NCBI RefSeq assembly: GCF_030376605.1 | Contig: NZ_JARRAE010000002.1 | Span: 248,001 to 312,000, forward strand | Length of the DNA stretch: 64,000 nucleotides | Source of the DNA: Pseudochrobactrum sp. sp1633 | GTDB lineage: Bacteria; Pseudomonadota; Alphaproteobacteria; Rhizobiales; Rhizobiaceae | Direction: 5' to 3' | In this document: in pieces, positions 1 to 64,000 of the stretch | Numbering within the stretch: the first letter of the stretch is position 1 | Layout: each line of letters begins with the position of its first letter | Program-made: the position numbers and the translations under genes | The notes under the pieces: generated by a model | What the model was told of the DNA's origin: nothing | The model's input: only the letters and a program-made list of their open reading frames with translations | Database searches by the model: none

Positions 1-1424
1 AGCAGGACGGCTGCAATAGGGGAGGTGAACAACACGGTCACATCACCCTGACTGATCGACAAAGCGCGGCGCAATTGCTGCTCGGCCAGCGGGCCAAGGA
101 TCAGGCCAACGACTGCCGGTGCAATCGGATAACCGAATACACGCATACCATAACCCATCAGGCCGAATGCCAGCAGCATGCCGAGTTCAAACACCGACGG
201 ATTGGCACCGATTGTACCAAGGGTGGCGAACATCAAAATACCGGCATAAAGCCACGGTTTAGGGATGGTCAGCAATTTGACCCAAAGACCGATCAGCGGC
301 AGGTTCAGCACCAGCAGCATGAAATTGGCGATGAGCAAGCTGGCAATCAGACCCCAGACCAGCTGCGGATTGGTCGCAAACAGCAATGGCCCCGGTTGTA
401 AGCCATATTGCTGGAAACCGGCCAGCATGATTGCAGCGGTTGCTGTTGTCGGTAGGCCGAGCGTGAGAAGAGGGACAAGCGTACCGGCAGCAGACGCATT
501 ATTGGCGGCCTCCGGTCCTGCAACACCTTCAATCGCACCGTGGCCGAACTCTTCCGGATGCTTGGTGAGTTTGCGCTCGGCTGCATAAGAAAGAAATGTA
601 CCGATTTCCGCGCCGCCCGCAGGCATGGCACCAATCGGAAAGCCGATAAATGTACCGCGCAACCACGGTTTCCATGACCGTGCCCAGTCGGCGGGTGACA
701 TCCACAGCGAGCCTTTTACCGCTTCCACTTTGTCTGGTGCCCGTGATCCCTGAGCTGCAATATACAGAGTTTCACCAATTGCAAACATGGCTACGGCCAG
801 CGTGGTCACTTCAATACCGTCAAGCAAATCCGGCACACCGAATGACAAACGTGCCTGACCGGTGAGCTGGTCAATACCGATGGTCGCAAGAGCAAGGCCG
901 ATAAACAGCGAGGTCAGCCCGCGCAGAGCACTGTCGCCGAAAGCTGAGGAGACTGTAACGAAAGCCAGCACCATCAATGCAAAATATTCGCGGGGGCCGA
1001 AAACCAGCGCGAGCTTAACAATATAAGGCGCAATGAAAGCCAGACCGATCGTGGCAATCAGGCCGGCAACAAAAGAGCCGATCGCCGCAGTGGCAAGAGC
1101 AGGGCCGCCGCGTCCTTTGCGCGCCATTTTGTTACCTTCCAGAGCGGTAACAATCGAGGCGCTTTCACCCGGCGTATTCAACAGGATGGAGGTGGTGGAG
1201 CCGCCATACATGCCGCCGTAATAAATACCGGCAAACATGATCAGCGAACCTGCCGCATCAAGCTGATAGGTGACAGGCAGCAGCAAAGCGACTGTCAGGG
1301 CAGGGCCGATGCCCGGCAGCACACCGACAGCGGTGCCCAGCGTCACGCCGATCAGCGCATAGAGCAGGTTCATTGGCTGCGTTGCAACCATAACCCCCTG
1401 CATGAGAAATTCAAATGTAGACAT
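1..1424 (-). CDS. tctA: Tripartite tricarboxylate transporter large membrane subunit TctA (partial)
   Basis: Large polytopic inner-membrane subunit of a TTT-family carboxylate importer, working with a periplasmic binding protein (TctC) and a small membrane subunit (TctB). About 474 residues are visible; the C-terminal end runs off the left edge of the window. It starts at ATG 1424-1422. The family block GVLPGIGP lies near residues 34-41 and [18 protein letters not shown] near 70-87, followed by repeated hydrophobic segments. It is the last gene of tctCBA, 77 nt after tctB on the same strand. The family assignment is firm; the substrate (citrate or another di/tricarboxylate) cannot be read from sequence. 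Confidence 0.93.
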
Positions 1425-1501
1425 TTAAGCATTTTCCCGTGCTGTGCCGTTTTCGCTGTTTTAAAGACGTTGCGGCAACGAGAAGAAAAGACGGTGCAAG
1501 C

Positions 1502-1987
1502 TCAGAAGAACAACCGTTCTAACGGCCCTGCAGGCAGTGACAATTGCAGCAATTTGGCAAAAACCAGCCAGATCACATAACAGGCAGCAATTCCGACAGG
1601 GATCGAGAACCACAATTTGCGTTTACCAAAGCCATAGGCTGTCAGTGCAAACATAATACCTGTGGCAATGGAAAAGCCTGCTGTGTTGAGCAGTAGCATC
1701 TGCGCGGTAAGCCCGCCGACAATCCAGAGAACCGGTTTGACTTCCTGTGGCTCGCGCTCAGGAAAATCATGGCGAAAAGCCGCAATAATTGTCCAGATCG
1801 CCAGTCCGGCAAGACCAAAGGCAATTGCTTTCGGCACAGTCGCGGGGCCGACCTGCGAGTAGCCGGCAGCCTCGGAAAGCCGCGCCATATCCCAGAACAT
1901 GATGCCGGAAATAACGAGCAATATGGCAGCGATACAAAGCGCCGCCCGATCGGGGCGACGCTGTGTTGCAGGTTTCAGTTCACTCAT
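1502..1987 (-). CDS. tctB: Tripartite tricarboxylate transporter small membrane subunit TctB
   Basis: Small four-helix subunit of the TTT transporter, 161 residues, a normal length for TctB. Hydrophobic segments lie at about 15-33, 45-65, 80-110 and 120-150, and the short N-terminal tail is basic. Its ATG overlaps the end of tctC by four bases (ATGA), which indicates translational coupling. TctB proteins are poorly conserved, so the call rests as much on its position between tctC and tctA as on its own sequence. Confidence 0.9.
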   Translation of the reverse strand: MSELKPATQRRPDRAALCIAAILLVISGIMFWDMARLSEAAGYSQVGPATVPKAIAFGLAGLAIWTIIAAFRHDFPEREPQEVKPVLWIVGGLTAQMLLLNTAGFSIATGIMFALTAYGFGKRKLWFSIPVGIAACYVIWLVFAKLLQLSLPAGPLERLFF

Positions 1988-2928
1988 TGAACAAGACCGA
2001 TATCTTTCAGGACACCTTCAGTTGCCTGAATATCTTTGTCGAGCTGTGCATCAAACGCATCGCCTGCCAGATAGGTGTCAGCCCAGCCTTTGGTTTTCAG
2101 CGTATCCTGCCAGGATTTGGATTTGGCCAGCTTTTCAATGTCAGCATTGATTGCAGCTTTCTGCTCGGCTGAAATGCCCGGAGCTGCGGCCAGCATACGC
2201 CAGTTTTCCACAACCACATCAAGACCGGATTCTTTCAAAGTCGGTGCATCAATGCCTTCAATACGTTCGGCGCTGGAGACAGCGAGCAGACGCAATGTGC
2301 CAGATTTGACCTGCGATTCAAATTCGCCGTAACCGGAAATACCGGCGGAAACCTGACTGCCGAGGATAGCGGCGAGTGCTTCACCACCGCCGGAATAGGC
2401 AATATAGTTGATTTTCTTAGGGTCAACGCCTGCAGCCTTGGCAATCAGACCAACAGCAATATGGTCAGTGCCGCCTGCAGAGCCACCGCCCCATGAAACT
2501 GCGCCCGGATCTTTTTTCAGTGCTTCAACCAGATCGCCCATTGTCTGGAAAGGAGAAGAAGCAGGTACAACGATTGCTTCATATTCACCGGTCAGACGTG
2601 CGATCGGGGTAACATCTTTCAGCGTTACAGGCGATTTATTGGTCAGAATTGCGCCGACCATGACATAACCGCCGACGATCAGAGCATCGCTTTTGCCTTT
2701 TTGCTGGCTGGCAAACTGAGCGAGACCGATTGTGCCGCCGGCACCCGGTACGTTCTGTACCTGAACTTTACCGGAAATGCCTTCCTGCTGCAGAACTGTC
2801 TGCAGGGAACGGGCTGTCTGATCCCAGCCGCCGCCCGGATTAGCCGGTGCAATGATGGTGTAATCTGCTGCATAGGCAGGCAGCGCCAAAGCGCCTGCGA
2901 AGAGGGAAGCGAGTAGAATTTTTTTCAA
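1984..2928 (-). CDS. tctC: TctC-type periplasmic carboxylate-binding protein
   Basis: Periplasmic receptor of the TTT transporter, 314 residues. An export signal (MKKILLASLFAGALALPAYA) is followed by the Bug/TctC fold: the ligand loop NPGGGWDQTARSLQ near residues 31-44 and VPGAGGTIGLAQFA near 61-74. It is the first gene of tctCBA, preceded by about 260 nt without genes that probably holds the promoter. Binding proteins of this type are often regulated by a neighbouring TctD/TctE system, which is present here at 4501-6635. Its ligand is unknown. Confidence 0.93.
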   Translation of the reverse strand: MKKILLASLFAGALALPAYAADYTIIAPANPGGGWDQTARSLQTVLQQEGISGKVQVQNVPGAGGTIGLAQFASQQKGKSDALIVGGYVMVGAILTNKSPVTLKDVTPIARLTGEYEAIVVPASSPFQTMGDLVEALKKDPGAVSWGGGSAGGTDHIAVGLIAKAAGVDPKKINYIAYSGGGEALAAILGSQVSAGISGYGEFESQVKSGTLRLLAVSSAERIEGIDAPTLKESGLDVVVENWRMLAAAPGISAEQKAAINADIEKLAKSKSWQDTLKTKGWADTYLAGDAFDAQLDKDIQATEGVLKDIGLVQ

Positions 2929-3062
2929 GTCTGATCCTCCGGATGCTGCGTTGAAACGCAGGCTGTGGTTTTTTAATAAAACGCACGGGAAGGATCAGGC
3001 ATGCGGTGCCCCCGACCAAATGACATTTCCTCCCCGGTGCTGTTGTTAAACCGCCTCCACGG

Positions 3063-3109
3063 ACAACAGCCCTGCCAATCCACCATATCAAGCTGACATG
3101 AACCTGACA
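3063..3109 (-). promoter_or_regulatory. Candidate TctD-type operator and promoter upstream of tctC
   Basis: On the minus strand, two TGTCAG direct repeats (plus-strand CTGACA at 3093-3098 and 3104-3109) have an 11-nt period, the usual spacing of OmpR/PhoB-family response-regulator sites. They sit directly upstream of TTGATA (3086-3091), a plausible -35. The -10 seventeen nt further on (TGTTGT, 3063-3068) is weak, as expected for an activated promoter. The predicted transcript would have a leader of about 130 nt before tctC. That TctD is the regulator is inference. Confidence 0.4.
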
Positions 3110-3191
3110 CCTTATGCTTTGCGCACAAATTTAAAAGTTCATATGTTGTTTCAGGATTGTGAGCCTGTTTCGGCTAAAATCAATGTTATTT

Positions 3192-4274
3192 TTAATGCTG
3201 GCGCAGAACATTGTTCCATTTTGCAATTAAACGGCTGCGTTTGACCTGATCAAGATAGACCATCAGTCCGGGGCTGACCGGAACCGGTTTCAACTGGCTG
3301 CCATGTATTTCCTGCATGGTCAGCGCGGTATTGTCTCCTGCGACCTCAGGGCTGACTGCGGGGATTTGTAATTGGCGGGCGAGGATTGTCTGGCCTTCTT
3401 TCGACATGAAGAATTCAAGATAACGCCGTCCCAGTTCCGGTGATGCAGCAGCTTCCGGCACCAGTCCGATGCGTGACATGACGACCGTATAATCCTTGGG
3501 CAAAATGATGCCGACATCCGGATTACGCGCCGCCCAGTCTGCGGCATAGGAGCCAAGAATATTATAGCCGAGCACAAAGCGGCCGTCGGCAACGCGTTCC
3601 ACAATGGCCTGACTGGTGGAGTAGAGTTTGACGCCTGCCGCCCCCATCGCCTGAATAACAGTCCATATATCATCGAACTGTTCCTGATCGCGTGCCATGA
3701 ACAGAAAGCCCACACCGGAGCGCTCAATATCATAGGTGCCGATGCGGCCATACACAGCCTCGCCGCGTTCTTTGAGATAGGCAACGAACTCGGCGCGTGT
3801 TGACGGCGGTTTGCGGTCTGTAAATTCCGGCTTGTGATAGACAAAGACAGCGGGCTCAAAGGTCAGGGCATAAGCCGTATTGCGCCAGTTTGCCCATGAG
3901 GGCCAGCGTTCGCTCATAGGCAAAAGGCTGGCTTGCGCATAGCCGTCATTGGTGAGTTTGACCTGCAAATCCATTGCCGAGGAAAAGGCAAAATCAGCGG
4001 TTTTTAATCCGTCATCTGTCTCACGGACAATCCGCTCGTAAATTTCTGTGGTGAGCAGATCTTCATAGCGCACAGCGATATCAGGGTTGTTCTTTTGAAA
4101 GCCTTCAATCATCGGGCGGGCAAGCGGCTCATCCAGTGAAGAATAAACCACCAGAACGGAAGCACTCTTGTTACCGTTGACAGCGGGGAACAACATGGGT
4201 GTGGCTCGGGTGTCGCTGGTATGAAATTGCAATGTCAGCAAGCTTAAAATCACACTCAGCCAAAAACGGTGCAC
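3192..4274 (-). CDS. Periplasmic ABC-type substrate-binding protein (iron/phosphoglycerate-sensor type)
   Basis: Extracellular solute-binding protein of the large Fe3+/spermidine/thiamine class (family 1/6 fold), 360 residues, with an export signal in the first ~24 residues. The segment VLVVYSSLDEPLARP near residue 41 is the typical first beta strand. The start is GTG at 4274-4272, with GGAGGG about nine nt upstream. There are no permease or ATPase genes beside it; instead it lies back to back with a two-component system. Orphan proteins of this kind next to TctDE-like pairs are thought to act as periplasmic input sensors (PgtC of the phosphoglycerate system is a comparable case). That role is inferred. 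Confidence 0.8.
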   Translation of the reverse strand: MHRFWLSVILSLLTLQFHTSDTRATPMLFPAVNGNKSASVLVVYSSLDEPLARPMIEGFQKNNPDIAVRYEDLLTTEIYERIVRETDDGLKTADFAFSSAMDLQVKLTNDGYAQASLLPMSERWPSWANWRNTAYALTFEPAVFVYHKPEFTDRKPPSTRAEFVAYLKERGEAVYGRIGTYDIERSGVGFLFMARDQEQFDDIWTVIQAMGAAGVKLYSTSQAIVERVADGRFVLGYNILGSYAADWAARNPDVGIILPKDYTVVMSRIGLVPEAAASPELGRRYLEFFMSKEGQTILARQLQIPAVSPEVAGDNTALTMQEIHGSQLKPVPVSPGLMVYLDQVKRSRLIAKWNNVLRQH

Positions 4275-4500
4275 GCGCTCATTCCCTCCGGATTATGATC
4301 AGGCAAAACAAAAATACGCGGCACTTTATGACCCTTTTGCGGGATTATTTATATGTGCGGCGCTGAGATTGCCCGTAGTATCATGAAGCGTAATCATTAT
4401 ATGCTGCAAGCGGGAGAAACAATACGGGCTGTTTCGGGCATTTTCGATGGCTCAAACACATCAGAATAGGCTCTGATAATAGCGGGGAGAGATTTGCTGC

Positions 4501-5235
4501 GTGCGGATTTTGCTGGTTGAGGATAATAAGGCGCTGTCCGAAGGGCTTGGCGCCTTGCTGCGCGGCAGTGGTTATGCGGTTGATATTGTGGAGGATGGTG
4601 CGTCTGCCCATGCTGCCGCCGCTGCCGAAAATTTTGATCTGGTGATCCTTGATCTCAACCTGCCGGAAATGGACGGGCTGGAGGTCTTGCGCGCTATGCG
4701 TGCGCGGCAAAATCAGGCGGCAGTGCTTATTCTGACAGCACGTGGCACGCCGGAAGAGCGGGTGCGCGGGCTGGATCTTGGTGCCGATGATTACATGATT
4801 AAGCCGTTTGATATCAGCGAATTTGAAGCGCGGGTCCGTGTGCTGTTACGGCGGCAGGCGGGGTTGCGCCATGCGCTGGTGCATTTTGGTGCAGTTACGC
4901 TTGATCTGAATACACGCACATTCAGCGCTTCGGGCAGCGCAGCCGGACAATCGATTGATATTCCGGCACGCGAGCTTGGTCTGCTGGAACTGTTATTTGT
5001 GCGTGGCGGCAAGGTGGTGGCAAAAGAGGCGATTGTGCAATCGCTCAGCGGTTTCGACCATGATCTGAGTTCCAATGCCATTGAGCAATATGTCAGCCGT
5101 CTGCGTAAAAGGCTTGCGCCTTACGGACTGACGGTGAAAACCGCACGCGGGCTTGGTTATTATCTGGATCGTTTATCCGGTGTGCAGCCGGTCGCAGCTG
5201 CGGACACGCCTAAGGACTTTTCCAAGGACCTTTAA
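4501..5235 (+). CDS. tctD: TctD-like response regulator (OmpR family)
   Basis: DNA-binding response regulator of 244 residues. The receiver domain covers about 1-118, with acidic pocket E7-D8, phospho-acceptor D51 (ILDLNLPEMDG), T79 and K101 (IKPFD). The C-terminal winged helix (about 125-220) carries the OmpR-type region ending RLRKRLAPYG...GLGYYL. The start is GTG with GGGGAG upstream. Its stop overlaps the ATG of the kinase gene (TAATG), so the two are co-translated. The likely target is the divergent tctCBA promoter. The TctD name rests on the gene neighbourhood and general similarity. Confidence 0.85.
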   Translation: MRILLVEDNKALSEGLGALLRGSGYAVDIVEDGASAHAAAAAENFDLVILDLNLPEMDGLEVLRAMRARQNQAAVLILTARGTPEERVRGLDLGADDYMIKPFDISEFEARVRVLLRRQAGLRHALVHFGAVTLDLNTRTFSASGSAAGQSIDIPARELGLLELLFVRGGKVVAKEAIVQSLSGFDHDLSSNAIEQYVSRLRKRLAPYGLTVKTARGLGYYLDRLSGVQPVAAADTPKDFSKDL

Positions 5236-6635
5236 TGAGAGAAACCACCTATTCCCTGCGCAGACGTTTGCTTGGCTGGTTGCTGGTTTCAACCATGCTG
5301 ATCGGGCTGATTGCGCTGGCGGATACCTATCAGGAAGCGGTTAATACGGCGAATAACGTGGCCGACCGCGTGCTGAGCGGCTCGGCTCTGGCGATTGCCG
5401 AACGTGTTGTCGTGTCCGAGCATGGCGATCTGGAGGTGGATATTCCTTATGTGGCGCTGGAAATGCTAACCTCCGCTGCCCAAGACCGTGTATTTTATCG
5501 CGTGGACGGCCCGCCGGGGCAGTTTATTACAGGCTATGAAAACCTGCCGCTTTTGAAAAATCCGGACAACAAAAATCTTGAGTTCGGAGACGGTATCTAT
5601 CGGGGGGAACCGATCCGGCTAGCCTTATTGCGCCGTTCGGCCTCAACCGGCGTGAATTCGGTGCCTTTTACGGTTACGGTTGCTGAAACCACAATGGCAC
5701 GGCGACAGCTGACGCAAACCATTTTGCTACGCTCAGCACTGCGGCTTTTGTTTATGATTGCGGGCACGGCGCTGGTGGTCTGGGTGGCTGTAACCTATGC
5801 TTTGCGCCCGCTTTATCGCCTGAGCGATGCCATTGCCGAGCGCAATCCGCAGGATTTGCACCCGATCAGCGAATATGTGCCCAATGAAGTGCAGGGGTTG
5901 GTGGAGACGGTTAATTCTTTCATGGTGCGGTTGCAATCGGCACTGGAGGCTTTGCGCCATTTCACCGGCAATGCCAGCCATCAGCTGCGCACGCCTTTAG
6001 CTATAGTGCGCACCCAGCTTGCTCTTGCTCAGCGCAGTGGTGACCGCGAGGCCATGTTGGAAGCGGTGGCGCAAGCCGATCAGGCTGTGGCTCATGCGGA
6101 ACGTATTTTGGCGCAATTGCTGATGCTGGCAAAAATTGATGCCTCCGGCGACCAGACTGTACAAATGCTCGGATCTGTTGATCTGGCTGAAATGGCACGG
6201 GAGATAACCGGCGATTATGTGCGTGAGGCGGCGCAGAATAATATTGATCTGGGCTATGAAGGGGAAGACAGTCTGACAGTGCAGGGTGACAGGCTGTTGC
6301 TGGAAGAAGCTTTGAAAAACCTGATTAGCAATGCACTGCTTTATGCCGGTACAGAGGTAGTGGTGACCGTTCGTGCCCGCAGGCAGGGTGAGCTTGTTTT
6401 CCTTGAGGTCGAGGATAATGGTAAAGGTGTGCCTGAGGAACAGCTTGCCCTGATCCGCAATCGTTTTGACCGCGGCTCTGTTTCTAAAATCACAGGCCAT
6501 CCGCCAGCGGGCAGCGGTCTCGGCTTGTCGATTGTTGAGGAAATTGCAGCTTTGCATGGCGGTCATCTGATCCTGCAAAAAGCAATGCAGAGCAACGGGC
6601 TGCTCGCAGCCATCCGGTTTTCCGCTTCTTTGTAA
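5235..6635 (+). CDS. tctE: TctE-like sensor histidine kinase
   Basis: Membrane sensor kinase of 466 residues. Helix TM1 is near 12-29, a periplasmic sensor domain runs to about 165, TM2 is near 168-190, followed by a HAMP segment. The dimerisation/phosphotransfer helix carries the acceptor His249 (NASHQLRTPLAIVRT). The ATPase domain has the N box (NLISNALLYA), G1 (VEDNGKGVP) and G2 (GSGLGLSIVEEIAALHGG). It forms an operon with the regulator gene (1-nt overlap). The ~140-residue periplasmic domain could sense a ligand directly or through the binding protein encoded at 3192-4274; the sequence does not decide between these. Confidence 0.86.
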   Translation: MRETTYSLRRRLLGWLLVSTMLIGLIALADTYQEAVNTANNVADRVLSGSALAIAERVVVSEHGDLEVDIPYVALEMLTSAAQDRVFYRVDGPPGQFITGYENLPLLKNPDNKNLEFGDGIYRGEPIRLALLRRSASTGVNSVPFTVTVAETTMARRQLTQTILLRSALRLLFMIAGTALVVWVAVTYALRPLYRLSDAIAERNPQDLHPISEYVPNEVQGLVETVNSFMVRLQSALEALRHFTGNASHQLRTPLAIVRTQLALAQRSGDREAMLEAVAQADQAVAHAERILAQLLMLAKIDASGDQTVQMLGSVDLAEMAREITGDYVREAAQNNIDLGYEGEDSLTVQGDRLLLEEALKNLISNALLYAGTEVVVTVRARRQGELVFLEVEDNGKGVPEEQLALIRNRFDRGSVSKITGHPPAGSGLGLSIVEEIAALHGGHLILQKAMQSNGLLAAIRFSASL

Positions 6636-6803
6636 AATACTCTGGCCGGTTATCGTCATGGTTGGTTTTTGATAGATCATTCCGGCCGATTTACTGACAT
6701 GCAGACATTTATCTTGTTGCAAGCGGAAGGTTTTTAGCTAAAACCGCAAGTAAGTTGAATTGAAATATCATATTTATGCGGATGTATGGCGGGAGAGATT
6801 GTA

Positions 6804-8537
6804 ATGTCGGATATCGTGAAACGGTTTTTTGCCTATTATCGCCCGCATAAGCTTCTGTTCGCCGTCGATTTTTGCAGTGCAGTGTTGTCAGGCTTGCTGG
6901 AATTGGCCTTTCCGGTGGCTGTCACTCTATTCATCGACCGGCTGTTGCCGACCAATGAGTGGGGGCTGATTGCGTTGGCCGCTGCCGGTCTGCTCTGCGT
7001 TTATATTTTTAATGCCGGTTTGCAGGTGGTGGTGACCTATTGGGGGCATATGCTCGGGATCAATATTGAAACCGAGATGCGCCGCAAAGCCTTTGATCAT
7101 TTGCAGAAGCTGTCTTTCGGTTATTTTGACAATCAGAAAACCGGCCATCTTGTAGCGCGTATGACCAAAGATCTTGAAGAAATCGGTGAGGTCGCACATC
7201 ACGGTCCCGAAGATCTGTTCATAGCGATTATGACCCTGATCGGCGCTTTCATGCTGATGTTCTGGGAACATTCAACACTGGCGCTGATTACCGTGCTGAT
7301 CGTACCGGTAACCGCATGGGTAACATTGCGCTATGGCGGCCGCATGACGACGACATGGCGCGCGCTTTATGGCCGTGTTGCTGCTTTCAATGCGCGGATT
7401 GAGGAGAATGTCGGCGGCATCCGTGTTGTGCAGGCTTTCACCAATGAAGACCATGAGCGGGCGCTGTTTGCAGAAGACAATCAGAATTACCGCAGCACCA
7501 AACTTAAAGCCTATAAGGTGATGGCGGCTTCCACATCGTTGAGCTATCTGTCGATGCGCTTCATTCAGGTTGTGGTGATGTTGTGCGGTGCTTATTTCGT
7601 TATTCGCGGCGATCTGACCGCCGGTGGTTTTGTCGGTTTCCTGCTGCTGGTCGGGGTGTTTTTCCGCCCGATTGATAAGATCAATTCGGTTATCGAGAGC
7701 TACCCGAAAGGGATTGCCGGTTTTCAGCGCTATTTAGAGTTCCTGAATACGCGACCGGATATTGCTGATCGCAGCAATGCCCGTGACGCAGGTAAATTGC
7801 AGGGCAATATCCGCTACGATCAGGTGTCCTTCGGCTATCAGGATAATCGTGCGATTGTGCAAAGTCTGAACCTTGATATTCAGGCGGGAGAGACGATCGC
7901 TTTCGTCGGTCCTTCGGGAGCAGGCAAGACAACAATCTGTTCGCTGCTGCCGCGTTTTTATGAAGTCACCGGCGGCAGTATCAGCATTGATGATATTGAT
8001 ATCCGCGATATGACGCTGAAATCCCTGCGAGGCAATATCGGTATTGTCAGTCAGGACGTGTTTCTGTTTGCCGGAACAATCCGGGAGAATATTGCCTATG
8101 GCCGTCTGGATGCGAGCGATGCAGACATTATGGAGGCGATGGAGCGCGCACGGCTGGGCGATGTTGTTGCAGGTTTGCCTGCGGGGCTTGATACGATTAT
8201 CGGCGAGCGCGGGGTTAAACTTTCGGGCGGGCAAAAGCAGCGTCTGGCAATTGCGCGTATTTTCCTGAAAAATCCGCCAATCCTTATTCTGGATGAGGCC
8301 ACCTCCGCGCTGGATACAGAAACCGAGCGCGCCATTCAGCAGTCGCTGGCAGAGTTGTCAGTCGGGCGCACAACACTGGTTATCGCGCATCGCTTAGCAA
8401 CAATCACCAATGCTGACCGCATTGTGGTGGTGCAAAACGGAAGCGTGGCGGAAGAGGGCAGTCACCAGCAGTTGCTGGAAGCGAAATCCGGCCTCTACCG
8501 CCAGTTGCTGGAAGCACAGAGCCGCTCTGCTGTTTAG
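6804..8537 (+). CDS. MsbA/LmrA-like ABC exporter (fused permease-ATPase)
   Basis: Half-transporter of 577 residues that should work as a homodimer. The N-terminal six-helix exporter domain covers about 1-310. The ATPase domain has Walker A GPSGAGKTT, signature LSGGQKQR, Walker B ILILDEATSALD and a switch histidine in VIAHRLATI. I chose ATG 6804 because GGGAGAG lies 7-13 nt upstream; an in-frame ATG at 6786 would make the protein six residues longer but lies upstream of that site. It appears monocistronic. Such exporters move lipids, drugs or peptides; nothing here points to the substrate. Confidence 0.88.
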   Translation: MSDIVKRFFAYYRPHKLLFAVDFCSAVLSGLLELAFPVAVTLFIDRLLPTNEWGLIALAAAGLLCVYIFNAGLQVVVTYWGHMLGINIETEMRRKAFDHLQKLSFGYFDNQKTGHLVARMTKDLEEIGEVAHHGPEDLFIAIMTLIGAFMLMFWEHSTLALITVLIVPVTAWVTLRYGGRMTTTWRALYGRVAAFNARIEENVGGIRVVQAFTNEDHERALFAEDNQNYRSTKLKAYKVMAASTSLSYLSMRFIQVVVMLCGAYFVIRGDLTAGGFVGFLLLVGVFFRPIDKINSVIESYPKGIAGFQRYLEFLNTRPDIADRSNARDAGKLQGNIRYDQVSFGYQDNRAIVQSLNLDIQAGETIAFVGPSGAGKTTICSLLPRFYEVTGGSISIDDIDIRDMTLKSLRGNIGIVSQDVFLFAGTIRENIAYGRLDASDADIMEAMERARLGDVVAGLPAGLDTIIGERGVKLSGGQKQRLAIARIFLKNPPILILDEATSALDTETERAIQQSLAELSVGRTTLVIAHRLATITNADRIVVVQNGSVAEEGSHQQLLEAKSGLYRQLLEAQSRSAV

Positions 8538-8609
8538 TATCCCTGTTCTCAATATTGGGATTGGGAGTGCGATAATGAACACTGTGTTTCATAGACACGA
8601 ATTGATACG

Positions 8610-8623
8610 ATACCGTATGGTAT
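8610..8623. promoter_or_regulatory. Candidate TetR operator upstream of the EamA exporter
   Basis: A perfect inverted repeat, ATACC-GTAT-GGTAT, lies 36 nt before the EamA start codon. It overlaps TATGAT at 8621-8626, which reads like a -10 element. A site placed there would let a repressor block the operon that also encodes the TetR protein (9559-10188). That TetR binds it is inference from position. Confidence 0.5.
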
Positions 8624-8659
8624 GATATTGATGCGATAAATAATCGGACAGGTCACATC

Positions 8660-9562
8660 ATGAATCCAAAACTTGCAGCCGCGATGGCTACCATTTTGTG
8701 GGGTTTTACCTACATTGTTTCATCCAATATGCTGCCGCATAATCCGTTATTTATCGGTGCGGTGCGTGCTTTGGGCGGCGGAATTCCGCTTTTAATATTC
8801 GCCGGTGCAATGCTGCCGCGTGACTGGTGGTGGAAAATCACCGTACTCGGAACATTGAATGCCGGTCTGTTTTTCGGACTGATCTTCGTTGCTGCCTTGC
8901 GTTTACCGGGCGGGGTGGCTGCCACCATTCAGGCTCTGGGGCCGCTCTTTACAATTCTGCTTGCATGGCCGTTGATGCATGTCATTCCTACCCGCCATAA
9001 GATTTTCAGTGTCTTGCTTGGTGCGCTGGGTGTGAGCCTTGTTGTGTTGCGCGGTGGTGTGCAGATGGATATGCTCGGTGTATTGGCAGGTCTTGGAGCA
9101 GCACTTGCAGTGGCACTCGGCGGTATTTATGTCCATAAATGGGGTCGCCCGTGTTCCCTGCTGGCTTTCACAGGCTGGCAGCTTGTGATTGGCGGCGTTG
9201 AACTGGCAATTCTTGCTGTGATTTTTCAGGATATCCCGTCTTCGGTAAGCCTGCTTAATGTCACGGGTTTTGTTATTCTGGCGCTGTTTCTTACGGCTCT
9301 CGCTTTTGCCCTGTGGTTTCGCGGTATTGAGGGTGCAGGGCCTTCGGCTGTTGCACCGTTCTTCCTGTTGGCACCGGTGACAGCTTTTGTGATGGATGCT
9401 GTTTTCAACGATATGGTGCCAAGTTGGTTGCAACTCGGTGGTATTTTGCTGGTACTTGGCAGTCTGCTTTATGGTCAGCTGGTTGATCGCAGATCATTTC
9501 GTCCTGCCCGCCATCATCATAAAATCAACGCATCTGATAAACAGCCGGAGGCTGCTGAATGA
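8660..9562 (+). CDS. DMT-superfamily exporter (two EamA repeats)
   Basis: Inner-membrane transporter of 300 residues with about ten hydrophobic helices arranged as two EamA repeats (about 5-135 and 150-280). The N-terminal MATILWGFTYIVSSN and the later FRGIEGAGPSAVAPFFLLAPV are typical of the family, which exports amino acids, metabolites or drugs. The C-terminal tail is polar and rich in His and Arg. Its last codons overlap the start of the downstream tetR-type gene by four bases, so both are expressed together, presumably under self-repression. The substrate is unknown. Confidence 0.88.
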   Translation: MNPKLAAAMATILWGFTYIVSSNMLPHNPLFIGAVRALGGGIPLLIFAGAMLPRDWWWKITVLGTLNAGLFFGLIFVAALRLPGGVAATIQALGPLFTILLAWPLMHVIPTRHKIFSVLLGALGVSLVVLRGGVQMDMLGVLAGLGAALAVALGGIYVHKWGRPCSLLAFTGWQLVIGGVELAILAVIFQDIPSSVSLLNVTGFVILALFLTALAFALWFRGIEGAGPSAVAPFFLLAPVTAFVMDAVFNDMVPSWLQLGGILLVLGSLLYGQLVDRRSFRPARHHHKINASDKQPEAAE

Positions 9563-10188
9563 TCGAAGAGAAGGCTATCCGCATTACCCGCCGTGGTTTG
9601 GAGCGGCGGGAACAGATCAGAAAAATTGCCGGTACATTGTTTCTGGAGCACGGCTATGAAGGTGTCTCCGTTGACGAAATTATGCGGCAGGCGGGTGGCT
9701 CCAAGACCAATCTCTACAATCATTTCGGAGATAAAGAAGGCCTGTTTATGGCTGTTATCTCGCAGATGAGTGAAACCTTTACACGAGACATTAAAGATCT
9801 CGATGTCTCTGCACTGCCTTTGAAAGAGGGGCTGGAGAGACTGGGGCGCCAGTTGCTGCTCGTACTGATGGAAGAGCACCATGTGGCCTTTCAGCGGCTG
9901 GTCATTGCGGAATCCGGACGGTTTCCGGCCATTGCCAAAACATGGTTTGAAAAAGGCCCGCAGATGGCACGGCATTATCTTTCCAAAGCGATTATTCCGC
10001 ATATTGAGAGCGGGTTTTTGCGGCAGGGTGATCCGGAAATAATGGCGCGCCATTTCCACGATATGATTGTGGAAAATCTGCTTAGTCTAGCACTGCTCGG
10101 GCAGGTGATTGATGAGGCGGTGCAGCACAAAGCCGTCGAAGATGCATTGCAGACATTATTGTGCGGCTGGGCTGCACGACCGGACTAA
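9559..10188 (+). CDS. TetR/AcrR-family transcriptional regulator
   Basis: Regulator of 209 residues. The N-terminal DNA-binding domain covers about residues 15-65, with the helix-turn-helix VSVDEIMRQAGGSKTNLYNHF. It is followed by an all-helical ligand-binding domain containing the usual TetR_C-type stretch (MEEHHVAFQRLVIAESGRFP). It is translationally coupled to the EamA exporter gene (4-nt overlap). The likely job is to repress this two-gene operon until a ligand of the exporter appears. Confidence 0.9.
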   Translation: MIEEKAIRITRRGLERREQIRKIAGTLFLEHGYEGVSVDEIMRQAGGSKTNLYNHFGDKEGLFMAVISQMSETFTRDIKDLDVSALPLKEGLERLGRQLLLVLMEEHHVAFQRLVIAESGRFPAIAKTWFEKGPQMARHYLSKAIIPHIESGFLRQGDPEIMARHFHDMIVENLLSLALLGQVIDEAVQHKAVEDALQTLLCGWAARPD

Positions 10189-10244
10189 AGCATGAATGCC
10201 GGAAACAAGCTTGTTTAACGTGATTGTTTAAACGGAGGAAAATC

Positions 10245-10667
10245 ATGAACCCGTCTTGGATTTATCAAATCTTATCGATGCCTGTTGTTCAGTTGCTGGC
10301 ACGTATTCTGCTCACCATGACATTCTGGTTGAGCGGCGTTGCCAAACTGTTCGACTTTCCCTCCGCCGTTGCGGAAATGACGGCCAACAATCTGCCCGCA
10401 CCGGCATTGTTTGCAGCTATAACGATTGCCGTTCAACTGGTTGGCTCTGCTTTGGTGATCTGGGGCGGTTCGCTGGTATGGCTCGGCGCGGGTGCCTTGG
10501 GTGTTTTTACCGCCATGACTATTCCGGTCTCTCACGCTTTCTGGCGGGCAGAGGGCATGGAAGCGGTTGCCAAAATGCATGTTGCCGTCGAGCATATGTC
10601 GGTTATCGGCGGCTTGATCATTGTTGCAGTTTTGCATGCTGTCGTGCCGCATCTGCGGCGTAAATAG
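10245..10667 (+). CDS. DoxX-family membrane protein
   Basis: Small inner-membrane protein of 140 residues with four predicted helices (about 15-33, 50-70, 75-95 and 112-132). The DoxX pattern RILLTMTFWLSGVAKLFDFP lies near the N terminus. The start is ATG 10245, preceded by GGAGG; an in-frame TTG at 10224 is less likely. DoxX-like proteins are linked to thiol or redox stress in some bacteria but have no single agreed function. It is followed at ten nt by a convergent regulator gene. Confidence 0.85.
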   Translation: MNPSWIYQILSMPVVQLLARILLTMTFWLSGVAKLFDFPSAVAEMTANNLPAPALFAAITIAVQLVGSALVIWGGSLVWLGAGALGVFTAMTIPVSHAFWRAEGMEAVAKMHVAVEHMSVIGGLIIVAVLHAVVPHLRRK

Positions 10668-10676
10668 CGGCGTGCA

Positions 10677-11036
10677 TTATTCAGGCTGGTTCGATTGCAG
10701 CCAGTTGAGGTCATCGCTCAGCGCTTGTGCAAGGGTGCTTTCCATATGACGAAAGCGGCGGATCAGCTCCTCGCCAAATGGTGTAAGAACCGCACCGCCG
10801 CCTTGTTTTCCACCGCGCTGAGAGTTGACCGAAGGCTCAGAAAACATGGAGTTCAGCGCATCGACCAGCTGCCATGCACGGCGATAGGACATATCCATCG
10901 CGCGTCCCGCTGCCGAGATGGAGCCGGTATCGCGGATATGTTCAAGAAGCTCTATTTTCCCGCGCCCCAGACGCGCATTTTCCGGAAAATCAATGCGCAG
11001 TACCGGCTTCAGCAGTGTGTTTTTATGTGATGCCAT
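10677..11036 (-). CDS. ModE-type winged-helix regulator lacking the molybdate-binding domain
   Basis: Protein of 119 residues that aligns with the N-terminal DNA-binding domain of ModE: GRGKIELLEHIRDTGSISAAGRAMDMSYRRAW (about 23-54), then the wing region with RGGKQGGGAVLTPFGEELI. It stops where ModE continues into its two molybdate-binding TOBE domains, so it probably does not sense molybdate itself. Stand-alone versions are common in alphaproteobacteria. No molybdate transport genes lie nearby. Confidence 0.8.
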   Translation of the reverse strand: MASHKNTLLKPVLRIDFPENARLGRGKIELLEHIRDTGSISAAGRAMDMSYRRAWQLVDALNSMFSEPSVNSQRGGKQGGGAVLTPFGEELIRRFRHMESTLAQALSDDLNWLQSNQPE

Positions 11037-11076
11037 TGTTTCCCCCTTGTCTTGAAAATAACGATACGCAGATTTT

Positions 11077-11631
11077 TTAAAATGTCGGCGGTGTGCAGGC
11101 GCTGATCACATCACAGGCAATCGGCCCGACGCAGCGGAACCTATGCGGCCTGCGACTTTCAAAATAATAACCGTCGCCTGGTCCGAGAATGCGCCGCTCG
11201 CTGTCCACTGTCACTTCAAGGCGGCCTGCAATGATTATGCCACCTTCTTCGCCTTCATGCACCAAGGGGACTTTGCCTGTATCCGCACCCGGTTCATAGC
11301 GCTCTTTCAATATTTGCAAGGCGCGGCCGAACAGATTGTCGCCCAGCTGCCGGTAGGAAATTTTCCCCTTGCCGATCTCAACCAGTTCTTCTGATTGATA
11401 AAATGCTTTTTGCGGGGCATCCGGTTGCAAGGCAAAAAACTCAGACATGCCGATGGGAAGACCATCAAGAATACGTTTTAAAGCGCCAACAGAAGGGTTG
11501 GTCTGATTGGCTTCGATCAGTGAAATCGTGGCATTGGTGACACCAGTGCGTTTTGCCAGCTCGCGCTGGGACAGTCCGGATTTTTCACGGATAAAGCGCA
11601 ACCGGCCGCCAATATCAATCTCACTGGTCAT
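11077..11631 (-). CDS. XRE-family regulator with C-terminal cupin domain (PuuR-like)
   Basis: Protein of 184 residues. The N-terminal helix-turn-helix (about 8-62) contains LSQRELAKRTGVTNATISLIE, and the C-terminal cupin (about 105-180) contains HEGEEGGIIIAGRLEVTVDSE. This architecture and length match the PuuR group, which controls polyamine and amino-acid catabolism. I chose ATG 11631; a longer reading from 11700 would translate through the palindrome at 11656-11673, which looks like an operator. The gene is divergent from the transaminase gene at 11779, its likely target. Confidence 0.86.
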   Translation of the reverse strand: MTSEIDIGGRLRFIREKSGLSQRELAKRTGVTNATISLIEANQTNPSVGALKRILDGLPIGMSEFFALQPDAPQKAFYQSEELVEIGKGKISYRQLGDNLFGRALQILKERYEPGADTGKVPLVHEGEEGGIIIAGRLEVTVDSERRILGPGDGYYFESRRPHRFRCVGPIACDVISACTPPTF

Positions 11632-11655
11632 CGGGCTGAATTTCCCTGTTATTCT

Positions 11656-11673
11656 TGTTAAATATATTAAACA
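11656..11673. promoter_or_regulatory. Candidate operator between the XRE-cupin regulator and the transaminase
   Basis: An 18-nt near-perfect palindrome, TGTTAAATATATTAAACA (16 of 18 positions symmetrical), lies 24 nt upstream of the regulator start and about 105 nt upstream of the transaminase start. It is the strongest dyad in this divergent intergenic region and is a natural candidate for autoregulation and control of the transaminase. Confidence 0.5.
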
Positions 11674-11778
11674 TTTTATCTCTGTATTCAAATAAATCAA
11701 TTGGCTGGACGCAAGCAGAAATAGACTTGTTTCGCTCTGCGAAGCATGGCCAACTCATCCTTAATGAGGAGTGAGACA

Positions 11779-13110
11779 ATGGCTGATCTGACCAATACCC
11801 CTAAGCTTGATAATTTCTGGATGCCTTTTACAGCGAACCGTCAGTTTAAGACGGCGCCGCGCATGCTGGCTGCTGCTGATGGCATGTATTACACCGATGT
11901 TGACGGTAATTCTGTGCTGGATGGCACGGCAGGCCTGTGGTGCGTGAACGCCGGTCATGGCCGCAAGCAGATAGCCAGCGCCGTCGAAAAGCAGCTCTCA
12001 ACAATGGATTTCGCCCCCACATTCCAGATGGGGCACAATATTGCTTTCGATTTTGCCACCCGCCTTGGTGATATTGCACCACGCGGTGACGGCAAAATTC
12101 TCGACCGCGTTTTCTTCACCGGTTCCGGTTCTGAATCCGTTGATACTGCGTTGAAAATCGCGATTGCCTATCAGCGTGCGATTGGTCAGGGCACACGTAC
12201 TCGTGTGATCGGTCGTGAGCGCGGTTATCATGGTGTGGGCTTTGGCGGTATTTCCGTTGGTGGTCTGGTCAATAACCGCCGCGTATTCCCGCTTCTGCCG
12301 GGGGCTGATCACCTGCGTCATACCAATGATCTTGAGAAAAATGCTTTCAGCAAAGGCCAGCCGGAACATGGTGCCGAGCTGGCGGATGATCTGGAGCGTA
12401 TGGTTGCCCTGCATGGCGCGGAAACCATTGCCGCTGTGATCGTGGAGCCGCTGGCCGGTTCCACCGGTGTGCTGGTGCCGCCAAAAGGCTATCTGGAACG
12501 CCTTGCAGCCATTGCCAAAAAACACGGCATTTTGCTGATCTTTGATGAAGTGATCACCGGATTTGGCCGCCTCGGTTCACCATTTGCGTCAGATCATTTT
12601 GGTGTAACACCGGATCTGATCACCACCGCAAAAGGCCTGACCAACGGTGCTATTCCGATGGGCGCGGTTTTTGCCAGCCGTCAGGTCTATGACGGGCTGA
12701 TGCACGGACCGGAAAATGCGATTGAGCTGTTCCACGGCTATACCTATTCCGGTCATCCTGCGGCCTGTGCTGCGGGTATTGCAACGCTGGATATCTATGC
12801 GGAAGAGGGATTGCTCACCCGTGCGGCAGAACTGGCGGATGACTGGCAGGAAGCAATGCATTCGCTGAAACCTGCGAAAAATGTCATTGATATCCGCACC
12901 CTTGGCTTGGTTGCCGGTATTGAACTGTCCTCCCGAGACGGTGCTGTTGGTGCGCGCGCTTATGATGTGTTCACCGATTGCTTTAAGAAAGGCCTGCTGA
13001 TCCGCGTGACCGGTGATGTGATTGCATTGTCGCCGCCGCTGATCGTCAGTAAGGAAGAGATTGGCAAGATCGTCTCCATCCTTGGTGATGCGATCAACCG
13101 CGCTGCCTGA
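11779..13110 (+). CDS. Omega-amino-acid (beta-alanine):pyruvate transaminase
   Basis: Class III PLP-dependent aminotransferase of 443 residues that moves the amino group of beta-alanine or another omega-amine to pyruvate. The N-terminal LDNFWMPFTANRQFK and WCVNAGHG are typical of this subgroup. The cofactor aspartate is in LLIFDEVITGFGRLG and the Schiff-base lysine is K285 (TTAKGLTNGAIPMG). I start it at ATG 11779, behind GAGGAGTGAG, rather than the in-frame ATG at 11746. It is followed by a strong terminator and divergently paired with a PuuR-like regulator, which fits a role in polyamine or beta-alanine use. Confidence 0.9.
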   Translation: MADLTNTPKLDNFWMPFTANRQFKTAPRMLAAADGMYYTDVDGNSVLDGTAGLWCVNAGHGRKQIASAVEKQLSTMDFAPTFQMGHNIAFDFATRLGDIAPRGDGKILDRVFFTGSGSESVDTALKIAIAYQRAIGQGTRTRVIGRERGYHGVGFGGISVGGLVNNRRVFPLLPGADHLRHTNDLEKNAFSKGQPEHGAELADDLERMVALHGAETIAAVIVEPLAGSTGVLVPPKGYLERLAAIAKKHGILLIFDEVITGFGRLGSPFASDHFGVTPDLITTAKGLTNGAIPMGAVFASRQVYDGLMHGPENAIELFHGYTYSGHPAACAAGIATLDIYAEEGLLTRAAELADDWQEAMHSLKPAKNVIDIRTLGLVAGIELSSRDGAVGARAYDVFTDCFKKGLLIRVTGDVIALSPPLIVSKEEIGKIVSILGDAINRAA

Positions 13111-13120
13111 TGCAAAAACT

Positions 13121-13158
13121 AAAAAGCCCCGCGCAGAGCCTTCTGCGCGGGGCTTTTT
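13121..13158 (+). terminator. Rho-independent terminator after the transaminase gene
   Basis: A 17-bp perfect stem with a short loop, AAAAAGCCCCGCGCAGA pairing with its complement, ends in a T run. It starts ten nt after the transaminase stop and, being flanked by A and T runs, can serve both this gene and the convergent gene at 13175. Confidence 0.92.
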
Positions 13159-13174
13159 CTTTATTCAGAAAGAT

Positions 13175-14245
13175 TTATTTGGCGCTTTCCGTCTGCGGAG
13201 CTTCCTGCCATTTGTCCCAGCCGGTCAGAATTGTCTGGGCATAGGTTTTGCCAATGCGATAGGCATTAGTGGTTGCCAGTTTAAAGCCGCCGGATTCTGA
13301 TTTCAGTGATTCCAGAGCGTCCTGATCTTCACCCTGACGGTCAAAATTAGAGGCGGTGCGCAGCAGGGCAATACGGTCAAAATCAAGCTTGCCTGCTTCA
13401 GACGCACGTTTCAGCGCGGTCAGCGTTGCATTGTCTTCCATCTGCGAGGTGCAATAGGTGCCTTTGCCATCGGTCAGCAGTTCAACCCATTTTTCCATGA
13501 AGCCGGCGATTTTGGCACCGTGCCAGTAGGTGTCGCTGGACAGCGTATCGCACATGCTGATAATCGGTGCGCCGGTTGCAATATCGCCCTTGTAGTGTTT
13601 GCGATAAGCTTTTGCGCCGTCACCATCCAGCAGTTCTACATCCTTGGTCACACTGAAAGCATAATCGGTGAGTTTGGCATTCAGGGCATAAACTTCTGTA
13701 CCAGCTGACCATTTGGCTTTTTCAGTCGGGTTGCTGGCACCAAGCGCGAAAGAGCCTGTTTCCCATGTATCCGGCACTTCGCTCTGGTCGATGCGGTGGT
13801 TCAGGTCTGCATCAACGGCAAATTTTGCCCAATGACCGGAACCGAGTGTGCCGTGTTTCGGATCAACACCGGCAATACCGGCAATCAGAAAATAGGTTTT
13901 GGAGAGATCGAATTTTTCGCTGAGAGCAACAGCAGAAACCGAGCTTGCCGCATTGGCAAAGCCCATCGCCGTTGTCATATGGCACAGACCTTCGTCGGTG
14001 CAGTCAACATCAGGATATTCAGGGTTCAGTCCGGCAACTTTGATCTTCTGCGTGAATTTTTCACCTTCTGACCAAGGCTTGGCTTCCTGACCGAACATGG
14101 TGATGACCATGACTTTCGGTGCAATTTTAGCGGCGTCCTGCGCCAATGCGGGCGCGGTCAGAGCAGTTGAGATTGTAAGGGCAGCGAGAGCAGAGGCAGG
14201 GAGAATGAGAGAGCGCAATCTGGAATACCTTTGATGATATGACAC
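13175..14245 (-). CDS. Purine nucleoside permease (NUP family) periplasmic protein
   Basis: Exported protein of 356 residues of the NUP family, named after yeast purine nucleoside permease although it is a soluble fold related to nucleoside phosphorylases. An export signal covers about 1-35 (ending TAPALAQD). Family blocks visible are VMVITMFGQEAKPW, NPEYPDVDCTDEGLCHMTTAMG, YFLIAGIAGVDPKHGTLGS and LRTASNFDRQ. The start is GTG at 14245-14243. No transporter genes adjoin it. The role in nucleoside binding or uptake comes from the family, not from this sequence. Confidence 0.85.
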   Translation of the reverse strand: MSYHQRYSRLRSLILPASALAALTISTALTAPALAQDAAKIAPKVMVITMFGQEAKPWSEGEKFTQKIKVAGLNPEYPDVDCTDEGLCHMTTAMGFANAASSVSAVALSEKFDLSKTYFLIAGIAGVDPKHGTLGSGHWAKFAVDADLNHRIDQSEVPDTWETGSFALGASNPTEKAKWSAGTEVYALNAKLTDYAFSVTKDVELLDGDGAKAYRKHYKGDIATGAPIISMCDTLSSDTYWHGAKIAGFMEKWVELLTDGKGTYCTSQMEDNATLTALKRASEAGKLDFDRIALLRTASNFDRQGEDQDALESLKSESGGFKLATTNAYRIGKTYAQTILTGWDKWQEAPQTESAK

Positions 14246-14396
14246 GGGTCAGTTTCAACAGGTACAGTACAAAGCATTGCGAGATCATTGGGCGATCAGG
14301 CTCTGCCGGTTGCACTGGCTGATTAGAAACTGATCTTGCGCTTTCTACGTCATCTGCGCAGATAAGAAAACAGCAAATTCAAATAAGAGTAAACAG

Positions 14397-14420
14397 GCCG
14401 GAAAGCTGATTATTTCCGGC
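14397..14420 (-). terminator. Stem-loop after the TonB-dependent receptor gene
   Basis: GCCGGAAA (14397-14404) pairs perfectly with TTTCCGGC (14413-14420) around an 8-nt loop, beginning ten nt past the receptor stop codon. No strong T run follows on the minus strand, so it is a weak or factor-assisted terminator. Confidence 0.55.
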
Positions 14421-14429
14421 TTGTTCATT

Positions 14430-17216
14430 TTAGAATTTGGCTGTCAGGCTGGCGCGGAATGTCCGCCCCGGTGAAGGCATCAGACCGAGCGTCAGCGCAT
14501 CCATATAATAAACATCGGTGAGGTTATCGATGTTGAAATCGAACGTCGTATCCTCGTTGATTTTGTAACTCGCAAAGATATCCACCAATGTGTATTGGCC
14601 CCACTCAATACCGGCAGTATAGCCGCCGCTGGTGGCATTGCCGAGCTCCGTGGCGCGTGTGCCGGTATAGGTCACACGGCTGCCTACTGTCAGAGCTTCA
14701 TCAAGCCAGCGGATGCCCAAGGTAACAGAGCCGGATTTCTTAGGCGGCAGATGCATTTGTGCATAACCGCTTGGCACGCCGCCACCGAAACATGCCGGAC
14801 GCAAGGTGCCGCTGGTTTGTTCTGTGGTGCAAAATTCTGTGCCGGTATAATAGATGCCGGAAGCCTCACCGAAGAAGCGGCCATTGTCATAGCGGGCTGA
14901 AATTTCATAACCTTTGAACTTGGCATAATCCAGATTACGCATGGTCGTCGAGCCGATATTCTCACCCGGTTTGTTCTCAATGGTGCGGGTCAGATAATGA
15001 TTAATATGGTTGTTGAAATAAGCGACTTTGAAACGCAACTCATCGCCGCCGTCAAACACGCTGTCCAGTTTCAGGTTGGAGCCGAATTCCCAGTTTTTGG
15101 CATGTTCCGGTTTGAGCGTCAGCAGAGGTGAAGCGTCGAACGACCAGCCCGATGTTGTCTCAAACAGGTTCGGTGCGCGGATCGCTTCTGCATAACGGGC
15201 GTAGAATTGCAGCCCGTCCAGCGGTTCAATCGTCACCGCAGCAATCGGGGCAAAACCGGAGCTCTTTTCCTCATTGTTCAGATAATAGGCATCTGCCGGA
15301 TTTTTCGTCGGAATACGGGTCAGGGCATTATCGTAGCTATGGGTTTTCGTATAACGCAGCGTGCCGTCAAATTTCAGCCAGTCGAGCGGTTTCCACTCAC
15401 CGGAAATAAAACCGCTGGTCTCTTTGCGCCAGCCGTCACGGGCATTGAGTGTACCGCCGTCCGGTGTATTGGGACGATCTTTCGACGGCGCCAGCGTTTC
15501 ATAAGTGTAAGAGCCACCGTAATTCAGTGTCACATCACCCCAGCGCGTATCGAAGAGCGTCTCATTGGAAAGGTCAAAACCGGTACGCTTGGCCACATCC
15601 GAATAGCCCTGCGTGTAGTCATCGCCGAAAAATTCATAAGGCGTGCGGATATCGGTTTCGGTTTTGGTGTGCCAGAGATTTGCGGTGAGATTGATCAGAT
15701 CATTATTATCCGGCTTCCAGTTATAGCGCGCGGTATAGGTGTCGACATCCACATCACTGAGCGGCGCCTGTACTGCGCCTTCACCGCGAATGATGACAGA
15801 GGGCATCAACTCACCGAATTTGCTCTGATATTTCATATAGCCGAGATCAAGCGTGTGCCCGCCCTCAAACATGAACTTACCCTTGAGCAGATAGGAGGTG
15901 TTGTCCTGAGAGGTGTTGAGCACTTCTTCACCGGCGCGATAACGGTTCAGCCCGTCAAGAGCAAAGGAAGTCGTTTCCGTCCATGTATCCGGCCGTCCGC
16001 CGCGACCGGGGCGCACAACACGTCTGACGGTCTTTTTAATCTCCGGTGTTTCACCGCGTGTTCCTGCATGATAATTGCCGGTCTTGCGACGGGAATAGGC
16101 GGCAACGAGTTCAAAATTCTCCCAGCGCTTGGCAAAGGCAACGCTGCCGGAACCGGAACTTGGTTCCAGTAAGGCAGGGCGGTCAAAACCGGTTTTACTG
16201 CCATAACTGCTCAGATCCATTTTTGCGATATCATCCGGTATCGGCTGGATCGTGCAGTTTGTATTGCAGCCGGTGATATAGGATTTGCTGACGCCGTAGA
16301 GACCGCCGGTTGTGCCTGCCGGCGGCGGGGATGAGGTGTTGCTCATCAGGCTACCGCGCACCCGCCAGCCCATATCCTGACCGTCTTTGATAATGTCATT
16401 GGCTGTGAGTGTGCGCATAACGGCGACACCACCGGTAGCGCCAACGCCATATACACCGGCAGAGGGACCTTTGACGATTTCCACGCCGCCGATCATATCG
16501 GGATCAACATAGTTGCGCGACGCCACGCCGGAATAGCCGCGATAGACGGTATTTTGCTGCTGGGCGCCGTCAATGACCACCGGAACACGGCCAAAGCCCT
16601 GCATGCCGCGAATATTGATATCAATCGCGCCACTGTTGCGGTTGTCACCGGTCATGATACCGGCCTGACCTTTGAGAAAGTCGCCGGTGGATGTACCGCG
16701 AAAAAGCTCGATTTTTTCCTGCGACAGATAGGTGGATGAGCTGGGGCTGGAATAGGTGGCATCAGCCGCAGCAACTGTGCTGTTTCCGGCAATGGTGATT
16801 GTATTGAGGGCGATTGTACCTTCCGGCACAGCCCCCGTATTCCCTGTTGCTGCCGGTGCATTGAGCGTGACAGATGTCGGCGAGGTGAAATGATAGCTGA
16901 TGCCGCTGCCTGAAAGCAGCTGGCTGAGGGCAGCTTCCGCAGACATGGTACCTTTGACGCCGCCGGTGGAAAGCCCGCGGGTTATGGAAGCGTCATAGAC
17001 CAGACGAATGCGTGATGTGTCAGCAAAACGGTTAAGCGCCGCGCTGAGATTACCGGATGCAATTGCATAGCTGAAACTGGCACTTTGCTGCGCTGCAACC
17101 GGAGCAAGCCCGTACAGAAGTGTACCGCCGGACAAAGTGGCAATGGCTGCCGAGTTCAGCAGTAAAGCTGTCAGAAAATGTGAAGGGCGCAAACCGGTAT
17201 TTATCCGCGTAGTCAT
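14430..17216 (-). CDS. TonB-dependent outer-membrane receptor with STN signalling domain (heme/hemoprotein type)
   Basis: Outer-membrane transporter of 928 residues. Export signal about 1-42; STN/secretin-like periplasmic signalling domain about 50-115 (FSYAIASGNLSAALNRFADT); plug domain from about 155 (INIRGMQGFGRVPVVIDG, VEIVKGPSAGVYG); then a C-terminal beta barrel ending in aromatic-type FRASLTAKF. The barrel block with IRAPNLFE followed by LKPEHAKNWEFG is the kind seen in heme/hemoglobin/transferrin receptors, so heme or a hemoprotein is the best guess; a siderophore is possible. I start at ATG 17216; an in-frame TTG at 17246 is less likely. It lies third after sigma and anti-sigma genes, the classic surface-signalling order. 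Confidence 0.87.
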   Translation of the reverse strand: MTTRINTGLRPSHFLTALLLNSAAIATLSGGTLLYGLAPVAAQQSASFSYAIASGNLSAALNRFADTSRIRLVYDASITRGLSTGGVKGTMSAEAALSQLLSGSGISYHFTSPTSVTLNAPAATGNTGAVPEGTIALNTITIAGNSTVAAADATYSSPSSSTYLSQEKIELFRGTSTGDFLKGQAGIMTGDNRNSGAIDINIRGMQGFGRVPVVIDGAQQQNTVYRGYSGVASRNYVDPDMIGGVEIVKGPSAGVYGVGATGGVAVMRTLTANDIIKDGQDMGWRVRGSLMSNTSSPPPAGTTGGLYGVSKSYITGCNTNCTIQPIPDDIAKMDLSSYGSKTGFDRPALLEPSSGSGSVAFAKRWENFELVAAYSRRKTGNYHAGTRGETPEIKKTVRRVVRPGRGGRPDTWTETTSFALDGLNRYRAGEEVLNTSQDNTSYLLKGKFMFEGGHTLDLGYMKYQSKFGELMPSVIIRGEGAVQAPLSDVDVDTYTARYNWKPDNNDLINLTANLWHTKTETDIRTPYEFFGDDYTQGYSDVAKRTGFDLSNETLFDTRWGDVTLNYGGSYTYETLAPSKDRPNTPDGGTLNARDGWRKETSGFISGEWKPLDWLKFDGTLRYTKTHSYDNALTRIPTKNPADAYYLNNEEKSSGFAPIAAVTIEPLDGLQFYARYAEAIRAPNLFETTSGWSFDASPLLTLKPEHAKNWEFGSNLKLDSVFDGGDELRFKVAYFNNHINHYLTRTIENKPGENIGSTTMRNLDYAKFKGYEISARYDNGRFFGEASGIYYTGTEFCTTEQTSGTLRPACFGGGVPSGYAQMHLPPKKSGSVTLGIRWLDEALTVGSRVTYTGTRATELGNATSGGYTAGIEWGQYTLVDIFASYKINEDTTFDFNIDNLTDVYYMDALTLGLMPSPGRTFRASLTAKF

Positions 17217-17330
17217 AGTGTCAAATTCCGCTGTAAATCTGTGCAACAGGCACTTTCATAGCGGTAGACGAGCGAATGCTTTAAAACCGGATATAAATAA
17301 TCATATTTTTGCAAAAATATTTTATTGCAC

Positions 17331-18302
17331 TCAGCGATGCAGCAAAATCAGATAATTGCTGAGCCGTGTGGAGCTGATATTCAGTGCATTTTCCAGATCA
17401 TTGATAACCGCTGATGTATTTTTTGTATCAAACACGCCGCTCACACGCTGGTCACGAATTTCCGGATCGGTGATGCGGATCAGCCCCGCATGATAGCGGT
17501 TGAGCTCGTCAATCACCTCACCAAGCGGACGATCTGTGACAATCAGTTTGCCGCGCCGCCATGCGGTTGCGCTATCGGCATCAACGGTGTTGATGTCAGA
17601 GATTGAACTACGGGTAAAATGTGCTGTCTGGTCCGGATTGAGGACTGTTGCAGGTGCATTCTCTGCACTGCCTTTGATCTCTACCTTGCTTTCAAGCACA
17701 GTCACTTCTGTGCTTAACACTTGCTGACGCACGGCATAGATTGTGCCCAGAGCCGTGGCTTCTCCCTCGTTCGTCTCGACGCGAAACGGACGATTTTTAT
17801 CGGTAGCCACTTTGAACAGCGCTTCGCCTTTCAACAGGCGTATTCTGCGCTCCTGTGGCGTGTAGAGAACTTCGAGTGCGGTCGCAGTGTTCAGTTCGGC
17901 GATTGAACCGTCCGGCAATGTGATGCGCTCGCTTTGGCCTTTGGCGGTGTAAATATCCGCCTGCATACGGGTCGGTACATCGTAAATATAAAGGCCTGAA
18001 AGCGAGAGCGCTGCGATTAATCCTGCGGCGGCAACCGACTGCCAGCGCATGAAAACAGAACGGGACTGATGTGCAGTTTTTGCAGAGAGCGGAATAACAT
18101 TATCCTGTAGGGCCGGTTTTGGCAGTCGTGCAGTCTCATACCAGATGCCGGACACCTCATGATAGACAGCACGGTGCCTTGCGCTGGCGGCAAGCCAGTC
18201 GTCAAATGCATGCTGATCTGCCTCAGAAAGCGCATTGTCTTCCTGTCGGGCAAACCACAGAGCCGCTTGCTCAAGGATATGATGCTCTGTTTCTGTTGTC
18301 AT
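17331..18302 (-). CDS. FecR-type anti-sigma/sigma regulator
   Basis: Inner-membrane protein of 323 residues that relays the receptor signal to the sigma factor. The N-terminal cytoplasmic domain (FecR_N, about 5-80) has EQAALWFARQEDNALSEAD and FDDWLAASARHRAVYHEV. One membrane helix lies near 103-122. The periplasmic FecR domain contains the conserved RPFRVETNEGEATALGTIYAVR. ATG 18302 is used, since an upstream in-frame TTG (18377) only adds an unrelated tail. It lies 99 nt after the sigma gene and 114 nt before the receptor gene, all on one strand. Confidence 0.88.
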   Translation of the reverse strand: MTTETEHHILEQAALWFARQEDNALSEADQHAFDDWLAASARHRAVYHEVSGIWYETARLPKPALQDNVIPLSAKTAHQSRSVFMRWQSVAAAGLIAALSLSGLYIYDVPTRMQADIYTAKGQSERITLPDGSIAELNTATALEVLYTPQERRIRLLKGEALFKVATDKNRPFRVETNEGEATALGTIYAVRQQVLSTEVTVLESKVEIKGSAENAPATVLNPDQTAHFTRSSISDINTVDADSATAWRRGKLIVTDRPLGEVIDELNRYHAGLIRITDPEIRDQRVSGVFDTKNTSAVINDLENALNISSTRLSNYLILLHR

Positions 18303-18401
18303 GAAATGCTCTGTCTGGTTCCCTGTATTGGCGGTATCTATATGCTTCCTACTTATTAAGACGAATGAGAGTCGCAAGTTCTCTGCTTTTTTGTAAAATA
18401 A

Positions 18402-18959
18402 TTATTCGCGCTCCCGCATCCGCTTGGTGCAATGCACTGTTGCGGCAGCAAGATGTTTCTCAACGGCGCTTTTGGTAATATTCATGCGGGCAGCAATCTC
18501 TGCATGAGAAAGATTTTCAAAACGCCGCAAAATGAAGCATTCACGGCAGCGCGACGGCAATTCGTCAATGGCATCCTGCAATATTTGCAGGCGTTGTCTG
18601 GCAATCAGCTGTTCTTCTGCGCCGTGATAATCAGCGGCAATATCCGGCGCTTCGTGTTCGCTGAAGCGTTCCCGTGTGCGACGCAGCCTGCGAAAATGAT
18701 CAGTTACCAGATTGTTGAGTATGTGAAACAAAAAGGCGCGCATATTCCGCAATTCACCAGTGCTGCCGTTGACGGCGCGCAGATATGTTTCCTGCACCAG
18801 ATCTTCAGCAAGAATAGTATCGCCGGTTTTTGCACGGGCAAAATTATGCAACTCACGATAATGACCGGCGGCTGTTTGTGCCGGTTCACTGTGACCTGAA
18901 TGATTGTCTGTGCCGTTGCCATGCGGCGCATCGGGATCTGAAAAGTCCATGCCGCCCAT
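18402..18959 (-). CDS. FecI-type ECF sigma factor
   Basis: ECF sigma factor of 185 residues. Region 2 (about 30-100) includes LAEDLVQETYLRAV and the adjoining MRAFLFHILNNLVTDHFRR. Region 4 (about 125-180) includes LPSRCRECFILRRFENLSHAEIAARMNITKSAVEKHL, the FecI-type recognition helix. With FecR and the STN receptor downstream it forms a complete cell-surface signalling system in which ligand binding frees the sigma factor to transcribe the receptor gene. A RirA-like iron box overlaps its promoter (18987-19015), giving iron control on top. Confidence 0.9.
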   Translation of the reverse strand: MGGMDFSDPDAPHGNGTDNHSGHSEPAQTAAGHYRELHNFARAKTGDTILAEDLVQETYLRAVNGSTGELRNMRAFLFHILNNLVTDHFRRLRRTRERFSEHEAPDIAADYHGAEEQLIARQRLQILQDAIDELPSRCRECFILRRFENLSHAEIAARMNITKSAVEKHLAAATVHCTKRMRERE

Positions 18960-18986
18960 AAATACCGGAATGCCTGATGAATACCG

Positions 18987-19015
18987 CTTATATAAAACAT
19001 GATTTTTATAATCAA
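18987..19015 (-). promoter_or_regulatory. Promoter of the ECF sigma gene with an embedded iron-responsive operator (RirA type)
   Basis: On the minus strand a -35 TTGATT (19010-19015) and -10 TATAAG (18987-18992) are 17 nt apart, placing the start of transcription shortly before the sigma gene. Within the -35/spacer lies TGATTTTTATAATCA (19000-19014), which fits the rhizobial iron-responsive operator TGA-N9-TCA bound by RirA in iron-replete cells. The short motif can occur by chance, but its position exactly over the -35 of an iron-uptake regulator makes it credible. Confidence 0.6.
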
Positions 19016-19202
19016 GTTAAATGCCATGTCATGATTCCATTCGGTGGCCTGCTTTATATGCGTTTTGCTGTGATAGTTTATGCTAATAAAAACAATGCAG
19101 TATTGCGTTTGCTAATCTGCACGGAAAATGAAATCAGATTTCAATAATTGCGGATCATGGAAAATTATCCCTCTTGGAGAAGCATAAAACCGCTCCTATG
19201 AT

Positions 19203-20348
19203 GTGGTTTTTAAACTGGTCAATGATCTCATGCTGCAAGTGCCCGCCTATATGCTCACAACCGGTCCGGTTCCTGCCTATCCGGAAGTTCTTCGGGCATT
19301 AGGGCACCCGGTTTTGTATGATTATACCGATGCGTTTCAGGCATTTTATCAAAGCGTGGTAGAGAAGCTGGCGCAGGTCATGCGTACAACCAATAAGCCG
19401 GTCATCATGCAGGGCGAGGCTATTCTCGGCATTGAGGCGGCAGCTGCGGGTCTGATTTCCCGACAGGATGTGGTGCTTAATCTTGTCTCCGGTGTTTATG
19501 GCAAAGGCTTTGGCCCTTGGGCAGCGCGCTATGGCCGCGAAGTCATTGAACTGGCTGTGGATTATGATGATGTGATTGATCCGCAGGCCATAGAGGCAGT
19601 GCTTAAACAACGCCCTGACATCAGCATTATTGCCGTTTGCCATCACGATACACCTTCGGGCACGCTCAACCCGCTGGCAGAAATCGGTGGCATTGCCGCG
19701 CGTCACGGCGCTTATCTGATTGTGGATGCGGTCTCATCTTTTGGTGGCATGGATGTGCATCCGGAAGCTGTGCATGCGGATATTTTCATTACCTCTCCGT
19801 CCAAATGTCTGGGCAGTACGCCGGGGCTGACGCTCGCAGCAGTGAGTGATCGTGCATGGCAAAAAATGGCAGAGAACCCTGATGCGCCACGGGCATCGTT
19901 CCTGAGCCTTTTGGACTGGAAAGGGGCATGGCGTGCAGGCAATGCTTTTCCGGTAACGCCGTCCGTTGCAGAAATTTATGCTCTTAACGCAGCACTTGAT
20001 CTTTATCTGGCGGAAGGCGCTGCAAATGTCTGGGCGCGTCATGCGCAAACGGCGCAAATTGCCCGTGAAGGTGTCAAAGCACTGGGGCTGGAATTATGGC
20101 CGCGTCAGGAAGCTACTGCGGCACCGACTGCGACAGTGTTCAAAGTGCCGGATGGCATCAGCGATGTGGCTTTGCGCGATCTGATGCTGCGTGATTATGA
20201 TGTGCTGGTGTCGCTGGGTCGCAAGGATACGGCGGGTAAGGTTTTGCGTATCGGTCATATGGGGGCATCAGCGCAATCGGAATTCGCGGCAAAAGCTGTT
20301 GAAGCTTTGGCCGGTGCATTGAAGAAGCTTGGGGTTATTGCGGATTAA
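19203..20348 (+). CDS. Class V aminotransferase, pyridoxamine-pyruvate transaminase-like
   Basis: Fold-type I PLP enzyme of 381 residues. From memory it follows the Mesorhizobium loti pyridoxamine-pyruvate transaminase closely: LTTGPVPAYPEVLRALG, SGVYGKGFGPWA, VCHHDTPSGTLNPL, DAVSSFGGMDVHPE and RIGHMG. The cofactor/catalytic lysine is K201 in SPSKCLG, and two arginines expected to bind pyruvate are kept in the SLGRKDTAGKVLRIGHMG stretch. The start could be GTG 19203 or ATG 19230. It heads an apparent operon with a Dpp/Nik-type importer. PPAT belongs to vitamin B6 degradation, but no other genes of that pathway are in the window, so another amine or amino acid may be the substrate. Confidence 0.72.
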   Translation: MVFKLVNDLMLQVPAYMLTTGPVPAYPEVLRALGHPVLYDYTDAFQAFYQSVVEKLAQVMRTTNKPVIMQGEAILGIEAAAAGLISRQDVVLNLVSGVYGKGFGPWAARYGREVIELAVDYDDVIDPQAIEAVLKQRPDISIIAVCHHDTPSGTLNPLAEIGGIAARHGAYLIVDAVSSFGGMDVHPEAVHADIFITSPSKCLGSTPGLTLAAVSDRAWQKMAENPDAPRASFLSLLDWKGAWRAGNAFPVTPSVAEIYALNAALDLYLAEGAANVWARHAQTAQIAREGVKALGLELWPRQEATAAPTATVFKVPDGISDVALRDLMLRDYDVLVSLGRKDTAGKVLRIGHMGASAQSEFAAKAVEALAGALKKLGVIAD

Positions 20349-20372
20349 TCCGTGACAGAGGGACAGGGTATT

Positions 20373-22016
20373 ATGACAAGATTAACGCTTAATCGACGCG
20401 CTCTGCTGGCGGGAACTGCTGGTGCTGCGGCACTTTCTGTTTTGCCGCGTTTTGCCTTCGCACAGGCAGCTGAAAAGCAGGCCTCCGTTGAGCCTGTGCG
20501 CGGTGGGCGTCTGCTGGTCGCGGCAGATAGCGAACCGGCCAATCTCAATCCGGCAATTGTGGCCTCTAATGGTGTGTTTTTTGTTGCCAGCAAAGTTATC
20601 GAGACTTTGGCCGAGCAGGCCTATGTCGATGCTCAGCATCCGGACGGCTTGAAGCCGCTGCTGGCCACCAGTTGGGAAGGCGCGGCAGACGGGTTGTCGG
20701 CCACGTTCAAACTGCGCGAAGGTGTGACATGGCATGACGGCAAGCCGTTCACCTCTGCTGATGTGGCTTTTTCGGCGCTGGAAGTCTGGAAGAAACTGCA
20801 AAATCTCGGCCGCTCGGTTTTCAAAAATCTGGAAAGCGTTGAGACACCGGATGAGCATACAGCTGTCTTCCGCTTCTCAGAACCGACACCGTTTCAGCTG
20901 ATCCGTAATGCGCTGCCGGTGGTGACTTCAGTGCTGTCGAAACATCTTTATGAAGGCACAGAGATTGCGAAAAACCCTGCTAATGAGAAACTGGTGGGCA
21001 CGGGGCCGTTTGTCTATGGCGATCACAAACCGGGTGAATATTACCTGCTGAAGCGCAATGAAAATTATTGGGACAAACAAGCACCTGCATTGGATGAGAT
21101 TATCTATCAGGTGCTGCCGGATCGTGCTTCTGCGGGCAATGCGCTGGAAGCCGATCAGATTCAGCTGGCCGCTTTCTCTGCCGTGCCGCTGGCGGATCTG
21201 GAACGAATTTCCAAAGTGCCGGGGCTGAAAGTCTATGCCAATGGTTATGAGGCACTGACCTATCAGCTCAGCGTGGAACTTAATCATCGCCGCAAGGAAC
21301 TGGCTGACCTTAAAGTGCGCCAAGCTATTGCCCATGCGATTGACAAGGATTTTGTGGTTAAGACGATTTTCCTCGGCTATGCCAAACCGGCGACAGGGCC
21401 GGTGCCTGCCTTTGACAAGGTGTTTTATGCGCCGGATACGCAGCAATATGTTTTTGATATTGCCAAGGCTGAAAGCTTGTTGGATGAGGCCGGTTATAAG
21501 AAGGGCGCTGACGGTTTTCGCTTTAAGCTGAAGCTGCTGCCTGCACCATTCTTCAATGAGACCAAGCAATTCGGTGATTATCTGCGTCAGGCTCTGGTGA
21601 AAATCGGCATTGATGCGGTGATCGTTGCCAATGATTCACCGGCACATCTCAAAGCGGTCTACACCGATCATGATTTTGATATTGCCGTGGCCATGCCGGT
21701 TTACCGCTCTGATCCGGCGATCTCGACGACAGTGCTGTTTCAGAGTGGATTACCTGCCGGTGCGCCATTCACCAATCAATATGGCTATAAGAATGATGCG
21801 GTCGATGTACTGATCGCTAAAGGTGCGGTGACGCTTGATGATAAGGTGCGTGCAGGCATTTATCAGGATTTGCAGCGTCTGGTTGCGGAAGACCTGCCGC
21901 TGATTAATGTTGCGGATTTCTCGTTCATTACGGTTGCCAGTGAGCGCGTGCAGAATGTTTCGGATAATCCGCGCTGGGCGGTTTCCGGCTGGGCGAATAC
22001 CGGTTTGCAAGAGTAA
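20373..22016 (+). CDS. Dpp/Nik-type ABC transporter substrate-binding protein
   Basis: Periplasmic binding protein of family 5 (peptide/nickel class), 547 residues. The N terminus carries a twin-arginine-like signal (LNRRALLAGTAG). Family blocks are AADSEPANLNPAIV, KPLLATSWEGAADGLSATFKLREGVTWHDGKPFTSADVAFS and the GTGPFVYGDHKPGEYYLLKRNENYW region. I use ATG 20373 with GAGGGACAGGG upstream instead of GTG 20352. It lies 24 nt after the transaminase gene and is followed directly by two permease and two ATPase genes, a full importer. A Tat-type signal hints at folding or cofactor binding before export; the ligand is unknown. Confidence 0.88.
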   Translation: MTRLTLNRRALLAGTAGAAALSVLPRFAFAQAAEKQASVEPVRGGRLLVAADSEPANLNPAIVASNGVFFVASKVIETLAEQAYVDAQHPDGLKPLLATSWEGAADGLSATFKLREGVTWHDGKPFTSADVAFSALEVWKKLQNLGRSVFKNLESVETPDEHTAVFRFSEPTPFQLIRNALPVVTSVLSKHLYEGTEIAKNPANEKLVGTGPFVYGDHKPGEYYLLKRNENYWDKQAPALDEIIYQVLPDRASAGNALEADQIQLAAFSAVPLADLERISKVPGLKVYANGYEALTYQLSVELNHRRKELADLKVRQAIAHAIDKDFVVKTIFLGYAKPATGPVPAFDKVFYAPDTQQYVFDIAKAESLLDEAGYKKGADGFRFKLKLLPAPFFNETKQFGDYLRQALVKIGIDAVIVANDSPAHLKAVYTDHDFDIAVAMPVYRSDPAISTTVLFQSGLPAGAPFTNQYGYKNDAVDVLIAKGAVTLDDKVRAGIYQDLQRLVAEDLPLINVADFSFITVASERVQNVSDNPRWAVSGWANTGLQE

Positions 22017-22022
22017 GTATCA

Positions 22023-22994
22023 GTGCCGTTTCTCCTCCGCCGTCTTGCCAGTATCCTTCCGGTTCTGGGTATTGTTCTGGTGGGTAGCTTCCTTATTCTG
22101 GAAGCTACCCCCGGTGATGCTGTGGATGCTTATGTGGCGCAGATGGGCGGGGCGGATGCGCAGCAGCTTGAAGCTTTGCGCCAGTCATGGGGGCTGGATC
22201 AGGGGCCGTTGCAGCGGTTTTTTGCTTATGTCACGGCGCTGTTCTCCGGTGATTTCGGCTGGTCTTCGGCCTTTCAGCGTCCGGTGCTGGATGTCATTCT
22301 GGAGCGGCTTCCGGCAACATTATTGCTGATGGGGGTATCGACATTTCTGGCATTTTTTGCCGGTTCTCTGCTCGGTGTCGTGGCCGGGGCCAAACCGCAT
22401 TCCAAGCGTGACCGGTTCTTGTCGTTGACCTCACTGGCGCTTTATGCCGTGCCGGGTTTCTGGTTGGGCTTGGTGCTGATTGTGGTCTTTGGCGTGTCAT
22501 TGCGCTGGTTGCCAATCGGCGGGCTGGAAACCATTGCGTCCGGCAAAACAGGGTTGGCAAGAGCGGCGGATATCAGCCGACATCTGATCCTGCCGATTGC
22601 TGCTCTTTCCAGCGTCTATCTCACGCTCTATCTGCGGCTGATGCGGGATCGTATGGCCGATCTGCATCAGGAAATGTTTGTGCAGGCGCTTAAAGCACGG
22701 GGTATTTCTTCACGCCGGATCATCTGGCGGCACATTGCCCGCAATGCCGTGTTGCCTGTGCTGACAATGTTAGGCTTACAGGCTGGTGTGATGCTCGGCG
22801 GCAGTGTGGTGATTGAGAGTGTCTTTGCTATTCCAGGCTTTGGACGTCTCGCGGCAGAGGCCGTTGCCAAGCGCGATACGGCCTTGCTGCTTGGTGTTAT
22901 TCTGTTTGGTGCTGTTGCAGTGATTATCGCCAATCTGCTGGTTGATCTGGCCTATGCGAGGCTTGATCCGCGGGTGCGGAGCCAGCGCCAATGA
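22023..22994 (+). CDS. Dpp/Nik-type ABC transporter permease (DppB class)
   Basis: Inner-membrane permease of 323 residues with six predicted helices. It has the DppB-class N terminus (LLRRLASILPVLGIVLVGSFLILEATPGD) and an EAA-type coupling loop (ALKARGISSRRIIWRHIARNAVLPVL, about 220-245). The start is GTG 22023, six nt after the binding-protein gene. Its stop overlaps the next gene by four bases. It pairs with the DppC-class permease downstream to form the channel. Confidence 0.9.
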   Translation: MPFLLRRLASILPVLGIVLVGSFLILEATPGDAVDAYVAQMGGADAQQLEALRQSWGLDQGPLQRFFAYVTALFSGDFGWSSAFQRPVLDVILERLPATLLLMGVSTFLAFFAGSLLGVVAGAKPHSKRDRFLSLTSLALYAVPGFWLGLVLIVVFGVSLRWLPIGGLETIASGKTGLARAADISRHLILPIAALSSVYLTLYLRLMRDRMADLHQEMFVQALKARGISSRRIIWRHIARNAVLPVLTMLGLQAGVMLGGSVVIESVFAIPGFGRLAAEAVAKRDTALLLGVILFGAVAVIIANLLVDLAYARLDPRVRSQRQ

Positions 22995-23821
22995 AGTTTT
23001 TCCAGACTTTAGACAGACAGGGCAAGGCCGGTATTGGCCTTCTTATACTTCTGGGTCTGATGGCGCTGTCTGCACCATTGCTGTTTGCCGGTGATCCGCT
23101 GGCGATCGCCGGAGAACCGCTCATCCGGCCATTCACAGATCATGCCCATTGGCTGGGCACAGACCGGCTGGGACGTGATGTGCTGGCGGGACTGTTTCAT
23201 GGCGCACGGACGACTTTGCTGGTGGCGCTGAGTTCAGCAGCCGCTGCATTGATTGCCGGTAGTCTGATTGGTACATTAGCGGGTTTTCTTGGCGGCTTTG
23301 CCGATAATGTTTTGATGCGGATCACTGAAGCGTTTCAAACTGTGCCGGGCTTTTTGCTGGCGCTGGCGATGATCAATGTTCTGGGGCCAAGCATTCCGAC
23401 ACTGATTATTGCAATCAGCATTGGCAGCTGGACACAGGCTGCGCGAGTGACGCGGGCGGAAGTGCTGTCCTTACGTGAGCGCGATTTCGTTGCCGCTGCC
23501 CGCACTTTGGGGCAGGGGCCGTTCTCCATTGCTTTTCGGGAAATCCTGCCCAATGCCTTCGGGCCAGCGGCTTCGCTGGCAGCCGTTTCGGTTGCAGCGG
23601 CTATTCTGATTGAAGCCTCACTGGCATTCCTGGGCTTTGGCGATCCGAACAGCGTGACATGGGGCACGATGATTGCCGAAGGACGCAGCGTATTGCGCTC
23701 AGCGCCTTATCTTTCAATCATTCCGGGGCTGGCATTGGTGGTGACTGTTCTTGCTGTGCATCTCACCGGACAGGCGCTGACGCGCCGCCCATCATCAGTG
23801 AGGGAGCGCAGCAATGTCTGA
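22991..23821 (+). CDS. Dpp/Nik-type ABC transporter permease (DppC class)
   Basis: Second channel subunit, 276 residues, with an N-terminal helix, the LGTDRLGRDVLAGLFHGARTTLLVAL block typical of DppC proteins, four to five further helices and an EAA loop (AAARTLGQGPFSIAFREILPNAFGP, near 160-185). The SLAFLGFGDPNSVTWGTMIAEGR block near the C terminus is also diagnostic. Four-base overlaps with both neighbours show tight coupling within the importer operon. Confidence 0.9.
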   Translation: MKFFQTLDRQGKAGIGLLILLGLMALSAPLLFAGDPLAIAGEPLIRPFTDHAHWLGTDRLGRDVLAGLFHGARTTLLVALSSAAAALIAGSLIGTLAGFLGGFADNVLMRITEAFQTVPGFLLALAMINVLGPSIPTLIIAISIGSWTQAARVTRAEVLSLRERDFVAAARTLGQGPFSIAFREILPNAFGPAASLAAVSVAAAILIEASLAFLGFGDPNSVTWGTMIAEGRSVLRSAPYLSIIPGLALVVTVLAVHLTGQALTRRPSSVRERSNV

Positions 23822-24608
23822 GGTCTTTCTTGTCGTACAGGATTTGACAGTTCGTTATGGTGTGCAGCAGGTGTTGTACCCTGTTAGTTTTGAACTAAGG
23901 CAAGGTGAAAGACTGGCACTGATCGGGGAGAGTGGTTCCGGTAAAACCACATTAGCCATGGCAATTGCAGGTCTCTTGCCTGCCAGTGCTAAGATTGCCG
24001 GTTCAATCCGCTTTCCGGCTTTAGCGCATGAGCCGCGTGCGGGGCGCGATATTGGTGTGGTGTTTCAGGATTCTGACGGCTCGCTTGATCCGATGATGCG
24101 GGTCGGCGACCAAATTGCGGAAGTGATTGTCACGCATCTCAAAACCTCTTGGGACAAGGCGCGTCAAAGAGCGGCGGAATTGATGCAACAGGTGCAGATA
24201 CCGGATAGTCAGCACCGATTACGTGAGTTTCCGCATGAGTTCTCCGGCGGGCAGAAACAGCGTATTGTCATTGCCGCAGCTTTGGCCGCACAGCCGCAAT
24301 TACTGATCGCAGACGAGCCGACCAGTGCGCTGGATACGGTGGTGCAAAATCATGTAGCGAAATTACTCGATGGTCTGGTGCGGGCACAAAGGCTGACAAT
24401 GTTGTTTGTGACCCATGATATCGCGCTGGCCTCACAACTGGCTGATAGGATTGCCGTGCTTTATCGCGGGCAGATAGTGGAAATCGGCACGGCTGAACAA
24501 GTGATAACCGCGCCGCAGCATGATTATACCAAAGCCTTGCTGGCAACCCATGTTGGGCTGGATTGGGTGAAACAACCGCGTCTACCTGAGATTGACGGTG
24601 TGTTATGA
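23814..24608 (+). CDS. Dpp/Nik-type ABC transporter ATPase (NikD-sized)
   Basis: ATP-binding subunit of 264 residues. Walker A GESGSGKTT, Q-loop VVFQDSDGSLDPM, signature FSGGQKQR, Walker [13 protein letters not shown] and switch His in FVTHDIALA are all intact. It is short and lacks the Cys-containing C-terminal oligopeptide-transport domain of typical DppD/OppD, a size seen in nickel/metallophore-type importers. It overlaps the preceding permease gene by eight bases and the next ATPase by four. Confidence 0.9.
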   Translation: MSEVFLVVQDLTVRYGVQQVLYPVSFELRQGERLALIGESGSGKTTLAMAIAGLLPASAKIAGSIRFPALAHEPRAGRDIGVVFQDSDGSLDPMMRVGDQIAEVIVTHLKTSWDKARQRAAELMQQVQIPDSQHRLREFPHEFSGGQKQRIVIAAALAAQPQLLIADEPTSALDTVVQNHVAKLLDGLVRAQRLTMLFVTHDIALASQLADRIAVLYRGQIVEIGTAEQVITAPQHDYTKALLATHVGLDWVKQPRLPEIDGVL

Positions 24609-25378
24609 AAGAGGTTTTGCAGATTGCCGGTCTCAACAAGGCCTTTGGCAAAGATCCGTCAAAAGGCTTGAAGAATATCAACTTGACGCTCCGTGCCGGT
24701 GAGACATTAGCGCTGGTCGGGCGTTCAGGCTCCGGCAAAAGCACTTTGGCGCGATTGATTATGCGGCTGAATGAGCCGGATAGCGGCAAGGTTATTCTCA
24801 ACGGTACTGATATTACAATTCTTCACGGCAGTGCGCTGCGGGAAAAACGGGCTGCGTTCCAGATGGTGTTTCAGGACCCTTTAGCGGCTTTCAATCCCCG
24901 CCATACGATCAGCCGGATTTTGCAGGTGCCGCTGACTTTGCATGGTAGTCAACAGAACATCAAGCAGCAAATTGCCGAGGTGCTGCAACGGGTTGGGTTA
25001 ACTGCGGAGATGGCTGATCGCTACCCGCGTGAACTCTCCGGTGGTCAGCGCCAGCGTGTGGCAATTGCCCGTGCGATTTTGTGCAAGCCTGATCTGATTG
25101 TGCTGGATGAGCCGGTCTCGGCGCTGGACGTATCCGTGCGTGCGAAAATCCTTAATCTCCTCGCCGATTTACAGCAGGAAAGCGGCATCGCCTATCTGTT
25201 TATCTCGCATGATCTGGCGCTGGTGCGGGCTTTTTGTAACCGCATGATCGTGCTGCATGAGGGCGAGATCGTCGAGCAGGGCGTGCCGGATGACGTGCTG
25301 CAAAACCCGCAGACAGAACCGACACGGCAACTGGTCGATGCCGTGCCGAAACTGGCGTTTGAGGCTTTACGGTTTTAA
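24605..25378 (+). CDS. Dpp/Nik-type ABC transporter ATPase (NikE-sized)
   Basis: Second ATP-binding subunit, 257 residues, with Walker A GRSGSGKST, Q-loop MVFQDPLAAFNPR, signature LSGGQRQR, Walker [13 protein letters not shown] and switch His in FISHDLALV. Like its partner it lacks the C-terminal oligopeptide domain, so the pair forms a compact NikDE-like heterodimer. It is the last gene of the operon; its 3' end overlaps that of the convergent xylulokinase gene by 12 bases. Confidence 0.9.
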   Translation: MKEVLQIAGLNKAFGKDPSKGLKNINLTLRAGETLALVGRSGSGKSTLARLIMRLNEPDSGKVILNGTDITILHGSALREKRAAFQMVFQDPLAAFNPRHTISRILQVPLTLHGSQQNIKQQIAEVLQRVGLTAEMADRYPRELSGGQRQRVAIARAILCKPDLIVLDEPVSALDVSVRAKILNLLADLQQESGIAYLFISHDLALVRAFCNRMIVLHEGEIVEQGVPDDVLQNPQTEPTRQLVDAVPKLAFEALRF

Positions 25379-26818
25379 TGCCTGATACAATGCCGTGTAG
25401 TGCTGATAGGCAGCCTCATAAGCCGCATGATGTTTCTTATCAGGCTCAATGGTTTTGATAATCTGCGGTGCGGTGCAAATAGCCAGCGCATCGGCCTTTT
25501 CAGCAGCAATTAATCCAAGACGCGCAGCTCCGAAAGCCGCGCCGAAATCACCGTCGGCAGGCAGGTGAACCGGCATATTCAGAGCGGTGGCCAGCGCTTT
25601 CAGCCAATAGGTCGAGCGCGAGCCGCCGCCGATAGCCATGACACTTTCAAGTTTCGTACCGGCTTTTGCCAGAGCTTCCAGATTGTCGCGGAAGGCAAAA
25701 GCCACGCCTTCAAGCACGGCTTGAGTGAGCGCCACACGATTGTCGCTATGGCTGAGCCCTGTGAAACTGCCGCGGATCAGGCTGTCATTATGCGGAGTAC
25801 GTTCGCCGGAAAGATAAGGTAGGAAGGTCACTCCTGAAGGCGCCTGCAGGTCATCGCCGAGTTCCTGCGTCAGCGCTGCAGCCTCATGACCGGTGATGGT
25901 GCTGTACCAGTTCAGGGCATCGGTTGCCGAGAGGATAACGCCCATCTGGTGCCATGTTTGCGGAAGAGCATGGCAGAACGCATGAACGGCACTGTCAGGA
26001 CGCGGCAGAAAACTGTCATTTGCGGCAAATAACACACCGGATGTGCCGAGCGAGGCAAAAGCCTGCCCGGCATTCACTGTGCCGATACCACAGGCGGAGG
26101 CCGCATTATCTCCGGCACCACCAGCAACTGCTACATTCGGTGCCATGCCCCATTGCCGGTACAGCTCTGCGCGCAATGTGCCGGAGACATCTGTGCCTTC
26201 GACAAGGCGCGGCATCCGGCTTTCATCAAGCCCTGTTGCGGCCAGCAGGCTTGGGGACCATTTGCGTTGTGCCACATCCAGCCATGATGTGCCGGAAGCG
26301 TCGGACATTTCGCTGACATGTTCGCCGGTCAGCCACAGACGCAGATAATCTTTCGGCAGCAGGATCTTTTTAATGCGGGCAAAAATCTCCGGTTCATTGT
26401 CCTTCACCCAGAGCAATTTCGGCGCGGTAAAACCCGGAAAGACAATATTGCCGGTCAGGGCGCGAAATAGCGGATCAGAATCCAGTCGTGCGGCTTGGGC
26501 GTGGCTGCGTGTATCATTCCAGAGAATGGCGGGGCGCAGCACTTGATCCTGCGCGTCCAGCAGAACTGCGCCATGCATCTGGCCGGAAAGCCCGATGCCA
26601 CGCACATTTTTGAATGCAGCTCCATGCTCTGTTTTTAATTGGGTAATGGCTGTTTCTGCAGCCTTTATCCAGTCTTGCGGTTGTTGCTCAGACCAGCTTT
26701 GATGCGGGCGCGAAACATGAATCTCTGTATGGGCAGAGGCGATAATCGTTTGGTTTTCATCAATCAGCAGTGCTTTAAGGCCGGACGTGCCGAGGTCGAG
26801 ACCGAGATAAAATGCCAT
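25367..26818 (-). CDS. xylB: Xylulokinase
   Basis: FGGY-family sugar kinase of 483 residues that phosphorylates D-xylulose for the pentose phosphate pathway. The N-terminal phosphate loop is LGLDLGTSGLKALLIDENQ; GIGLSGQMHGAVLLD (about 74-88) and the catalytic-base region AVAGGAGDNAASACG (near 232-246) are typical of XylB, as is GGGSRSTYWLKALA near 395. No xylose isomerase or sugar transporter is adjacent. It lies 72 nt downstream of phnF on the same strand, so readthrough from phnF is possible. Kinases of related pentuloses are an alternative. Confidence 0.88.
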   Translation of the reverse strand: MAFYLGLDLGTSGLKALLIDENQTIIASAHTEIHVSRPHQSWSEQQPQDWIKAAETAITQLKTEHGAAFKNVRGIGLSGQMHGAVLLDAQDQVLRPAILWNDTRSHAQAARLDSDPLFRALTGNIVFPGFTAPKLLWVKDNEPEIFARIKKILLPKDYLRLWLTGEHVSEMSDASGTSWLDVAQRKWSPSLLAATGLDESRMPRLVEGTDVSGTLRAELYRQWGMAPNVAVAGGAGDNAASACGIGTVNAGQAFASLGTSGVLFAANDSFLPRPDSAVHAFCHALPQTWHQMGVILSATDALNWYSTITGHEAAALTQELGDDLQAPSGVTFLPYLSGERTPHNDSLIRGSFTGLSHSDNRVALTQAVLEGVAFAFRDNLEALAKAGTKLESVMAIGGGSRSTYWLKALATALNMPVHLPADGDFGAAFGAARLGLIAAEKADALAICTAPQIIKTIEPDKKHHAAYEAAYQHYTALYQALKP

Positions 26819-26890
26819 GCTGTTGATCCTGTGAGTGGAATTATGAACAGGCCGCAGCTAACGACAGAAATTTATCGCAAGCAATAGTTT

Positions 26891-27649
26891 TTATTCTTCA
26901 GTGAGCGACATGCTTTCAATGGAGAATTCCATGCGATCTGCCGCAAAGCGTGTTGCTGAATATTCCACCGGCACGCCATTGGTATCGACATTGACCGACT
27001 GTGCCGTGAGTACAATTGCGCCCGGTGTGAGCTTCAGGTGTAACAGATCCTGTCCGTTGGCATGCTGAGCGGAAATCAGTGTGGATTTGCGGAAATAATC
27101 CTCAACGCCGGATTGTTTCAACGCCTGTGTAACCGAGCCGCTGGCTTTGTAAAATTCATCAAATTGCGGAAAGCGCTGTTGGTCAAACCAGCTGTCAGAC
27201 ATGGAAACCGGCTGGCCATCGGCAATAGACAGGGTTTCAAAATAATGCACTTGCGCATTCTCATCACTGAGTTGCAAAGCATGGGCGACCTCGGCTGAGG
27301 GTTTTTCAATCCTGTGTGAGAGGATGATCCGCTCCTGTTGTGTGATCTGCTCTGCCAGACTGGTGGACATGCGCGTGCGCTTGCTGATGGGATAGGTCAG
27401 GCGTTTGGCATTGGCGATAAAAGTTCCGCGCCCTTGCTCTGCCCGTAAAACGCCTTCCTGTGTCAGTGCCGCAATCGCACTGCGCACCGTATGGCGGTTG
27501 ACGCCAAAGCGGGCAGCCAGTGTCATTTCCGGCGGCAGCTTCTCGCCGCGCTTGAAATGCCCGTGTTTAATTTCCCCGCGAATTTCATCAGCGATCTGCC
27601 GCCACACAGCCACACCGCTGTTTCGGGCGATTTTTGTTGTCTCTGCCAT
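26891..27649 (-). CDS. phnF: PhnF-type GntR regulator of phosphonate use
   Basis: HutC/UTRA-type GntR regulator of 252 residues. The N-terminal winged helix (about 12-78) contains LPPEMTLAARFGVNRHTVRSAIAALTQEGVLRAEQGRGTFI, and the C-terminal UTRA ligand domain covers about 95-245. It is divergent from phnGHIJKL, with candidate operators between them (27703-27741). Assigned PhnF by this position and length. The effector is not identifiable; known PhnF proteins repress phn genes. Confidence 0.9.
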   Translation of the reverse strand: MAETTKIARNSGVAVWRQIADEIRGEIKHGHFKRGEKLPPEMTLAARFGVNRHTVRSAIAALTQEGVLRAEQGRGTFIANAKRLTYPISKRTRMSTSLAEQITQQERIILSHRIEKPSAEVAHALQLSDENAQVHYFETLSIADGQPVSMSDSWFDQQRFPQFDEFYKASGSVTQALKQSGVEDYFRKSTLISAQHANGQDLLHLKLTPGAIVLTAQSVNVDTNGVPVEYSATRFAADRMEFSIESMSLTEE

Positions 27650-27673
27650 TTAATTTGCCGCAGCCTCGCTGAT

Positions 27674-27689
27674 TGTCATGCGCTTGTCA
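27674..27689 (+). promoter_or_regulatory. Pho box upstream of phnG
   Basis: Two TGTCA repeats at 27674-27678 and 27685-27689 have an 11-nt period, as in PhoB sites (consensus CTGTCAT-N4-CTGTCAT); flanks read ATTGTCATGCG and CTTGTCACTAA. It is oriented towards phnG and suggests induction of the C-P lyase genes by phosphate starvation. Confidence 0.68.
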
Positions 27690-27702
27690 CTAAGAGCGTT
27701 TA

Positions 27703-27741
27703 AGACAATAATTAATGTCTAGTTGTATAGATAAATAGACA
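27703..27741. promoter_or_regulatory. Candidate PhnF operators between phnF and phnG
   Basis: The near-palindrome AGACAATAATTAATGTCT (27703-27720) is followed by a second TAGACA at 27736-27741, so TGTCTA (27716-27721) also forms an inverted repeat with it. Repeated TGTCTA/TAGACA half sites resemble those of PhnF-type HutC regulators. They surround a plausible -10 (TATAGA, 27726-27731), where binding would block phnG transcription. PhnF as the binder is inferred. Confidence 0.6.
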
Positions 27742-27760
27742 ATTTAGAGCGGTGTGTCAA

Positions 27761-28237
27761 ATGAAGAATGAAACCGAAAAATCACAAGACGAGCGGCGCA
27801 AGGTTGCTGCTTTGCTGGCAAAGGCAGAATTGAAGGAGCTGGCTTTCTTCTGGAGTAATCAATCAGATCAGCCACAGGTCGATGTGCTGCGCGGCCCTGA
27901 AACCGGACTGGTGATGGTGCGCGGCCGTATCGGTGGCGGCGGAGCACCGTTCAATCTGGGCGAAACGACTGTAACCCGTGCGACTGTGCGTGTATCGTCC
28001 GGCACTTCCTCGGAAGGGCTGGTCGGTCACTCCTATGCGCTCGGTCGCGATCATGAAAAAGCACGTCTGGCAGCGATTGCCGATGCTTTGTGGCAAGCAC
28101 CGCAGAGCCGTGAGACCGTCGAGCGCGATCTGTTGCAGAAAATTGCGCAACGTCTTGATGCACGTAGCACCCAGCGTCGCCGTGAAGCGGCGGCAACGAA
28201 AGTGGACTTCTTCACCATGGTTCGGGGAGACGACTAA
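27761..28237 (+). CDS. phnG: Phosphonate C-P lyase core subunit PhnG
   Basis: Subunit of the C-P lyase core complex (PhnGHIJ), 158 residues. Recognisable blocks are LLAKAELKELAFFW, VLRGPETGLVMVRGRIGGGGAPFNLGE and RATVRVSSG, with GHSYALGRDHEKARLAAIADAL further on. I start it at ATG 27761 (AGAGCGG upstream) rather than the in-frame GTG at 27752. With PhnH and PhnI it helps transfer the phosphonate to the C1 of ATP-derived ribose. Its stop codon overlaps the phnH start (TAATG). Confidence 0.93.
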   Translation: MKNETEKSQDERRKVAALLAKAELKELAFFWSNQSDQPQVDVLRGPETGLVMVRGRIGGGGAPFNLGETTVTRATVRVSSGTSSEGLVGHSYALGRDHEKARLAAIADALWQAPQSRETVERDLLQKIAQRLDARSTQRRREAAATKVDFFTMVRGDD

Positions 28238-28848
28238 TGGCTTTTGATAATCAGGCTTTTGAAGGTGGTTTCACCGATGCCGTTTATGATGCGCAGACCT
28301 GTTTCCGCGCATTGATGGATGCGCTTGCCAATCCGGGCACGATCCAGCCACTGACAGCAGAAACGCAGCCGCCATTGCCGCTAACGCCGGAGCTTGGTGC
28401 TATTGCGCAGGCATTGTTTGACCATGATACCAAGGTTTGGCTCGACAGTCGTTTGGCTGCAAGCAGCGCCGTGCGTGAATGGCTCGCATTCCAGACCGGC
28501 TTTGAGCTGGTTTCCGAAGTTGGTGAGGCGAATTTTGCGCTGGTCAGCGATGTTACCCACATGCCGCCGCTGGATGTTTTTGCCAAAGGCACGTCGGAAT
28601 ATCCGGATCGCTCGGCCACTATCGTCATGGCAGTTGAAGGTTTCGAGGGCGCACAGACCTTGCAGCTGCAGGGGCCTGGCATTGAGCATGTCCGTGACTT
28701 TGCACCAAGTGCTTTGCCGGTACGTTTCAATGAACAATGGGCGGCCAATGCTGCCTTGTTCCCGCGTGGTGTGGATCTGGTTTTTGCAGCGCCTAAAACC
28801 GTTGCCGCACTGCCGCGCAGTACCAAACTTATCAAAAACGGAAATTGA
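28237..28848 (+). CDS. phnH: Phosphonate C-P lyase core subunit PhnH
   Basis: 203-residue subunit of the C-P lyase core. Typical PhnH blocks are FRALMDALANPGTIQPL near the N terminus, LTPELGAIAQALFDHDTKVWLD, and EYPDRSATIVMAVEGFEGAQTLQLQGPGIEH, with FPRGVDLVFAAPKTVAALPRST at the end. PhnH dimerises in a PLP-transferase-like fold without catalysis of its own. It is coupled to phnG by a one-base overlap and followed three nt later by phnI. Confidence 0.93.
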   Translation: MAFDNQAFEGGFTDAVYDAQTCFRALMDALANPGTIQPLTAETQPPLPLTPELGAIAQALFDHDTKVWLDSRLAASSAVREWLAFQTGFELVSEVGEANFALVSDVTHMPPLDVFAKGTSEYPDRSATIVMAVEGFEGAQTLQLQGPGIEHVRDFAPSALPVRFNEQWAANAALFPRGVDLVFAAPKTVAALPRSTKLIKNGN

Positions 28849-28851
28849 ACC

Positions 28852-29967
28852 ATGTATGTTGCAGTTAAAGGCGGTGAAGCCGCTATTCAAAATGCACATC
28901 AGTTGCTGGGTGATCGCCGTCGTGGTGACCGTACAGTGCCGGCATTGCAGCTTGAGCAGATCGTGGAGCAGCTGGGTCTGGCTGTTGACCGTGCTATGGC
29001 CGAGGGTGCGCTTTATGACCGTGAGCTGGCAGCGCTGGCAATTCGTCAGTCGCGCGGTGATCTGATCGAAGCGATTTTTCTGGTGCGCGCCTATCGCACA
29101 ACCCTGCCACGTTTCGGCTATTCCGAGCCTCTTGATACAGCGCAGATGCTGACCGAGCGTCGTATCTCCGCAACCTTTAAAGACTTGCCGGGTGGCCAGC
29201 TTTTGGGGCCGACTTTCGACTATACCCATCGCCTGCTTGATCCTGAAATGGCCGGAGATCATCCGGTGGCGCAAGGTATACAGCGCGATGATGAGACGAC
29301 TGGTGAGCACATGCCGCGTGTGACCGATATTCTCGGTGCCAATGGCATGATCGAGCCGGATGGCGAAATGCCGGAGGGCCATGTGCCGGGCGATCTGACC
29401 CGTGAGCCGTGGACATTCCCGATGGAACGCGATCTGCGTTTGCAGGCTTTGGCGCGTGGCGACGAAGGTTTTCTGCTGGCGCTTGGCTATTCCACACAGC
29501 GCGGTTATGGCCGTACACATCCTTTTGTTGGTGAAATTCGTATCGGTGAAGTTGAAGTTGAGCTGGATGTGCCGGAACTCGGCGGGGTGGTATCGCTGGG
29601 CGCAGTGCAGGTGACTGAGTGCCAGATGGTCAACCAGTTTGCCGGTTCTGCTACCCGCCCGCCGCAATTCACCCGTGGTTATGGTCTGGTTTTCGGCCAA
29701 AGCGAGCGCAAGGCGATGTCGATGTCGCTCTGTGATCGTGCATTGCGCAGCGAAGAATTTGAAGAAGACATTACCGCTCCGGCACAGGATGAGGAATTTG
29801 TGATTTCCCATTCCGACAATGTGCAGGCGACCGGTTTCGTCGAACATCTCAAACTGCCGCATTATGTAGATTTTCAGGCCGAGCTTGATCTGATCCGCCG
29901 CATGCGTGCCGAATATGCCAGCCACAACACTGTCCAGAAAGATGAACAGAAGGAAGCCGCAGAATGA
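28852..29967 (+). CDS. phnI: Phosphonate C-P lyase core subunit PhnI (nucleosidase-like)
   Basis: 371-residue subunit that, with PhnG and PhnH and stimulated by PhnL, displaces adenine from ATP and attaches the phosphonate to ribose triphosphate. Seen: MYVAVKGGEAAIQNAHQLL at the start, ERRISATFKDLPGGQLLGPTFDYTHRLLD in the middle, and ERDLRLQALARGDEGFLLALGYSTQRGYGRTHPF near 185-220. The C terminus overlaps the phnJ start by four bases. Length matches the family. Confidence 0.95.
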   Translation: MYVAVKGGEAAIQNAHQLLGDRRRGDRTVPALQLEQIVEQLGLAVDRAMAEGALYDRELAALAIRQSRGDLIEAIFLVRAYRTTLPRFGYSEPLDTAQMLTERRISATFKDLPGGQLLGPTFDYTHRLLDPEMAGDHPVAQGIQRDDETTGEHMPRVTDILGANGMIEPDGEMPEGHVPGDLTREPWTFPMERDLRLQALARGDEGFLLALGYSTQRGYGRTHPFVGEIRIGEVEVELDVPELGGVVSLGAVQVTECQMVNQFAGSATRPPQFTRGYGLVFGQSERKAMSMSLCDRALRSEEFEEDITAPAQDEEFVISHSDNVQATGFVEHLKLPHYVDFQAELDLIRRMRAEYASHNTVQKDEQKEAAE

Positions 29968-30872
29968 GTGTTCTGATGCAGTATAATTTTGCTTATCTTG
30001 ATGAGCAGACCAAGCGGATGATCCGCCGCGCATTGCTTAAAGCGATTGCAGTGCCGGGTTATCAGGTACCTTTTGCAAGCCGCGAAATGCCGATGCCTTA
30101 TGGCTGGGGAACCGGCGGTGTGCAGGTAACCGCTGCGGTGCTGGGCGCTGATGATACGCTGAAAGTGATCGATCAGGGTGCGGATGATACCACCAATGCC
30201 GTGTCGATCCGTGCATTCTTTGAAAAGACGGCGCAGGTTAAAGTGACGACCCGCACTGAAGATGCAACCATCATCCAGACTCGTCACCGTATTCCGGAAG
30301 CACCGCTCAAAGAAGGCCAAATCCTTGTCTATCAGGTGCCAATCCCTGAGCCGCTGCGCTTTCTGGAGCCGCGCGAGACCGAAACCCGCAAAATGCATGC
30401 GCTGGAAGAATATGGCCTGATGCATGTCAAACTCTACGAGGATATTGCCCGCCACGGCCATATCGCCACGACCTATGCCTATCCTGTGAAAGTCGAAGAC
30501 CGTTATGTGATGGACCCTTCACCGACGCCGAAATTCGACAATCCTAAAATGCATATGTCACCGGCTTTGCAGCTGTTTGGTGCAGGGCGCGAGAAGCGTA
30601 TTTACGCTCTGCCGCCTTACACCAAAGTGGTGAGCCTCGATTTTGAAGATCATCCGTTTGAGGTGCAGAAATTCGCCCAGCCTTGCGCTATGTGCGGTGC
30701 CAAGGGCGTCTATCTCGACGAAGTGGTGCTGGATGACAAGGGCGGCAGCATGTTTGTCTGCTCCGATACCGATTATTGCGAAACACGACAGGCCGATGGT
30801 CATGTCGGACACTTGTCTGCAAATAATAAAGATATCGAACAAGTGTCCTCAAGTCTGGAGGCAGCCCAATGA
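29964..30872 (+). CDS. phnJ: Alpha-D-ribose 1-methylphosphonate 5-phosphate C-P lyase PhnJ
   Basis: Radical-SAM-type C-P lyase of 302 residues that breaks the carbon-phosphorus bond, giving ribose 1,2-cyclic phosphate 5-phosphate and the alkane (methane from methylphosphonate). The four-cysteine set C241, C244, C266 and C272 (CAMC ... C ... C) has exactly the spacing of the E. coli enzyme, including the [4Fe-4S] ligands and the catalytic Cys272. It overlaps phnI and phnK by four bases each, so the core subunits are made together. Confidence 0.96.
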   Translation: MSVLMQYNFAYLDEQTKRMIRRALLKAIAVPGYQVPFASREMPMPYGWGTGGVQVTAAVLGADDTLKVIDQGADDTTNAVSIRAFFEKTAQVKVTTRTEDATIIQTRHRIPEAPLKEGQILVYQVPIPEPLRFLEPRETETRKMHALEEYGLMHVKLYEDIARHGHIATTYAYPVKVEDRYVMDPSPTPKFDNPKMHMSPALQLFGAGREKRIYALPPYTKVVSLDFEDHPFEVQKFAQPCAMCGAKGVYLDEVVLDDKGGSMFVCSDTDYCETRQADGHVGHLSANNKDIEQVSSSLEAAQ

Positions 30873-31657
30873 GCGCTATAAATCATGATACGCCTTTGCT
30901 GCGTGTAAACGGACTGTCGAAATTCTATGGCAATCGTCTTGGTTGCAGCAATGTGTCCTTTGAGCTTTATCCGGGTGAAGTGCTGGCGATTGTCGGCGAG
31001 AGCGGCTCCGGTAAAACCACCTTGCTCAACTGTCTCGCCACGCGTTTGCAGCCTTCTGTCGGCGCCGTGGAATACCGGATGCGTGACGGCCAGTTCCGTG
31101 ATCTCTATCGCATGAGTGAGGCCGAGCGTCGCTTCCTGATGCGTACCGACTGGGGCTTTGTGCACCAGAACCCTTCTGACGGTTTGCGTATGACTGTTTC
31201 TGCCGGTGCCAATGTCGGCGAGCGTCTGATGGCTGTCGGTGACCGCCATTACGGCAAAATCCGTGAGACAGCGACCGACTGGCTTGGCCGTGTGGAAATT
31301 TCCGCCGACCGTATTGATGATCAGCCGCGTGCATTCTCCGGCGGTATGCGCCAGCGTTTGCAGATTGCCCGCAATCTGGTGACTGCACCACGCCTGATTT
31401 TCATGGATGAGCCGACCGGTGGTCTGGACGTATCTGTGCAGGCACGTTTGCTCGATCTGTTGCGCGGTCTGGTGGCTGATCTCGGTCTGGCAGCGATTGT
31501 CGTAACCCACGATCTGGCTGTGGCTCGTCTGTTGTCGCATCGCATGATGGTGATGAAAGACGGCCATATCATTGAGGCCGGTCTGACTGACCGCGTGCTG
31601 GATGATCCGCAGGCACCTTATACGCAGCTGCTCGTTTCCTCGATTTTGCAGGTTTAA
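30869..31657 (+). CDS. phnK: C-P lyase complex ATPase PhnK
   Basis: ABC-type ATPase of 262 residues that docks on the C-P lyase core rather than on a membrane permease. Walker A is GESGSGKTT, the signature FSGGMRQRLQIARNL, Walker B LIFMDEPTGGLDVSVQ and the switch His VVTHDLAVARL. It resembles oligopeptide ATPases, as PhnK does generally. It overlaps phnJ by four bases and ends two nt before phnL. Confidence 0.94.
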   Translation: MSAINHDTPLLRVNGLSKFYGNRLGCSNVSFELYPGEVLAIVGESGSGKTTLLNCLATRLQPSVGAVEYRMRDGQFRDLYRMSEAERRFLMRTDWGFVHQNPSDGLRMTVSAGANVGERLMAVGDRHYGKIRETATDWLGRVEISADRIDDQPRAFSGGMRQRLQIARNLVTAPRLIFMDEPTGGLDVSVQARLLDLLRGLVADLGLAAIVVTHDLAVARLLSHRMMVMKDGHIIEAGLTDRVLDDPQAPYTQLLVSSILQV

Positions 31658-31659
31658 TC

Positions 31660-32379
31660 ATGACTATGCCCCTTATTGTTTCGGAAGTGGCAAAGAGCTT
31701 CACCATGCATTTGCAGGGCGGTATCGCGCTGCCGGTGGTGACGAATGTATTCTTTGCGCTGAAAGCCGGTGAATGTGCTGTGCTCGGTGGCCCGTCCGGT
31801 GCCGGTAAAAGCTCGATCCTGAAAATGGTCTATGGCAATTATGCCGTGGACGAAGGCCAGATCATTCTTCGCCATCACGGCAAACAGATTGATATTGCCT
31901 CGGCTGATCCGCGCACGGTTATGGCTGTACGCCGCGATACGATTGGTTATGTCAGCCAGTTTTTGCGTACTGTGCCGCGTGTCAGTGCATTAAATGTGGT
32001 GGCCGATCCGTTATTTGCCCGTGGTGTTGATCGCGAGCAGGCGCAGGACAAAGCCCGTGAATTGCTGGCAATGCTTAACCTGCCGCAGCGCCTGTGGGAT
32101 CTGCCGCCTGCCACTTTCTCTGGCGGTGAACAGCAGCGTGTGAATATTGCCCGTGGCTTTATCACTGATCATCCGGTGTTGTTGCTCGATGAGCCGACTG
32201 CTTCGCTCGATGCCAAAAACCGTGAAGTTGTTATGGAATTGATCCGTCGCAAAAAAACAGAGGGCGTGGCGATGCTTGGCATTTTCCATGACGAAGATGT
32301 GCGCGAAGCCGTGGCTGACCGTATTATCGACGTGACGGAATTTGCTCCGGGTTATGTACGTCAGGGAGCGGACGCATGA
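31660..32379 (+). CDS. phnL: C-P lyase complex ATPase PhnL
   Basis: Second ABC-type ATPase of the complex, 239 residues. Walker A is GPSGAGKSS, the signature [15 protein letters not shown], Walker [16 protein letters not shown] and the switch His IFHDEDVR, where H is followed by D-E as is usual in PhnL. It joins PhnK on the core complex and boosts the nucleosidase step. Its stop overlaps the next gene by four bases. Confidence 0.94.
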
Positions 32380-32990
32380 CCAGATTGTCAGAGCAGCCGT
32401 TCATCCATGTAGACACGGAAATTTCCGACAGCACATTCGGCCGCTATACGGAAATTGGTACCCGCTGCCGTATCTCTGAAACGGAAATAGGCGACTATTC
32501 CTATATTGAGCGCGACGGCATGGTCTGGTGTGCCAAGATCGGTAAATTTGCGAATATCGCAGCATCAGTGCGTATCAATGCCACCAATCATCCGATGTGG
32601 CGCGCAACGCTCCATCACTTCACCTATCGCGCCAATGATTACTGGCCGGATGCCGAGCAGGAGGCAGATTTCTTTGAATGGCGCCGCGCTCATGAAGTGA
32701 CCATTGGGCATGATACATGGTTGGGACATGGCGTGACTGTTTTGCCCGGTGTTAAAATCGGTAATGGTGCGGTCATCGGTTCCGGTGCGGTCGTTTCCAA
32801 AGACGTGGCTCCTTATACGATTGTCGGCGGCGTGCCTGCCAAACTCATTCGTCAGCGTTTTTCAGACAGTATTGTTGAGCGTCTGGAGGCACTCGCATGG
32901 TGGGACTGGGATCATCAGCGCCTGCGTGATGCACTGGATGACTTCCGCAAACTTGAAATTGAAGCTTTCCTTGAAAAGTACGGCGGCTGA
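32376..32990 (+). CDS. Phosphonate-associated hexapeptide-repeat acyltransferase
   Basis: 204-residue left-handed beta-helix protein of the xenobiotic/chloramphenicol acetyltransferase class. The N-terminal part shows hexapeptide turns ([29 protein letters not shown]), and the C-terminal part has [37 protein letters not shown] with the His-containing acyl-CoA site around GHDTWLGHG. This subgroup is found repeatedly in phn operons and probably acetylates an aminoalkylphosphonate or an intermediate, taking the place of PhnO. That function is inferred from context. A terminator follows. Confidence 0.85.
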
Positions 32991-33020
32991 TAGCCAAGCC
33001 GCTGAATTCAATAGTAGAAC

Positions 33021-33050
33021 AGAGCCGCCGGAATTTCCGGCGGCTTTTTT
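33021..33050 (+). terminator. Rho-independent terminator ending phnG-L-acyltransferase operon
   Basis: AGCCGCCGGAA (33023-33033) pairs with its complement immediately downstream, followed by a run of six T. It starts about 30 nt after the acyltransferase stop and separates the lyase genes from phnC. Confidence 0.9.
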
Positions 33051-33092
33051 GTCAAAAATCTGATTCAGAATTTTCATATAGATGTAATATAA

Positions 33093-33126
33093 CTTACATT
33101 TTCGTTTCATATGACGCCCCTAATTT
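33093..33126 (+). promoter_or_regulatory. Candidate Pho box and promoter upstream of phnC
   Basis: CTTACAT (33093-33099) and GTTTCAT (33104-33110) are related half sites 11 nt apart, matching the Pho box layout with mismatches. A -10-like TAATTT (33121-33126) lies about ten nt after the box, as in PhoB-activated promoters that lack a good -35, and 27 nt before the phnC start. Confidence 0.5.
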
Positions 33127-33152
33127 CGCATGGAAATTGATAGAGGGCGCTG

Positions 33153-34007
33153 ATGCTGAAGCTTGAAAATGTAACCCGTCGTTTTGGCGGCAATACTGCG
33201 GTTGCAGATGTTAATCTGGAAATTCCGCAGGGCCAGATGGTGGGGATCATTGGCGCATCCGGTGCCGGTAAATCCACTTTGTTGCGTATGATTAATCGTC
33301 TGATTGATACATCGGACGGTTCTATCGTTTTCAAAGATCAGGACGTGTCACGTTTGCGTGGTTCCGAGCTGCGCCGCTGGCGCAGTGATTGCGCAATGAT
33401 CTTCCAGCAGTTCAATCTGGTGCCGCGCCTCGATGTGCTGACCAATGTGCTGCTCGGCCGTCTTAATCAGCGTTCAACGGTCAAAAGCCTGATGGGTATT
33501 TTCTCCCGTGAAGAGCGCGCACAGGCTATCGCCAATATCGAGCGTCTGGACATTGTTAAAACCGCTTTGCAGCCAGCGGGCACACTTTCCGGTGGTCAGC
33601 AGCAGCGCGTGGCGATTGCCCGTGCGCTGATGCAGAACCCGAAAGTTATCCTCGCAGATGAACCGATTGCCTCGCTGGATCCGCGCAATGCGCAGGTGGT
33701 GATGAGCGCTCTGCGCGACATCAATAAGCGCGAAGGCCTGACGGTTATCACCAATCTTCACACGCTGGATACAGCGCGCACCTATTGCGACCGGATCATC
33801 GGTATGCAGGGCGGACGCGTTGTGTTCGATGGAACACCGGCTGAACTCACACAACTGGCAGCGCGCCGCATTTATGGTGCCGAAGCCGATGATGAAAGTT
33901 TCTCGGAAGCTGTGACTTCAACAGCTCTGGAGCAGCCTGCACCGGAAGCTCCGGTCAGCCCGCAAGTTGCACGACAGGTCGCAAAGCTCGTTGCAGACGC
34001 ACAATAA
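33153..34007 (+). CDS. phnC: Phosphonate ABC transporter ATPase PhnC
   Basis: ATP-binding subunit of the phosphonate importer, 284 residues. Walker [11 protein letters not shown]-loop [21 protein letters not shown], signature [15 protein letters not shown], Walker [14 protein letters not shown] and switch His TNLHTLDTA, where LH replaces the usual SHD as in other PhnC proteins. A low-complexity tail rich in Pro, Ala and Val follows residue ~255. It is the first gene of phnCDE1E2, behind a probable Pho box. Confidence 0.94.
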
Positions 34008-34053
34008 ACTAATCCCAACCAGAAACGATAATCGTTTAACAGGAGAATGGTTC

Positions 34054-34971
34054 ATGACCTTCAAGAAGCTTTTGCTCGGCGCCGTTGCGCTGTCCGCAGT
34101 GGCAACCGCAACTGCAGCGCAGGCAGATAAGCCTGAAGTGTTCCGCGTTGGTATTATCGGCGGTGAAAACGAAGCTGACCGTCTGCGCAATTACCAGTGC
34201 ATTATCGACCAGCTGCCAAAGGCAATCGGTGTTAAGGAAGTTAAACTGTTTCCTGCTGCTGATTATGACGGCGTTATTCAGGGTCTGCTCGGCGGCACAC
34301 TGGATTATGCAGAGCTTGGCGCTTCCGGCTATGCCAAAATTTATCTGACCAAAGAAGATGCTGTTGAGCCGATCCTGACCACTGAACAGACCGATGGTTC
34401 GACCGGTTATTATTCGATCATGGTTGCCCGCAAAGACAGCGGCATCAAGACTGTTGCTGATATGAAAGGCAAGAAGCTTGGTTTTGCTGATCCGGATTCC
34501 ACTTCCGGCTATCTCATTCCGGTAACCTCGCTGCCAAAAGACCTGAGCGGCACGACTGTTAAAGATTATTTCAGTGAAACCGGTTTTGGCGGCGGTCATG
34601 AAAATCTGGTTCTGGCAGTTAAAGACGGCAAGTTTGATGCCGGTACAACTTTTGGTTCCGGTGTTGGCAGCTTTGATGAAGGTTATACATCCGGTAACCT
34701 GCGCAAGATGGTCGATAAAGGCCTGATCGACATGAAAGACTTTACAGAAGTCTGGAAATCCCCGCTGATCCCGAACGGCCCGATTGTTATCCGTACCGCT
34801 ATTGATGCTGATCTGAAAGCCAAGTTCAAAGCCTATATGCTGGATTTGCCGAAAAACGATCCTGAGTGCTTTGCTTCCACAATGGGCGGCGATTTCAAGT
34901 CCTATATCGAAGTGAACAAAGATTTCTACCAGCCGGTTATCGACGCACGTAAGTCGCAGATCGGTCAGTAA
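34054..34971 (+). CDS. phnD: Phosphonate ABC transporter binding protein PhnD
   Basis: Periplasmic receptor of 305 residues. An export signal (about 1-23, MTFKKLLLGAVALSAVATAT) is followed by the PhnD fold: FRVGIIGGENEADRLRNYQC, LLGGTLDYAELGASGYAKIY and GKKLGFADPDSTSGYLIP near 139-156. I use ATG 34054, preceded by AGGAGAATGG; a longer in-frame reading from 33967 would overlap phnC. A stem-loop right after the gene (34980-35017) probably sets higher expression of PhnD than of the permeases. Confidence 0.94.
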   Translation: MTFKKLLLGAVALSAVATATAAQADKPEVFRVGIIGGENEADRLRNYQCIIDQLPKAIGVKEVKLFPAADYDGVIQGLLGGTLDYAELGASGYAKIYLTKEDAVEPILTTEQTDGSTGYYSIMVARKDSGIKTVADMKGKKLGFADPDSTSGYLIPVTSLPKDLSGTTVKDYFSETGFGGGHENLVLAVKDGKFDAGTTFGSGVGSFDEGYTSGNLRKMVDKGLIDMKDFTEVWKSPLIPNGPIVIRTAIDADLKAKFKAYMLDLPKNDPECFASTMGGDFKSYIEVNKDFYQPVIDARKSQIGQ

Positions 34972-34979
34972 GATTAAGT

Positions 34980-35017
34980 TGCGGCCAGTGTCAAAGAATG
35001 ATGCTGGCCGCATTTTT
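34980..35017 (+). terminator. Intra-operon terminator or attenuator after phnD
   Basis: TGCGGCCAG pairs with CTGGCCGCA around a 15-nt loop, followed by TTTTTG. It lies between phnD and phnE1. Partial terminators at this place are common in binding-protein-dependent importers and keep the binding protein in excess. Confidence 0.72.
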
Positions 35018-35039
35018 GTATCCTTTTTAGGCGGGCCCG

Positions 35040-36017
35040 ATGACCCATTCTGATTTTACACCGTCTGTTACCAGAACCCTGTCCGGTGAAGCGGCCTTGG
35101 TTGAAAAACATTGGCAGGAGCTTTCCTCCCGACGCCGTACCTATACGCTGCTGATTATCGGCGGTTTGTTGCTGGCACTTTCCGCATCCTTGTGGTTTGC
35201 CAATGAAACCAATGCCGGTAAATTCTGGGAGCGGTTGCCGCATTTCTTCGATTTTGTCGGTGATATGGTGCCGCGTGACGGCTGGGAAGTCTGGCGGGCG
35301 CTGTTTGATCTGCCATCGCCTTATTTCGACGGTAGCCAGAAATATGATTATGAGGCAGGCCGTGTCTATCTGTTCGGCAGTGGGTTTTATATTCCTGAAT
35401 ATTTTTACAAGATGCTGGAGACGCTCAATATTGCCATGATGGCAACTTTGATCGGCTTTTTCTTTGGTTTTATCCTGTGCTTCCTCGCGGCTAAAAACCT
35501 GACAACCAGCCGTGCGCTGCGTTTCTTCGTACGCCGCTATATGGAAATTCTGCGGGCTTTTCCTGAAATCGTGATTGCCGGTTTCTTTGCTGCCATTCTG
35601 TCGCTGGGACCAATTCCTGCGATTTTTGCGGTTGGTATTCATACCATCGGCGCGCTAGGAAAGTTGTTTTTCGAAGTCGTCGAAAATGCCGATATGAAGG
35701 CGGAAGAGGGCCTGCGTGCTGTTGGTGCCAACTGGTTTGAGCGTGTCGGCTTCGGTATCGTGCCGCAGGTTATGCCGAATTTCATGTCCTATGCCTTCCT
35801 GCGCTTTGAGATCAATGTCCGCGCTTCCACCATTATCGGTGCGGTTGGCGGCGGCGGTATCGGTGAGGCACTGCGTCTGTCGATCGGTCACGGCCATCAG
35901 GCTAAAACACTGGCGATTGTGTTTTTGCTGCTCGTAACAATCATTGCGGTGGATCAGATCTCCGCCTGGCTGCGTGGCCGTCTTGTCGGCGCACAGGCCT
36001 TTCAGTTCGGAGCATAA
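35040..36017 (+). CDS. phnE: Phosphonate ABC transporter permease PhnE (first copy)
   Basis: Permease of 325 residues. One N-terminal helix (about 37-57) precedes a periplasmic stretch to about 125. Then follows the transport domain with ETLNIAMMATLIGFFFGFILCFLAAKNL and the EAA loop GLRAVGANWFERVGFGIVPQVMPNF (about 225-250). ASTIIGAVGGGGIGEAL is the conserved PhnE block. It forms the channel together with the second, larger PhnE encoded three nt downstream. Two permease genes instead of one are usual in rhizobia. Confidence 0.93.
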   Translation: MTHSDFTPSVTRTLSGEAALVEKHWQELSSRRRTYTLLIIGGLLLALSASLWFANETNAGKFWERLPHFFDFVGDMVPRDGWEVWRALFDLPSPYFDGSQKYDYEAGRVYLFGSGFYIPEYFYKMLETLNIAMMATLIGFFFGFILCFLAAKNLTTSRALRFFVRRYMEILRAFPEIVIAGFFAAILSLGPIPAIFAVGIHTIGALGKLFFEVVENADMKAEEGLRAVGANWFERVGFGIVPQVMPNFMSYAFLRFEINVRASTIIGAVGGGGIGEALRLSIGHGHQAKTLAIVFLLLVTIIAVDQISAWLRGRLVGAQAFQFGA

Positions 36018-36020
36018 ACG

Positions 36021-37376
36021 ATGACAGCTTTGACTTTAAATGCTGCACAAGTTGCTGATTATGAAAACCGCTATCCGCATGTGTTCCGTCGTCCGTTTTC
36101 CAAACGCTATACGCTGCCGCTGATCGTTCTGGGTGTGCTGGTTTATCTGGCCTATAGCTGGTGGTTCTTTGCCATTGGCACGGTTTTGTCAGAAGGCCAA
36201 TGGGATCGCGCCGGTATTACTGCCCGCCAGTGGTACTCCTATGAGGTGCGTCCGACCATTCGCATCAATGGCGATGAGGCAAAAGTCACCTATCCGCGCT
36301 TTTCGGTGCTGGGAAAAAATCCTGATCCGGAATGGATACAACAGCTCAATGGCCGTACCAGCGTAATCTTTGGTGGCTCAGAAGCGCTGCATCTCAGCGG
36401 TAATACAGTGATCGTCGAAAAAGACGGCGAAACGCTGAATGTGCGTATTGATGCCGATGCCGCCCGCCTTGCGGATGACAAGCCGCTGCCGTCATGGGCA
36501 TTGCTGAAGAATGACGAAGTACAGGTCGATTTCGGTTTTTCCGGCTCGGTCCGCATCATGCCGGAACGCATCACCATTAACCGCCGGTTCCTTGGCTGGC
36601 CGAATTTTGTGTTCGATACCAATTCACCTTTCTGGGGTAAATCGGTTGGTGAAGTCACGTCGATGATCACCTCCGGTGAACGTATCAAGCCGGAAATGTC
36701 CAATCTGTCATTGGCTTTCAACAATATCTGGAACAATGCGGAATGGCAGCATGGCGATGTCTGGACAAAGATGTTGCAGACGATTGTTATGGCCTTTGTC
36801 GGTACGCTTTTTGCCGGTCTGGTGGCACTGCCGCTGGCGTTTATTGCGGCTCGGAATATTACACCGAATTTCTTCGCCAACCAGATTACCAAGCGCTTGT
36901 TTGATTTCCTGCGCTCGGTGGATATGTTTATCTGGGCGCTGTTCTTCACCCGTGCTTTCGGCCCGGGCCCTCTGGCTGGTATCTCCGCGATCTTCTTCAC
37001 TGATACCGGTACGCTGGGTAAGCTCTATTCGGAAACGCTGGAGAATATCGACGATAAGCAGCGCGAAGGTGTGAAGTCGGTTGGTGCATCGCCAGCCAAT
37101 GTGCAGCGTTACGGGGTTATCCCGCAGGTGATGCCGGTATTCCTTAGCCAGATGCTGTATTTTTGGGAATCCAATACCCGTTCGGCAACGATCATTGGTG
37201 CCGTGGGTGCGGGTGGTATCGGTCTGAAACTTTGGGAAGCCATGCGTACCAATTCCAACTGGGCAAATGTTGCCTATATGGTGGTGCTCATTCTGATTGT
37301 GGTATTCATTTTCGATGCCATTTCCAATGCGTTGCGCTCACGTTTGACCGGTGATCGCCGCGTCTCACAGAAATGA
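36021..37376 (+). CDS. phnE2: Phosphonate ABC transporter permease PhnE (second copy, with large periplasmic insert)
   Basis: Permease of 451 residues. A first helix near 31-53 is followed by about 190 soluble residues, then the transport domain from about 247 (MLQTIVMAFVGTLFAGLVALPLAFIAARN), an EAA loop near 349-372 (GVKSVGASPANVQRYGVIPQVMP) and the block SATIIGAVGAGGIGLKLWE. It has the same core as the upstream PhnE but is roughly 125 residues longer. The pair resembles the PhoE/PhoT arrangement of the Sinorhizobium phoCDET phosphate/phosphonate importer, so phosphate may also be carried. The insert's role is unknown. Confidence 0.9.
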   Translation: MTALTLNAAQVADYENRYPHVFRRPFSKRYTLPLIVLGVLVYLAYSWWFFAIGTVLSEGQWDRAGITARQWYSYEVRPTIRINGDEAKVTYPRFSVLGKNPDPEWIQQLNGRTSVIFGGSEALHLSGNTVIVEKDGETLNVRIDADAARLADDKPLPSWALLKNDEVQVDFGFSGSVRIMPERITINRRFLGWPNFVFDTNSPFWGKSVGEVTSMITSGERIKPEMSNLSLAFNNIWNNAEWQHGDVWTKMLQTIVMAFVGTLFAGLVALPLAFIAARNITPNFFANQITKRLFDFLRSVDMFIWALFFTRAFGPGPLAGISAIFFTDTGTLGKLYSETLENIDDKQREGVKSVGASPANVQRYGVIPQVMPVFLSQMLYFWESNTRSATIIGAVGAGGIGLKLWEAMRTNSNWANVAYMVVLILIVVFIFDAISNALRSRLTGDRRVSQK

Positions 37377-37432
37377 GATAAAAACTTCAAATCAGCGTTG
37401 TCTGATTGTCACAAAACTCCTGTAGGCCACAG

Positions 37433-37471
37433 CTGTCCTGCATGATCACAGCGATCATGCAGGACAGTTTT
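37433..37471 (+). terminator. Perfect 15-bp hairpin between phnE2 and phnM
   Basis: CTGTCCTGCATGATC (37433-37447) pairs perfectly with 37453-37467 across the 5-nt loop ACAGC, and TTTT follows. It ends 20 nt before the phnM start, so it may be a terminator or attenuator for phnCDE1E2, or a structure influencing phnM translation. Confidence 0.65.
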
Positions 37472-37490
37472 GGTTAGCAGGAAAATTCCG

Positions 37491-38645
37491 ATGACACGCG
37501 ACACGCGCCCTTCCGATATCGTTTTTAAAAATGCCCGCATCATCCTTGAGGATGAAGTTATTACCGGTACAATCCAGATCCGTGACGGAAAAATCGCTGA
37601 TATCAGTGCAGGTAACGGCATTAGCGGCGAAGATTTCGGCGGCGATTATCTGATGCCGGGTGTTGTGGAACTGCATACCGACCATCTTGAACACCATTAT
37701 GCACCGCGCCCGAAAGTGCGCTGGAATGCCGATGCGGCACTGATGGCGCATGACGCGCAGATTGCGGCTTCCGGCATCACCACAGTGTTTGATGCGCTGC
37801 GCGTTGGTCTGGACGGGGATACGGATATTAACTCCGACGACATGGTGCTTCTTGCCGATGCGATTGCCGATGGCCAGAACAATGGCCGCCTGCGTGCAGA
37901 TCATTATCTGCATTTGCGCTGCGAAGTATCTTCCCCGAATTGCCTCGATGCATTTGAACTGTTTGAACACAATCCTCAGGTGAAGATTGCTTCCTTAATG
38001 GATCACGCGCCGGGACAGCGCCAGTTTGCCAGCCTTGAGGCCTATAAGACCTATTATATGGGCAAGCAGAAAATGACACAGGCCGAGTTTGATGCGTTCT
38101 GTGATCGTCGTGTGGCGGAATCTGTGGCCTATGCAGACCGTTTCCGTAAAGAGATTGCTGCCCGTTGTCAGGCGAAGGGCATTTCGCTTGCCAGCCATGA
38201 TGATGCGACGCTTGCCCATGTGGATGAAGCGATTGAGCAGGGTATTCATGTGGCAGAATTTCCGACAACACTGGAAGCAGCCAAAGCTTCGAAAGAAGCC
38301 GGTATGGCTGTGCTGATGGGCGCACCGAATATCGTGCGCGGTTCATCCCATTCCGGCAATGTTTCGGCGCGTGATCTCGCTTCCGCCGGTCATCTCGATA
38401 TTCTGTCGTCCGATTATATTCCTTTCAGCCTTGTGCAGGCGGTTTATACACTGCCGCAACTGGTGGATGGCTATACGCTGCCGCAGGCGATCAATCTGGT
38501 GACCCGCAATCCGGCCAAGGCTGTCGGCTTTAATGATCGCGGCACTCTTGCATCGGGCAAGCGTGCTGATATGGTTCGCGTTCATATGCAAAATGCGATA
38601 CCGGTGGTACGCTCAGTCTGGCGGGAAGGGCAGCGCGTACTCTAA
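37491..38645 (+). CDS. phnM: Alpha-D-ribose 1-methylphosphonate 5-triphosphate diphosphatase PhnM
   Basis: Amidohydrolase-superfamily enzyme of 384 residues that removes pyrophosphate from the ribose-triphosphate phosphonate intermediate before C-P cleavage. The metal motif reads VELHTDHLEHH near 62-72, with ASLMDHAPGQRQF, SHDDAT and PNIVRGSSHSGNVSA further on, all typical of PhnM. The start is ATG 37491 with AGGAAAA upstream; an in-frame TTG at 37470 would lie next to the hairpin. It is separated from phnE2 by that hairpin and followed 14 nt later by phnN. Confidence 0.93.
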   Translation: MTRDTRPSDIVFKNARIILEDEVITGTIQIRDGKIADISAGNGISGEDFGGDYLMPGVVELHTDHLEHHYAPRPKVRWNADAALMAHDAQIAASGITTVFDALRVGLDGDTDINSDDMVLLADAIADGQNNGRLRADHYLHLRCEVSSPNCLDAFELFEHNPQVKIASLMDHAPGQRQFASLEAYKTYYMGKQKMTQAEFDAFCDRRVAESVAYADRFRKEIAARCQAKGISLASHDDATLAHVDEAIEQGIHVAEFPTTLEAAKASKEAGMAVLMGAPNIVRGSSHSGNVSARDLASAGHLDILSSDYIPFSLVQAVYTLPQLVDGYTLPQAINLVTRNPAKAVGFNDRGTLASGKRADMVRVHMQNAIPVVRSVWREGQRVL

Positions 38646-38659
38646 GTGCGGTTGCAATA

Positions 38660-39232
38660 TTGAGTGACGGAATGAATGGAATGACCGGTATTTTTGTTGC
38701 TGTTGTGGGGCCGAGCGGCGCAGGCAAAGACACAATCATTGACTATGCACGCACACGCCTGCCGCAAGATGGTAGCTATCATTTTGTGCGCCGTGTTGTG
38801 ACCCGTGATGCCCATGGCAATACGGAAGATCATGATACGCTGACAGAAACGGCATTTCTGGAAGCGATCGAGCGGTCAGAATTCTGCATGCACTGGCAGG
38901 CACATGGCCTCTATTACGGTCTGCCTGCCTCAGTGCAGCAGGTGATTGAGAATGGCGGCGTGGTGATTGCCAATCTCTCCCGCAAAGTTCTGCCGCAACT
39001 GGCCGCGCGTTTCCCGCGTGTGGCGATTGCCCATATTACCGCAAGCCCGGAAGTGCTGGCACAGCGTCTTGCCTCGCGCGGGCGCGAAACACCGGAATCC
39101 ATTGCCCTGCGCTTGCAGCGTCAGCAACCGGTTGAGGCCGGTGATGTGCCGGTTTGGGTGATTGATAATTCCGGTGATGTAGCCGCAGCGGGTGAAGCTT
39201 TTACCAGCCAGCTGAATACCTGTCGTAGCTGA
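38660..39232 (+). CDS. phnN: Ribose 1,5-bisphosphate phosphokinase PhnN
   Basis: P-loop kinase of 190 residues, guanylate-kinase-like, that converts ribose 1,5-bisphosphate to PRPP and so returns the ribose of the pathway to metabolism. The P loop is VVGPSGAGKDTIIDYAR, and HFVRRVVTRDA and FCMHWQAHGLYYGLPA are typical of PhnN. The start is uncertain: GTG 38660, ATG 38672 or ATG 38681. It is the last phn gene; a bidirectional terminator follows. The preceding step, opening of the cyclic phosphate by PhnP, has no gene here. Confidence 0.92.
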   Translation: MSDGMNGMTGIFVAVVGPSGAGKDTIIDYARTRLPQDGSYHFVRRVVTRDAHGNTEDHDTLTETAFLEAIERSEFCMHWQAHGLYYGLPASVQQVIENGGVVIANLSRKVLPQLAARFPRVAIAHITASPEVLAQRLASRGRETPESIALRLQRQQPVEAGDVPVWVIDNSGDVAAAGEAFTSQLNTCRS

Positions 39233-39262
39233 ACCTGTGCTAATCGCATGATGAAAACATTT

Positions 39263-39294
39263 CAGGGCAGTTTCGGGAAAACGAAACTGCCCTG
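39263..39294. terminator. Bidirectional terminator between phnN and ccoS
   Basis: CAGGGCAGTTTCG (39263-39275) pairs perfectly with CGAAACTGCCCTG (39282-39294) across a 6-nt loop, centred between the convergent phnN and ccoS genes. T runs are short on both sides, so efficiency is uncertain. Confidence 0.75.
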
Positions 39295-39298
39295 ATGT

Positions 39299-39466
39299 TT
39301 ATGGTTTTTCCGGTGCCGGTTTGTCATCATCATCCGGCAGGAAAATCCGGTTGGCGGCTCCGTCCATATCCTCATATTGCCCGCTTTTCAGTGACCATAA
39401 AAATGCTGCGAGCCACATGCCGCCCAAAAACAGGGCAATGGGTATGAGGAAAATCAATATATTCAT
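39299..39466 (-). CDS. ccoS: cbb3 oxidase assembly protein CcoS (FixS)
   Basis: Tiny membrane protein of 55 residues beginning MNILIFLIPIALFLGGMWLA: one helix (about 3-25), then the conserved WSLKSGQYEDMDGAANRIFLPDD motif region in which G-Q-Y-E-D is diagnostic of CcoS, and an acidic tail. It is needed for cofactor (heme and copper) insertion into CcoN. It is the last gene of ccoGHIS, four nt after ccoI. Confidence 0.95.
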   Translation of the reverse strand: MNILIFLIPIALFLGGMWLAAFLWSLKSGQYEDMDGAANRIFLPDDDDKPAPEKP

Positions 39467-39470
39467 AATC

Positions 39471-41717
39471 TCAGGCCTTTTGTCGCTTCAGCAGGCTTAA
39501 AGGAGAGACCGATTTCTGGTCTTGTTTTTTACCTGCCTTCAGGCGAAGGGCGTTGCTGACGACGAGGATCGAAGACAGTGACATGGACAGCGCTGCAATC
39601 AGCGGTGTGACATAGCCGAACAGCGCGATTGGCACAGCAATAATATTATAAATCAGCGACAATGCAAAGTTCTGGCGGATCAGTTTTCCGGCTTCGCGGG
39701 AGATGGCCACTGCCAGCGGCACGGCGGTCAGGCTGTCATGCAGGAACACGAAATCCGCAGCATTACGGCCAATATCCGCAGCTGTTGCCGGAGCCATCGA
39801 CACATAGGCAGACATCAGCGCAGGCGCATCATTCAGCCCGTCACCAACCATCAGCACTTTATGGCCTTCATTGGTGCGCTCGGTCACCAGTTCCGATTTA
39901 TGCGCAGGCAGGATTTCCGCACGATATTTCTCAATGCCCAGCTGACGGGCGAGGGCGCTGACCGCCTGCTCTTTGTCGCCGGAGAGAATTTCCACGCTGA
40001 GTTTTTCATTTTTCAGCGCCTGAACAGAGCGTGCAGCATCGTCGCGCGGGCTGTCTTCAAAACGGAATGTTTCCAGCAAAGTGCCGTTAAGAGACAGCAC
40101 GGTCTCTGTGCCGGAGTGACTATTGTCAGACACGGCTCCCTGATCTGCCCAGTCGCGGCGGCCAAGACGATAAATATCCTTGCCGATACGGGCTTCAATC
40201 CCTGCCCCGCTGACCTCTTCAATCAGGTCGAAACGGATATTCTTTGCCGGATTGGTGAAAGCAGTTAATGCACGAGACAGCGGGTGGCGGGAATAGAGCG
40301 CCAGTTCGGCGGCCAGTTCCAGTGCATCCTGATTGAGGCTGCCGCGCTCAATGAGCTGTGGTTGACCAAGCGTCAGTGTACCGGTCTTGTCAAACATCAC
40401 ACTGTCAATCTCAGCCATGCGTTCCATCGCGGAACCGTCTTTGACCATGATGCCGTTTTCAAACAGGCGACGTGCGGCCACAACCTGCACAATCGGCACG
40501 GCCAGAGCCAAGGCGCAAGGGCAGGTGATGATCAGTGTGGTGATCGCCACATAGGTTGACTGATACCAGTCGCCTGTCAGGTAGAACCAGACCACGAAAG
40601 CAAGGAATGCAGTGGTGTGGACAAGCGGCACATAAAGCGCGGAAGCGCGGTCGGCCAACTGGCGGTAACGGGCGCGGCCACCTTCGGCGGCATCCATCAG
40701 GCGCACCATTTCTGCAAGGAAAGAGCTGTCGGCTGAGGCGGTGGCTTTAATCGTCAGCGGTGCGGTAAGGTTCATCGTACCGGCGCGGATTTTTGAGCCT
40801 TGCGTTACCGGAACCGGCAGACTTTCACCTGTGGCAATCGAGCAATCGAGATCAGAGCGGCCGCTTTCCACAACAGCATCCACCGGCACACGTTCACCGA
40901 CAGCCAGAATAATGCGCATAGACGGGCGGATATCGGCAATTGGCAGGAAACTGTGCTGATTATCATCACCGATGACCACGGCGCCGCGTGCGGCCAGTTG
41001 GGACAGGCCTTTGACGGCGGAGCGGGCGCGCTCACGCATCACATGATCCAGTGTGCGCCCGATCAGCAGGAAAAACAGCAATGTGGCCGAGGCATCAAAA
41101 TAAGCATGCTGGCCGGAATTCAGCGTTTCATAGACACTCATGCCAAAGGCGAGCGTAATCGCCAGCGAGATCGGCACATCCATATTGCTGCGGCCGTGCT
41201 TCAATGCATTCCATGCGGACATATAGAAAATACGACCGGAATAGACCAATGTAGGCAACGCAATCAGGCCGGAAAGCCAGTGGAACATATCGCGCGTTGC
41301 AGCATCCGCACCGGACCAGACCGAGACGGAAAACAACATAATATTCATCGAGGCAAAACCGGCAACTGCCAGCGCAATCAGCAGGCGGGAAAGCTGCGGG
41401 TCTTTGTCATCACCCAGTTCAAATATATGGGCGGGATATCCGGCTTTTTGCAAAGCATCAATCACATGCGGCGGTTCAATGCCGTCTTTCCAGCGCACAG
41501 ACACGCGTTTGGACGAAAGATTGACGCGCGCATAGGTTACTTCCGGCAGCGCGTTCAATGCTGTTTCAACAGTCTGAATGCACAAACCGCAGTGAACTGA
41601 AGGGACTGACAAGTCAAGCTGACGCTGGCCATCGCCAAGAGTGCGGCTGGCCAGCAACAATTCTTCCGGATGATAGTCGGCGGCAGAAAACTGAATGCCG
41701 GAGCCGCAGCAACTCAT
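39471..41717 (-). CDS. ccoI: Copper-transporting P1B-type ATPase CcoI (FixI) for cbb3 oxidase assembly
   Basis: Copper export ATPase of 748 residues supplying copper to the cbb3 oxidase. There is an N-terminal Cys pair (MSCCGSG), an HMA metal domain with CGLC near 43-46, eight helices with the CPC transport motif in ITCPCALALAVPI, the phosphorylation motif DKTGTLTLG, the ATP-binding HP motif in YSRHPLSRAL, and hinge GDGLNDAPAL. Its ATG overlaps the end of ccoH by four bases, as usual in ccoGHIS operons, which separates it from detoxifying CopA pumps. Confidence 0.93.
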   Translation of the reverse strand: MSCCGSGIQFSAADYHPEELLLASRTLGDGQRQLDLSVPSVHCGLCIQTVETALNALPEVTYARVNLSSKRVSVRWKDGIEPPHVIDALQKAGYPAHIFELGDDKDPQLSRLLIALAVAGFASMNIMLFSVSVWSGADAATRDMFHWLSGLIALPTLVYSGRIFYMSAWNALKHGRSNMDVPISLAITLAFGMSVYETLNSGQHAYFDASATLLFFLLIGRTLDHVMRERARSAVKGLSQLAARGAVVIGDDNQHSFLPIADIRPSMRIILAVGERVPVDAVVESGRSDLDCSIATGESLPVPVTQGSKIRAGTMNLTAPLTIKATASADSSFLAEMVRLMDAAEGGRARYRQLADRASALYVPLVHTTAFLAFVVWFYLTGDWYQSTYVAITTLIITCPCALALAVPIVQVVAARRLFENGIMVKDGSAMERMAEIDSVMFDKTGTLTLGQPQLIERGSLNQDALELAAELALYSRHPLSRALTAFTNPAKNIRFDLIEEVSGAGIEARIGKDIYRLGRRDWADQGAVSDNSHSGTETVLSLNGTLLETFRFEDSPRDDAARSVQALKNEKLSVEILSGDKEQAVSALARQLGIEKYRAEILPAHKSELVTERTNEGHKVLMVGDGLNDAPALMSAYVSMAPATAADIGRNAADFVFLHDSLTAVPLAVAISREAGKLIRQNFALSLIYNIIAVPIALFGYVTPLIAALSMSLSSILVVSNALRLKAGKKQDQKSVSPLSLLKRQKA

Positions 41718-42265
41718 TGGGCTGCTCCCTTCACATTGAGGTCTGCATCTTTGACCACAAACTTGCCATTGCTGATATTAATGCGGCTGACCTGACGATA
41801 AGGCTCGTCCAGCCCTGCATAGGTGTTGATTTCCACAACCCAGTTGCCGTCTTTTAATGATGCTTCTGCGGTGAGAACACCTTCTGCGACCGGCATCATA
41901 TTCAGGGTCTGATCTTCTTTTTCATTCACCGGCCTGCGGAAGACAGCCGTAGCGCCTACCGCTTTCACTGCTGTGCCATCGGCATTTGTCAGCCGGTAGC
42001 TGACAACGCCATTCTCATAGCTCAGATGTTCCTGCCAGTTGAGCGCGGCATGAGCTTTGCCGATGATGGATTTCTCATTGAACTCCTGACTGGCCACATA
42101 GGAGTTTTTCACAACAAGGCCGGACCAGCTTCTGATCGCGGATGTTGCCATGATCACGTTGACAATGATGATGACGCCGAAAAACGCAATCATAATGCCG
42201 AGCATATGCCAGCCGGTAAACTCGCGACCCTGAGGGGCAGGGGAGGACGTGTTTTGCTTGATCAT
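41714..42265 (-). CDS. ccoH: cbb3 oxidase assembly protein CcoH (FixH)
   Basis: Membrane-anchored protein of 183 residues. A single N-terminal helix (about 22-45, MLGIMIAFFGVIIIVNVIMA) is followed by the FixH periplasmic domain with SWSGLVVKNSYVASQEFNEK, the family hallmark. It contacts CcoN during assembly. I start it at ATG 42265, with GGAG nine nt upstream; longer readings would overlap the ccoG stop at 42282. It sits between ccoG and ccoI. Confidence 0.92.
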   Translation of the reverse strand: MIKQNTSSPAPQGREFTGWHMLGIMIAFFGVIIIVNVIMATSAIRSWSGLVVKNSYVASQEFNEKSIIGKAHAALNWQEHLSYENGVVSYRLTNADGTAVKAVGATAVFRRPVNEKEDQTLNMMPVAEGVLTAEASLKDGNWVVEINTYAGLDEPYRQVSRINISNGKFVVKDADLNVKGAAQ

Positions 42266-42281
42266 CAGCATATCTCCGTTA

Positions 42282-43838
42282 TCAGCGCTTTTCAGGGGCA
42301 ATGAAAGTGGCTTTATAAGTTGCCGATTCCGTTCCGTTAACATCGCGCACTGTCATGGTGAATGGTGTGCTGCCCGGAGGAACGGCGGTTTTTGGCATAA
42401 CAACAAACACTTTCAATGTTTTCAGGCGGTCTGGCTCAGCATTGAAGATATGTCTGCCGGCGCCGTCTGTTGCCTGATCAGCCACATGCACTTCTGCCTG
42501 CGGCAGGCCGCCGACAATCAGCTCAAACTGGCGTGGCTCAGTGACCATGTTCAGCAATTTGACCGTATAGCCGTTGCGGATGGAGCCATCAGACAACAGC
42601 ACATATTGTGGGTTACGATCCTGCAGCACATTGATACCGATCCGTTCACGCATCAGCAGCGTTGTTATCAGAGCAACGCCGATCAGCGCCCAGACCGAGA
42701 AATAGAACAGGCTGCGCGGGCGGAAGATCTTTGAGGACTTCAGCTGCTGAACTTTGTCGTTGAAGGTATTCTTGGCTTCATAAATCCGTGCAGGTTCAAT
42801 CGGTGCAGTGCCGTTATTGGTGGCGAGTGCCATATTGGCATCGTAGTCCGACAGTGTGGAATAAGAGATCAGCCCGCGTGGTTTGCCGATCTTGTCCATA
42901 ACGGAGTTACAGGCATCGATGCAGAGCGCACAGGTGATGCATTCCAGCTGCTGGCCATCACGGATATCAATGCCCATCGGGCAAACCGCAACACAGGCAT
43001 TACAATCCACGCAATCGCCTACGCTCTCACCGGCAGCAATTGCTTTTTTGGAGTTGCGGCTACGTGGTTCACCGCGCCAGTCATTATAAGTAACGGTCAG
43101 GGAGTTTTCGTCGAGCATGGCAGCCTGAATACGCGGCCACGGGCACATATAGGTGCAGACCTGCTCACGCATCAACCCGCCGAAAACATAGGTGGTGGCG
43201 GTCAGAATTGCTACGGTTATATAGGCAACCATCGCGGCCTGACCGGTCACAAAATCCATCAGCAGTGTCGGGGCATCCGCAAAATAGAAAATCCATGCGC
43301 CGCCGGTCAGCACTGCAATTGCCAGCCAGATTGTATGCTTGGAGACACGCTTGACGAGCTTGTCGGCATTCATCGGCGATTTGTCGAGTTTGATGCGGGC
43401 GTTGCGGTCGCCTTCAATAGCGCGCTCTACAACCAGAAACAGATCAACCCAGACAGTTTGCGGGCAGGTATAGCCGCACCATGCGCGTCCCGCGACACTG
43501 GTGACCAGAAATAGCCCGATACCAGCCATAATCAGCATGCCCGCAACGTAGTAGAATTCCTGCGGCCAGATTTCGATGAAGAAGAAGTAGAAGCGGCGAT
43601 GCGCAATATCAATCAGGACAGCCTGATCGGGCGCATAAGGCCCGCGATCCCAACGCAGCCACGGGGTGAGATAGTAGATGCCCAGCGTGATGAACATGAT
43701 GATCCATTTAAAGCGACGGAAATCACCACTCGCTCTTTTTGGAAAAACCTTGACGCGCGCAGCATAAAGAGAGTTGCGTTTTGCAGACGAATTGACCGCC
43801 TGTGCATCTATACGTTCAAACTCACCGACATCTGACAT
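42282..43838 (-). CDS. ccoG: cbb3 oxidase accessory iron-sulfur protein CcoG (FixG)
   Basis: Polytopic membrane protein of 518 residues with helices near 45-65, 90-115, 165-205 and 345-365. Two ferredoxin-like [4Fe-4S] motifs lie in the cytoplasmic part (CVDCNACVAVCP and CITCALCIDACN, about 265-305), and a CPQTVW motif is near 124. The C-terminal third is an Ig-like periplasmic domain. CcoG is a copper reductase in the cbb3 assembly pathway in Rhodobacter. CCGGAG precedes ATG 43838. First gene of ccoGHIS; the operon has its own upstream region of about 350 nt. Confidence 0.94.
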   Translation of the reverse strand: MSDVGEFERIDAQAVNSSAKRNSLYAARVKVFPKRASGDFRRFKWIIMFITLGIYYLTPWLRWDRGPYAPDQAVLIDIAHRRFYFFFIEIWPQEFYYVAGMLIMAGIGLFLVTSVAGRAWCGYTCPQTVWVDLFLVVERAIEGDRNARIKLDKSPMNADKLVKRVSKHTIWLAIAVLTGGAWIFYFADAPTLLMDFVTGQAAMVAYITVAILTATTYVFGGLMREQVCTYMCPWPRIQAAMLDENSLTVTYNDWRGEPRSRNSKKAIAAGESVGDCVDCNACVAVCPMGIDIRDGQQLECITCALCIDACNSVMDKIGKPRGLISYSTLSDYDANMALATNNGTAPIEPARIYEAKNTFNDKVQQLKSSKIFRPRSLFYFSVWALIGVALITTLLMRERIGINVLQDRNPQYVLLSDGSIRNGYTVKLLNMVTEPRQFELIVGGLPQAEVHVADQATDGAGRHIFNAEPDRLKTLKVFVVMPKTAVPPGSTPFTMTVRDVNGTESATYKATFIAPEKR

Positions 43839-43856
43839 TTTATACTCCGGGGGCTA

Positions 43857-43957
43857 GAGCATTCTGTGATTAAGCATAATCATACAACATGCTCGTATTC
43901 TTGTTTTAGAAGCATGTCGTTACCGGAAAACCGCTCCCCACTTTTCCGCGATATGCT
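43857..43957. repeat. Rhizobiales-type dispersed palindromic intergenic repeat
   Basis: Two imperfect hairpins side by side. The first (43857-43894) has outer arms GAGCAT/ATGCTC and inner arms TGATTA/TAATCA. The second (43911-43957) has outer arms AGCAT/ATGCT and inner CGGAAAA/TTTTCCG, linked by TTGTTTTAGA. The second half follows the pattern AGCATGTCGTTA-CCGGAAAACCG-CCACTTTTCCG that I remember as an abundant intergenic element in Brucella and Agrobacterium-type genomes. It occupies the leader region of ccoGHIS. I found no second copy in this window. Confidence 0.6.
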
Positions 43958-44194
43958 GTCGTGCAGATTGGGCAAAAAGCTGAAGCCGGTTTCGTCCGTA
44001 CTGCGCTGAAATAAAGAACCAGAGCGTTTTCGGTTTATGAAAAGAAAGCCGCACTGGAGTATTTCCGGCCTGATCCATCAGTCTTCAATGAAAAACCTGA
44101 TTTCAGAGCCTTAAAATTGAGCCGTTTTTATCGTTTGGAGCTGGCCGGAGCGCGGGGCCCCGGCCAGCAGATCTATCCGCTGAAGTTTCAGCGT
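43958..44194. other. Gene-free stretch between the ccoG leader and ccoP
   Basis: The rest of the roughly 350-nt gap between the ccoG start (43838) and the ccoP stop (44195) contains no convincing coding frame. Apart from the repeat at 43857-43957 and the stem-loop at 44140-44168, I see nothing definite. The promoter of ccoGHIS should lie in this gap; I found no perfect FNR/FixK box in it. Confidence 0.5.
44140..44168 (-). terminator. Stem-loop after ccoP
   Basis: GCTGGCCGG (44140-44148) pairs with CCGGCCAGC (44160-44168) around a GC-rich loop, about 26 nt past the ccoP stop on the minus strand. No T run follows, so termination would be weak or Rho-assisted; it may also protect the 3' end of ccoNOQP mRNA. 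Confidence 0.5.
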
Positions 44195-45058
44195 TTATTC
44201 ACCGCCACCCAGCGAGTGCACATAGATGGCCAACTGTTTCACTGTTGTGTCGCCAAGACGTGGTTCCCATGCAGGCATGACGCCGTGTTTAGGATTTTTG
44301 ACCTGCTTGGCGATCTCAGCTTCACCTGAACCGTAGAACCAGATCGCATCTGTGAGATCAGGTGCGCCGAATTCCTTGTTGCCCTTGGCATTTTCGCCAT
44401 GACAGGCAGCACAGTTTTCTGCGAAGACCTGCTTTCCTGCCGGAATGAGGCTGGCATCATGCGGTGTTGATGTCAGGCTGGTGACATAGGCTGCCACGTC
44501 ACGGATCTGCTGTGGTTCAAGTATATCACCATATGCAGGCATTTCCGAGATACGTGTATCGTCATCATCTTTTGCGCGCACACCATGACGGATGGTTTGC
44601 AGGATTTCATCAATAGATCCGCCCCACAGCCAGTCATCATCATTCAGGTTCGGATAGCCGGGAGCGCCTTGAGCACCGGAGCCGTGACACTGAACGCAGT
44701 TCACGCGAAACGCCGCCGCACCGCCTGCAATCGCAAACTGGTTGAGCTGCGGATCAGCCATAATATCCTGAACGGATTTTTCTTTAATGGCTGCCAGAGT
44801 TTCCTGACGCTCACCTTGAATTTTGGTGTTTTCTTTCCAGAAATCCCCGCGGCTCGACCATTCCAGAACACCGGATGTGGCGCCGTTGATCAGCGGCCAT
44901 GCCGGATAGGCAATCGTATAGGCGATAGCCCAGACAATGCTGGCATAATAGGCATAGAGCCACCAGCGTGGCATCGGATTATCAAGCTCTTTGATGCCGT
45001 CCCATTCATGGCCGGTTGTTTCAACGCCTGTTACGTCGTCAATTTGCTTATCAGTCAT
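44195..45058 (-). CDS. ccoP: cbb3 cytochrome oxidase diheme subunit CcoP (FixP)
   Basis: Membrane-anchored diheme cytochrome c of 287 residues. One helix near 36-57 (WLYAYYASIVWAIAYTIAYPAWP) is followed by two c-type heme domains, CVQCH near 120 and CAACH near 215, with axial Met candidates in MPAYGD and VMPAW. It passes electrons from the bc1 complex to CcoO. I start it at ATG 45058 (MTDKQIDDVTG), overlapping ccoQ by eight bases; longer readings would add unrelated residues. Confidence 0.95.
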   Translation of the reverse strand: MTDKQIDDVTGVETTGHEWDGIKELDNPMPRWWLYAYYASIVWAIAYTIAYPAWPLINGATSGVLEWSSRGDFWKENTKIQGERQETLAAIKEKSVQDIMADPQLNQFAIAGGAAAFRVNCVQCHGSGAQGAPGYPNLNDDDWLWGGSIDEILQTIRHGVRAKDDDDTRISEMPAYGDILEPQQIRDVAAYVTSLTSTPHDASLIPAGKQVFAENCAACHGENAKGNKEFGAPDLTDAIWFYGSGEAEIAKQVKNPKHGVMPAWEPRLGDTTVKQLAIYVHSLGGGE

Positions 45059-45209
45059 TGTTTTCGTCCTTGAACGGAATGGCTTTCGCAGCATCGGCAG
45101 CCTGTTTGCTGCCTGGACGGAAGGCGAATAGGACAACAAAGAGGAAGAAAAGGAACATGCCTAACAGTCCCCAGCTGTCGGCAAAGTGACGCATGGTATT
45201 ATAATCCAT
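45051..45209 (-). CDS. ccoQ: cbb3 cytochrome oxidase small subunit CcoQ (FixQ)
   Basis: Single-helix protein of 52 residues: MDYNTMRHFADSWGLLGMFL begins it, the hydrophobic helix spans about 13-30, and the tail has the CcoQ-like FRPGSKQAADAAKAIPF. It stabilises the interaction of CcoP with the catalytic core. It sits in the standard place between ccoO (11 nt upstream) and ccoP (overlapping by eight bases), with AAGGAGG before its ATG. Confidence 0.95.
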   Translation of the reverse strand: MDYNTMRHFADSWGLLGMFLFFLFVVLFAFRPGSKQAADAAKAIPFKDENND

Positions 45210-45220
45210 GATGTACCTCC

Positions 45221-45952
45221 TTAACGCGACTTCGGTGACTGGTCGTAAGTTGAGAAATCAACCAGAGTTCCCAGCATCTGCAGATAGGCGACAAGCGCAT
45301 CCATTTCACTGACGACCTTCGGATTGCCGTCGAAGTCGCCGGTCTTGGCTTTCGGATAGCGGGCAAGCAGGGCTTCAGTATCTGCATCAGGATCAGCCTG
45401 CGCCTTGATGTCAGCCAGCGCATTATCAACCATTTCCTGATTGTAAGGCACGCCGACAGCAATATTGGCTTTCAGGTTACCCGTAACACCCGACATGTTG
45501 AGCGGTGTGTTGAGCAGGAACGCATAGCTCGGCATCACCGATTCAGGCACAACATCGCGCGGTTCAATCAGATGCTGTACGTGCCATTCGTTGGAGTAGC
45601 GTCCGCCGACACGCGCCAGATCAGGCCCTGTGCGCTTGGAACCCCACTGGAAGGAATGGTCGTACATGCTTTCAGCTGCAAGGCTGTAATGGCCGTAGCG
45701 CTCCACTTCATCGCGGAACGGGCGGATCATCTGTGAGTGACAGGTATAGCAGCCTTCACGCACATAAATATCACGCCCTGCCAGTTCCAGAGGAGAGTAG
45801 GGGCGCATGCCCTCTACTTTCTCAATGGTGTTTTGCAGATAAAACAGCGGAGCGATTTCCACGATGCCGCCGATGGTGACCACAACAAGCGATCCGATCA
45901 GCAGTAAAGTAGCGTTTTTTTCAATAAGCGAGTGTTTTTTGAGAATAGACAT
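45221..45952 (-). CDS. ccoO: cbb3 cytochrome oxidase monoheme subunit CcoO (FixO)
   Basis: Membrane-anchored cytochrome c of 243 residues. One N-terminal helix (about 15-37) precedes [23 protein letters not shown], whose CYTCH binds heme; an axial methionine candidate is in [10 protein letters not shown]. It relays electrons from CcoP to CcoN. It lies 14 nt after ccoN and 11 nt before ccoQ. Confidence 0.96.
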
Positions 45953-45966
45953 AACTCACCTGCTCC

Positions 45967-47634
45967 TTATTCTGCATGCCTGAGGGCGGAGCCCGATGAA
46001 ACTTCAGGGCGGAGGTATGGACCGGTATTGCTGTGAATGATCGGAGTGGAGCCCGGAATGATGGCCTCATTTCTCAGATCACCTTTGATCGTCTTGTAGA
46101 CGTTCCAGGCCATAACCAGACCGCCGGCCAGGTACATCACGCCGCCAAGTGTACGGATGACATAGTAAGGGAACATGGCAAGTACAGTTTCAGCGAAGGA
46201 GTAAACCAGGAAGCCCTGATCATCATATTCGCGCCACATCAGACCCTGCTGGATACCGGCAACCCACATGGAAGCGGCGTAAAGCACGATGCCGAGTGTT
46301 GCGAGCCAGAAGTGCCAGTTGACCATACGGATCGAGTAGAGACGTTCACGGTTCCACAGGCGCGGTACAAGGAAGTACACGGCAGCAAAGGTAATCATGC
46401 CGTTCCAGCCGAGAGCACCCGCATGAACGTGGCCGATGGTCCAGTCTGTATAGTGGGACAGCGAGTTGACGGCCTTAACGGACATCAGCGGACCTTCGAA
46501 TGTTGCCATACCGTAGAAGGCAATAGCAGCAACCATCAGACGCACAACCGGATCGGTACGGATTTTGTCCCAAGCGCCGGAAAGCGTCATCAGACCGTTG
46601 ATCATACCACCCCATGACGGCATCCACAGCACGATCGAGAAGACCATACCCAGTGTCTGCGCCCAGTCAGGCAGCGCTGTATAATGCAGGTGGTGAGGAC
46701 CGGCCCAGATATACAGGAAGATGATCGACCAGAAGTGAACGATCGACAAGCGGTAGGAATAGACCGGACGGTCAACCTGCTTTGGTACGAAATAATACAT
46801 CATCGCAAGGAAAGGCACGGTCAGGAAGAAGGCCACAGCATTATGGCCGTACCACCACTGGGTCACCGCATCCTGAACACCGGAGAAAGCCGAATAGCTT
46901 TTCACGCCGAGGAACGAGACCGGAATTGCCAGATTGTTGATCACATGCAGCATTGCAATAGTGATGATGAAGGAGAGGTAGAACCAGTTCGCCACATAAA
47001 TATGCGGCTCTTTACGCTTCATGAGCGTGCCCATGAAGATAACCAGATAGACAACCCAGACAATAGTCAGCCAGAGGTCAACATACCATTCAGGCTCTGC
47101 ATATTCGCGCGACTGGGTAATGCCGAGCAGATAGCCGGTACCTGCCATTACGATAAACAGGTTGTAGCCCCAGAACACGAACCATGCCAGATCGCCGCCG
47201 AACAGGCGCGCACGGCAGGTACGCTGCACCACGTAGAAAGAGGTGGCAATCAGGGCGTTACCGCAGAAGGCAAAAATAACGGCTGATGTGTGCAGAGGGC
47301 GCACACGGCCAAAATTTAGCCACGGTCCCAGATTCAAATCAGGGAAAGCAAGCTGCGCGGCAATGAAAACACCAACGAGGAAACCGACAACACCCCAGAA
47401 TACGGTGGCAATAACACCGTAACGGATCGGACCGTCCATATAGACGGACTTGTCTTCTTTTACAGGCTTCAGGCTGTAATCAGCATTACGAAGTAGCAAC
47501 ACTGTGAAAATGACAAGCGTAAAGAACAGAATCCACATATGGCTTCTGAACAAAGGATCATGTGTAAAACCGGCAGCCAGCAGCGCTAAAAAAGCACCCA
47601 GCCCCGAGATTACAATTCCCGCAGCGTAATTCAT
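45967..47634 (-). CDS. ccoN: cbb3 cytochrome oxidase catalytic subunit CcoN (FixN)
   Basis: Twelve-helix heme-copper oxidase subunit of 555 residues, the oxygen-reducing, proton-pumping core of the high-affinity oxidase used at low oxygen. Diagnostic blocks: [30 protein letters not shown] with a heme-ligand His, [13 protein letters not shown] with the CuB His, [15 protein letters not shown] with the CuB His pair, and [20 protein letters not shown] with the heme His pair. First gene of ccoNOQP, preceded by an FNR/FixK box and a matching -10. Confidence 0.97.
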
Positions 47635-47710
47635 GAAAAATCCCCTCGCGCGCGCAACGAATTCTGCCCGAAAATCGCAGAAATGCCTGCAATTCGAGCA
47701 ATATAGGGAT

Positions 47711-47751
47711 ATTATATGCTACGAAAAAAATTAGTCATTGATTTAAATCAA
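47711..47751 (-). promoter_or_regulatory. FNR/FixK-activated promoter of ccoNOQP
   Basis: A perfect anaerobox TTGATTTAAATCAA (47738-47751; consensus TTGAT-N4-ATCAA) lies upstream of a consensus -10, TATAAT on the minus strand (47711-47716). If transcription starts about seven nt past the -10, the box is centred near -41, the class II activator position. The leader before ccoN would be about 70 nt. Confidence 0.88.
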
Positions 47752-48583
47752 ACAGGGGGCAACGCCACCGCCATGAAAACGAGCCGTTTTTTCAACGCGT
47801 TCGTGCTGATAGTGCCGGATTGTTTTTAAAGCAGTTTTAGTAATGTGTTTGATTGCGTGAAAACTTAATTATGAAGTTACGATTTAAGAAATTATTGTTA
47901 TAATTTATATATTTACATTAAATATACAGTTACTTTAATTGCTGTATTTACAGTAATTTCTGAAATAAATGCATTTGATTGCGCGCATTGCCCACTGAAA
48001 ACCGCAGTTGAAAATCAAGCATATTTTGGAAAATATTAGGATCAGAAACAGCTCGCCGATATGCGCCGGAAAGGGTGGGGCTGATTGTCGCTGAGCCCTG
48101 TTCTGAGAGCTGGAATATGCCCTTTCCGGACCGCTTTGCAGCAGGCTGACCTGTTCTATGCACTCAGTTTGGAATGATTCTCAAAGCTGTAACTTTGTTT
48201 CTATGGTCTGAATATGGCGATGCGGACGCTATTTATATCATTTCGACAGGATTTGCCCGTAATTTGCATCATGCAACATTGCTATCAATCTATGCAATTT
48301 TCGTCTGACAAATTGTCAACATTTCTGGCGCGGGCTCTTGCCTTGGGACCAGTTTTTTGCAAGCATGAACTAACAAACAAAAAGAACTGCTGACGGACGG
48401 GCCGGTTAAAACGGCAAAATCGTATCCGGACAGCACAGGGGAATAAAAAGCCGCCGGATCTCAAATGAGTGAGGCTTTTCCTCAGCTCAATGATTAACCT
48501 TCCCGATATTGATCATCGGTAGGGGTGGCTGAATTACGTCTTGTATTCTGAATGGAGCAAGGCGTCTGGGAGATAAACAGAAT
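47752..48583. other. Gene-poor stretch with AT-rich segment and two palindromes
   Basis: About 830 nt with no convincing gene. Bases 47821-47960 are strongly AT-rich. Two perfect 13-nt odd palindromes lie 30 nt apart: TTGCATCATGCAA (48264-48276) and TGACAAATTGTCA (48306-48318). They are roughly 270-320 nt before the amidohydrolase at 48584 and may be operators for that operon. A minus-strand open frame at 47948-48163 (71 codons) has no recognisable features. Confidence 0.4.
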
Positions 48584-50209
48584 ATGAAATATGCAGATCT
48601 CGTCCTTTCGGGCGGGCGGATTTTTTGCGGCCTTAACGAAGGTTTTGTTGAGGCTCTGGCGATTGCAGATGGTAAGGTTCTGGCAGCAGGTACCGCAGTT
48701 GAAATTGAAGCGCGCGCTGGTGAAAAGACGCGACGGGTGGATTTAGGCGGCCGTGTTGCAGTTCCGGGACTGAATGATGCGCATATGCATCTGCTGATGC
48801 TCGGTGTCGGCATGAACGAGATCAATCTGCGCCCTGAATCCGGTGTGCGCAGTCTCGAAGAAATTTTCAAACGTATCTCCAAAGACGTTGCGCAAAAGCC
48901 TGCGGGTGAATGGATCCGCGGTGGCGGCTACGATCATTATGAGCTGTCTGAGCAGCGCCATCCGACGATTGAGGAACTGGATGTCATCGCGCCCGATCAT
49001 CCGGTTTATATCACCCGTACCTGCGGTCATGTCGGCATTGCCAACAGCGCGGCAATGCGTCTGGCAAATATTACCCATGACACGCCAAGTCCGTCCGGTG
49101 GCCTGATTGAAAAGCGCAACGGCAAATTATCCGGCCTGCTGGCAGAATCCGGTATGCGCGTAGTCACGGATAAAATCCCGCCACTAAGCCGTGATGAGTT
49201 GAAAGCCGCGATTACCCGTGCAGCAGAGTTTATGCTGAGCCAAGGTTTCACTTCCGTGATGGATGCCGCTGTCGGCATGAGCTATGGTATGGAAGAACTT
49301 CATGCCTATGAGGAACTGGCATCCGCCGGTGAGTTGCCGATCCGCACATGGGTTTGCATCTATGGCAATCATGACGGTATTGGCGATCAGGCGCATGCAC
49401 AGGGTTTCCGTGCCAAGCGCCAGACAGGCAATTTGCGCTACGGCGCGATGAAAGTCTTCTCGGATGGTAGTGCCGGTGGCCTGACGGCCGCGATGAGCGA
49501 GCCATATGTGGCAGGCGATCCGAATAATTTTGGTATTTTCTGCTACAGCCAAGAGGAGATGCACAAGTCCCTCAAGCATTATCACGAGCTTGGCTATCAG
49601 TTGGCCATTCATGCGATTGGTGATGCGGCGATTGAACAGGTGCTGTCCGGTATTGAAAATGCTGATAGCGCAGAACATCCGATTAACTCCCGTCGTCACC
49701 GTATTGAACATTGCGGCTTTCTGAGCGACGGGCAGATTGAGCGTATGGCAAAGGCCGGTATTGATCCGGTGCCGCAGCCGATGTTCATCTATGAATTTGG
49801 TGATCTTTATGTAGCTAATCTGGGTGAAAAGCGCGCCCATGCATCCTATCCGATGCGCAAATGGGTGGATGCAGGTCTGCATCCGGCAGCATCTTCCGAT
49901 GCGCCTGTCACCTCTACCAATCCGTTCCAGAATATCTACACGCTCGTCACCCGCAAGACCAAAGTCGGCTCGGTGATCGGCGGCGACCAGTGCCTGACAC
50001 GGGAAGAGGCCATTCACGCTTATACACATTTCGGTGCCTATACGCAGTTTGCGGAACAGGACATCGGACGTCTGGTAGCGGGCATGGCGGCAGATGTTGC
50101 GGTGCTGTCGAAGGATATTTTCACCTGTGATGTGGAAGAAATCCGCAGTGATGTGGTCTGCGATATGACCGTTTTGGCCGGTAAAGTCGTATTTGAGCGG
50201 CAGGTGTAA
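48584..50209 (+). CDS. YtcJ-like metal-dependent amidohydrolase
   Basis: Amidohydrolase family 3 enzyme of 541 residues. Metal-site motifs are complete: HxH in VPGLNDAHMHLLMLG (near 66), His in AIHAIGDAAIEQVL, His in RHRIEHCGF, and Asp in AASSDAPVTSTNPFQNIYTLV. The N- and C-terminal strands form the usual small beta sandwich (IADGKVLAAGT; AVLSKDIFTCDVEEI). It begins a run of genes encoding a Dpp-type importer and a second amidohydrolase, so it probably opens an imported amide, lactam or cyclic ureide. The substrate cannot be read from sequence; family members vary widely. Confidence 0.86.
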   Translation: MKYADLVLSGGRIFCGLNEGFVEALAIADGKVLAAGTAVEIEARAGEKTRRVDLGGRVAVPGLNDAHMHLLMLGVGMNEINLRPESGVRSLEEIFKRISKDVAQKPAGEWIRGGGYDHYELSEQRHPTIEELDVIAPDHPVYITRTCGHVGIANSAAMRLANITHDTPSPSGGLIEKRNGKLSGLLAESGMRVVTDKIPPLSRDELKAAITRAAEFMLSQGFTSVMDAAVGMSYGMEELHAYEELASAGELPIRTWVCIYGNHDGIGDQAHAQGFRAKRQTGNLRYGAMKVFSDGSAGGLTAAMSEPYVAGDPNNFGIFCYSQEEMHKSLKHYHELGYQLAIHAIGDAAIEQVLSGIENADSAEHPINSRRHRIEHCGFLSDGQIERMAKAGIDPVPQPMFIYEFGDLYVANLGEKRAHASYPMRKWVDAGLHPAASSDAPVTSTNPFQNIYTLVTRKTKVGSVIGGDQCLTREEAIHAYTHFGAYTQFAEQDIGRLVAGMAADVAVLSKDIFTCDVEEIRSDVVCDMTVLAGKVVFERQV

Positions 50210-50221
50210 CTGTTGTTGTTT

Positions 50222-50240
50222 GAGGTGCTCAAAGCACCTC
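50222..50240 (+). terminator. Short hairpin after the first amidohydrolase gene
   Basis: GAGGTGCT and AGCACCTC pair perfectly around CAA, 13 nt after the stop codon. No T run follows; it is more likely an mRNA-stabilising or attenuating hairpin than a full terminator, since the permease gene starts 29 nt later. Confidence 0.5.
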
Positions 50241-50268
50241 GGGCAGACAGCCAGAGAAAGGCGAATTT

Positions 50269-51210
50269 ATGCTTCGGCACACGTTACAACGTCTGCTCCT
50301 CGCATTACCGGTCATGTTCGGCGTTTTGCTGCTCGGCTTTTTGCTGATGCAGGTCGTGCCGACCGATCCGGCGCAGGTGCGTGCAGGGCCTACCGCGACA
50401 CAGGAACTGGTCGAGGCTATCCGCCGCGATCTTGGCCTTGATCAACCCTTGTGGAAACAGTTTTTCTATTATGTCGGCCGCCTGATGCAGGGCGATCTCG
50501 GCGTTTCCATCATCAATAATGTGCCGGTTTCGCAGGAACTCGGTGCTACTATCGGCCCGACACTGGAGCTGATGGTTGCATCTCTGATCTGGGCAATTCC
50601 TCTGGGCATTCTGCTTGGCACAGTTGGTGCATATTATCGCGGTTCGCTGCTGGATCGCTCGATTATGGCGGTGTCCGTTGCCGGTGTGTCGATCCCTGTG
50701 TTCTTTCTAGGTCTGGTGCTGGTCTGGCTGTTCGGCTTCAAATATCCGATCCTGCCGTTTACCGGTCGCCTCGGGCCATTATGGACATGGGAAGGTTTCA
50801 CCAGCATCATTCTGCCTGCGATCACGCTGGGCGGTGTGTTTGTCGGCCCTGTTGCCCGTATGACGCGTACATCTGTTCTGGATGTGCTGGGCGCAGATCA
50901 TATTCGCACCGCACGCGCCAAAGGTCTGAAAGAGCGCAAAGTTGTCACCCGTCACGCGCTACGCAATGCGCTGGTGCCGGTGGTGACACTGATCGGTTTG
51001 CAGATCGGCTTCCTGCTGGGTGGCGCTGTGGTGGTTGAGACTGTGTTCTCATGGCCGGGTATTGGTCGTCTGGCAGTCGGTGCGATTTTGTCCAGTGATC
51101 TGCCAATGGCGCAGGGCACGATTATCGTGATGTCTCTCGGCTTTATTCTCGTCAATCTGGGCGTTGATATTCTCTACGCTGTGCTCGATCCGCGTGTGAG
51201 AGGTGCATGA
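50269..51210 (+). CDS. Dpp-type ABC transporter permease (DppB class), amidohydrolase cluster
   Basis: Permease of 313 residues with six helices. It shows the DppB-class N terminus (LLALPVMFGVLLLGFLLMQVVPTDPA), the conserved IRRDLGLDQPLWKQFFYYVGRLMQGDLGVSI, and an EAA loop (ARAKGLKERKVVTRHALRNALVPVV, near 220). The C-terminal LGVDILYAVLDPRVR is typical. It overlaps the DppC-class gene by four bases. Confidence 0.92.
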   Translation: MLRHTLQRLLLALPVMFGVLLLGFLLMQVVPTDPAQVRAGPTATQELVEAIRRDLGLDQPLWKQFFYYVGRLMQGDLGVSIINNVPVSQELGATIGPTLELMVASLIWAIPLGILLGTVGAYYRGSLLDRSIMAVSVAGVSIPVFFLGLVLVWLFGFKYPILPFTGRLGPLWTWEGFTSIILPAITLGGVFVGPVARMTRTSVLDVLGADHIRTARAKGLKERKVVTRHALRNALVPVVTLIGLQIGFLLGGAVVVETVFSWPGIGRLAVGAILSSDLPMAQGTIIVMSLGFILVNLGVDILYAVLDPRVRGA

Positions 51211-52109
51211 TGACCAGTCTTGCAAAAACAACTGTTGCGAATGCAGCACAACCGGCAGAGCAGGAAATTGCCTTCAAGCGCGTCAGCGTGTTGCGCATGC
51301 TGCTCTCCGATACCGGCTCGGTGATTGCTCTGTCTTTGGTGGTGCTGACCCTGTTCTGTGGCCTGTTCGCGCCGTGGCTGGCACCGGAAGATCCCTATGG
51401 CGGTAATCTCGGCATGATGCTGAAGCCAATCGGTGAAGCGGGCTATCTGCTCGGCACCGACGGGCAGGGGCGCGGCATGGTCACACGTTTGCTCTATGGC
51501 ATCCGCACCACTTTGTTCATGGGCTTTGTTTCGGTCTTCTTCGGCTGCTTGGTTGGCGGGCTGATCGGTTTTGTGGCCGCTTATTACACCCGCTGGAGCG
51601 GCGTGCTGATGCGCTTCATGGATGTGTTGCTGTCCTTTCCGGCCATTCTGTTCGGTTTGGCAATCGCTGCAATCTTCGGTCCGGGTCTCACTGCCGTTAT
51701 CATTGCGCTGTCGATTGCAACCGTGCCTTTGATGGCGCGTGTGGTGCGCGGCGGTGCAATTGTCGTGTTGCAGCAGGATTATATCGAGAGCGCGCATTCG
51801 CTCGGCATGTCCGACAGCCGCATCATTTTCAAATATGTGCTGCCGAACTGCCTGTCGTCGATCTTCGTGTTCGTAACACTTCGTTTCGGGCAGGTGATCT
51901 TGCTCGGTGCTGCCCTGTCATTCATTGGCCTTGGTGCACAGCCGCCGACAGCGGAGCTCGGTGCTATGGCATCGGAAGGACGTAACTTTCTGTTCTTCGC
52001 ACCGCATGTCTCGGTGCTGCCGAGCCTTATGATCTTCATTATCGTTCTGGCGTTTAACGTATTAGGGGATTCCCTGCGTGACGCGCTCGATCCGAAATTA
52101 CGTAAATAA
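51207..52109 (+). CDS. Dpp-type ABC transporter permease (DppC class), amidohydrolase cluster
   Basis: Permease of 300 residues; about 30 polar N-terminal residues precede the first helix (35-58). DppC blocks: LLGTDGQGRGMVTRLLYGIRTTLFMG, EAA loop ESAHSLGMSDSRIIFKYVLPNC, and LSFIGLGAQPPTAELGAMASEGR. The start may be ATG 51207 or the adjacent ATG 51210. It forms the channel with the preceding gene product; the binding-protein gene follows after 57 nt. Confidence 0.92.
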   Translation: MMTSLAKTTVANAAQPAEQEIAFKRVSVLRMLLSDTGSVIALSLVVLTLFCGLFAPWLAPEDPYGGNLGMMLKPIGEAGYLLGTDGQGRGMVTRLLYGIRTTLFMGFVSVFFGCLVGGLIGFVAAYYTRWSGVLMRFMDVLLSFPAILFGLAIAAIFGPGLTAVIIALSIATVPLMARVVRGGAIVVLQQDYIESAHSLGMSDSRIIFKYVLPNCLSSIFVFVTLRFGQVILLGAALSFIGLGAQPPTAELGAMASEGRNFLFFAPHVSVLPSLMIFIIVLAFNVLGDSLRDALDPKLRK

Positions 52110-52166
52110 TCATTTTTGGCGGCGGATCACTGCACAGAACAGTGGGCGCCTCATCAGGAGGACTAA

Positions 52167-53759
52167 ATGAGAAAATATCTGACTTCCACGCTCATAGCCG
52201 GTGTTGCTGCCAGTGCCGTTTTGTCCGGTGCAGCCTATGCCCAAACCAAGGCGCCATTGTCGATCCTGCGCGTGATCGATGCGGATAATTACGATCCGAT
52301 CCGCTCCACCGCAACCGCTATGGTTGAAGTGATGGCGATGCTTGGTGATACGCTCGTCTCGCTTGATTTCGACATGAAAACCGTCAAGCCGGGTCTGGCT
52401 GAGACATGGACTGTTTCCGATGACGGTAAGACGTATACCTTCAACCTGCGCAAAGACGTCAAATTCTGCGACGGCCGCCCGATGACTGCTGCCGATGTGG
52501 TCTATACGATTGAGCGCTGGCAAAACCCAGAAAAACGCTCCCCGACTGCCTTCCGTGGCGGTAAGGTAAAAAGCATCACGGCTAAAGATGATTACACTGT
52601 GATCTATGAACTGGAAGAGCCTTATTCCGATCTTCTGCCGCAGCTGACCATGCCGTTCTCGTCCATTGTGGATAAAGCAACGGTTGAAAAGCTGGGCGAG
52701 AATTTCGGTGTGCAGGGCTTCAACGGCACCGGCCCTTATTGCTGGGTCAGCTGGCAGCCGCGTCAGGAACTGAAGCTCAAGAAAAACCCGCATTACACAT
52801 GGGGGCCTTCCTTCTATAAGAATCCAAGCCCGCAGGTTGATGAGATCGTCTGGCGCGTGATCCCTGAAGCCAATACGCTGATGGCCGCTATTCAGGCACG
52901 TCAGGCGGATATGACCTATTATATGCCGCCGATTGCGCTGACCACGATGGAAAGCATGCCGGGTCTCAGCGTTTCCAAGCAGGAAAACTATATCTATGAC
53001 ATGTTCATGGGCTTCAAGATCGACAAGCCTGTGGTGTCTGATCCGGTGATCCGTAAAGCCGTGAATATGGCAACCAATAAAGCGGCAATCACTCAGGCGG
53101 TTTATTTCGGCCATGGTAAGGAAATGAAGTCGCTTGTTAATCCGGCGATTATTGATTTCGATCCTGAATCCGCCAAACTGATGCCTGCTTTTGATCAGGA
53201 TGCAGCGAATAAAATGCTGGATGAAGCCGGCTGGAAAATGGGCGGCGACGGCATCCGTGAAAAAGACGGCCAGAAAGCCACTTTCCTTGTTTATGGTCTG
53301 CGCAATGCCACCAACCCGACTGTGAGTGAAGCCATGCAGGCTGATCTGCGCAAGATCGGTATCGACATGAAAATCCAGCTCTGGGATGCGACTGTCGGCT
53401 GGGGCAAGATGGCAACGCAGGAATTTGATGCGTTCTATATGAACTATCCGGCGCTGACCGCCCTTGAAGCGATTGGTCTCTATTTCCCGAGCCGTCAGGC
53501 ACCGACACCAAACCGCATGAACTGGAAAGATCCGGCAACGGATGAGCTGATCCGCAAGGCAGCAACCACCACCAGCAAGGAAGAACGTCACGAAGCGCTG
53601 GCAACTCTGCAGCGTAACCTGACCGAGGCCAATGTCTGGGTCACTCTGTCGTCCGAGCCAATGTGGCTGATCGCCGGTGACCGCGTGGAAGGTGCCAAGG
53701 CACACGGTATCTATGGTGCCGGTATCTATAAAGGTCTGGATATTTCTCTGAAACGCTAA
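52167..53759 (+). CDS. Dpp-type ABC transporter substrate-binding protein, amidohydrolase cluster
   Basis: Family 5 periplasmic binding protein of 530 residues. The export signal covers about 1-26 (ending GAAYAQT). Family blocks include AETWTVSDDGKTYTFNLRKDVKFCDGRPMTAADVVYTIERW and NGTGPYCWVSWQPRQELKLKKNPHYTWG. AGGAGGACT precedes ATG 52167. Unlike most such operons, the binding-protein gene lies after the permeases. A hairpin just downstream (53769-53795) suits high expression of this subunit. Ligand unknown; presumably the substrate or product precursor of the two amidohydrolases. Confidence 0.9.
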   Translation: MRKYLTSTLIAGVAASAVLSGAAYAQTKAPLSILRVIDADNYDPIRSTATAMVEVMAMLGDTLVSLDFDMKTVKPGLAETWTVSDDGKTYTFNLRKDVKFCDGRPMTAADVVYTIERWQNPEKRSPTAFRGGKVKSITAKDDYTVIYELEEPYSDLLPQLTMPFSSIVDKATVEKLGENFGVQGFNGTGPYCWVSWQPRQELKLKKNPHYTWGPSFYKNPSPQVDEIVWRVIPEANTLMAAIQARQADMTYYMPPIALTTMESMPGLSVSKQENYIYDMFMGFKIDKPVVSDPVIRKAVNMATNKAAITQAVYFGHGKEMKSLVNPAIIDFDPESAKLMPAFDQDAANKMLDEAGWKMGGDGIREKDGQKATFLVYGLRNATNPTVSEAMQADLRKIGIDMKIQLWDATVGWGKMATQEFDAFYMNYPALTALEAIGLYFPSRQAPTPNRMNWKDPATDELIRKAATTTSKEERHEALATLQRNLTEANVWVTLSSEPMWLIAGDRVEGAKAHGIYGAGIYKGLDISLKR

Positions 53760-53768
53760 AGACAAAAA

Positions 53769-53795
53769 CAGGCGCGGTTTTATCAGCCGCGCCTG
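53769..53795 (+). terminator. Intra-operon hairpin after the substrate-binding protein gene
   Basis: CAGGCGCGG (53769-53777) pairs with CCGCGCCTG (53787-53795) around a 9-nt loop, ten nt past the stop codon. It is not followed by a T run. It probably stabilises or attenuates the mRNA, giving more binding protein than downstream products. Confidence 0.6.
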
Positions 53796-53831
53796 CAAGC
53801 ATTCGGAATTCAGGCGCAGGGGAGTGATGCG

Positions 53832-55268
53832 GTGAGTGTAACAGTTATCAGGAATGCGGATATTGTCGTTGCATGGGATAAGGACAGCCAAAGCCATATC
53901 TATGTGAAAAATGCCGATGTCGCTTTTGAAAACGGTAAGCTGACTTTTGTTGGTACGGGCTATGCCGGTGCCGTTGATGCAGAGCAGGATGGCCGTGGTT
54001 TCATGGTCATGCCGGGTCTGGTCAATATTCATTCCCATCCTGCAAGCGAGCCGCTGAATAAGAGTATCCTTGATGAGCTCGGTTCTCCGGGCCTCTTTAA
54101 TTCCGCGCTTTATGAATTTATGCCGATCATCCGTCCTGATGCGGAAGGTGCTGAAGCTGCGTGGAAAGTCGCCTATGCGGAACTGCTGAAATCCGGTGTC
54201 ACAACACTGGCTGATCTCTCCGTTGCCCATCCGTCATGGATTGATCTGGCAGGACAGAGCGGTTTGCGTGTCTGCATTACGCCAATGTTCCGCACGGCTC
54301 GCTGGTACACCAAAAACGGTCATGTGGTTGAATATGAATGGGACGAGGCCGTTGGCGAAAAAGCCATGGCGCAGGCATTGGAAATGGTGGATGCCGCTGA
54401 AGCGCATTCGTCAGGTCGCCTGTTCTCGATGTTGTGTCCGGCACAGATTGATACGTGCAGCGAAGGCCTGATCAAAGAGAGCTATGCGGAAGCACAACGT
54501 CGCAAAATTCCGTGGCAGATTCATGCCGCACAATCGACTGTAGAGTTTCATGAGATTACCCGCCGTCACGGTGTATCGCCGGTGCAATGGCTGGAGCAGC
54601 TTGATGTGCTGGGCGAGACTAGCATTGTCAGTCACGGGATTTTCCTCGACGATTATCCGCGCAATAGCTGGCATACGCGCCGCGACCTTGATCTGCTGGT
54701 GGAAACACGCACAGCGGTTGCCCATTGCCCGACTGTTTTCATGCGCCGCGGCATAGCCATGCGTGATTTCGGCCGTTACCTGCGCGCCGGTGTGCGCCTT
54801 GGCATCGGCACCGATACCTATCCGCATAACATGCTCGAAGAGATGCGCCATGTCGGTTATGTGGCGCGGATGATGGCTGAAAATCCGCGCACAGTTACAT
54901 CCGGCGAGATTTTCACCGCAGCAACGGTGGGCGGTGCCGATCTTCTCGGGCGTGATGATATCGGGCGTCTGGAGGTAGGCTGTAACGCCGATCTGGTGCT
55001 GGTCAATCTCGCGCATCCGATGATGCGGCCGGGCTATGATCCGATCCGCAGCATGATCTATGCCGCAGCCGAGCGTGCGGTGGATACGGTCTATGTCGGC
55101 GGTGAGAAAGTGGTCGAGAAGGGCCAATGCCTGACGATTGATTTTGAGCAGGCCGCAGAAGACCTCCACGCCGCACAACAACGCACAGTTCAACGGGCAC
55201 CGCAGGAAGACTGGGCGAAGCGCCCTGTTACTGCTTACGCCCCGCATTCATTTTCCGGCCTCGATTAA
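53832..55268 (+). CDS. AtzA/TrzN-like amidohydrolase (chlorohydrolase/deaminase group)
   Basis: Amidohydrolase family 1 enzyme of 478 residues, in the group with guanine deaminase, SsnA and triazine hydrolases. Metal ligands: HxH in GLVNIHSHP (near 67), His in IPWQIHAAQSTVEFH, His in SIVSHGIFL, and Asp in LGIGTDTYPHNM. GTG 53832 is preceded by GGGGAG. Deamination or hydrolysis of a nitrogen heterocycle is the family expectation; the actual substrate is open. It sits between the binding-protein and ATPase genes of the same importer, so uptake and hydrolysis are probably linked. Confidence 0.87.
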   Translation: MSVTVIRNADIVVAWDKDSQSHIYVKNADVAFENGKLTFVGTGYAGAVDAEQDGRGFMVMPGLVNIHSHPASEPLNKSILDELGSPGLFNSALYEFMPIIRPDAEGAEAAWKVAYAELLKSGVTTLADLSVAHPSWIDLAGQSGLRVCITPMFRTARWYTKNGHVVEYEWDEAVGEKAMAQALEMVDAAEAHSSGRLFSMLCPAQIDTCSEGLIKESYAEAQRRKIPWQIHAAQSTVEFHEITRRHGVSPVQWLEQLDVLGETSIVSHGIFLDDYPRNSWHTRRDLDLLVETRTAVAHCPTVFMRRGIAMRDFGRYLRAGVRLGIGTDTYPHNMLEEMRHVGYVARMMAENPRTVTSGEIFTAATVGGADLLGRDDIGRLEVGCNADLVLVNLAHPMMRPGYDPIRSMIYAAAERAVDTVYVGGEKVVEKGQCLTIDFEQAAEDLHAAQQRTVQRAPQEDWAKRPVTAYAPHSFSGLD

Positions 55269-55325
55269 TCAGGCCAAAGCAATATTCCGGTCATATGGAA
55301 ATATGACCGGCTTGGAGAAGACCAT

Positions 55326-56306
55326 ATGACAGAACCGGTACTCGAAATCCGCAATCTCGTCACAGAGTTTAAAACCCCGAACGGTGTCATCCGTGCGGTG
55401 GACGGTATTTCGCTGAAAGTCGAGCGCGGCAAGACACTGGGTATTGTGGGGGAGAGCGGCTGCGGCAAATCCATGCTGTCACTGTCTGTCATGGGGCTGG
55501 TGCCGCCGCCGGGCAAAAATGCCGGCGGTGAGGTGATTTTTGAAGGGCAGGATCTGCTGAAGCTCTCGCCGGATGATATGCGCAGGCTGCGCGGCAACCG
55601 CATTGCGATGATCTTTCAGGAGCCGATGACCTCGCTCAATCCGGTGCATACGATCGGCTATCAGCTGGTTGAAGCGATACAGGCGCATCATAAAAAGCCT
55701 TACAAGGAAATGCGCGAGGAAGCGATTGAAGCGCTGCGTAAAGTACGTATTCCTGCGCCGGAGCGCCGTTTTGATGAATATCCGCACCAGCTCTCCGGCG
55801 GTATGCGTCAGCGTGTGATGATTGCGATGGCGTTGGTCTGCAAGCCGGTTCTGCTGATCGCTGATGAACCAACAACGGCGCTCGATGTGACTATTCAGGC
55901 GCAGATTCTCAATCTGCTGCGCGAGTTGCAGCAAGAAACCAATATGGCCATCATCCTCATTACCCATGATCTGGGTGTGGTGGCGCAGGTCGCTGATGAT
56001 GTGGCGGTAATGTATGCCGGTAAAGTGGCGGAACGCGCTTCCGTCAATGCAATTTTCAAAGACCCGCAGCATCCCTATACCATTGGTCTGATGGGCTCGA
56101 TGCCGCGTATGGATGAGGATGTTGACCGGCTGGTAGCAATCAGCGGTGTAGTGCCGCCGCCGTTTAGGCTGCCCTCCGGCTGCCGGTTTAATCCGCGCTG
56201 CCCGTTTTCTGATGAGGAATGCACAGCAACTCTGCCTGCTCTGCATGAACTCCAAGCCAATCACCTTGTTGCCTGCCATAAAGCTCCGGTGGAGGATTTC
56301 GTATGA
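55326..56306 (+). CDS. Dpp-type ABC transporter ATPase (DppD class), amidohydrolase cluster
   Basis: ATPase of 326 residues. Walker [11 protein letters not shown]-loop [13 protein letters not shown], signature [15 protein letters not shown], Walker [17 protein letters not shown], switch His LITHDLGVV. The C-terminal oligopeptide-transport domain with [15 protein letters not shown] is present, unlike in the importer at 23814-25378; its cysteines can carry an iron-sulfur cluster in related proteins. Four-base overlap with the next ATPase gene. Confidence 0.93.
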
Positions 56307-57382
56307 CACAACCACTTCTGGAGCTGCAGGGCATTTCCAAACATTTCCCTGTCAAAAAAGGCCTGATCCGTCAAAAAGTGGTCGGCACAGTCCGCGCCGT
56401 GGATGAAGTTTCTTTCAAGCTGATGGCCGGAGAAACACTGGCCATTGTGGGCGAAAGCGGTTGCGGTAAGTCAACCACTGCCCGTCTGGCATTACGACTG
56501 CTGGAACCAACCGCCGGTCGGGTGCTGTTTGAAGGTGAAGATGTAACCCATGCCAGTGGCGCGAAGTTGCGTGATTTGCGCCGCCAGATGCAGGTGGTGT
56601 TTCAGGATCCTTATGCCAGCCTTAATCCGCGTATGACTGTGGGTGAACTGATTGCCGAGCCGATGCTGGTGCATGGTGTCGGCACTGATGCTTCGCGTCG
56701 TGAGCGGGGGATTGAACTGTTGCGCCGTGTCGATCTGGCGCCTTACCATGCCGCACGCTATCCACATGAATTTTCCGGTGGTCAGCGTCAGCGTATTGGT
56801 ATTGCCCGCGCGCTCTCATTGTCCCCGAAACTGATTGTCTGCGATGAGCCTGTCTCGGCGCTCGACGTGTCCATTCAGGCGCAGGTCGTCAATTTGCTCA
56901 AAGATTTGCAGAAAGAGATGGGGCTGTCTTACCTGTTTATTTCGCACGGATTGCCGGTGGTCAAACATATGGCTGACCGTGTGGCGGTGATGTATCTCGG
57001 ACAAGTTGTGGAGATTGCCGATAAGCATCAGCTTTATAACAATCCGCGTCATCCCTATACGCAGGCCTTGCTGTCTGCTGCCCCGCAGCCTGATCCGGCC
57101 TCACGCGGCTCGTGGAATGTGCTGGGCGGTGATGTGCCAAGCCCGCTCAATCCGCCGTCCGGTTGCCGTTTCCATACCCGTTGTCCGCTGGCGCAGGATT
57201 TGTGCAAGCAGCAGGTGCCTGAGTTGAAAGATTTAGGTACAGGTCAGCAGGTCGCCTGCCATTTTGAAGCTCAGGTGCCTGTCTTCAAACATGCCGCGCA
57301 TTTCGCTTCCGGTGCGGAGAAGTTACAGCAGCGTCTGGGATTGTTCGCTAAGAAGCGGGCAGAAAAAGAACAGGCTGCTTAA
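56303..57382 (+). CDS. Dpp-type ABC transporter ATPase (DppF class), amidohydrolase cluster
   Basis: ATPase of 359 residues. Walker [11 protein letters not shown]-loop [14 protein letters not shown], signature [15 protein letters not shown], Walker [17 protein letters not shown]. The switch motif reads FISHGLPVV: the histidine is kept, but the usual following Asp is Gly. The C-terminal domain has [15 protein letters not shown], then a Lys/Glu-rich tail of about 30 residues. Last gene of the cluster, ended by a strong terminator. Confidence 0.92.
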
Positions 57383-57401
57383 AAAGAGTTGAGTTTAAAA
57401 C

Positions 57402-57439
57402 AAAACAGGCCGCTTCATTTCTGAAGCGGCCTGTTTTTT
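57402..57439. terminator. Bidirectional Rho-independent terminator
   Basis: AAAACAGGCCGCTTCA (57402-57417) pairs perfectly with 57422-57437 around TTTC, with T runs on both strands. It serves the amidohydrolase/ABC cluster on the plus strand and the convergent symporter gene on the minus strand. Confidence 0.93.
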
Positions 57440-57448
57440 GTTTGGTGG

Positions 57449-58846
57449 TTATTTCCAGATTTCGCCGTCGACTTTGCCTTTCAGCTCCGGATAATCCTTG
57501 AGCGTGAAATGCGGTGTACCAAGCTTCTGTTGATCAAAGTAATCCTTGGTCACTTTGACAACTGTGCCGGAGAGCAGCGCAATGGCGATCAGATTGATGG
57601 TGGCCATCAGACCCATAGCGGCATCGGCTGCGTTGAACACGGTGAGAATGCTTTCATAGGCACCCCAGACCACCATCGCCAACGTGCCGCAGCGCAGCAT
57701 TGTAAGCCAGTAATGTTTGCCTGCACCCAGATAAATCATGGCATTTTCCGCATAAGCGTAATTGCCGATGATGGAAGTGAAGGCGAAGAAGAAGATCGCA
57801 ATACTGATGAAATAGCGCCCGAACCAGCCGATATGCACAGTCATGGCTTCCTGTGTCAGCATCGTGCCGGTGAGGCCGGAGCCCGGAACCAGCTTATGAG
57901 ACAGCAGGATCATGATTGCGGTCGCCGAGCAGATCAGAATTGTGTCGATGAAAACGCCCAGAGCCTGCACAAAACCCTGTGAGGACGGATGGTGCGGATT
58001 GGGTGTGGCGGAAGCTGCAATATTCGGGGCGGAGCCCATACCGGCTTCATTGGAGAACAGCCCGCGTTTCACGCCGTTCATCAGCGCGCCGATAATACCA
58101 CCGGCAGCGGCTTCAATGCCGAAAGCGCTTTTGACAATCAGAGCAAACAATGCCGGCACTTCAGTGATATTGGCGAGCAGCACATAGATGGCAACGCTGA
58201 GATAGATCACTGCCATAAACGGCACCACCAGTTCAGCCACGCGCGCAATCTGTCGGATACCACCGAAAATCACGATACCTGCCAGCAGCGCAATAACTAC
58301 ACCGACACCAATTTTGGAAAAGCCGAAGGAGCCATTCATGGCATCGGCAATGGCATTGGCCTGCACAGCATTAAACACCAGCCCGAATGCGATAATCAGG
58401 CAGACAGAGAAAATTGCAGCCGCCCACGGGGCTTTCAGACCATTGGAAATATAATAGGCAGGACCACCACGAAACTGGCCGTCATTATCGCGGGTTTTAT
58501 AAAGCTGCGCCAATGTGCTCTCGGCATAGGCGGTTGCCATACCAACAAAAGCGACAACCCACATCCAGAAAATCGCTCCGGCACCGCCGAGATAAAGCGC
58601 GACTGCTACACCGGCAATATTACCGGTGCCGACGCGTGAGGCGAGACTGGTGCACAGCGCCTGAAACGGTGTGATGCCGCTTGCATCGCGCTTCGGCGCA
58701 CGCATGACGGATCGGAAAAACTCCGGAAAATGGAAAATCTGCAGAAAGCCGAGGCGGACGGAGAAAAAAATCCCGACAGCGAGCAATCCGTAAACCAGAA
58801 CATATTCCCATAGGATCATGTTCACAAATGCAATGAGTGTATTCAT
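57449..58846 (-). CDS. Sodium:alanine/glycine symporter (AGCS family)
   Basis: Secondary amino-acid transporter of 465 residues with about eleven helices. Family blocks: ASRVGTGNIAGVAVALYLGGAGAIFWMWVVAFVGMATAYAE (about 68-108), GPAYYISNGLKAPWA, and KRGLFSNEAGMGSAPNIAASA near 260-280. These match AgcS/AlsT/DagA-type symporters that bring in alanine or glycine with Na+. The sequence looks complete. No enzymes are co-transcribed. The terminator downstream is shared with the convergent cluster. Confidence 0.92.
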   Translation of the reverse strand: MNTLIAFVNMILWEYVLVYGLLAVGIFFSVRLGFLQIFHFPEFFRSVMRAPKRDASGITPFQALCTSLASRVGTGNIAGVAVALYLGGAGAIFWMWVVAFVGMATAYAESTLAQLYKTRDNDGQFRGGPAYYISNGLKAPWAAAIFSVCLIIAFGLVFNAVQANAIADAMNGSFGFSKIGVGVVIALLAGIVIFGGIRQIARVAELVVPFMAVIYLSVAIYVLLANITEVPALFALIVKSAFGIEAAAGGIIGALMNGVKRGLFSNEAGMGSAPNIAASATPNPHHPSSQGFVQALGVFIDTILICSATAIMILLSHKLVPGSGLTGTMLTQEAMTVHIGWFGRYFISIAIFFFAFTSIIGNYAYAENAMIYLGAGKHYWLTMLRCGTLAMVVWGAYESILTVFNAADAAMGLMATINLIAIALLSGTVVKVTKDYFDQQKLGTPHFTLKDYPELKGKVDGEIWK

Positions 58847-59074
58847 TTGTATTGCGGCTCCAAAGCACCTGGCGCAGAGGTGAATATGCAGTTTTGTGAA
58901 AAATATGAATTTATAGAGCGCTTTTAGCTGATATTACCCGTCATTGCATAGTTTTTCGTCAATATTTGCAAATCTATGTTTTAGGGAGATTAAAATTAGA
59001 GTTTTCAAAAAGATACAGCCACACGGTCTGTGTAAAACCGGCGGCTGTTATAAAAATTGTCGGGTGCGCTGTCG

Positions 59075-59899
59075 TCAGAGCTTCAGTTTTACGTGGCGGT
59101 TTACGTCCTTATAGAGCAGATAGCGGAATTTCCCGGGGCCACCGGCATAGCAAGCCTGCGGGCAGAAAGCGCGCAGCCACATATAATCACCGGCTTCTAC
59201 TTCCACCCAGTCCTGATTGAGACGATAGACTGCCTTGCCTTCCAGCACATAGAGGCCGTGTTCCATCACATGGGTTTCGGCAAACGGAATAATTGCACCC
59301 GGCTCAAAGGTAACGATATTGACGTGCATATCATGGCGCAGATCATTCGGATCAACAAAGCGGGTGGTTGCCCATTTGCCGTCCGTGTCCGGCATAGCAA
59401 CAGGCTCGACTTCGGATTCATGCTTGAAAAAGGCTTCCGGTACATCCAGCCCGTTTACATATTCAAAGCTCTTTCTGATCCAGTGAAAACGTGCCGGTGC
59501 ATCAGTTTGATTGCGTACAGTCCAGAGGCTTTTCGGCGGCAGAAAAGCGTAACTGCCCGCGCGCATGGCATGGTCTTTGCCGTCAAGCGTAATGACAATA
59601 TTGCCCTCAACCACGAAAATACCGGCTTCGGCATCCGGATCTGGTTCAGGTTTGTCACTGCCGCCCTGCGGCTCCAGCTCCACAATATATTGCGCAAAAC
59701 TCTCGGCAAAACCGGAGAGCGGACGGGAGAGTATCCAGACGCGGGTTTTATCCCAGAATGGCAGACAGGATGTAACAATATCCATCATCACGCCTTTTGG
59801 GATAACCGCATAGGCTTCGGTGAATACGGCACGGTCGCTCAGCAATTGCGTCTGCATCGGTGCGCCGCCCTTTGGGGCGTAATAAGTGCGCTCAGTCAT
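59075..59899 (-). CDS. allE: (S)-ureidoglycine aminohydrolase (bicupin)
   Basis: Two-cupin enzyme of 274 residues of the AllE/UGHY (YlbA) family, which releases ammonia from (S)-ureidoglycine in the allantoin branch of purine catabolism. The N-terminal cupin includes FVVEGNIVITLDGKDHAMRAGSYAFLPP. The C-terminal cupin includes AETHVMEHGLYVLEGKAVYRLNQDWVEVEAGDYMWLRAFCPQACYAGG, with the Glu/His/His/Gln set expected for Mn2+. It stands alone, without allantoinase or allantoicase genes. Palindromes at 59994-60017 lie upstream and may be its operator. Confidence 0.92.
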   Translation of the reverse strand: MTERTYYAPKGGAPMQTQLLSDRAVFTEAYAVIPKGVMMDIVTSCLPFWDKTRVWILSRPLSGFAESFAQYIVELEPQGGSDKPEPDPDAEAGIFVVEGNIVITLDGKDHAMRAGSYAFLPPKSLWTVRNQTDAPARFHWIRKSFEYVNGLDVPEAFFKHESEVEPVAMPDTDGKWATTRFVDPNDLRHDMHVNIVTFEPGAIIPFAETHVMEHGLYVLEGKAVYRLNQDWVEVEAGDYMWLRAFCPQACYAGGPGKFRYLLYKDVNRHVKLKL

Positions 59900-59993
59900 A
59901 ATCTCTCCCGTTACTTTTACCCTCAGTCCGCAGTCAGGCCGGTTTTCGGCGTTTCTGCAAGAGGGATAACGGGATTATCATTAAAAAAGATAA

Positions 59994-60017
59994 ATTGTCG
60001 ACAATATTGTATATAAT
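59994..60017. promoter_or_regulatory. Candidate operator pair upstream of allE
   Basis: The perfect 12-nt palindrome ATTGTCGACAAT (59994-60005) is followed directly by the similar ATTGTATATAAT (60006-60017). The pair lies 95-118 nt upstream of the allE start and resembles GntR-type half-site arrangements (TTGT...ACAA). No GntR gene is adjacent, so the regulator would be elsewhere. Confidence 0.45.
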
Positions 60018-60046
60018 ATCCCGTTTACCTTTTCGATAAACGGGAT
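60018..60046 (-). terminator. Hairpin between the phosphodiesterase gene and the allE promoter
   Basis: ATCCCGTTTA (60018-60027) pairs perfectly with TAAACGGGAT (60037-60046). It begins 13 nt after the phosphodiesterase stop on the minus strand. No clear T run follows, but the position suits a terminator of the ABC-phosphodiesterase operon. Confidence 0.55.
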
Positions 60047-60058
60047 ACAGAACATCAA

Positions 60059-60775
60059 TTATGCAAGATCAGGCCGGTCTGTGGTGATCTGACGGATTGC
60101 TGTGTTCTTCCAGAATTCCAGTTCAGGCTCGGTATTGGGCACCCAAACGCCCAGACGTTCCGGTGCAATGCGGTTGGTAATTGCATCCCAGCTATGGGCG
60201 AGCAGAGCTTTTTCAACGGCCAGAATGTCGGCATACGTGTCGAAATAGTCGAGCGCTTCCTGCAAACCACCGAGAATAGTGGCACTGAAAGCATTGAGCG
60301 AGGCGAGACGACGCATTTCCGGTGCAACGTCTTTCACTTGCTGTAAGACCTGACGGGTAAAGCCGGTGAGTATGCACTGGTCTTCCATACCCTGCGCACG
60401 GATAATCTGCACAGCCACATCAGTCAGACCGTCATAGAGATCGCCATTGACGCGGTTCTTCAGTTCCACATGCAATTCCATGCCGGTCGGTTTGAAGATT
60501 TCCAGAACCTCTTCAAACAACGGAATATGCTCATCCATGCTTTCGCGCAGAAACGTATTCACACGCGCTGTTTTGGAGAGCTCCGCGACATCGCCGATGC
60601 CGTTGGTGGTGCGCTCCAAAGTCGGATCATGCAGCACAACCACTTCACCGGCATTGGTCAGATGCAGATCGAATTCCACACCGGCAATATTGAGCTCAGC
60701 GGTTTTGCGAAAACCGGAGAGGGAGTTTTCAGGCCAGAGATTACGCGCACCGCGATGGCCGATAATACGTGTCAT
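60059..60775 (-). CDS. Glycerophosphodiester phosphodiesterase family protein
   Basis: GDPD-fold enzyme of 238 residues that hydrolyses glycerophosphodiesters to glycerol 3-phosphate and an alcohol. Key motifs: IGHRGARNLWPENSLSGF near 4-21 (the HRG...PEN catalytic start), EFDLHLTNAGEVVVLHD near 35-51 (metal Glu/Asp and catalytic His), and ELHVELKNR near 99. No export signal is visible, so it should act in the cytoplasm. It lies 14 nt after a Dpp-type permease gene on the same strand, which suggests the importer delivers its substrate. Confidence 0.9.
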   Translation of the reverse strand: MTRIIGHRGARNLWPENSLSGFRKTAELNIAGVEFDLHLTNAGEVVVLHDPTLERTTNGIGDVAELSKTARVNTFLRESMDEHIPLFEEVLEIFKPTGMELHVELKNRVNGDLYDGLTDVAVQIIRAQGMEDQCILTGFTRQVLQQVKDVAPEMRRLASLNAFSATILGGLQEALDYFDTYADILAVEKALLAHSWDAITNRIAPERLGVWVPNTEPELEFWKNTAIRQITTDRPDLA

Positions 60776-60789
60776 TACAGATATTCCTT

Positions 60790-61665
60790 TTAGCGAATAG
60801 TCGGGTCGAGCTTGTCGCGCAGCCAGTCACCAAGGATGGAAATCGACAGGGTGGTGAACATGATGACAAAGGCCGGTGCCAGCATGATCCACGGCGCGGT
60901 GGTCAGATATTCACGACCATAGCCGACCATATTGCCGAGGCTGGATTTTGGTGGCTGCACGCCAAGACCCAAGAAAGACAGGCTGCTTTCCAGCAAAATG
61001 ATTTCAGGAAAAGTCAGGGTCATGGAGACGATCAGTGTCGAGGCAATATTCGGCAGGATATGGCGCAGATAAACCCATGATTGCTTGGCACCAAGTTGCG
61101 TGACTGCGGCGGCATAGCCCTGTGAACTGGCGGAAATCGCCAAACCACGGGCGATACGCGCATAGCGCTCCCAGCCATAAAGCCCCATCAGGCAGACAAG
61201 CAGCATCATGGAGTTGCCGAAGAAGGCCAGCACGGAAAGGGCTAGGATCAGGAATGGCAGTGCCGCCTGAAAGTCGGCCAGTGTCAGCACCACCTGTTCT
61301 ACGGTCTTGCGGAAATTCGCTGCAAGAAAGCCGACGGTGGTGCCGAGCAGGGTGGAGATAATTGTGGCACCAAAGGCGATCAGAAGAGAGACGCGGATGG
61401 ATTCAATCAGGCGGGATAACACATCACGCCCCACCTCATCTGTGCCGAGCCAATGCAACGGATGGCCGGGCATAACGAGGCGGCTTTTGAGATCCATCGC
61501 GGTAATGCTGTAAGGGCGGATCCAGTCGGCAGCAATAGCGATGATGATCATCGCGGCAAACCAGATCAGCGACAGCATGACCAACAGGGGTATGCGTTTC
61601 TTTTTGCGCTTCTGGACGTTTACCACTGGAACGGCGGCACTGTCACTAATTGAGAGTTCAGACAT
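60790..61665 (-). CDS. Dpp-type ABC transporter permease (DppC class), phosphodiesterase cluster
   Basis: Permease of 291 residues. A basic N-terminal tail (QKRKKKR, about 18-24) precedes helix one. DppC blocks: WLGTDEVGRDVLSRLIESIRVSLLIAFG, EAA loop YAAAVTQLGAKQSWVYLRHILPNI (near 205), and SLSFLGLGVQPPKSSLGNMVGYGR. It lies 12 nt after the DppB-class gene and 14 nt before the phosphodiesterase gene. Confidence 0.92.
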   Translation of the reverse strand: MSELSISDSAAVPVVNVQKRKKKRIPLLVMLSLIWFAAMIIIAIAADWIRPYSITAMDLKSRLVMPGHPLHWLGTDEVGRDVLSRLIESIRVSLLIAFGATIISTLLGTTVGFLAANFRKTVEQVVLTLADFQAALPFLILALSVLAFFGNSMMLLVCLMGLYGWERYARIARGLAISASSQGYAAAVTQLGAKQSWVYLRHILPNIASTLIVSMTLTFPEIILLESSLSFLGLGVQPPKSSLGNMVGYGREYLTTAPWIMLAPAFVIMFTTLSISILGDWLRDKLDPTIR

Positions 61666-61677
61666 CAGCCGGTTCCT

Positions 61678-62607
61678 TTACGCTTTGGCCTGATTATCGC
61701 GCAGGCGCGGATCGAGAAAACCATAGAGCAGGTCAACAACGAGATTGGACAGCACCATAGTCGAGGCAATCAGCAGCAGGATGCATTGCACCACCGCGAG
61801 ATCGCGGTTGGAGACGGCAACCACCAGCAAACGTCCGACACCCGGCCATGAGAACAGGGATTCAATGACGACTGCACCGGCCACCAGTGAGCCGACCATG
61901 AAGCCGACCAGTGTTACAATCGGGATAGCTGCATTGGGCAGCGCATGATTGCGGATGACATCGCCCCAGCGTACACCCTTGGCACTGGCGGTGCGAATAT
62001 AGGGTTGGCCGAGAATTTCGATCATGGCGCTGCGGGCAAAACGGGCGAGAATAGCCGCACCGGCAATGCTCATGGTCAGCACCGGCAGAATGGCATGCAT
62101 CCAAGTATCACTACCGCCCGATGGCAGCCATTTCAGCGTCACAGAAAAGATCAGTACCAGCACCAGACCCAGTACAAAATTCGGCAGGGTAAAGCCGATA
62201 ATGGCGGTCATCATCACCAGCCGGTCGATGATACTGTCGCGGTGCAGAGCCGCATAGACACCGGCGGGAATGCCGATTGCCAGATTGAGCAGCAATGTCG
62301 GAATGGTCAGCATCAGCGTGGCAGGAATGCGCTCGGCAACAAGATCAATGGCTTTTTGCCCGTCGCGCATGGAGACACCGAGATCACCCTGAAAAATAGC
62401 ACCGAAATAGCTGAAATATTGCACAAGGATCGGCTGATCCAGCCCCCATGCCTTACGGAACGCTTCCACAGCTTGCGGCGGGGCATCGGGGCCGAGAATA
62501 ATCTGGGCCGGATCACCGGACATGCGCAGCACGATAAAGGCAAAGCTCACGACCAGAACGATGGTAATGAACGCCCGCAACAGACGGGTAAGGAAAAAGG
62601 AAATCAT
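61678..62607 (-). CDS. Dpp-type ABC transporter permease (DppB class), phosphodiesterase cluster
   Basis: Permease of 309 residues with six helices. Blocks: RLLRAFITIVLVVSFAFIVLRMSGDPA, FRKAWGLDQPILVQYFSYFGAIFQGDLGVSMRDGQ, and EAA loop ASAKGVRWGDVIRNHALPNAAIPIV (near 205-230). The C terminus has VVDLLYGFLDPRLR. It lies 12 nt after the DppF-class ATPase gene, so ATPases precede permeases in this operon. Confidence 0.92.
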   Translation of the reverse strand: MISFFLTRLLRAFITIVLVVSFAFIVLRMSGDPAQIILGPDAPPQAVEAFRKAWGLDQPILVQYFSYFGAIFQGDLGVSMRDGQKAIDLVAERIPATLMLTIPTLLLNLAIGIPAGVYAALHRDSIIDRLVMMTAIIGFTLPNFVLGLVLVLIFSVTLKWLPSGGSDTWMHAILPVLTMSIAGAAILARFARSAMIEILGQPYIRTASAKGVRWGDVIRNHALPNAAIPIVTLVGFMVGSLVAGAVVIESLFSWPGVGRLLVVAVSNRDLAVVQCILLLIASTMVLSNLVVDLLYGFLDPRLRDNQAKA

Positions 62608-62619
62608 CTGTCTGTCCTG

Positions 62620-63612
62620 TTATCCGGCTAATGCTATCGGTTGTGTCTGAGCGTCGTACAAATGGCAGGCAACACTATGCTCTTTGCCGGATTGCAGGGT
62701 TTCCGGCACATCGGTGCGGCAGCGCTCCGAGGCAAAACGGCAACGCGGATGAAAGGCGCAACCGTTTGGTCTTGCTGCCGGATTTGGCGGTTCGCCCTGC
62801 AGGATAATACGGTTGCTCAACACGGTGCCGGGCACCGGAATACTGGAAACCAGTGCCTGCGTATAAGGATGCTGGGGTGCCTGAAAAATCACATCGGACG
62901 GTGCTTCTTCGACAATCCGTCCCAGATACATCACGGCCACGCGGTCGCTGATATTGCGCACCACTTTCAAGTCATGACTGATAAACACCATGGCAATGCC
63001 TTGCTGCTCCTGCAGGTCGCGCAGCAGATTGACCACCTGTGCCTGAATGGAAACATCCAGTGCAGAAACGGCTTCGTCACAGACCAGCAGTTCAGGATTG
63101 CAGGCAATGGCGCGGGCAATCACCACACGCTGACGCTGCCCGCCGGAAAGCTCATGCGGATAGCGTGCTGCATGATGCGGCATCAGACCAACCGATTGCA
63201 TCAGCTCTTTCACCCGTGCCGCACGACTTTCTTTGTCGCCGATATTGTGGATCAGCAGTGGTTCTTCAATTTGCGTGGCGATGGTCAGGCGGCGGTCGAG
63301 GGCAGCCAGCGGATCCTGATAAACCAGCTGCATGCGCTTGCGTAAAGCGCGCCATTCATTGGTGCGCGCAGGCGGTAGAGTTTCTCCGTCGAAACGCACT
63401 TCGCCGGTGCTGGCCGGTTCTAATCCAAGCAGCAACCGGCCGGTGGTGGATTTACCGGAACCGGATTCTCCGACAATGCCCAGCGTCTTGCCTTTTTGTA
63501 AGGAGAGGCTCACCGCATCAACGGCTTTCACCTCTGTCGGCTTGGCAAATAAACCGCTTTTAGAGGTGTAGATTTTACTTAGATTTTTGGCTTCGAGCAG
63601 CGGCTTGTTCAT
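62620..63612 (-). CDS. Dpp-type ABC transporter ATPase (DppF class), phosphodiesterase cluster
   Basis: ATPase of 330 residues. Walker A GESGSGKST, Q-loop LVYQDPLAALDRR, signature LSGGQRQRVVIARAI, Walker [17 protein letters not shown] (DEA in place of the usual DEP), switch His FISHDLKVV. The C-terminal domain includes GCAFHPRCRFASERC. Its ATG overlaps the end of the upstream ATPase gene by four bases. With that partner it powers the permeases encoded at 60790-62607. Confidence 0.92.
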   Translation of the reverse strand: MNKPLLEAKNLSKIYTSKSGLFAKPTEVKAVDAVSLSLQKGKTLGIVGESGSGKSTTGRLLLGLEPASTGEVRFDGETLPPARTNEWRALRKRMQLVYQDPLAALDRRLTIATQIEEPLLIHNIGDKESRAARVKELMQSVGLMPHHAARYPHELSGGQRQRVVIARAIACNPELLVCDEAVSALDVSIQAQVVNLLRDLQEQQGIAMVFISHDLKVVRNISDRVAVMYLGRIVEEAPSDVIFQAPQHPYTQALVSSIPVPGTVLSNRIILQGEPPNPAARPNGCAFHPRCRFASERCRTDVPETLQSGKEHSVACHLYDAQTQPIALAG

Positions 63613-64000
63613 GACAGCACCTGCTGGTGCTGGGTTGCAAGCGCAGGGGCAATGAATGCGGCGGGCACAACCGGTGCCGCAGGAATAGTTGTGTCACGTA
63701 TATCGACAGGGCGGAAACAGGCGACGTACCGGTCATTCTGATTGCCGGTCAAAGGCGGCAGATCACTTTTGCAGCGGTTTTCTGCACGGTTGCAGCGCGG
63801 AGAAAAAGCACAGCCTTTCGGCAATTTACCCGGTTCCGGCACTGTGCCTTCAATGGGAATAAGACGCTCACGGCCACCGTCAATGCGCGGGATCGCATCA
63901 AACAATCCGCGTGTATAGGGATGGCGCGGCTGGGCAAACAATGCCTCAGTTGAGCTTTTCTCGATCATACGACCGGCATACATCACGCAGACCCGCTCGC
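63609..64000 (-). CDS. Dpp-type ABC transporter ATPase (DppD class), C-terminal part only
   Basis: Only the last ~130 residues are in the window; the gene continues past the right edge. The visible part starts in the strand after the switch region (VCVMYAGRMIEKSSTEALF) and includes QPRHPYTRGLFDAIPRIDGG and the C-terminal oligopeptide domain GCAFSPRCNRAENRC. The final 35 residues are rich in Ala, Pro and Val. The nucleotide-binding motifs and the binding-protein gene should lie beyond 64000. Confidence 0.88.
   Translation of the reverse strand, partial: ERVCVMYAGRMIEKSSTEALFAQPRHPYTRGLFDAIPRIDGGRERLIPIEGTVPEPGKLPKGCAFSPRCNRAENRCKSDLPPLTGNQNDRYVACFRPVDIRDTTIPAAPVVPAAFIAPALATQHQQVLS

Follow-up and report, generated by a model that had tools for sequence, protein, structure and literature searches.

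It is well established that phosphate controls C-P lyase operons (PMC10574752). In E. coli, the phn operon carries a Pho box and C-P lyase is under the control of PhoB (PMC10574752). Induction under phosphate stress has been described for the phn operons of Sinorhizobium meliloti (PMC8829014) and likewise for the Phn system of Agrobacterium tumefaciens (PMC12501420). PhnF of Mycobacterium smegmatis, a GntR-family repressor, is encoded opposite phnDCE and binds two sequences in the shared promoter region; phnDCE is induced by phosphate limitation and encodes a phosphate transporter that was reported not to carry phosphonate (PMC7866108). For HutC sites, Suvorova (2015) described a GTMTAKAC-type core with extra half-sites 7–12 nt from the centre, on one or both sides, whose average score is about half that of the true half-sites (PMC4494728). 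E. coli NanR occupies (GGTATA)3 as three dimers that bind side by side and cooperatively (PMC8012715), and Atu1419, a tetrameric GntR protein of another subfamily, acts over distant sites (PMC7797058). C-P lyase releases phosphorus from methylphosphonate and man-made phosphonates, and its production is usually ascribed to phosphate starvation.

The window, which is the whole stretch of 64,000 nucleotides that was analysed, includes a 111-nt gap (27650–27760) between the divergent genes phnF, on the minus strand, and phnG, on the plus strand. The regulator gene (26891–27649, minus strand) encodes a GntR/HutC-type protein of 252 aa. Its naming as PhnF in the sequence-only reading is borne out by TIGR02325 (309.5 bits, cut-off 156.8), by the Pfam domains GntR (73.7 bits) and UTRA (89.0 bits) and by the predicted fold. 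phnG (27761–28237, plus strand), the first gene of the C-P lyase operon, was assigned from TIGR03293 (167.3 bits) and the open reading frame list. Its start is ambiguous, as the list gives a GTG at 27752 whereas the ATG lies at 27761; the GTG would place phnG only 9 nt past the operator described below. Downstream of phnG, a model scan identified PhnH (TIGR03292), a phn-associated hexapeptide transferase (TIGR03308), PhnD, PhnM and PhnN. Other members of the list were named by eye as PhnI, PhnJ, PhnK, PhnL, PhnC and PhnE; PhnI, the one among these that was scanned, matched no NCBIfam model of its own. The C-P lyase operon beside phnF is apparently complete. The genome also encodes PhoB (342.8 bits, cut-off 296.2).

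The gap contains a Pho box, TTGTCATGCGCTTGTCAC, at 27673–27690 on the plus strand, pointing to phnG. The direct repeat of two TGTCA elements at an 11-nt pitch that the earlier reading had pointed out was confirmed here. TGTCA-N6-TGTCA occurs once per strand in the 64 kb, the plus strand copy being the one in the gap; among 20000 Markov resamples of the gap, 2 contained it. With weight matrices that were trained on other genera only, for this motif and for the operator alike, the Pho box scored 23.1 bits, compared to 16.0 bits for the runner-up in the window (at 44470) and 18.9 bits for the top of 2000 resamples, none of which reached its score. A scan of the window found no second operator or strong Pho box inside the operon, for instance before phnC. 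Elsewhere in the genome there are three exact Pho boxes, of which one alone precedes an obvious phosphate gene, and they support the reading of the gap weakly. Two of these other boxes (L162 and L160, at C53 and C3 of the genome) lie before a gene for a Na/Pi cotransporter, which starts about 300 nt downstream of its box, and a gene for an OmpR-type response regulator.

On the phnG side of the Pho box, at 27715–27742, lies a predicted PhnF operator that reads ATGTCTAG TTGTATAGATAA ATAGACAA and forms a nested dyad of four half-sites. It scored 43.3 bits, while the best site elsewhere in the window scored -6.0 and the top of 2000 resamples 8.7, so that 0/2000 reached the score of the operator. 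Exact matches to TGTCTA and TAGACA start at 27716 and 27736, respectively, and such a pair no more than 30 nt apart was found in 3 of 20000 Markov resamples of the gap. The sequence-only reading had proposed three TGTCTA/TAGACA half-sites in overlapping dyads. The dyad is real, and there are four half-sites in a single nested arrangement; the proposed third one is present as TTGTATA (27723–27729) and is not an exact TGTCTA, and the fourth is TAGATAA (27728–27734). Compared to TTGTCTA/TAGACAA, the half-sites ATGTCTA, TTGTATA, TAGATAA and TAGACAA match at 6, 6, 6 and 7 of 7 positions. All four share one common centre, and neighbours of the same direction are 8 bp apart. The two inner half-sites make up a 12-bp HutC-type unit, TTGTATAGATAA, at 27723–27734, which matches TTGTCTAGACAA at 10 of 12 positions and whose central part GTATAGAT agrees with GTMTAKAC (a GT-N4-AC core) at 7 of 8 positions, the last C being a T. 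Outer half-sites are present on both sides, and the outer right one (7/7) is stronger than the inner right one.

In order to examine the conservation of both motifs, three sets of loci were collected: 30 loci from 61 related genomes, the best 80 of 582 confirmed places in named genomes, and 30 loci from 289 genomes of the class, drawn from a larger group. phnF is divergent from phnG at 135 of these 140 loci, a total that includes the best 80 of 582 places. The remaining five comprise one locus without phnG (L025), two without phnF (L124, L135) and two with co-directional genes (L029, L030). Both motifs were found to be kept in other divergent phnF–phnG gaps, contrary to the lack of conservation that would have refuted the sequence-only reading. 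Scored on the 14 fixed positions of TTGTCTA-N6-TAGACAA, at least 12 of 14 were present in 99 of 101 gaps outside the genus (from the 61 genomes and the best 80 of 582 places), compared to 2 of 2020 shuffled sequences. The two other loci (L028, L106; operator 11/14) were excluded before alignment, and removal of redundancy at 80% identity left 68 blocks of the 99. Among these 68 non-redundant blocks, again from the 61 related genomes and the best 80 of 582 places, a Pho box matching at least 11 of 14 positions was found in 65 (1.7% of shuffles), and its distance from the operator was 32–35 nt in 54 of the 65; in the window it is 32 nt. Named loci among the best 80 of 582 span Brucella, Phyllobacterium, Agrobacterium, Rhizobium, Mesorhizobium, Ensifer and Sinorhizobium. 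On pSymB of Sinorhizobium meliloti the layout is as in the window, both in strain 1021, where it is unannotated, and in strain ABS7, whose gap is identical to that of 1021 and lies beside annotated phnG and phnF genes. Within the own genus, the Pho box is identical in all six gaps (the window and five others), and the number of variable columns (0 of 18 in the Pho box, 1 of 28 in the operator and 10 of 65 in the remainder) agrees, if modestly, with conserved sites.

The same 68 blocks, from the 61 related genomes and the best 80 of 582 places, support the nested form of the operator. The blocks were anchored on the consensus, which inflates conservation at positions 0–6 and 13–19, and positions -8 to -1, positions 7–12 and the Pho box are unanchored. 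A half-site matrix peaked at offsets -8 (+), 0 (+), 5 (-) and 13 (-), with means of 3.2, 12.6, 0.8 and 11.1 bits; no other offset exceeded -6.7. Offsets 0 and 13 served to train the matrix and are therefore high by construction; offset -8 is independent of the training, and offset 5 shares two bases with offset 0. The inner right half-site is thus the weakest in the relatives. A plain 20-bp palindrome, TTGTCTA-N6-TAGACAA, was considered as the whole operator and rejected as insufficient, since positions 8 and 11 are both A (65/68 and 66/68), a pattern not expected of a symmetric spacer, and since the scores peak at four offsets. An unanchored count of half-site pairs matching at least 6 of 7 positions in 102 gaps gave the same register: the five most common geometries are those of the nested dyad (+- at 13, 94; ++ at 8, 39; +- at 21, 37; +- at 5, 14; -- at 8, 14), with an expectation of at most 0.3 for each, while off-register geometries occurred in at most 5 loci each. 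The operator is the sole exact match to TTGTMTA-N6-TAGACAA in the genome. The wider PhnF regulon that a genome scan for the dyad had been expected to define did not emerge: with up to two mismatches there are 23 places, compared to 49 for the reversed control, and a site no commoner than its reversed control gives no support for a wider regulon.

The sequence-only reading had placed a plausible -10 element within the dyads, and this placement was rejected. When the 60 of the 68 blocks with a Pho box of at least 12/14 (the best 80 of 582 places contributing here as well) were aligned on that box, T was found at +11 from its end in 57 of 60 and A at +12 in 58 of 60. This TA is the sole sharp feature in the following 26 nt and is present in the window too. 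The conserved TA 11–12 nt after the Pho box thus points to a predicted -10 for phnG, TAAGAC, at 27701–27706 on the plus strand, upstream of the operator. Since the operator begins at 27715, the predicted transcription start falls at its left edge, and PhnF would cover this start and not the site of PhoB. The operator is separated by 18 nt from the phnG ATG and by 65 nt from the start of phnF.

Taken together, the gap is probably a two-input promoter of the phn operon, at which activation by PhoB is combined with repression by PhnF; this is the best reading of the sequence evidence. The original observation was sound and its interpretation mostly right, and it is partly supported after correction of the place of the -10 and of the number and order of the half-sites. 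Under phosphate starvation, phosphorylated PhoB would bind at 27673–27690, where it would replace a -35 element, and recruit RNA polymerase to the -10 at 27701–27706, as the conserved spacing suggests. PhnF, made from the divergent gene, would bind at 27715–27742, past the -10 and over the expected start and the first transcribed bases, and could there block polymerase without displacing PhoB. A small phosphonate or phosphate ligand would then release PhnF by binding to its UTRA domain. Expression of the operon would be expected when a shortage of phosphate coincides with the presence of the ligand, so that the cell might tell phosphate shortage from phosphonate, as the sequence-only reading proposed, and the fact that the PhoB and PhnF sites do not overlap fits the need of separate inputs. 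If such a local second gate exists and is shared by many relatives, starvation would be insufficient for C-P lyase production and a ligand would be needed as well. The layout is shared with S. meliloti 1021, which offers a concrete test there and a handle on the effector of PhnF.

The identity of this ligand is where the main alternative lies. PhnF may sense phosphate status, through phosphate or a phosphate ester, and not phosphonate, in which case both layers would report one thing and the gate would only sharpen the starvation response. We consider this possible, if on balance doubtful. The precedent of M. smegmatis, where PhnF controls phnDCE and with it a transporter of phosphate but, as reported, not of phosphonate (PMC7866108), speaks for it, and is countered by the position of PhnF here beside an apparently complete C-P lyase operon, by an identity of only about 20% to the structure of M. 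smegmatis PhnF, and by the finding that loci picked by PhnF similarity alone have a divergent phnG in 107 of 110 cases, the best 80 of 582 places included (28 of 30 for loci picked by PhnG). The predicted fold of PhnF (mean pLDDT 87.6) matches those of NagR/YvoA, DasR and M. smegmatis PhnF. In NagR, the phosphate of the effector is held by Thr90, Ser165, Ile166, Tyr167, Arg133 and Arg135 (PMC4333415). In a pairwise alignment read by eye, Ser165 and Tyr167 correspond to PhnF Ser172 and Thr174, each kept in 136 of 137 PhnF rows, a set that includes near-duplicates and the protein of the window more than once. The retention of these phosphate-binding positions at a helix end fits this alternative as well as the two-input reading, yet they cannot separate phosphate from phosphonate. 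Thr90 corresponds to Ser95 (Ser or Thr in 120/137 rows), and Arg133 and Arg135 correspond to Thr139 and Ser141, the latter position being Arg in 33/137 rows, all by the same alignment by eye; Arg187 of PhnF is found in 137/137. As both phosphate-binding arginines of NagR are replaced, the pocket differs from that of NagR, and an anionic ligand of PhnF, held in a pocket of another kind, is plausible.

Another alternative is that the operator mainly serves autoregulation of phnF, control of phnG being secondary. In FadR and HutC divergons single sites usually serve both genes (PMC4494728), but the operator lies much closer to the phnG ATG than to the start of phnF, and its spacing is tied to a Pho box and a -10 that are directed to phnG. 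Autoregulation as the main role is thus unlikely.

If PhnF and its site were functionally idle, PhoB would do all the control. To our knowledge, little effect has been ascribed to PhnF of E. coli. A further sample, made of 26 new loci (398 genomes examined, from a larger group) and 40 more, served to ask whether the motif goes with PhnF, and speaks for the two-input reading with the limits given below; 64 of the 66 were usable, L251 and L252 being dropped for lack of a PhnG match, and other places of the same family were left out. Of 44 gaps with divergent phnF, 30 have a half-site pair in register, compared to 0 of 20 comparison regions upstream of phnG (Fisher 7e-8, kinship not controlled). 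These 20 regions reach 350 nt upstream of phnG, with phnF co-directional in 18 and not found in 2. Clade is a confounder of this comparison, and operons with a co-directional phnF may begin with a gene other than phnG, so that an operator could lie more than 350 nt upstream; these two weaknesses slightly lowered our confidence in the two-input reading. At the set threshold, 14 of the 44 divergent loci have no half-site pair, and in several of them (e.g. L199, L217, L241, L244, L247) half-sites just below or beside the set were seen by eye. The 18 co-directional loci without a register pair within 350 nt of a phnG that may not be the first gene could be taken to favour an idle PhnF, but 99 of 101 gaps (the best 80 of 582 places included) retain the operator, down to the register of its half-sites, which makes this very improbable. 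That the dyads arose by chance or reflect the structure of a promoter that is A+T-rich around the expected transcription start, and are not a protein site, can be dismissed in view of the conservation, the register and the 2000 resamples that all fall short of the operator score.

Other lineages show further forms of the operator. Among 27 gaps of the class-level set, 14 have the compact geometry, +- at 5, which is the commonest, and 6 have -- at 8. The nested form is present in plasmid records of Paracoccus denitrificans and P. yeei, a Haematobacter plasmid record has a form like that of Hyphomicrobiales, and Variovorax has a single compact unit, TTGTCTATACAA. In Tritonibacter and Rhodobacteraceae bacterium SC52 the right half-site departs from the register, by 1 and 3 bp, the right side of the operator is decayed in Loktanella, and some class-level loci (e.g. 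L193) are off register by one. In Caballeronia no clear site was found at the threshold used. The forms run from the compact unit of Variovorax, through a compact core in many class-level loci, some of which have an additional box, to the nested form of the relatives of the window and Paracoccus. It is conceivable that alphaproteobacterial PhnF reads half-sites on a fixed 8-bp pitch, with adjacent dimers sharing 4-bp half-sites, and that lineages tune repression by gain or loss of half-sites in register, the activator site being placed separately. We offer this as a tentative and rather doubtful proposal from comparison of sequences; the off-register sites outside the order of the window count against a strict register there, and we lowered its probability accordingly.

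Several side observations were made in these lineages. A TTGTCGA box follows the operator near the phnG start in gaps outside the order of the window (L120, L125, L127, L129, L132, L138, L241, L244, L247 and, among named records, L149 of P. denitrificans); it is off the 8-bp register, with the geometry -+ at 16 in 5 of 27 loci. In 18 of 27 loci (22 with ties) of the class-level set (L111–L140), 48–60 nt separate the best Pho-like box from the compact operator that follows it, compared to 32–35 nt in the relatives of the window, a loose pattern given without a chance level. By eye, TTTAC follows the Pho-like box in about 10 of these loci, as if a -35 element lay between. In family f184 (L219, L221–L223, L227, L228, L235, L239, L242), TTGTCTA-N6-TAGACAA was seen by eye about 17 nt past the Pho-like box, which is 15–18 nt closer than in the family of the window and beside the presumed -10. 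Two PhnF paralogues (L156, L159) are divergent from genes annotated as alkaline phosphatase family and not from phnG. The latter, from Phyllobacterium, adjoins a phosphatase-like gene, with TGGTCTAGACCA and a Pho-like box.

In the titles and abstract openings listed, neither this promoter nor a nested operator for PhnF is described, though a description may be in print in subscription papers or regulon databases. A study of 2006 is said to have predicted PhoB promoters for S. meliloti. Compared to E. coli, where the Pho box precedes phnC and phnF lies within phnCDEFGHIJKLMNOP (PMC10574752, PMC7866108), the phnF of the window is divergent from phnG. The divergon resembles that of M. smegmatis in that a PhnF gene lies opposite a phosphate-responsive operon (PMC7866108); the target is a phosphate transporter there and C-P lyase here. 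The two also differ in the half-site tetramers, which are ATGT, TTGT, ATAA and ACAA in the nested dyad of the window. The operator of M. smegmatis PhnF is reportedly TGGTATAGACCA, with TGG/CCA half-sites that find no match here.

NagR/YvoA and DasR share the fold and family of PhnF, and the operator in the NagR crystal, GTGGTCTAGACCAC, has a core of the type seen in the window (PMC4333415). NagR binds one palindrome and an amino-sugar phosphate, whereas the operator of the window is a nested dyad. Two arginines of NagR lie on the GG of its half-site; one of them, Arg38, corresponds to Met42 of PhnF, and the operator of the window has a T at the first of these two G. A general pairing of arginine at this position with GG in the operator was considered and found no support, as the Phyllobacterium paralogue has TGGTCTAGACCA yet a proline there. 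NanR is a GntR-type protein like PhnF, but it binds repeats and not a nested dyad, and its cooperativity needs an N-terminal extension of 32 residues (PMC8012715), which PhnF lacks, as its first helix begins at residue 15 in the predicted fold. The HutC sites of Suvorova (2015) resemble the arrangement in part, as outer half-sites lie on both sides here; unlike in those sites, where the extra boxes are weaker (PMC4494728), the outer right half-site is the best of the four. Dual control of this sort is known in kind, and the nested geometry of the operator is the less familiar part, which bears on the use by GntR repressors of half-sites outside the classic palindrome.
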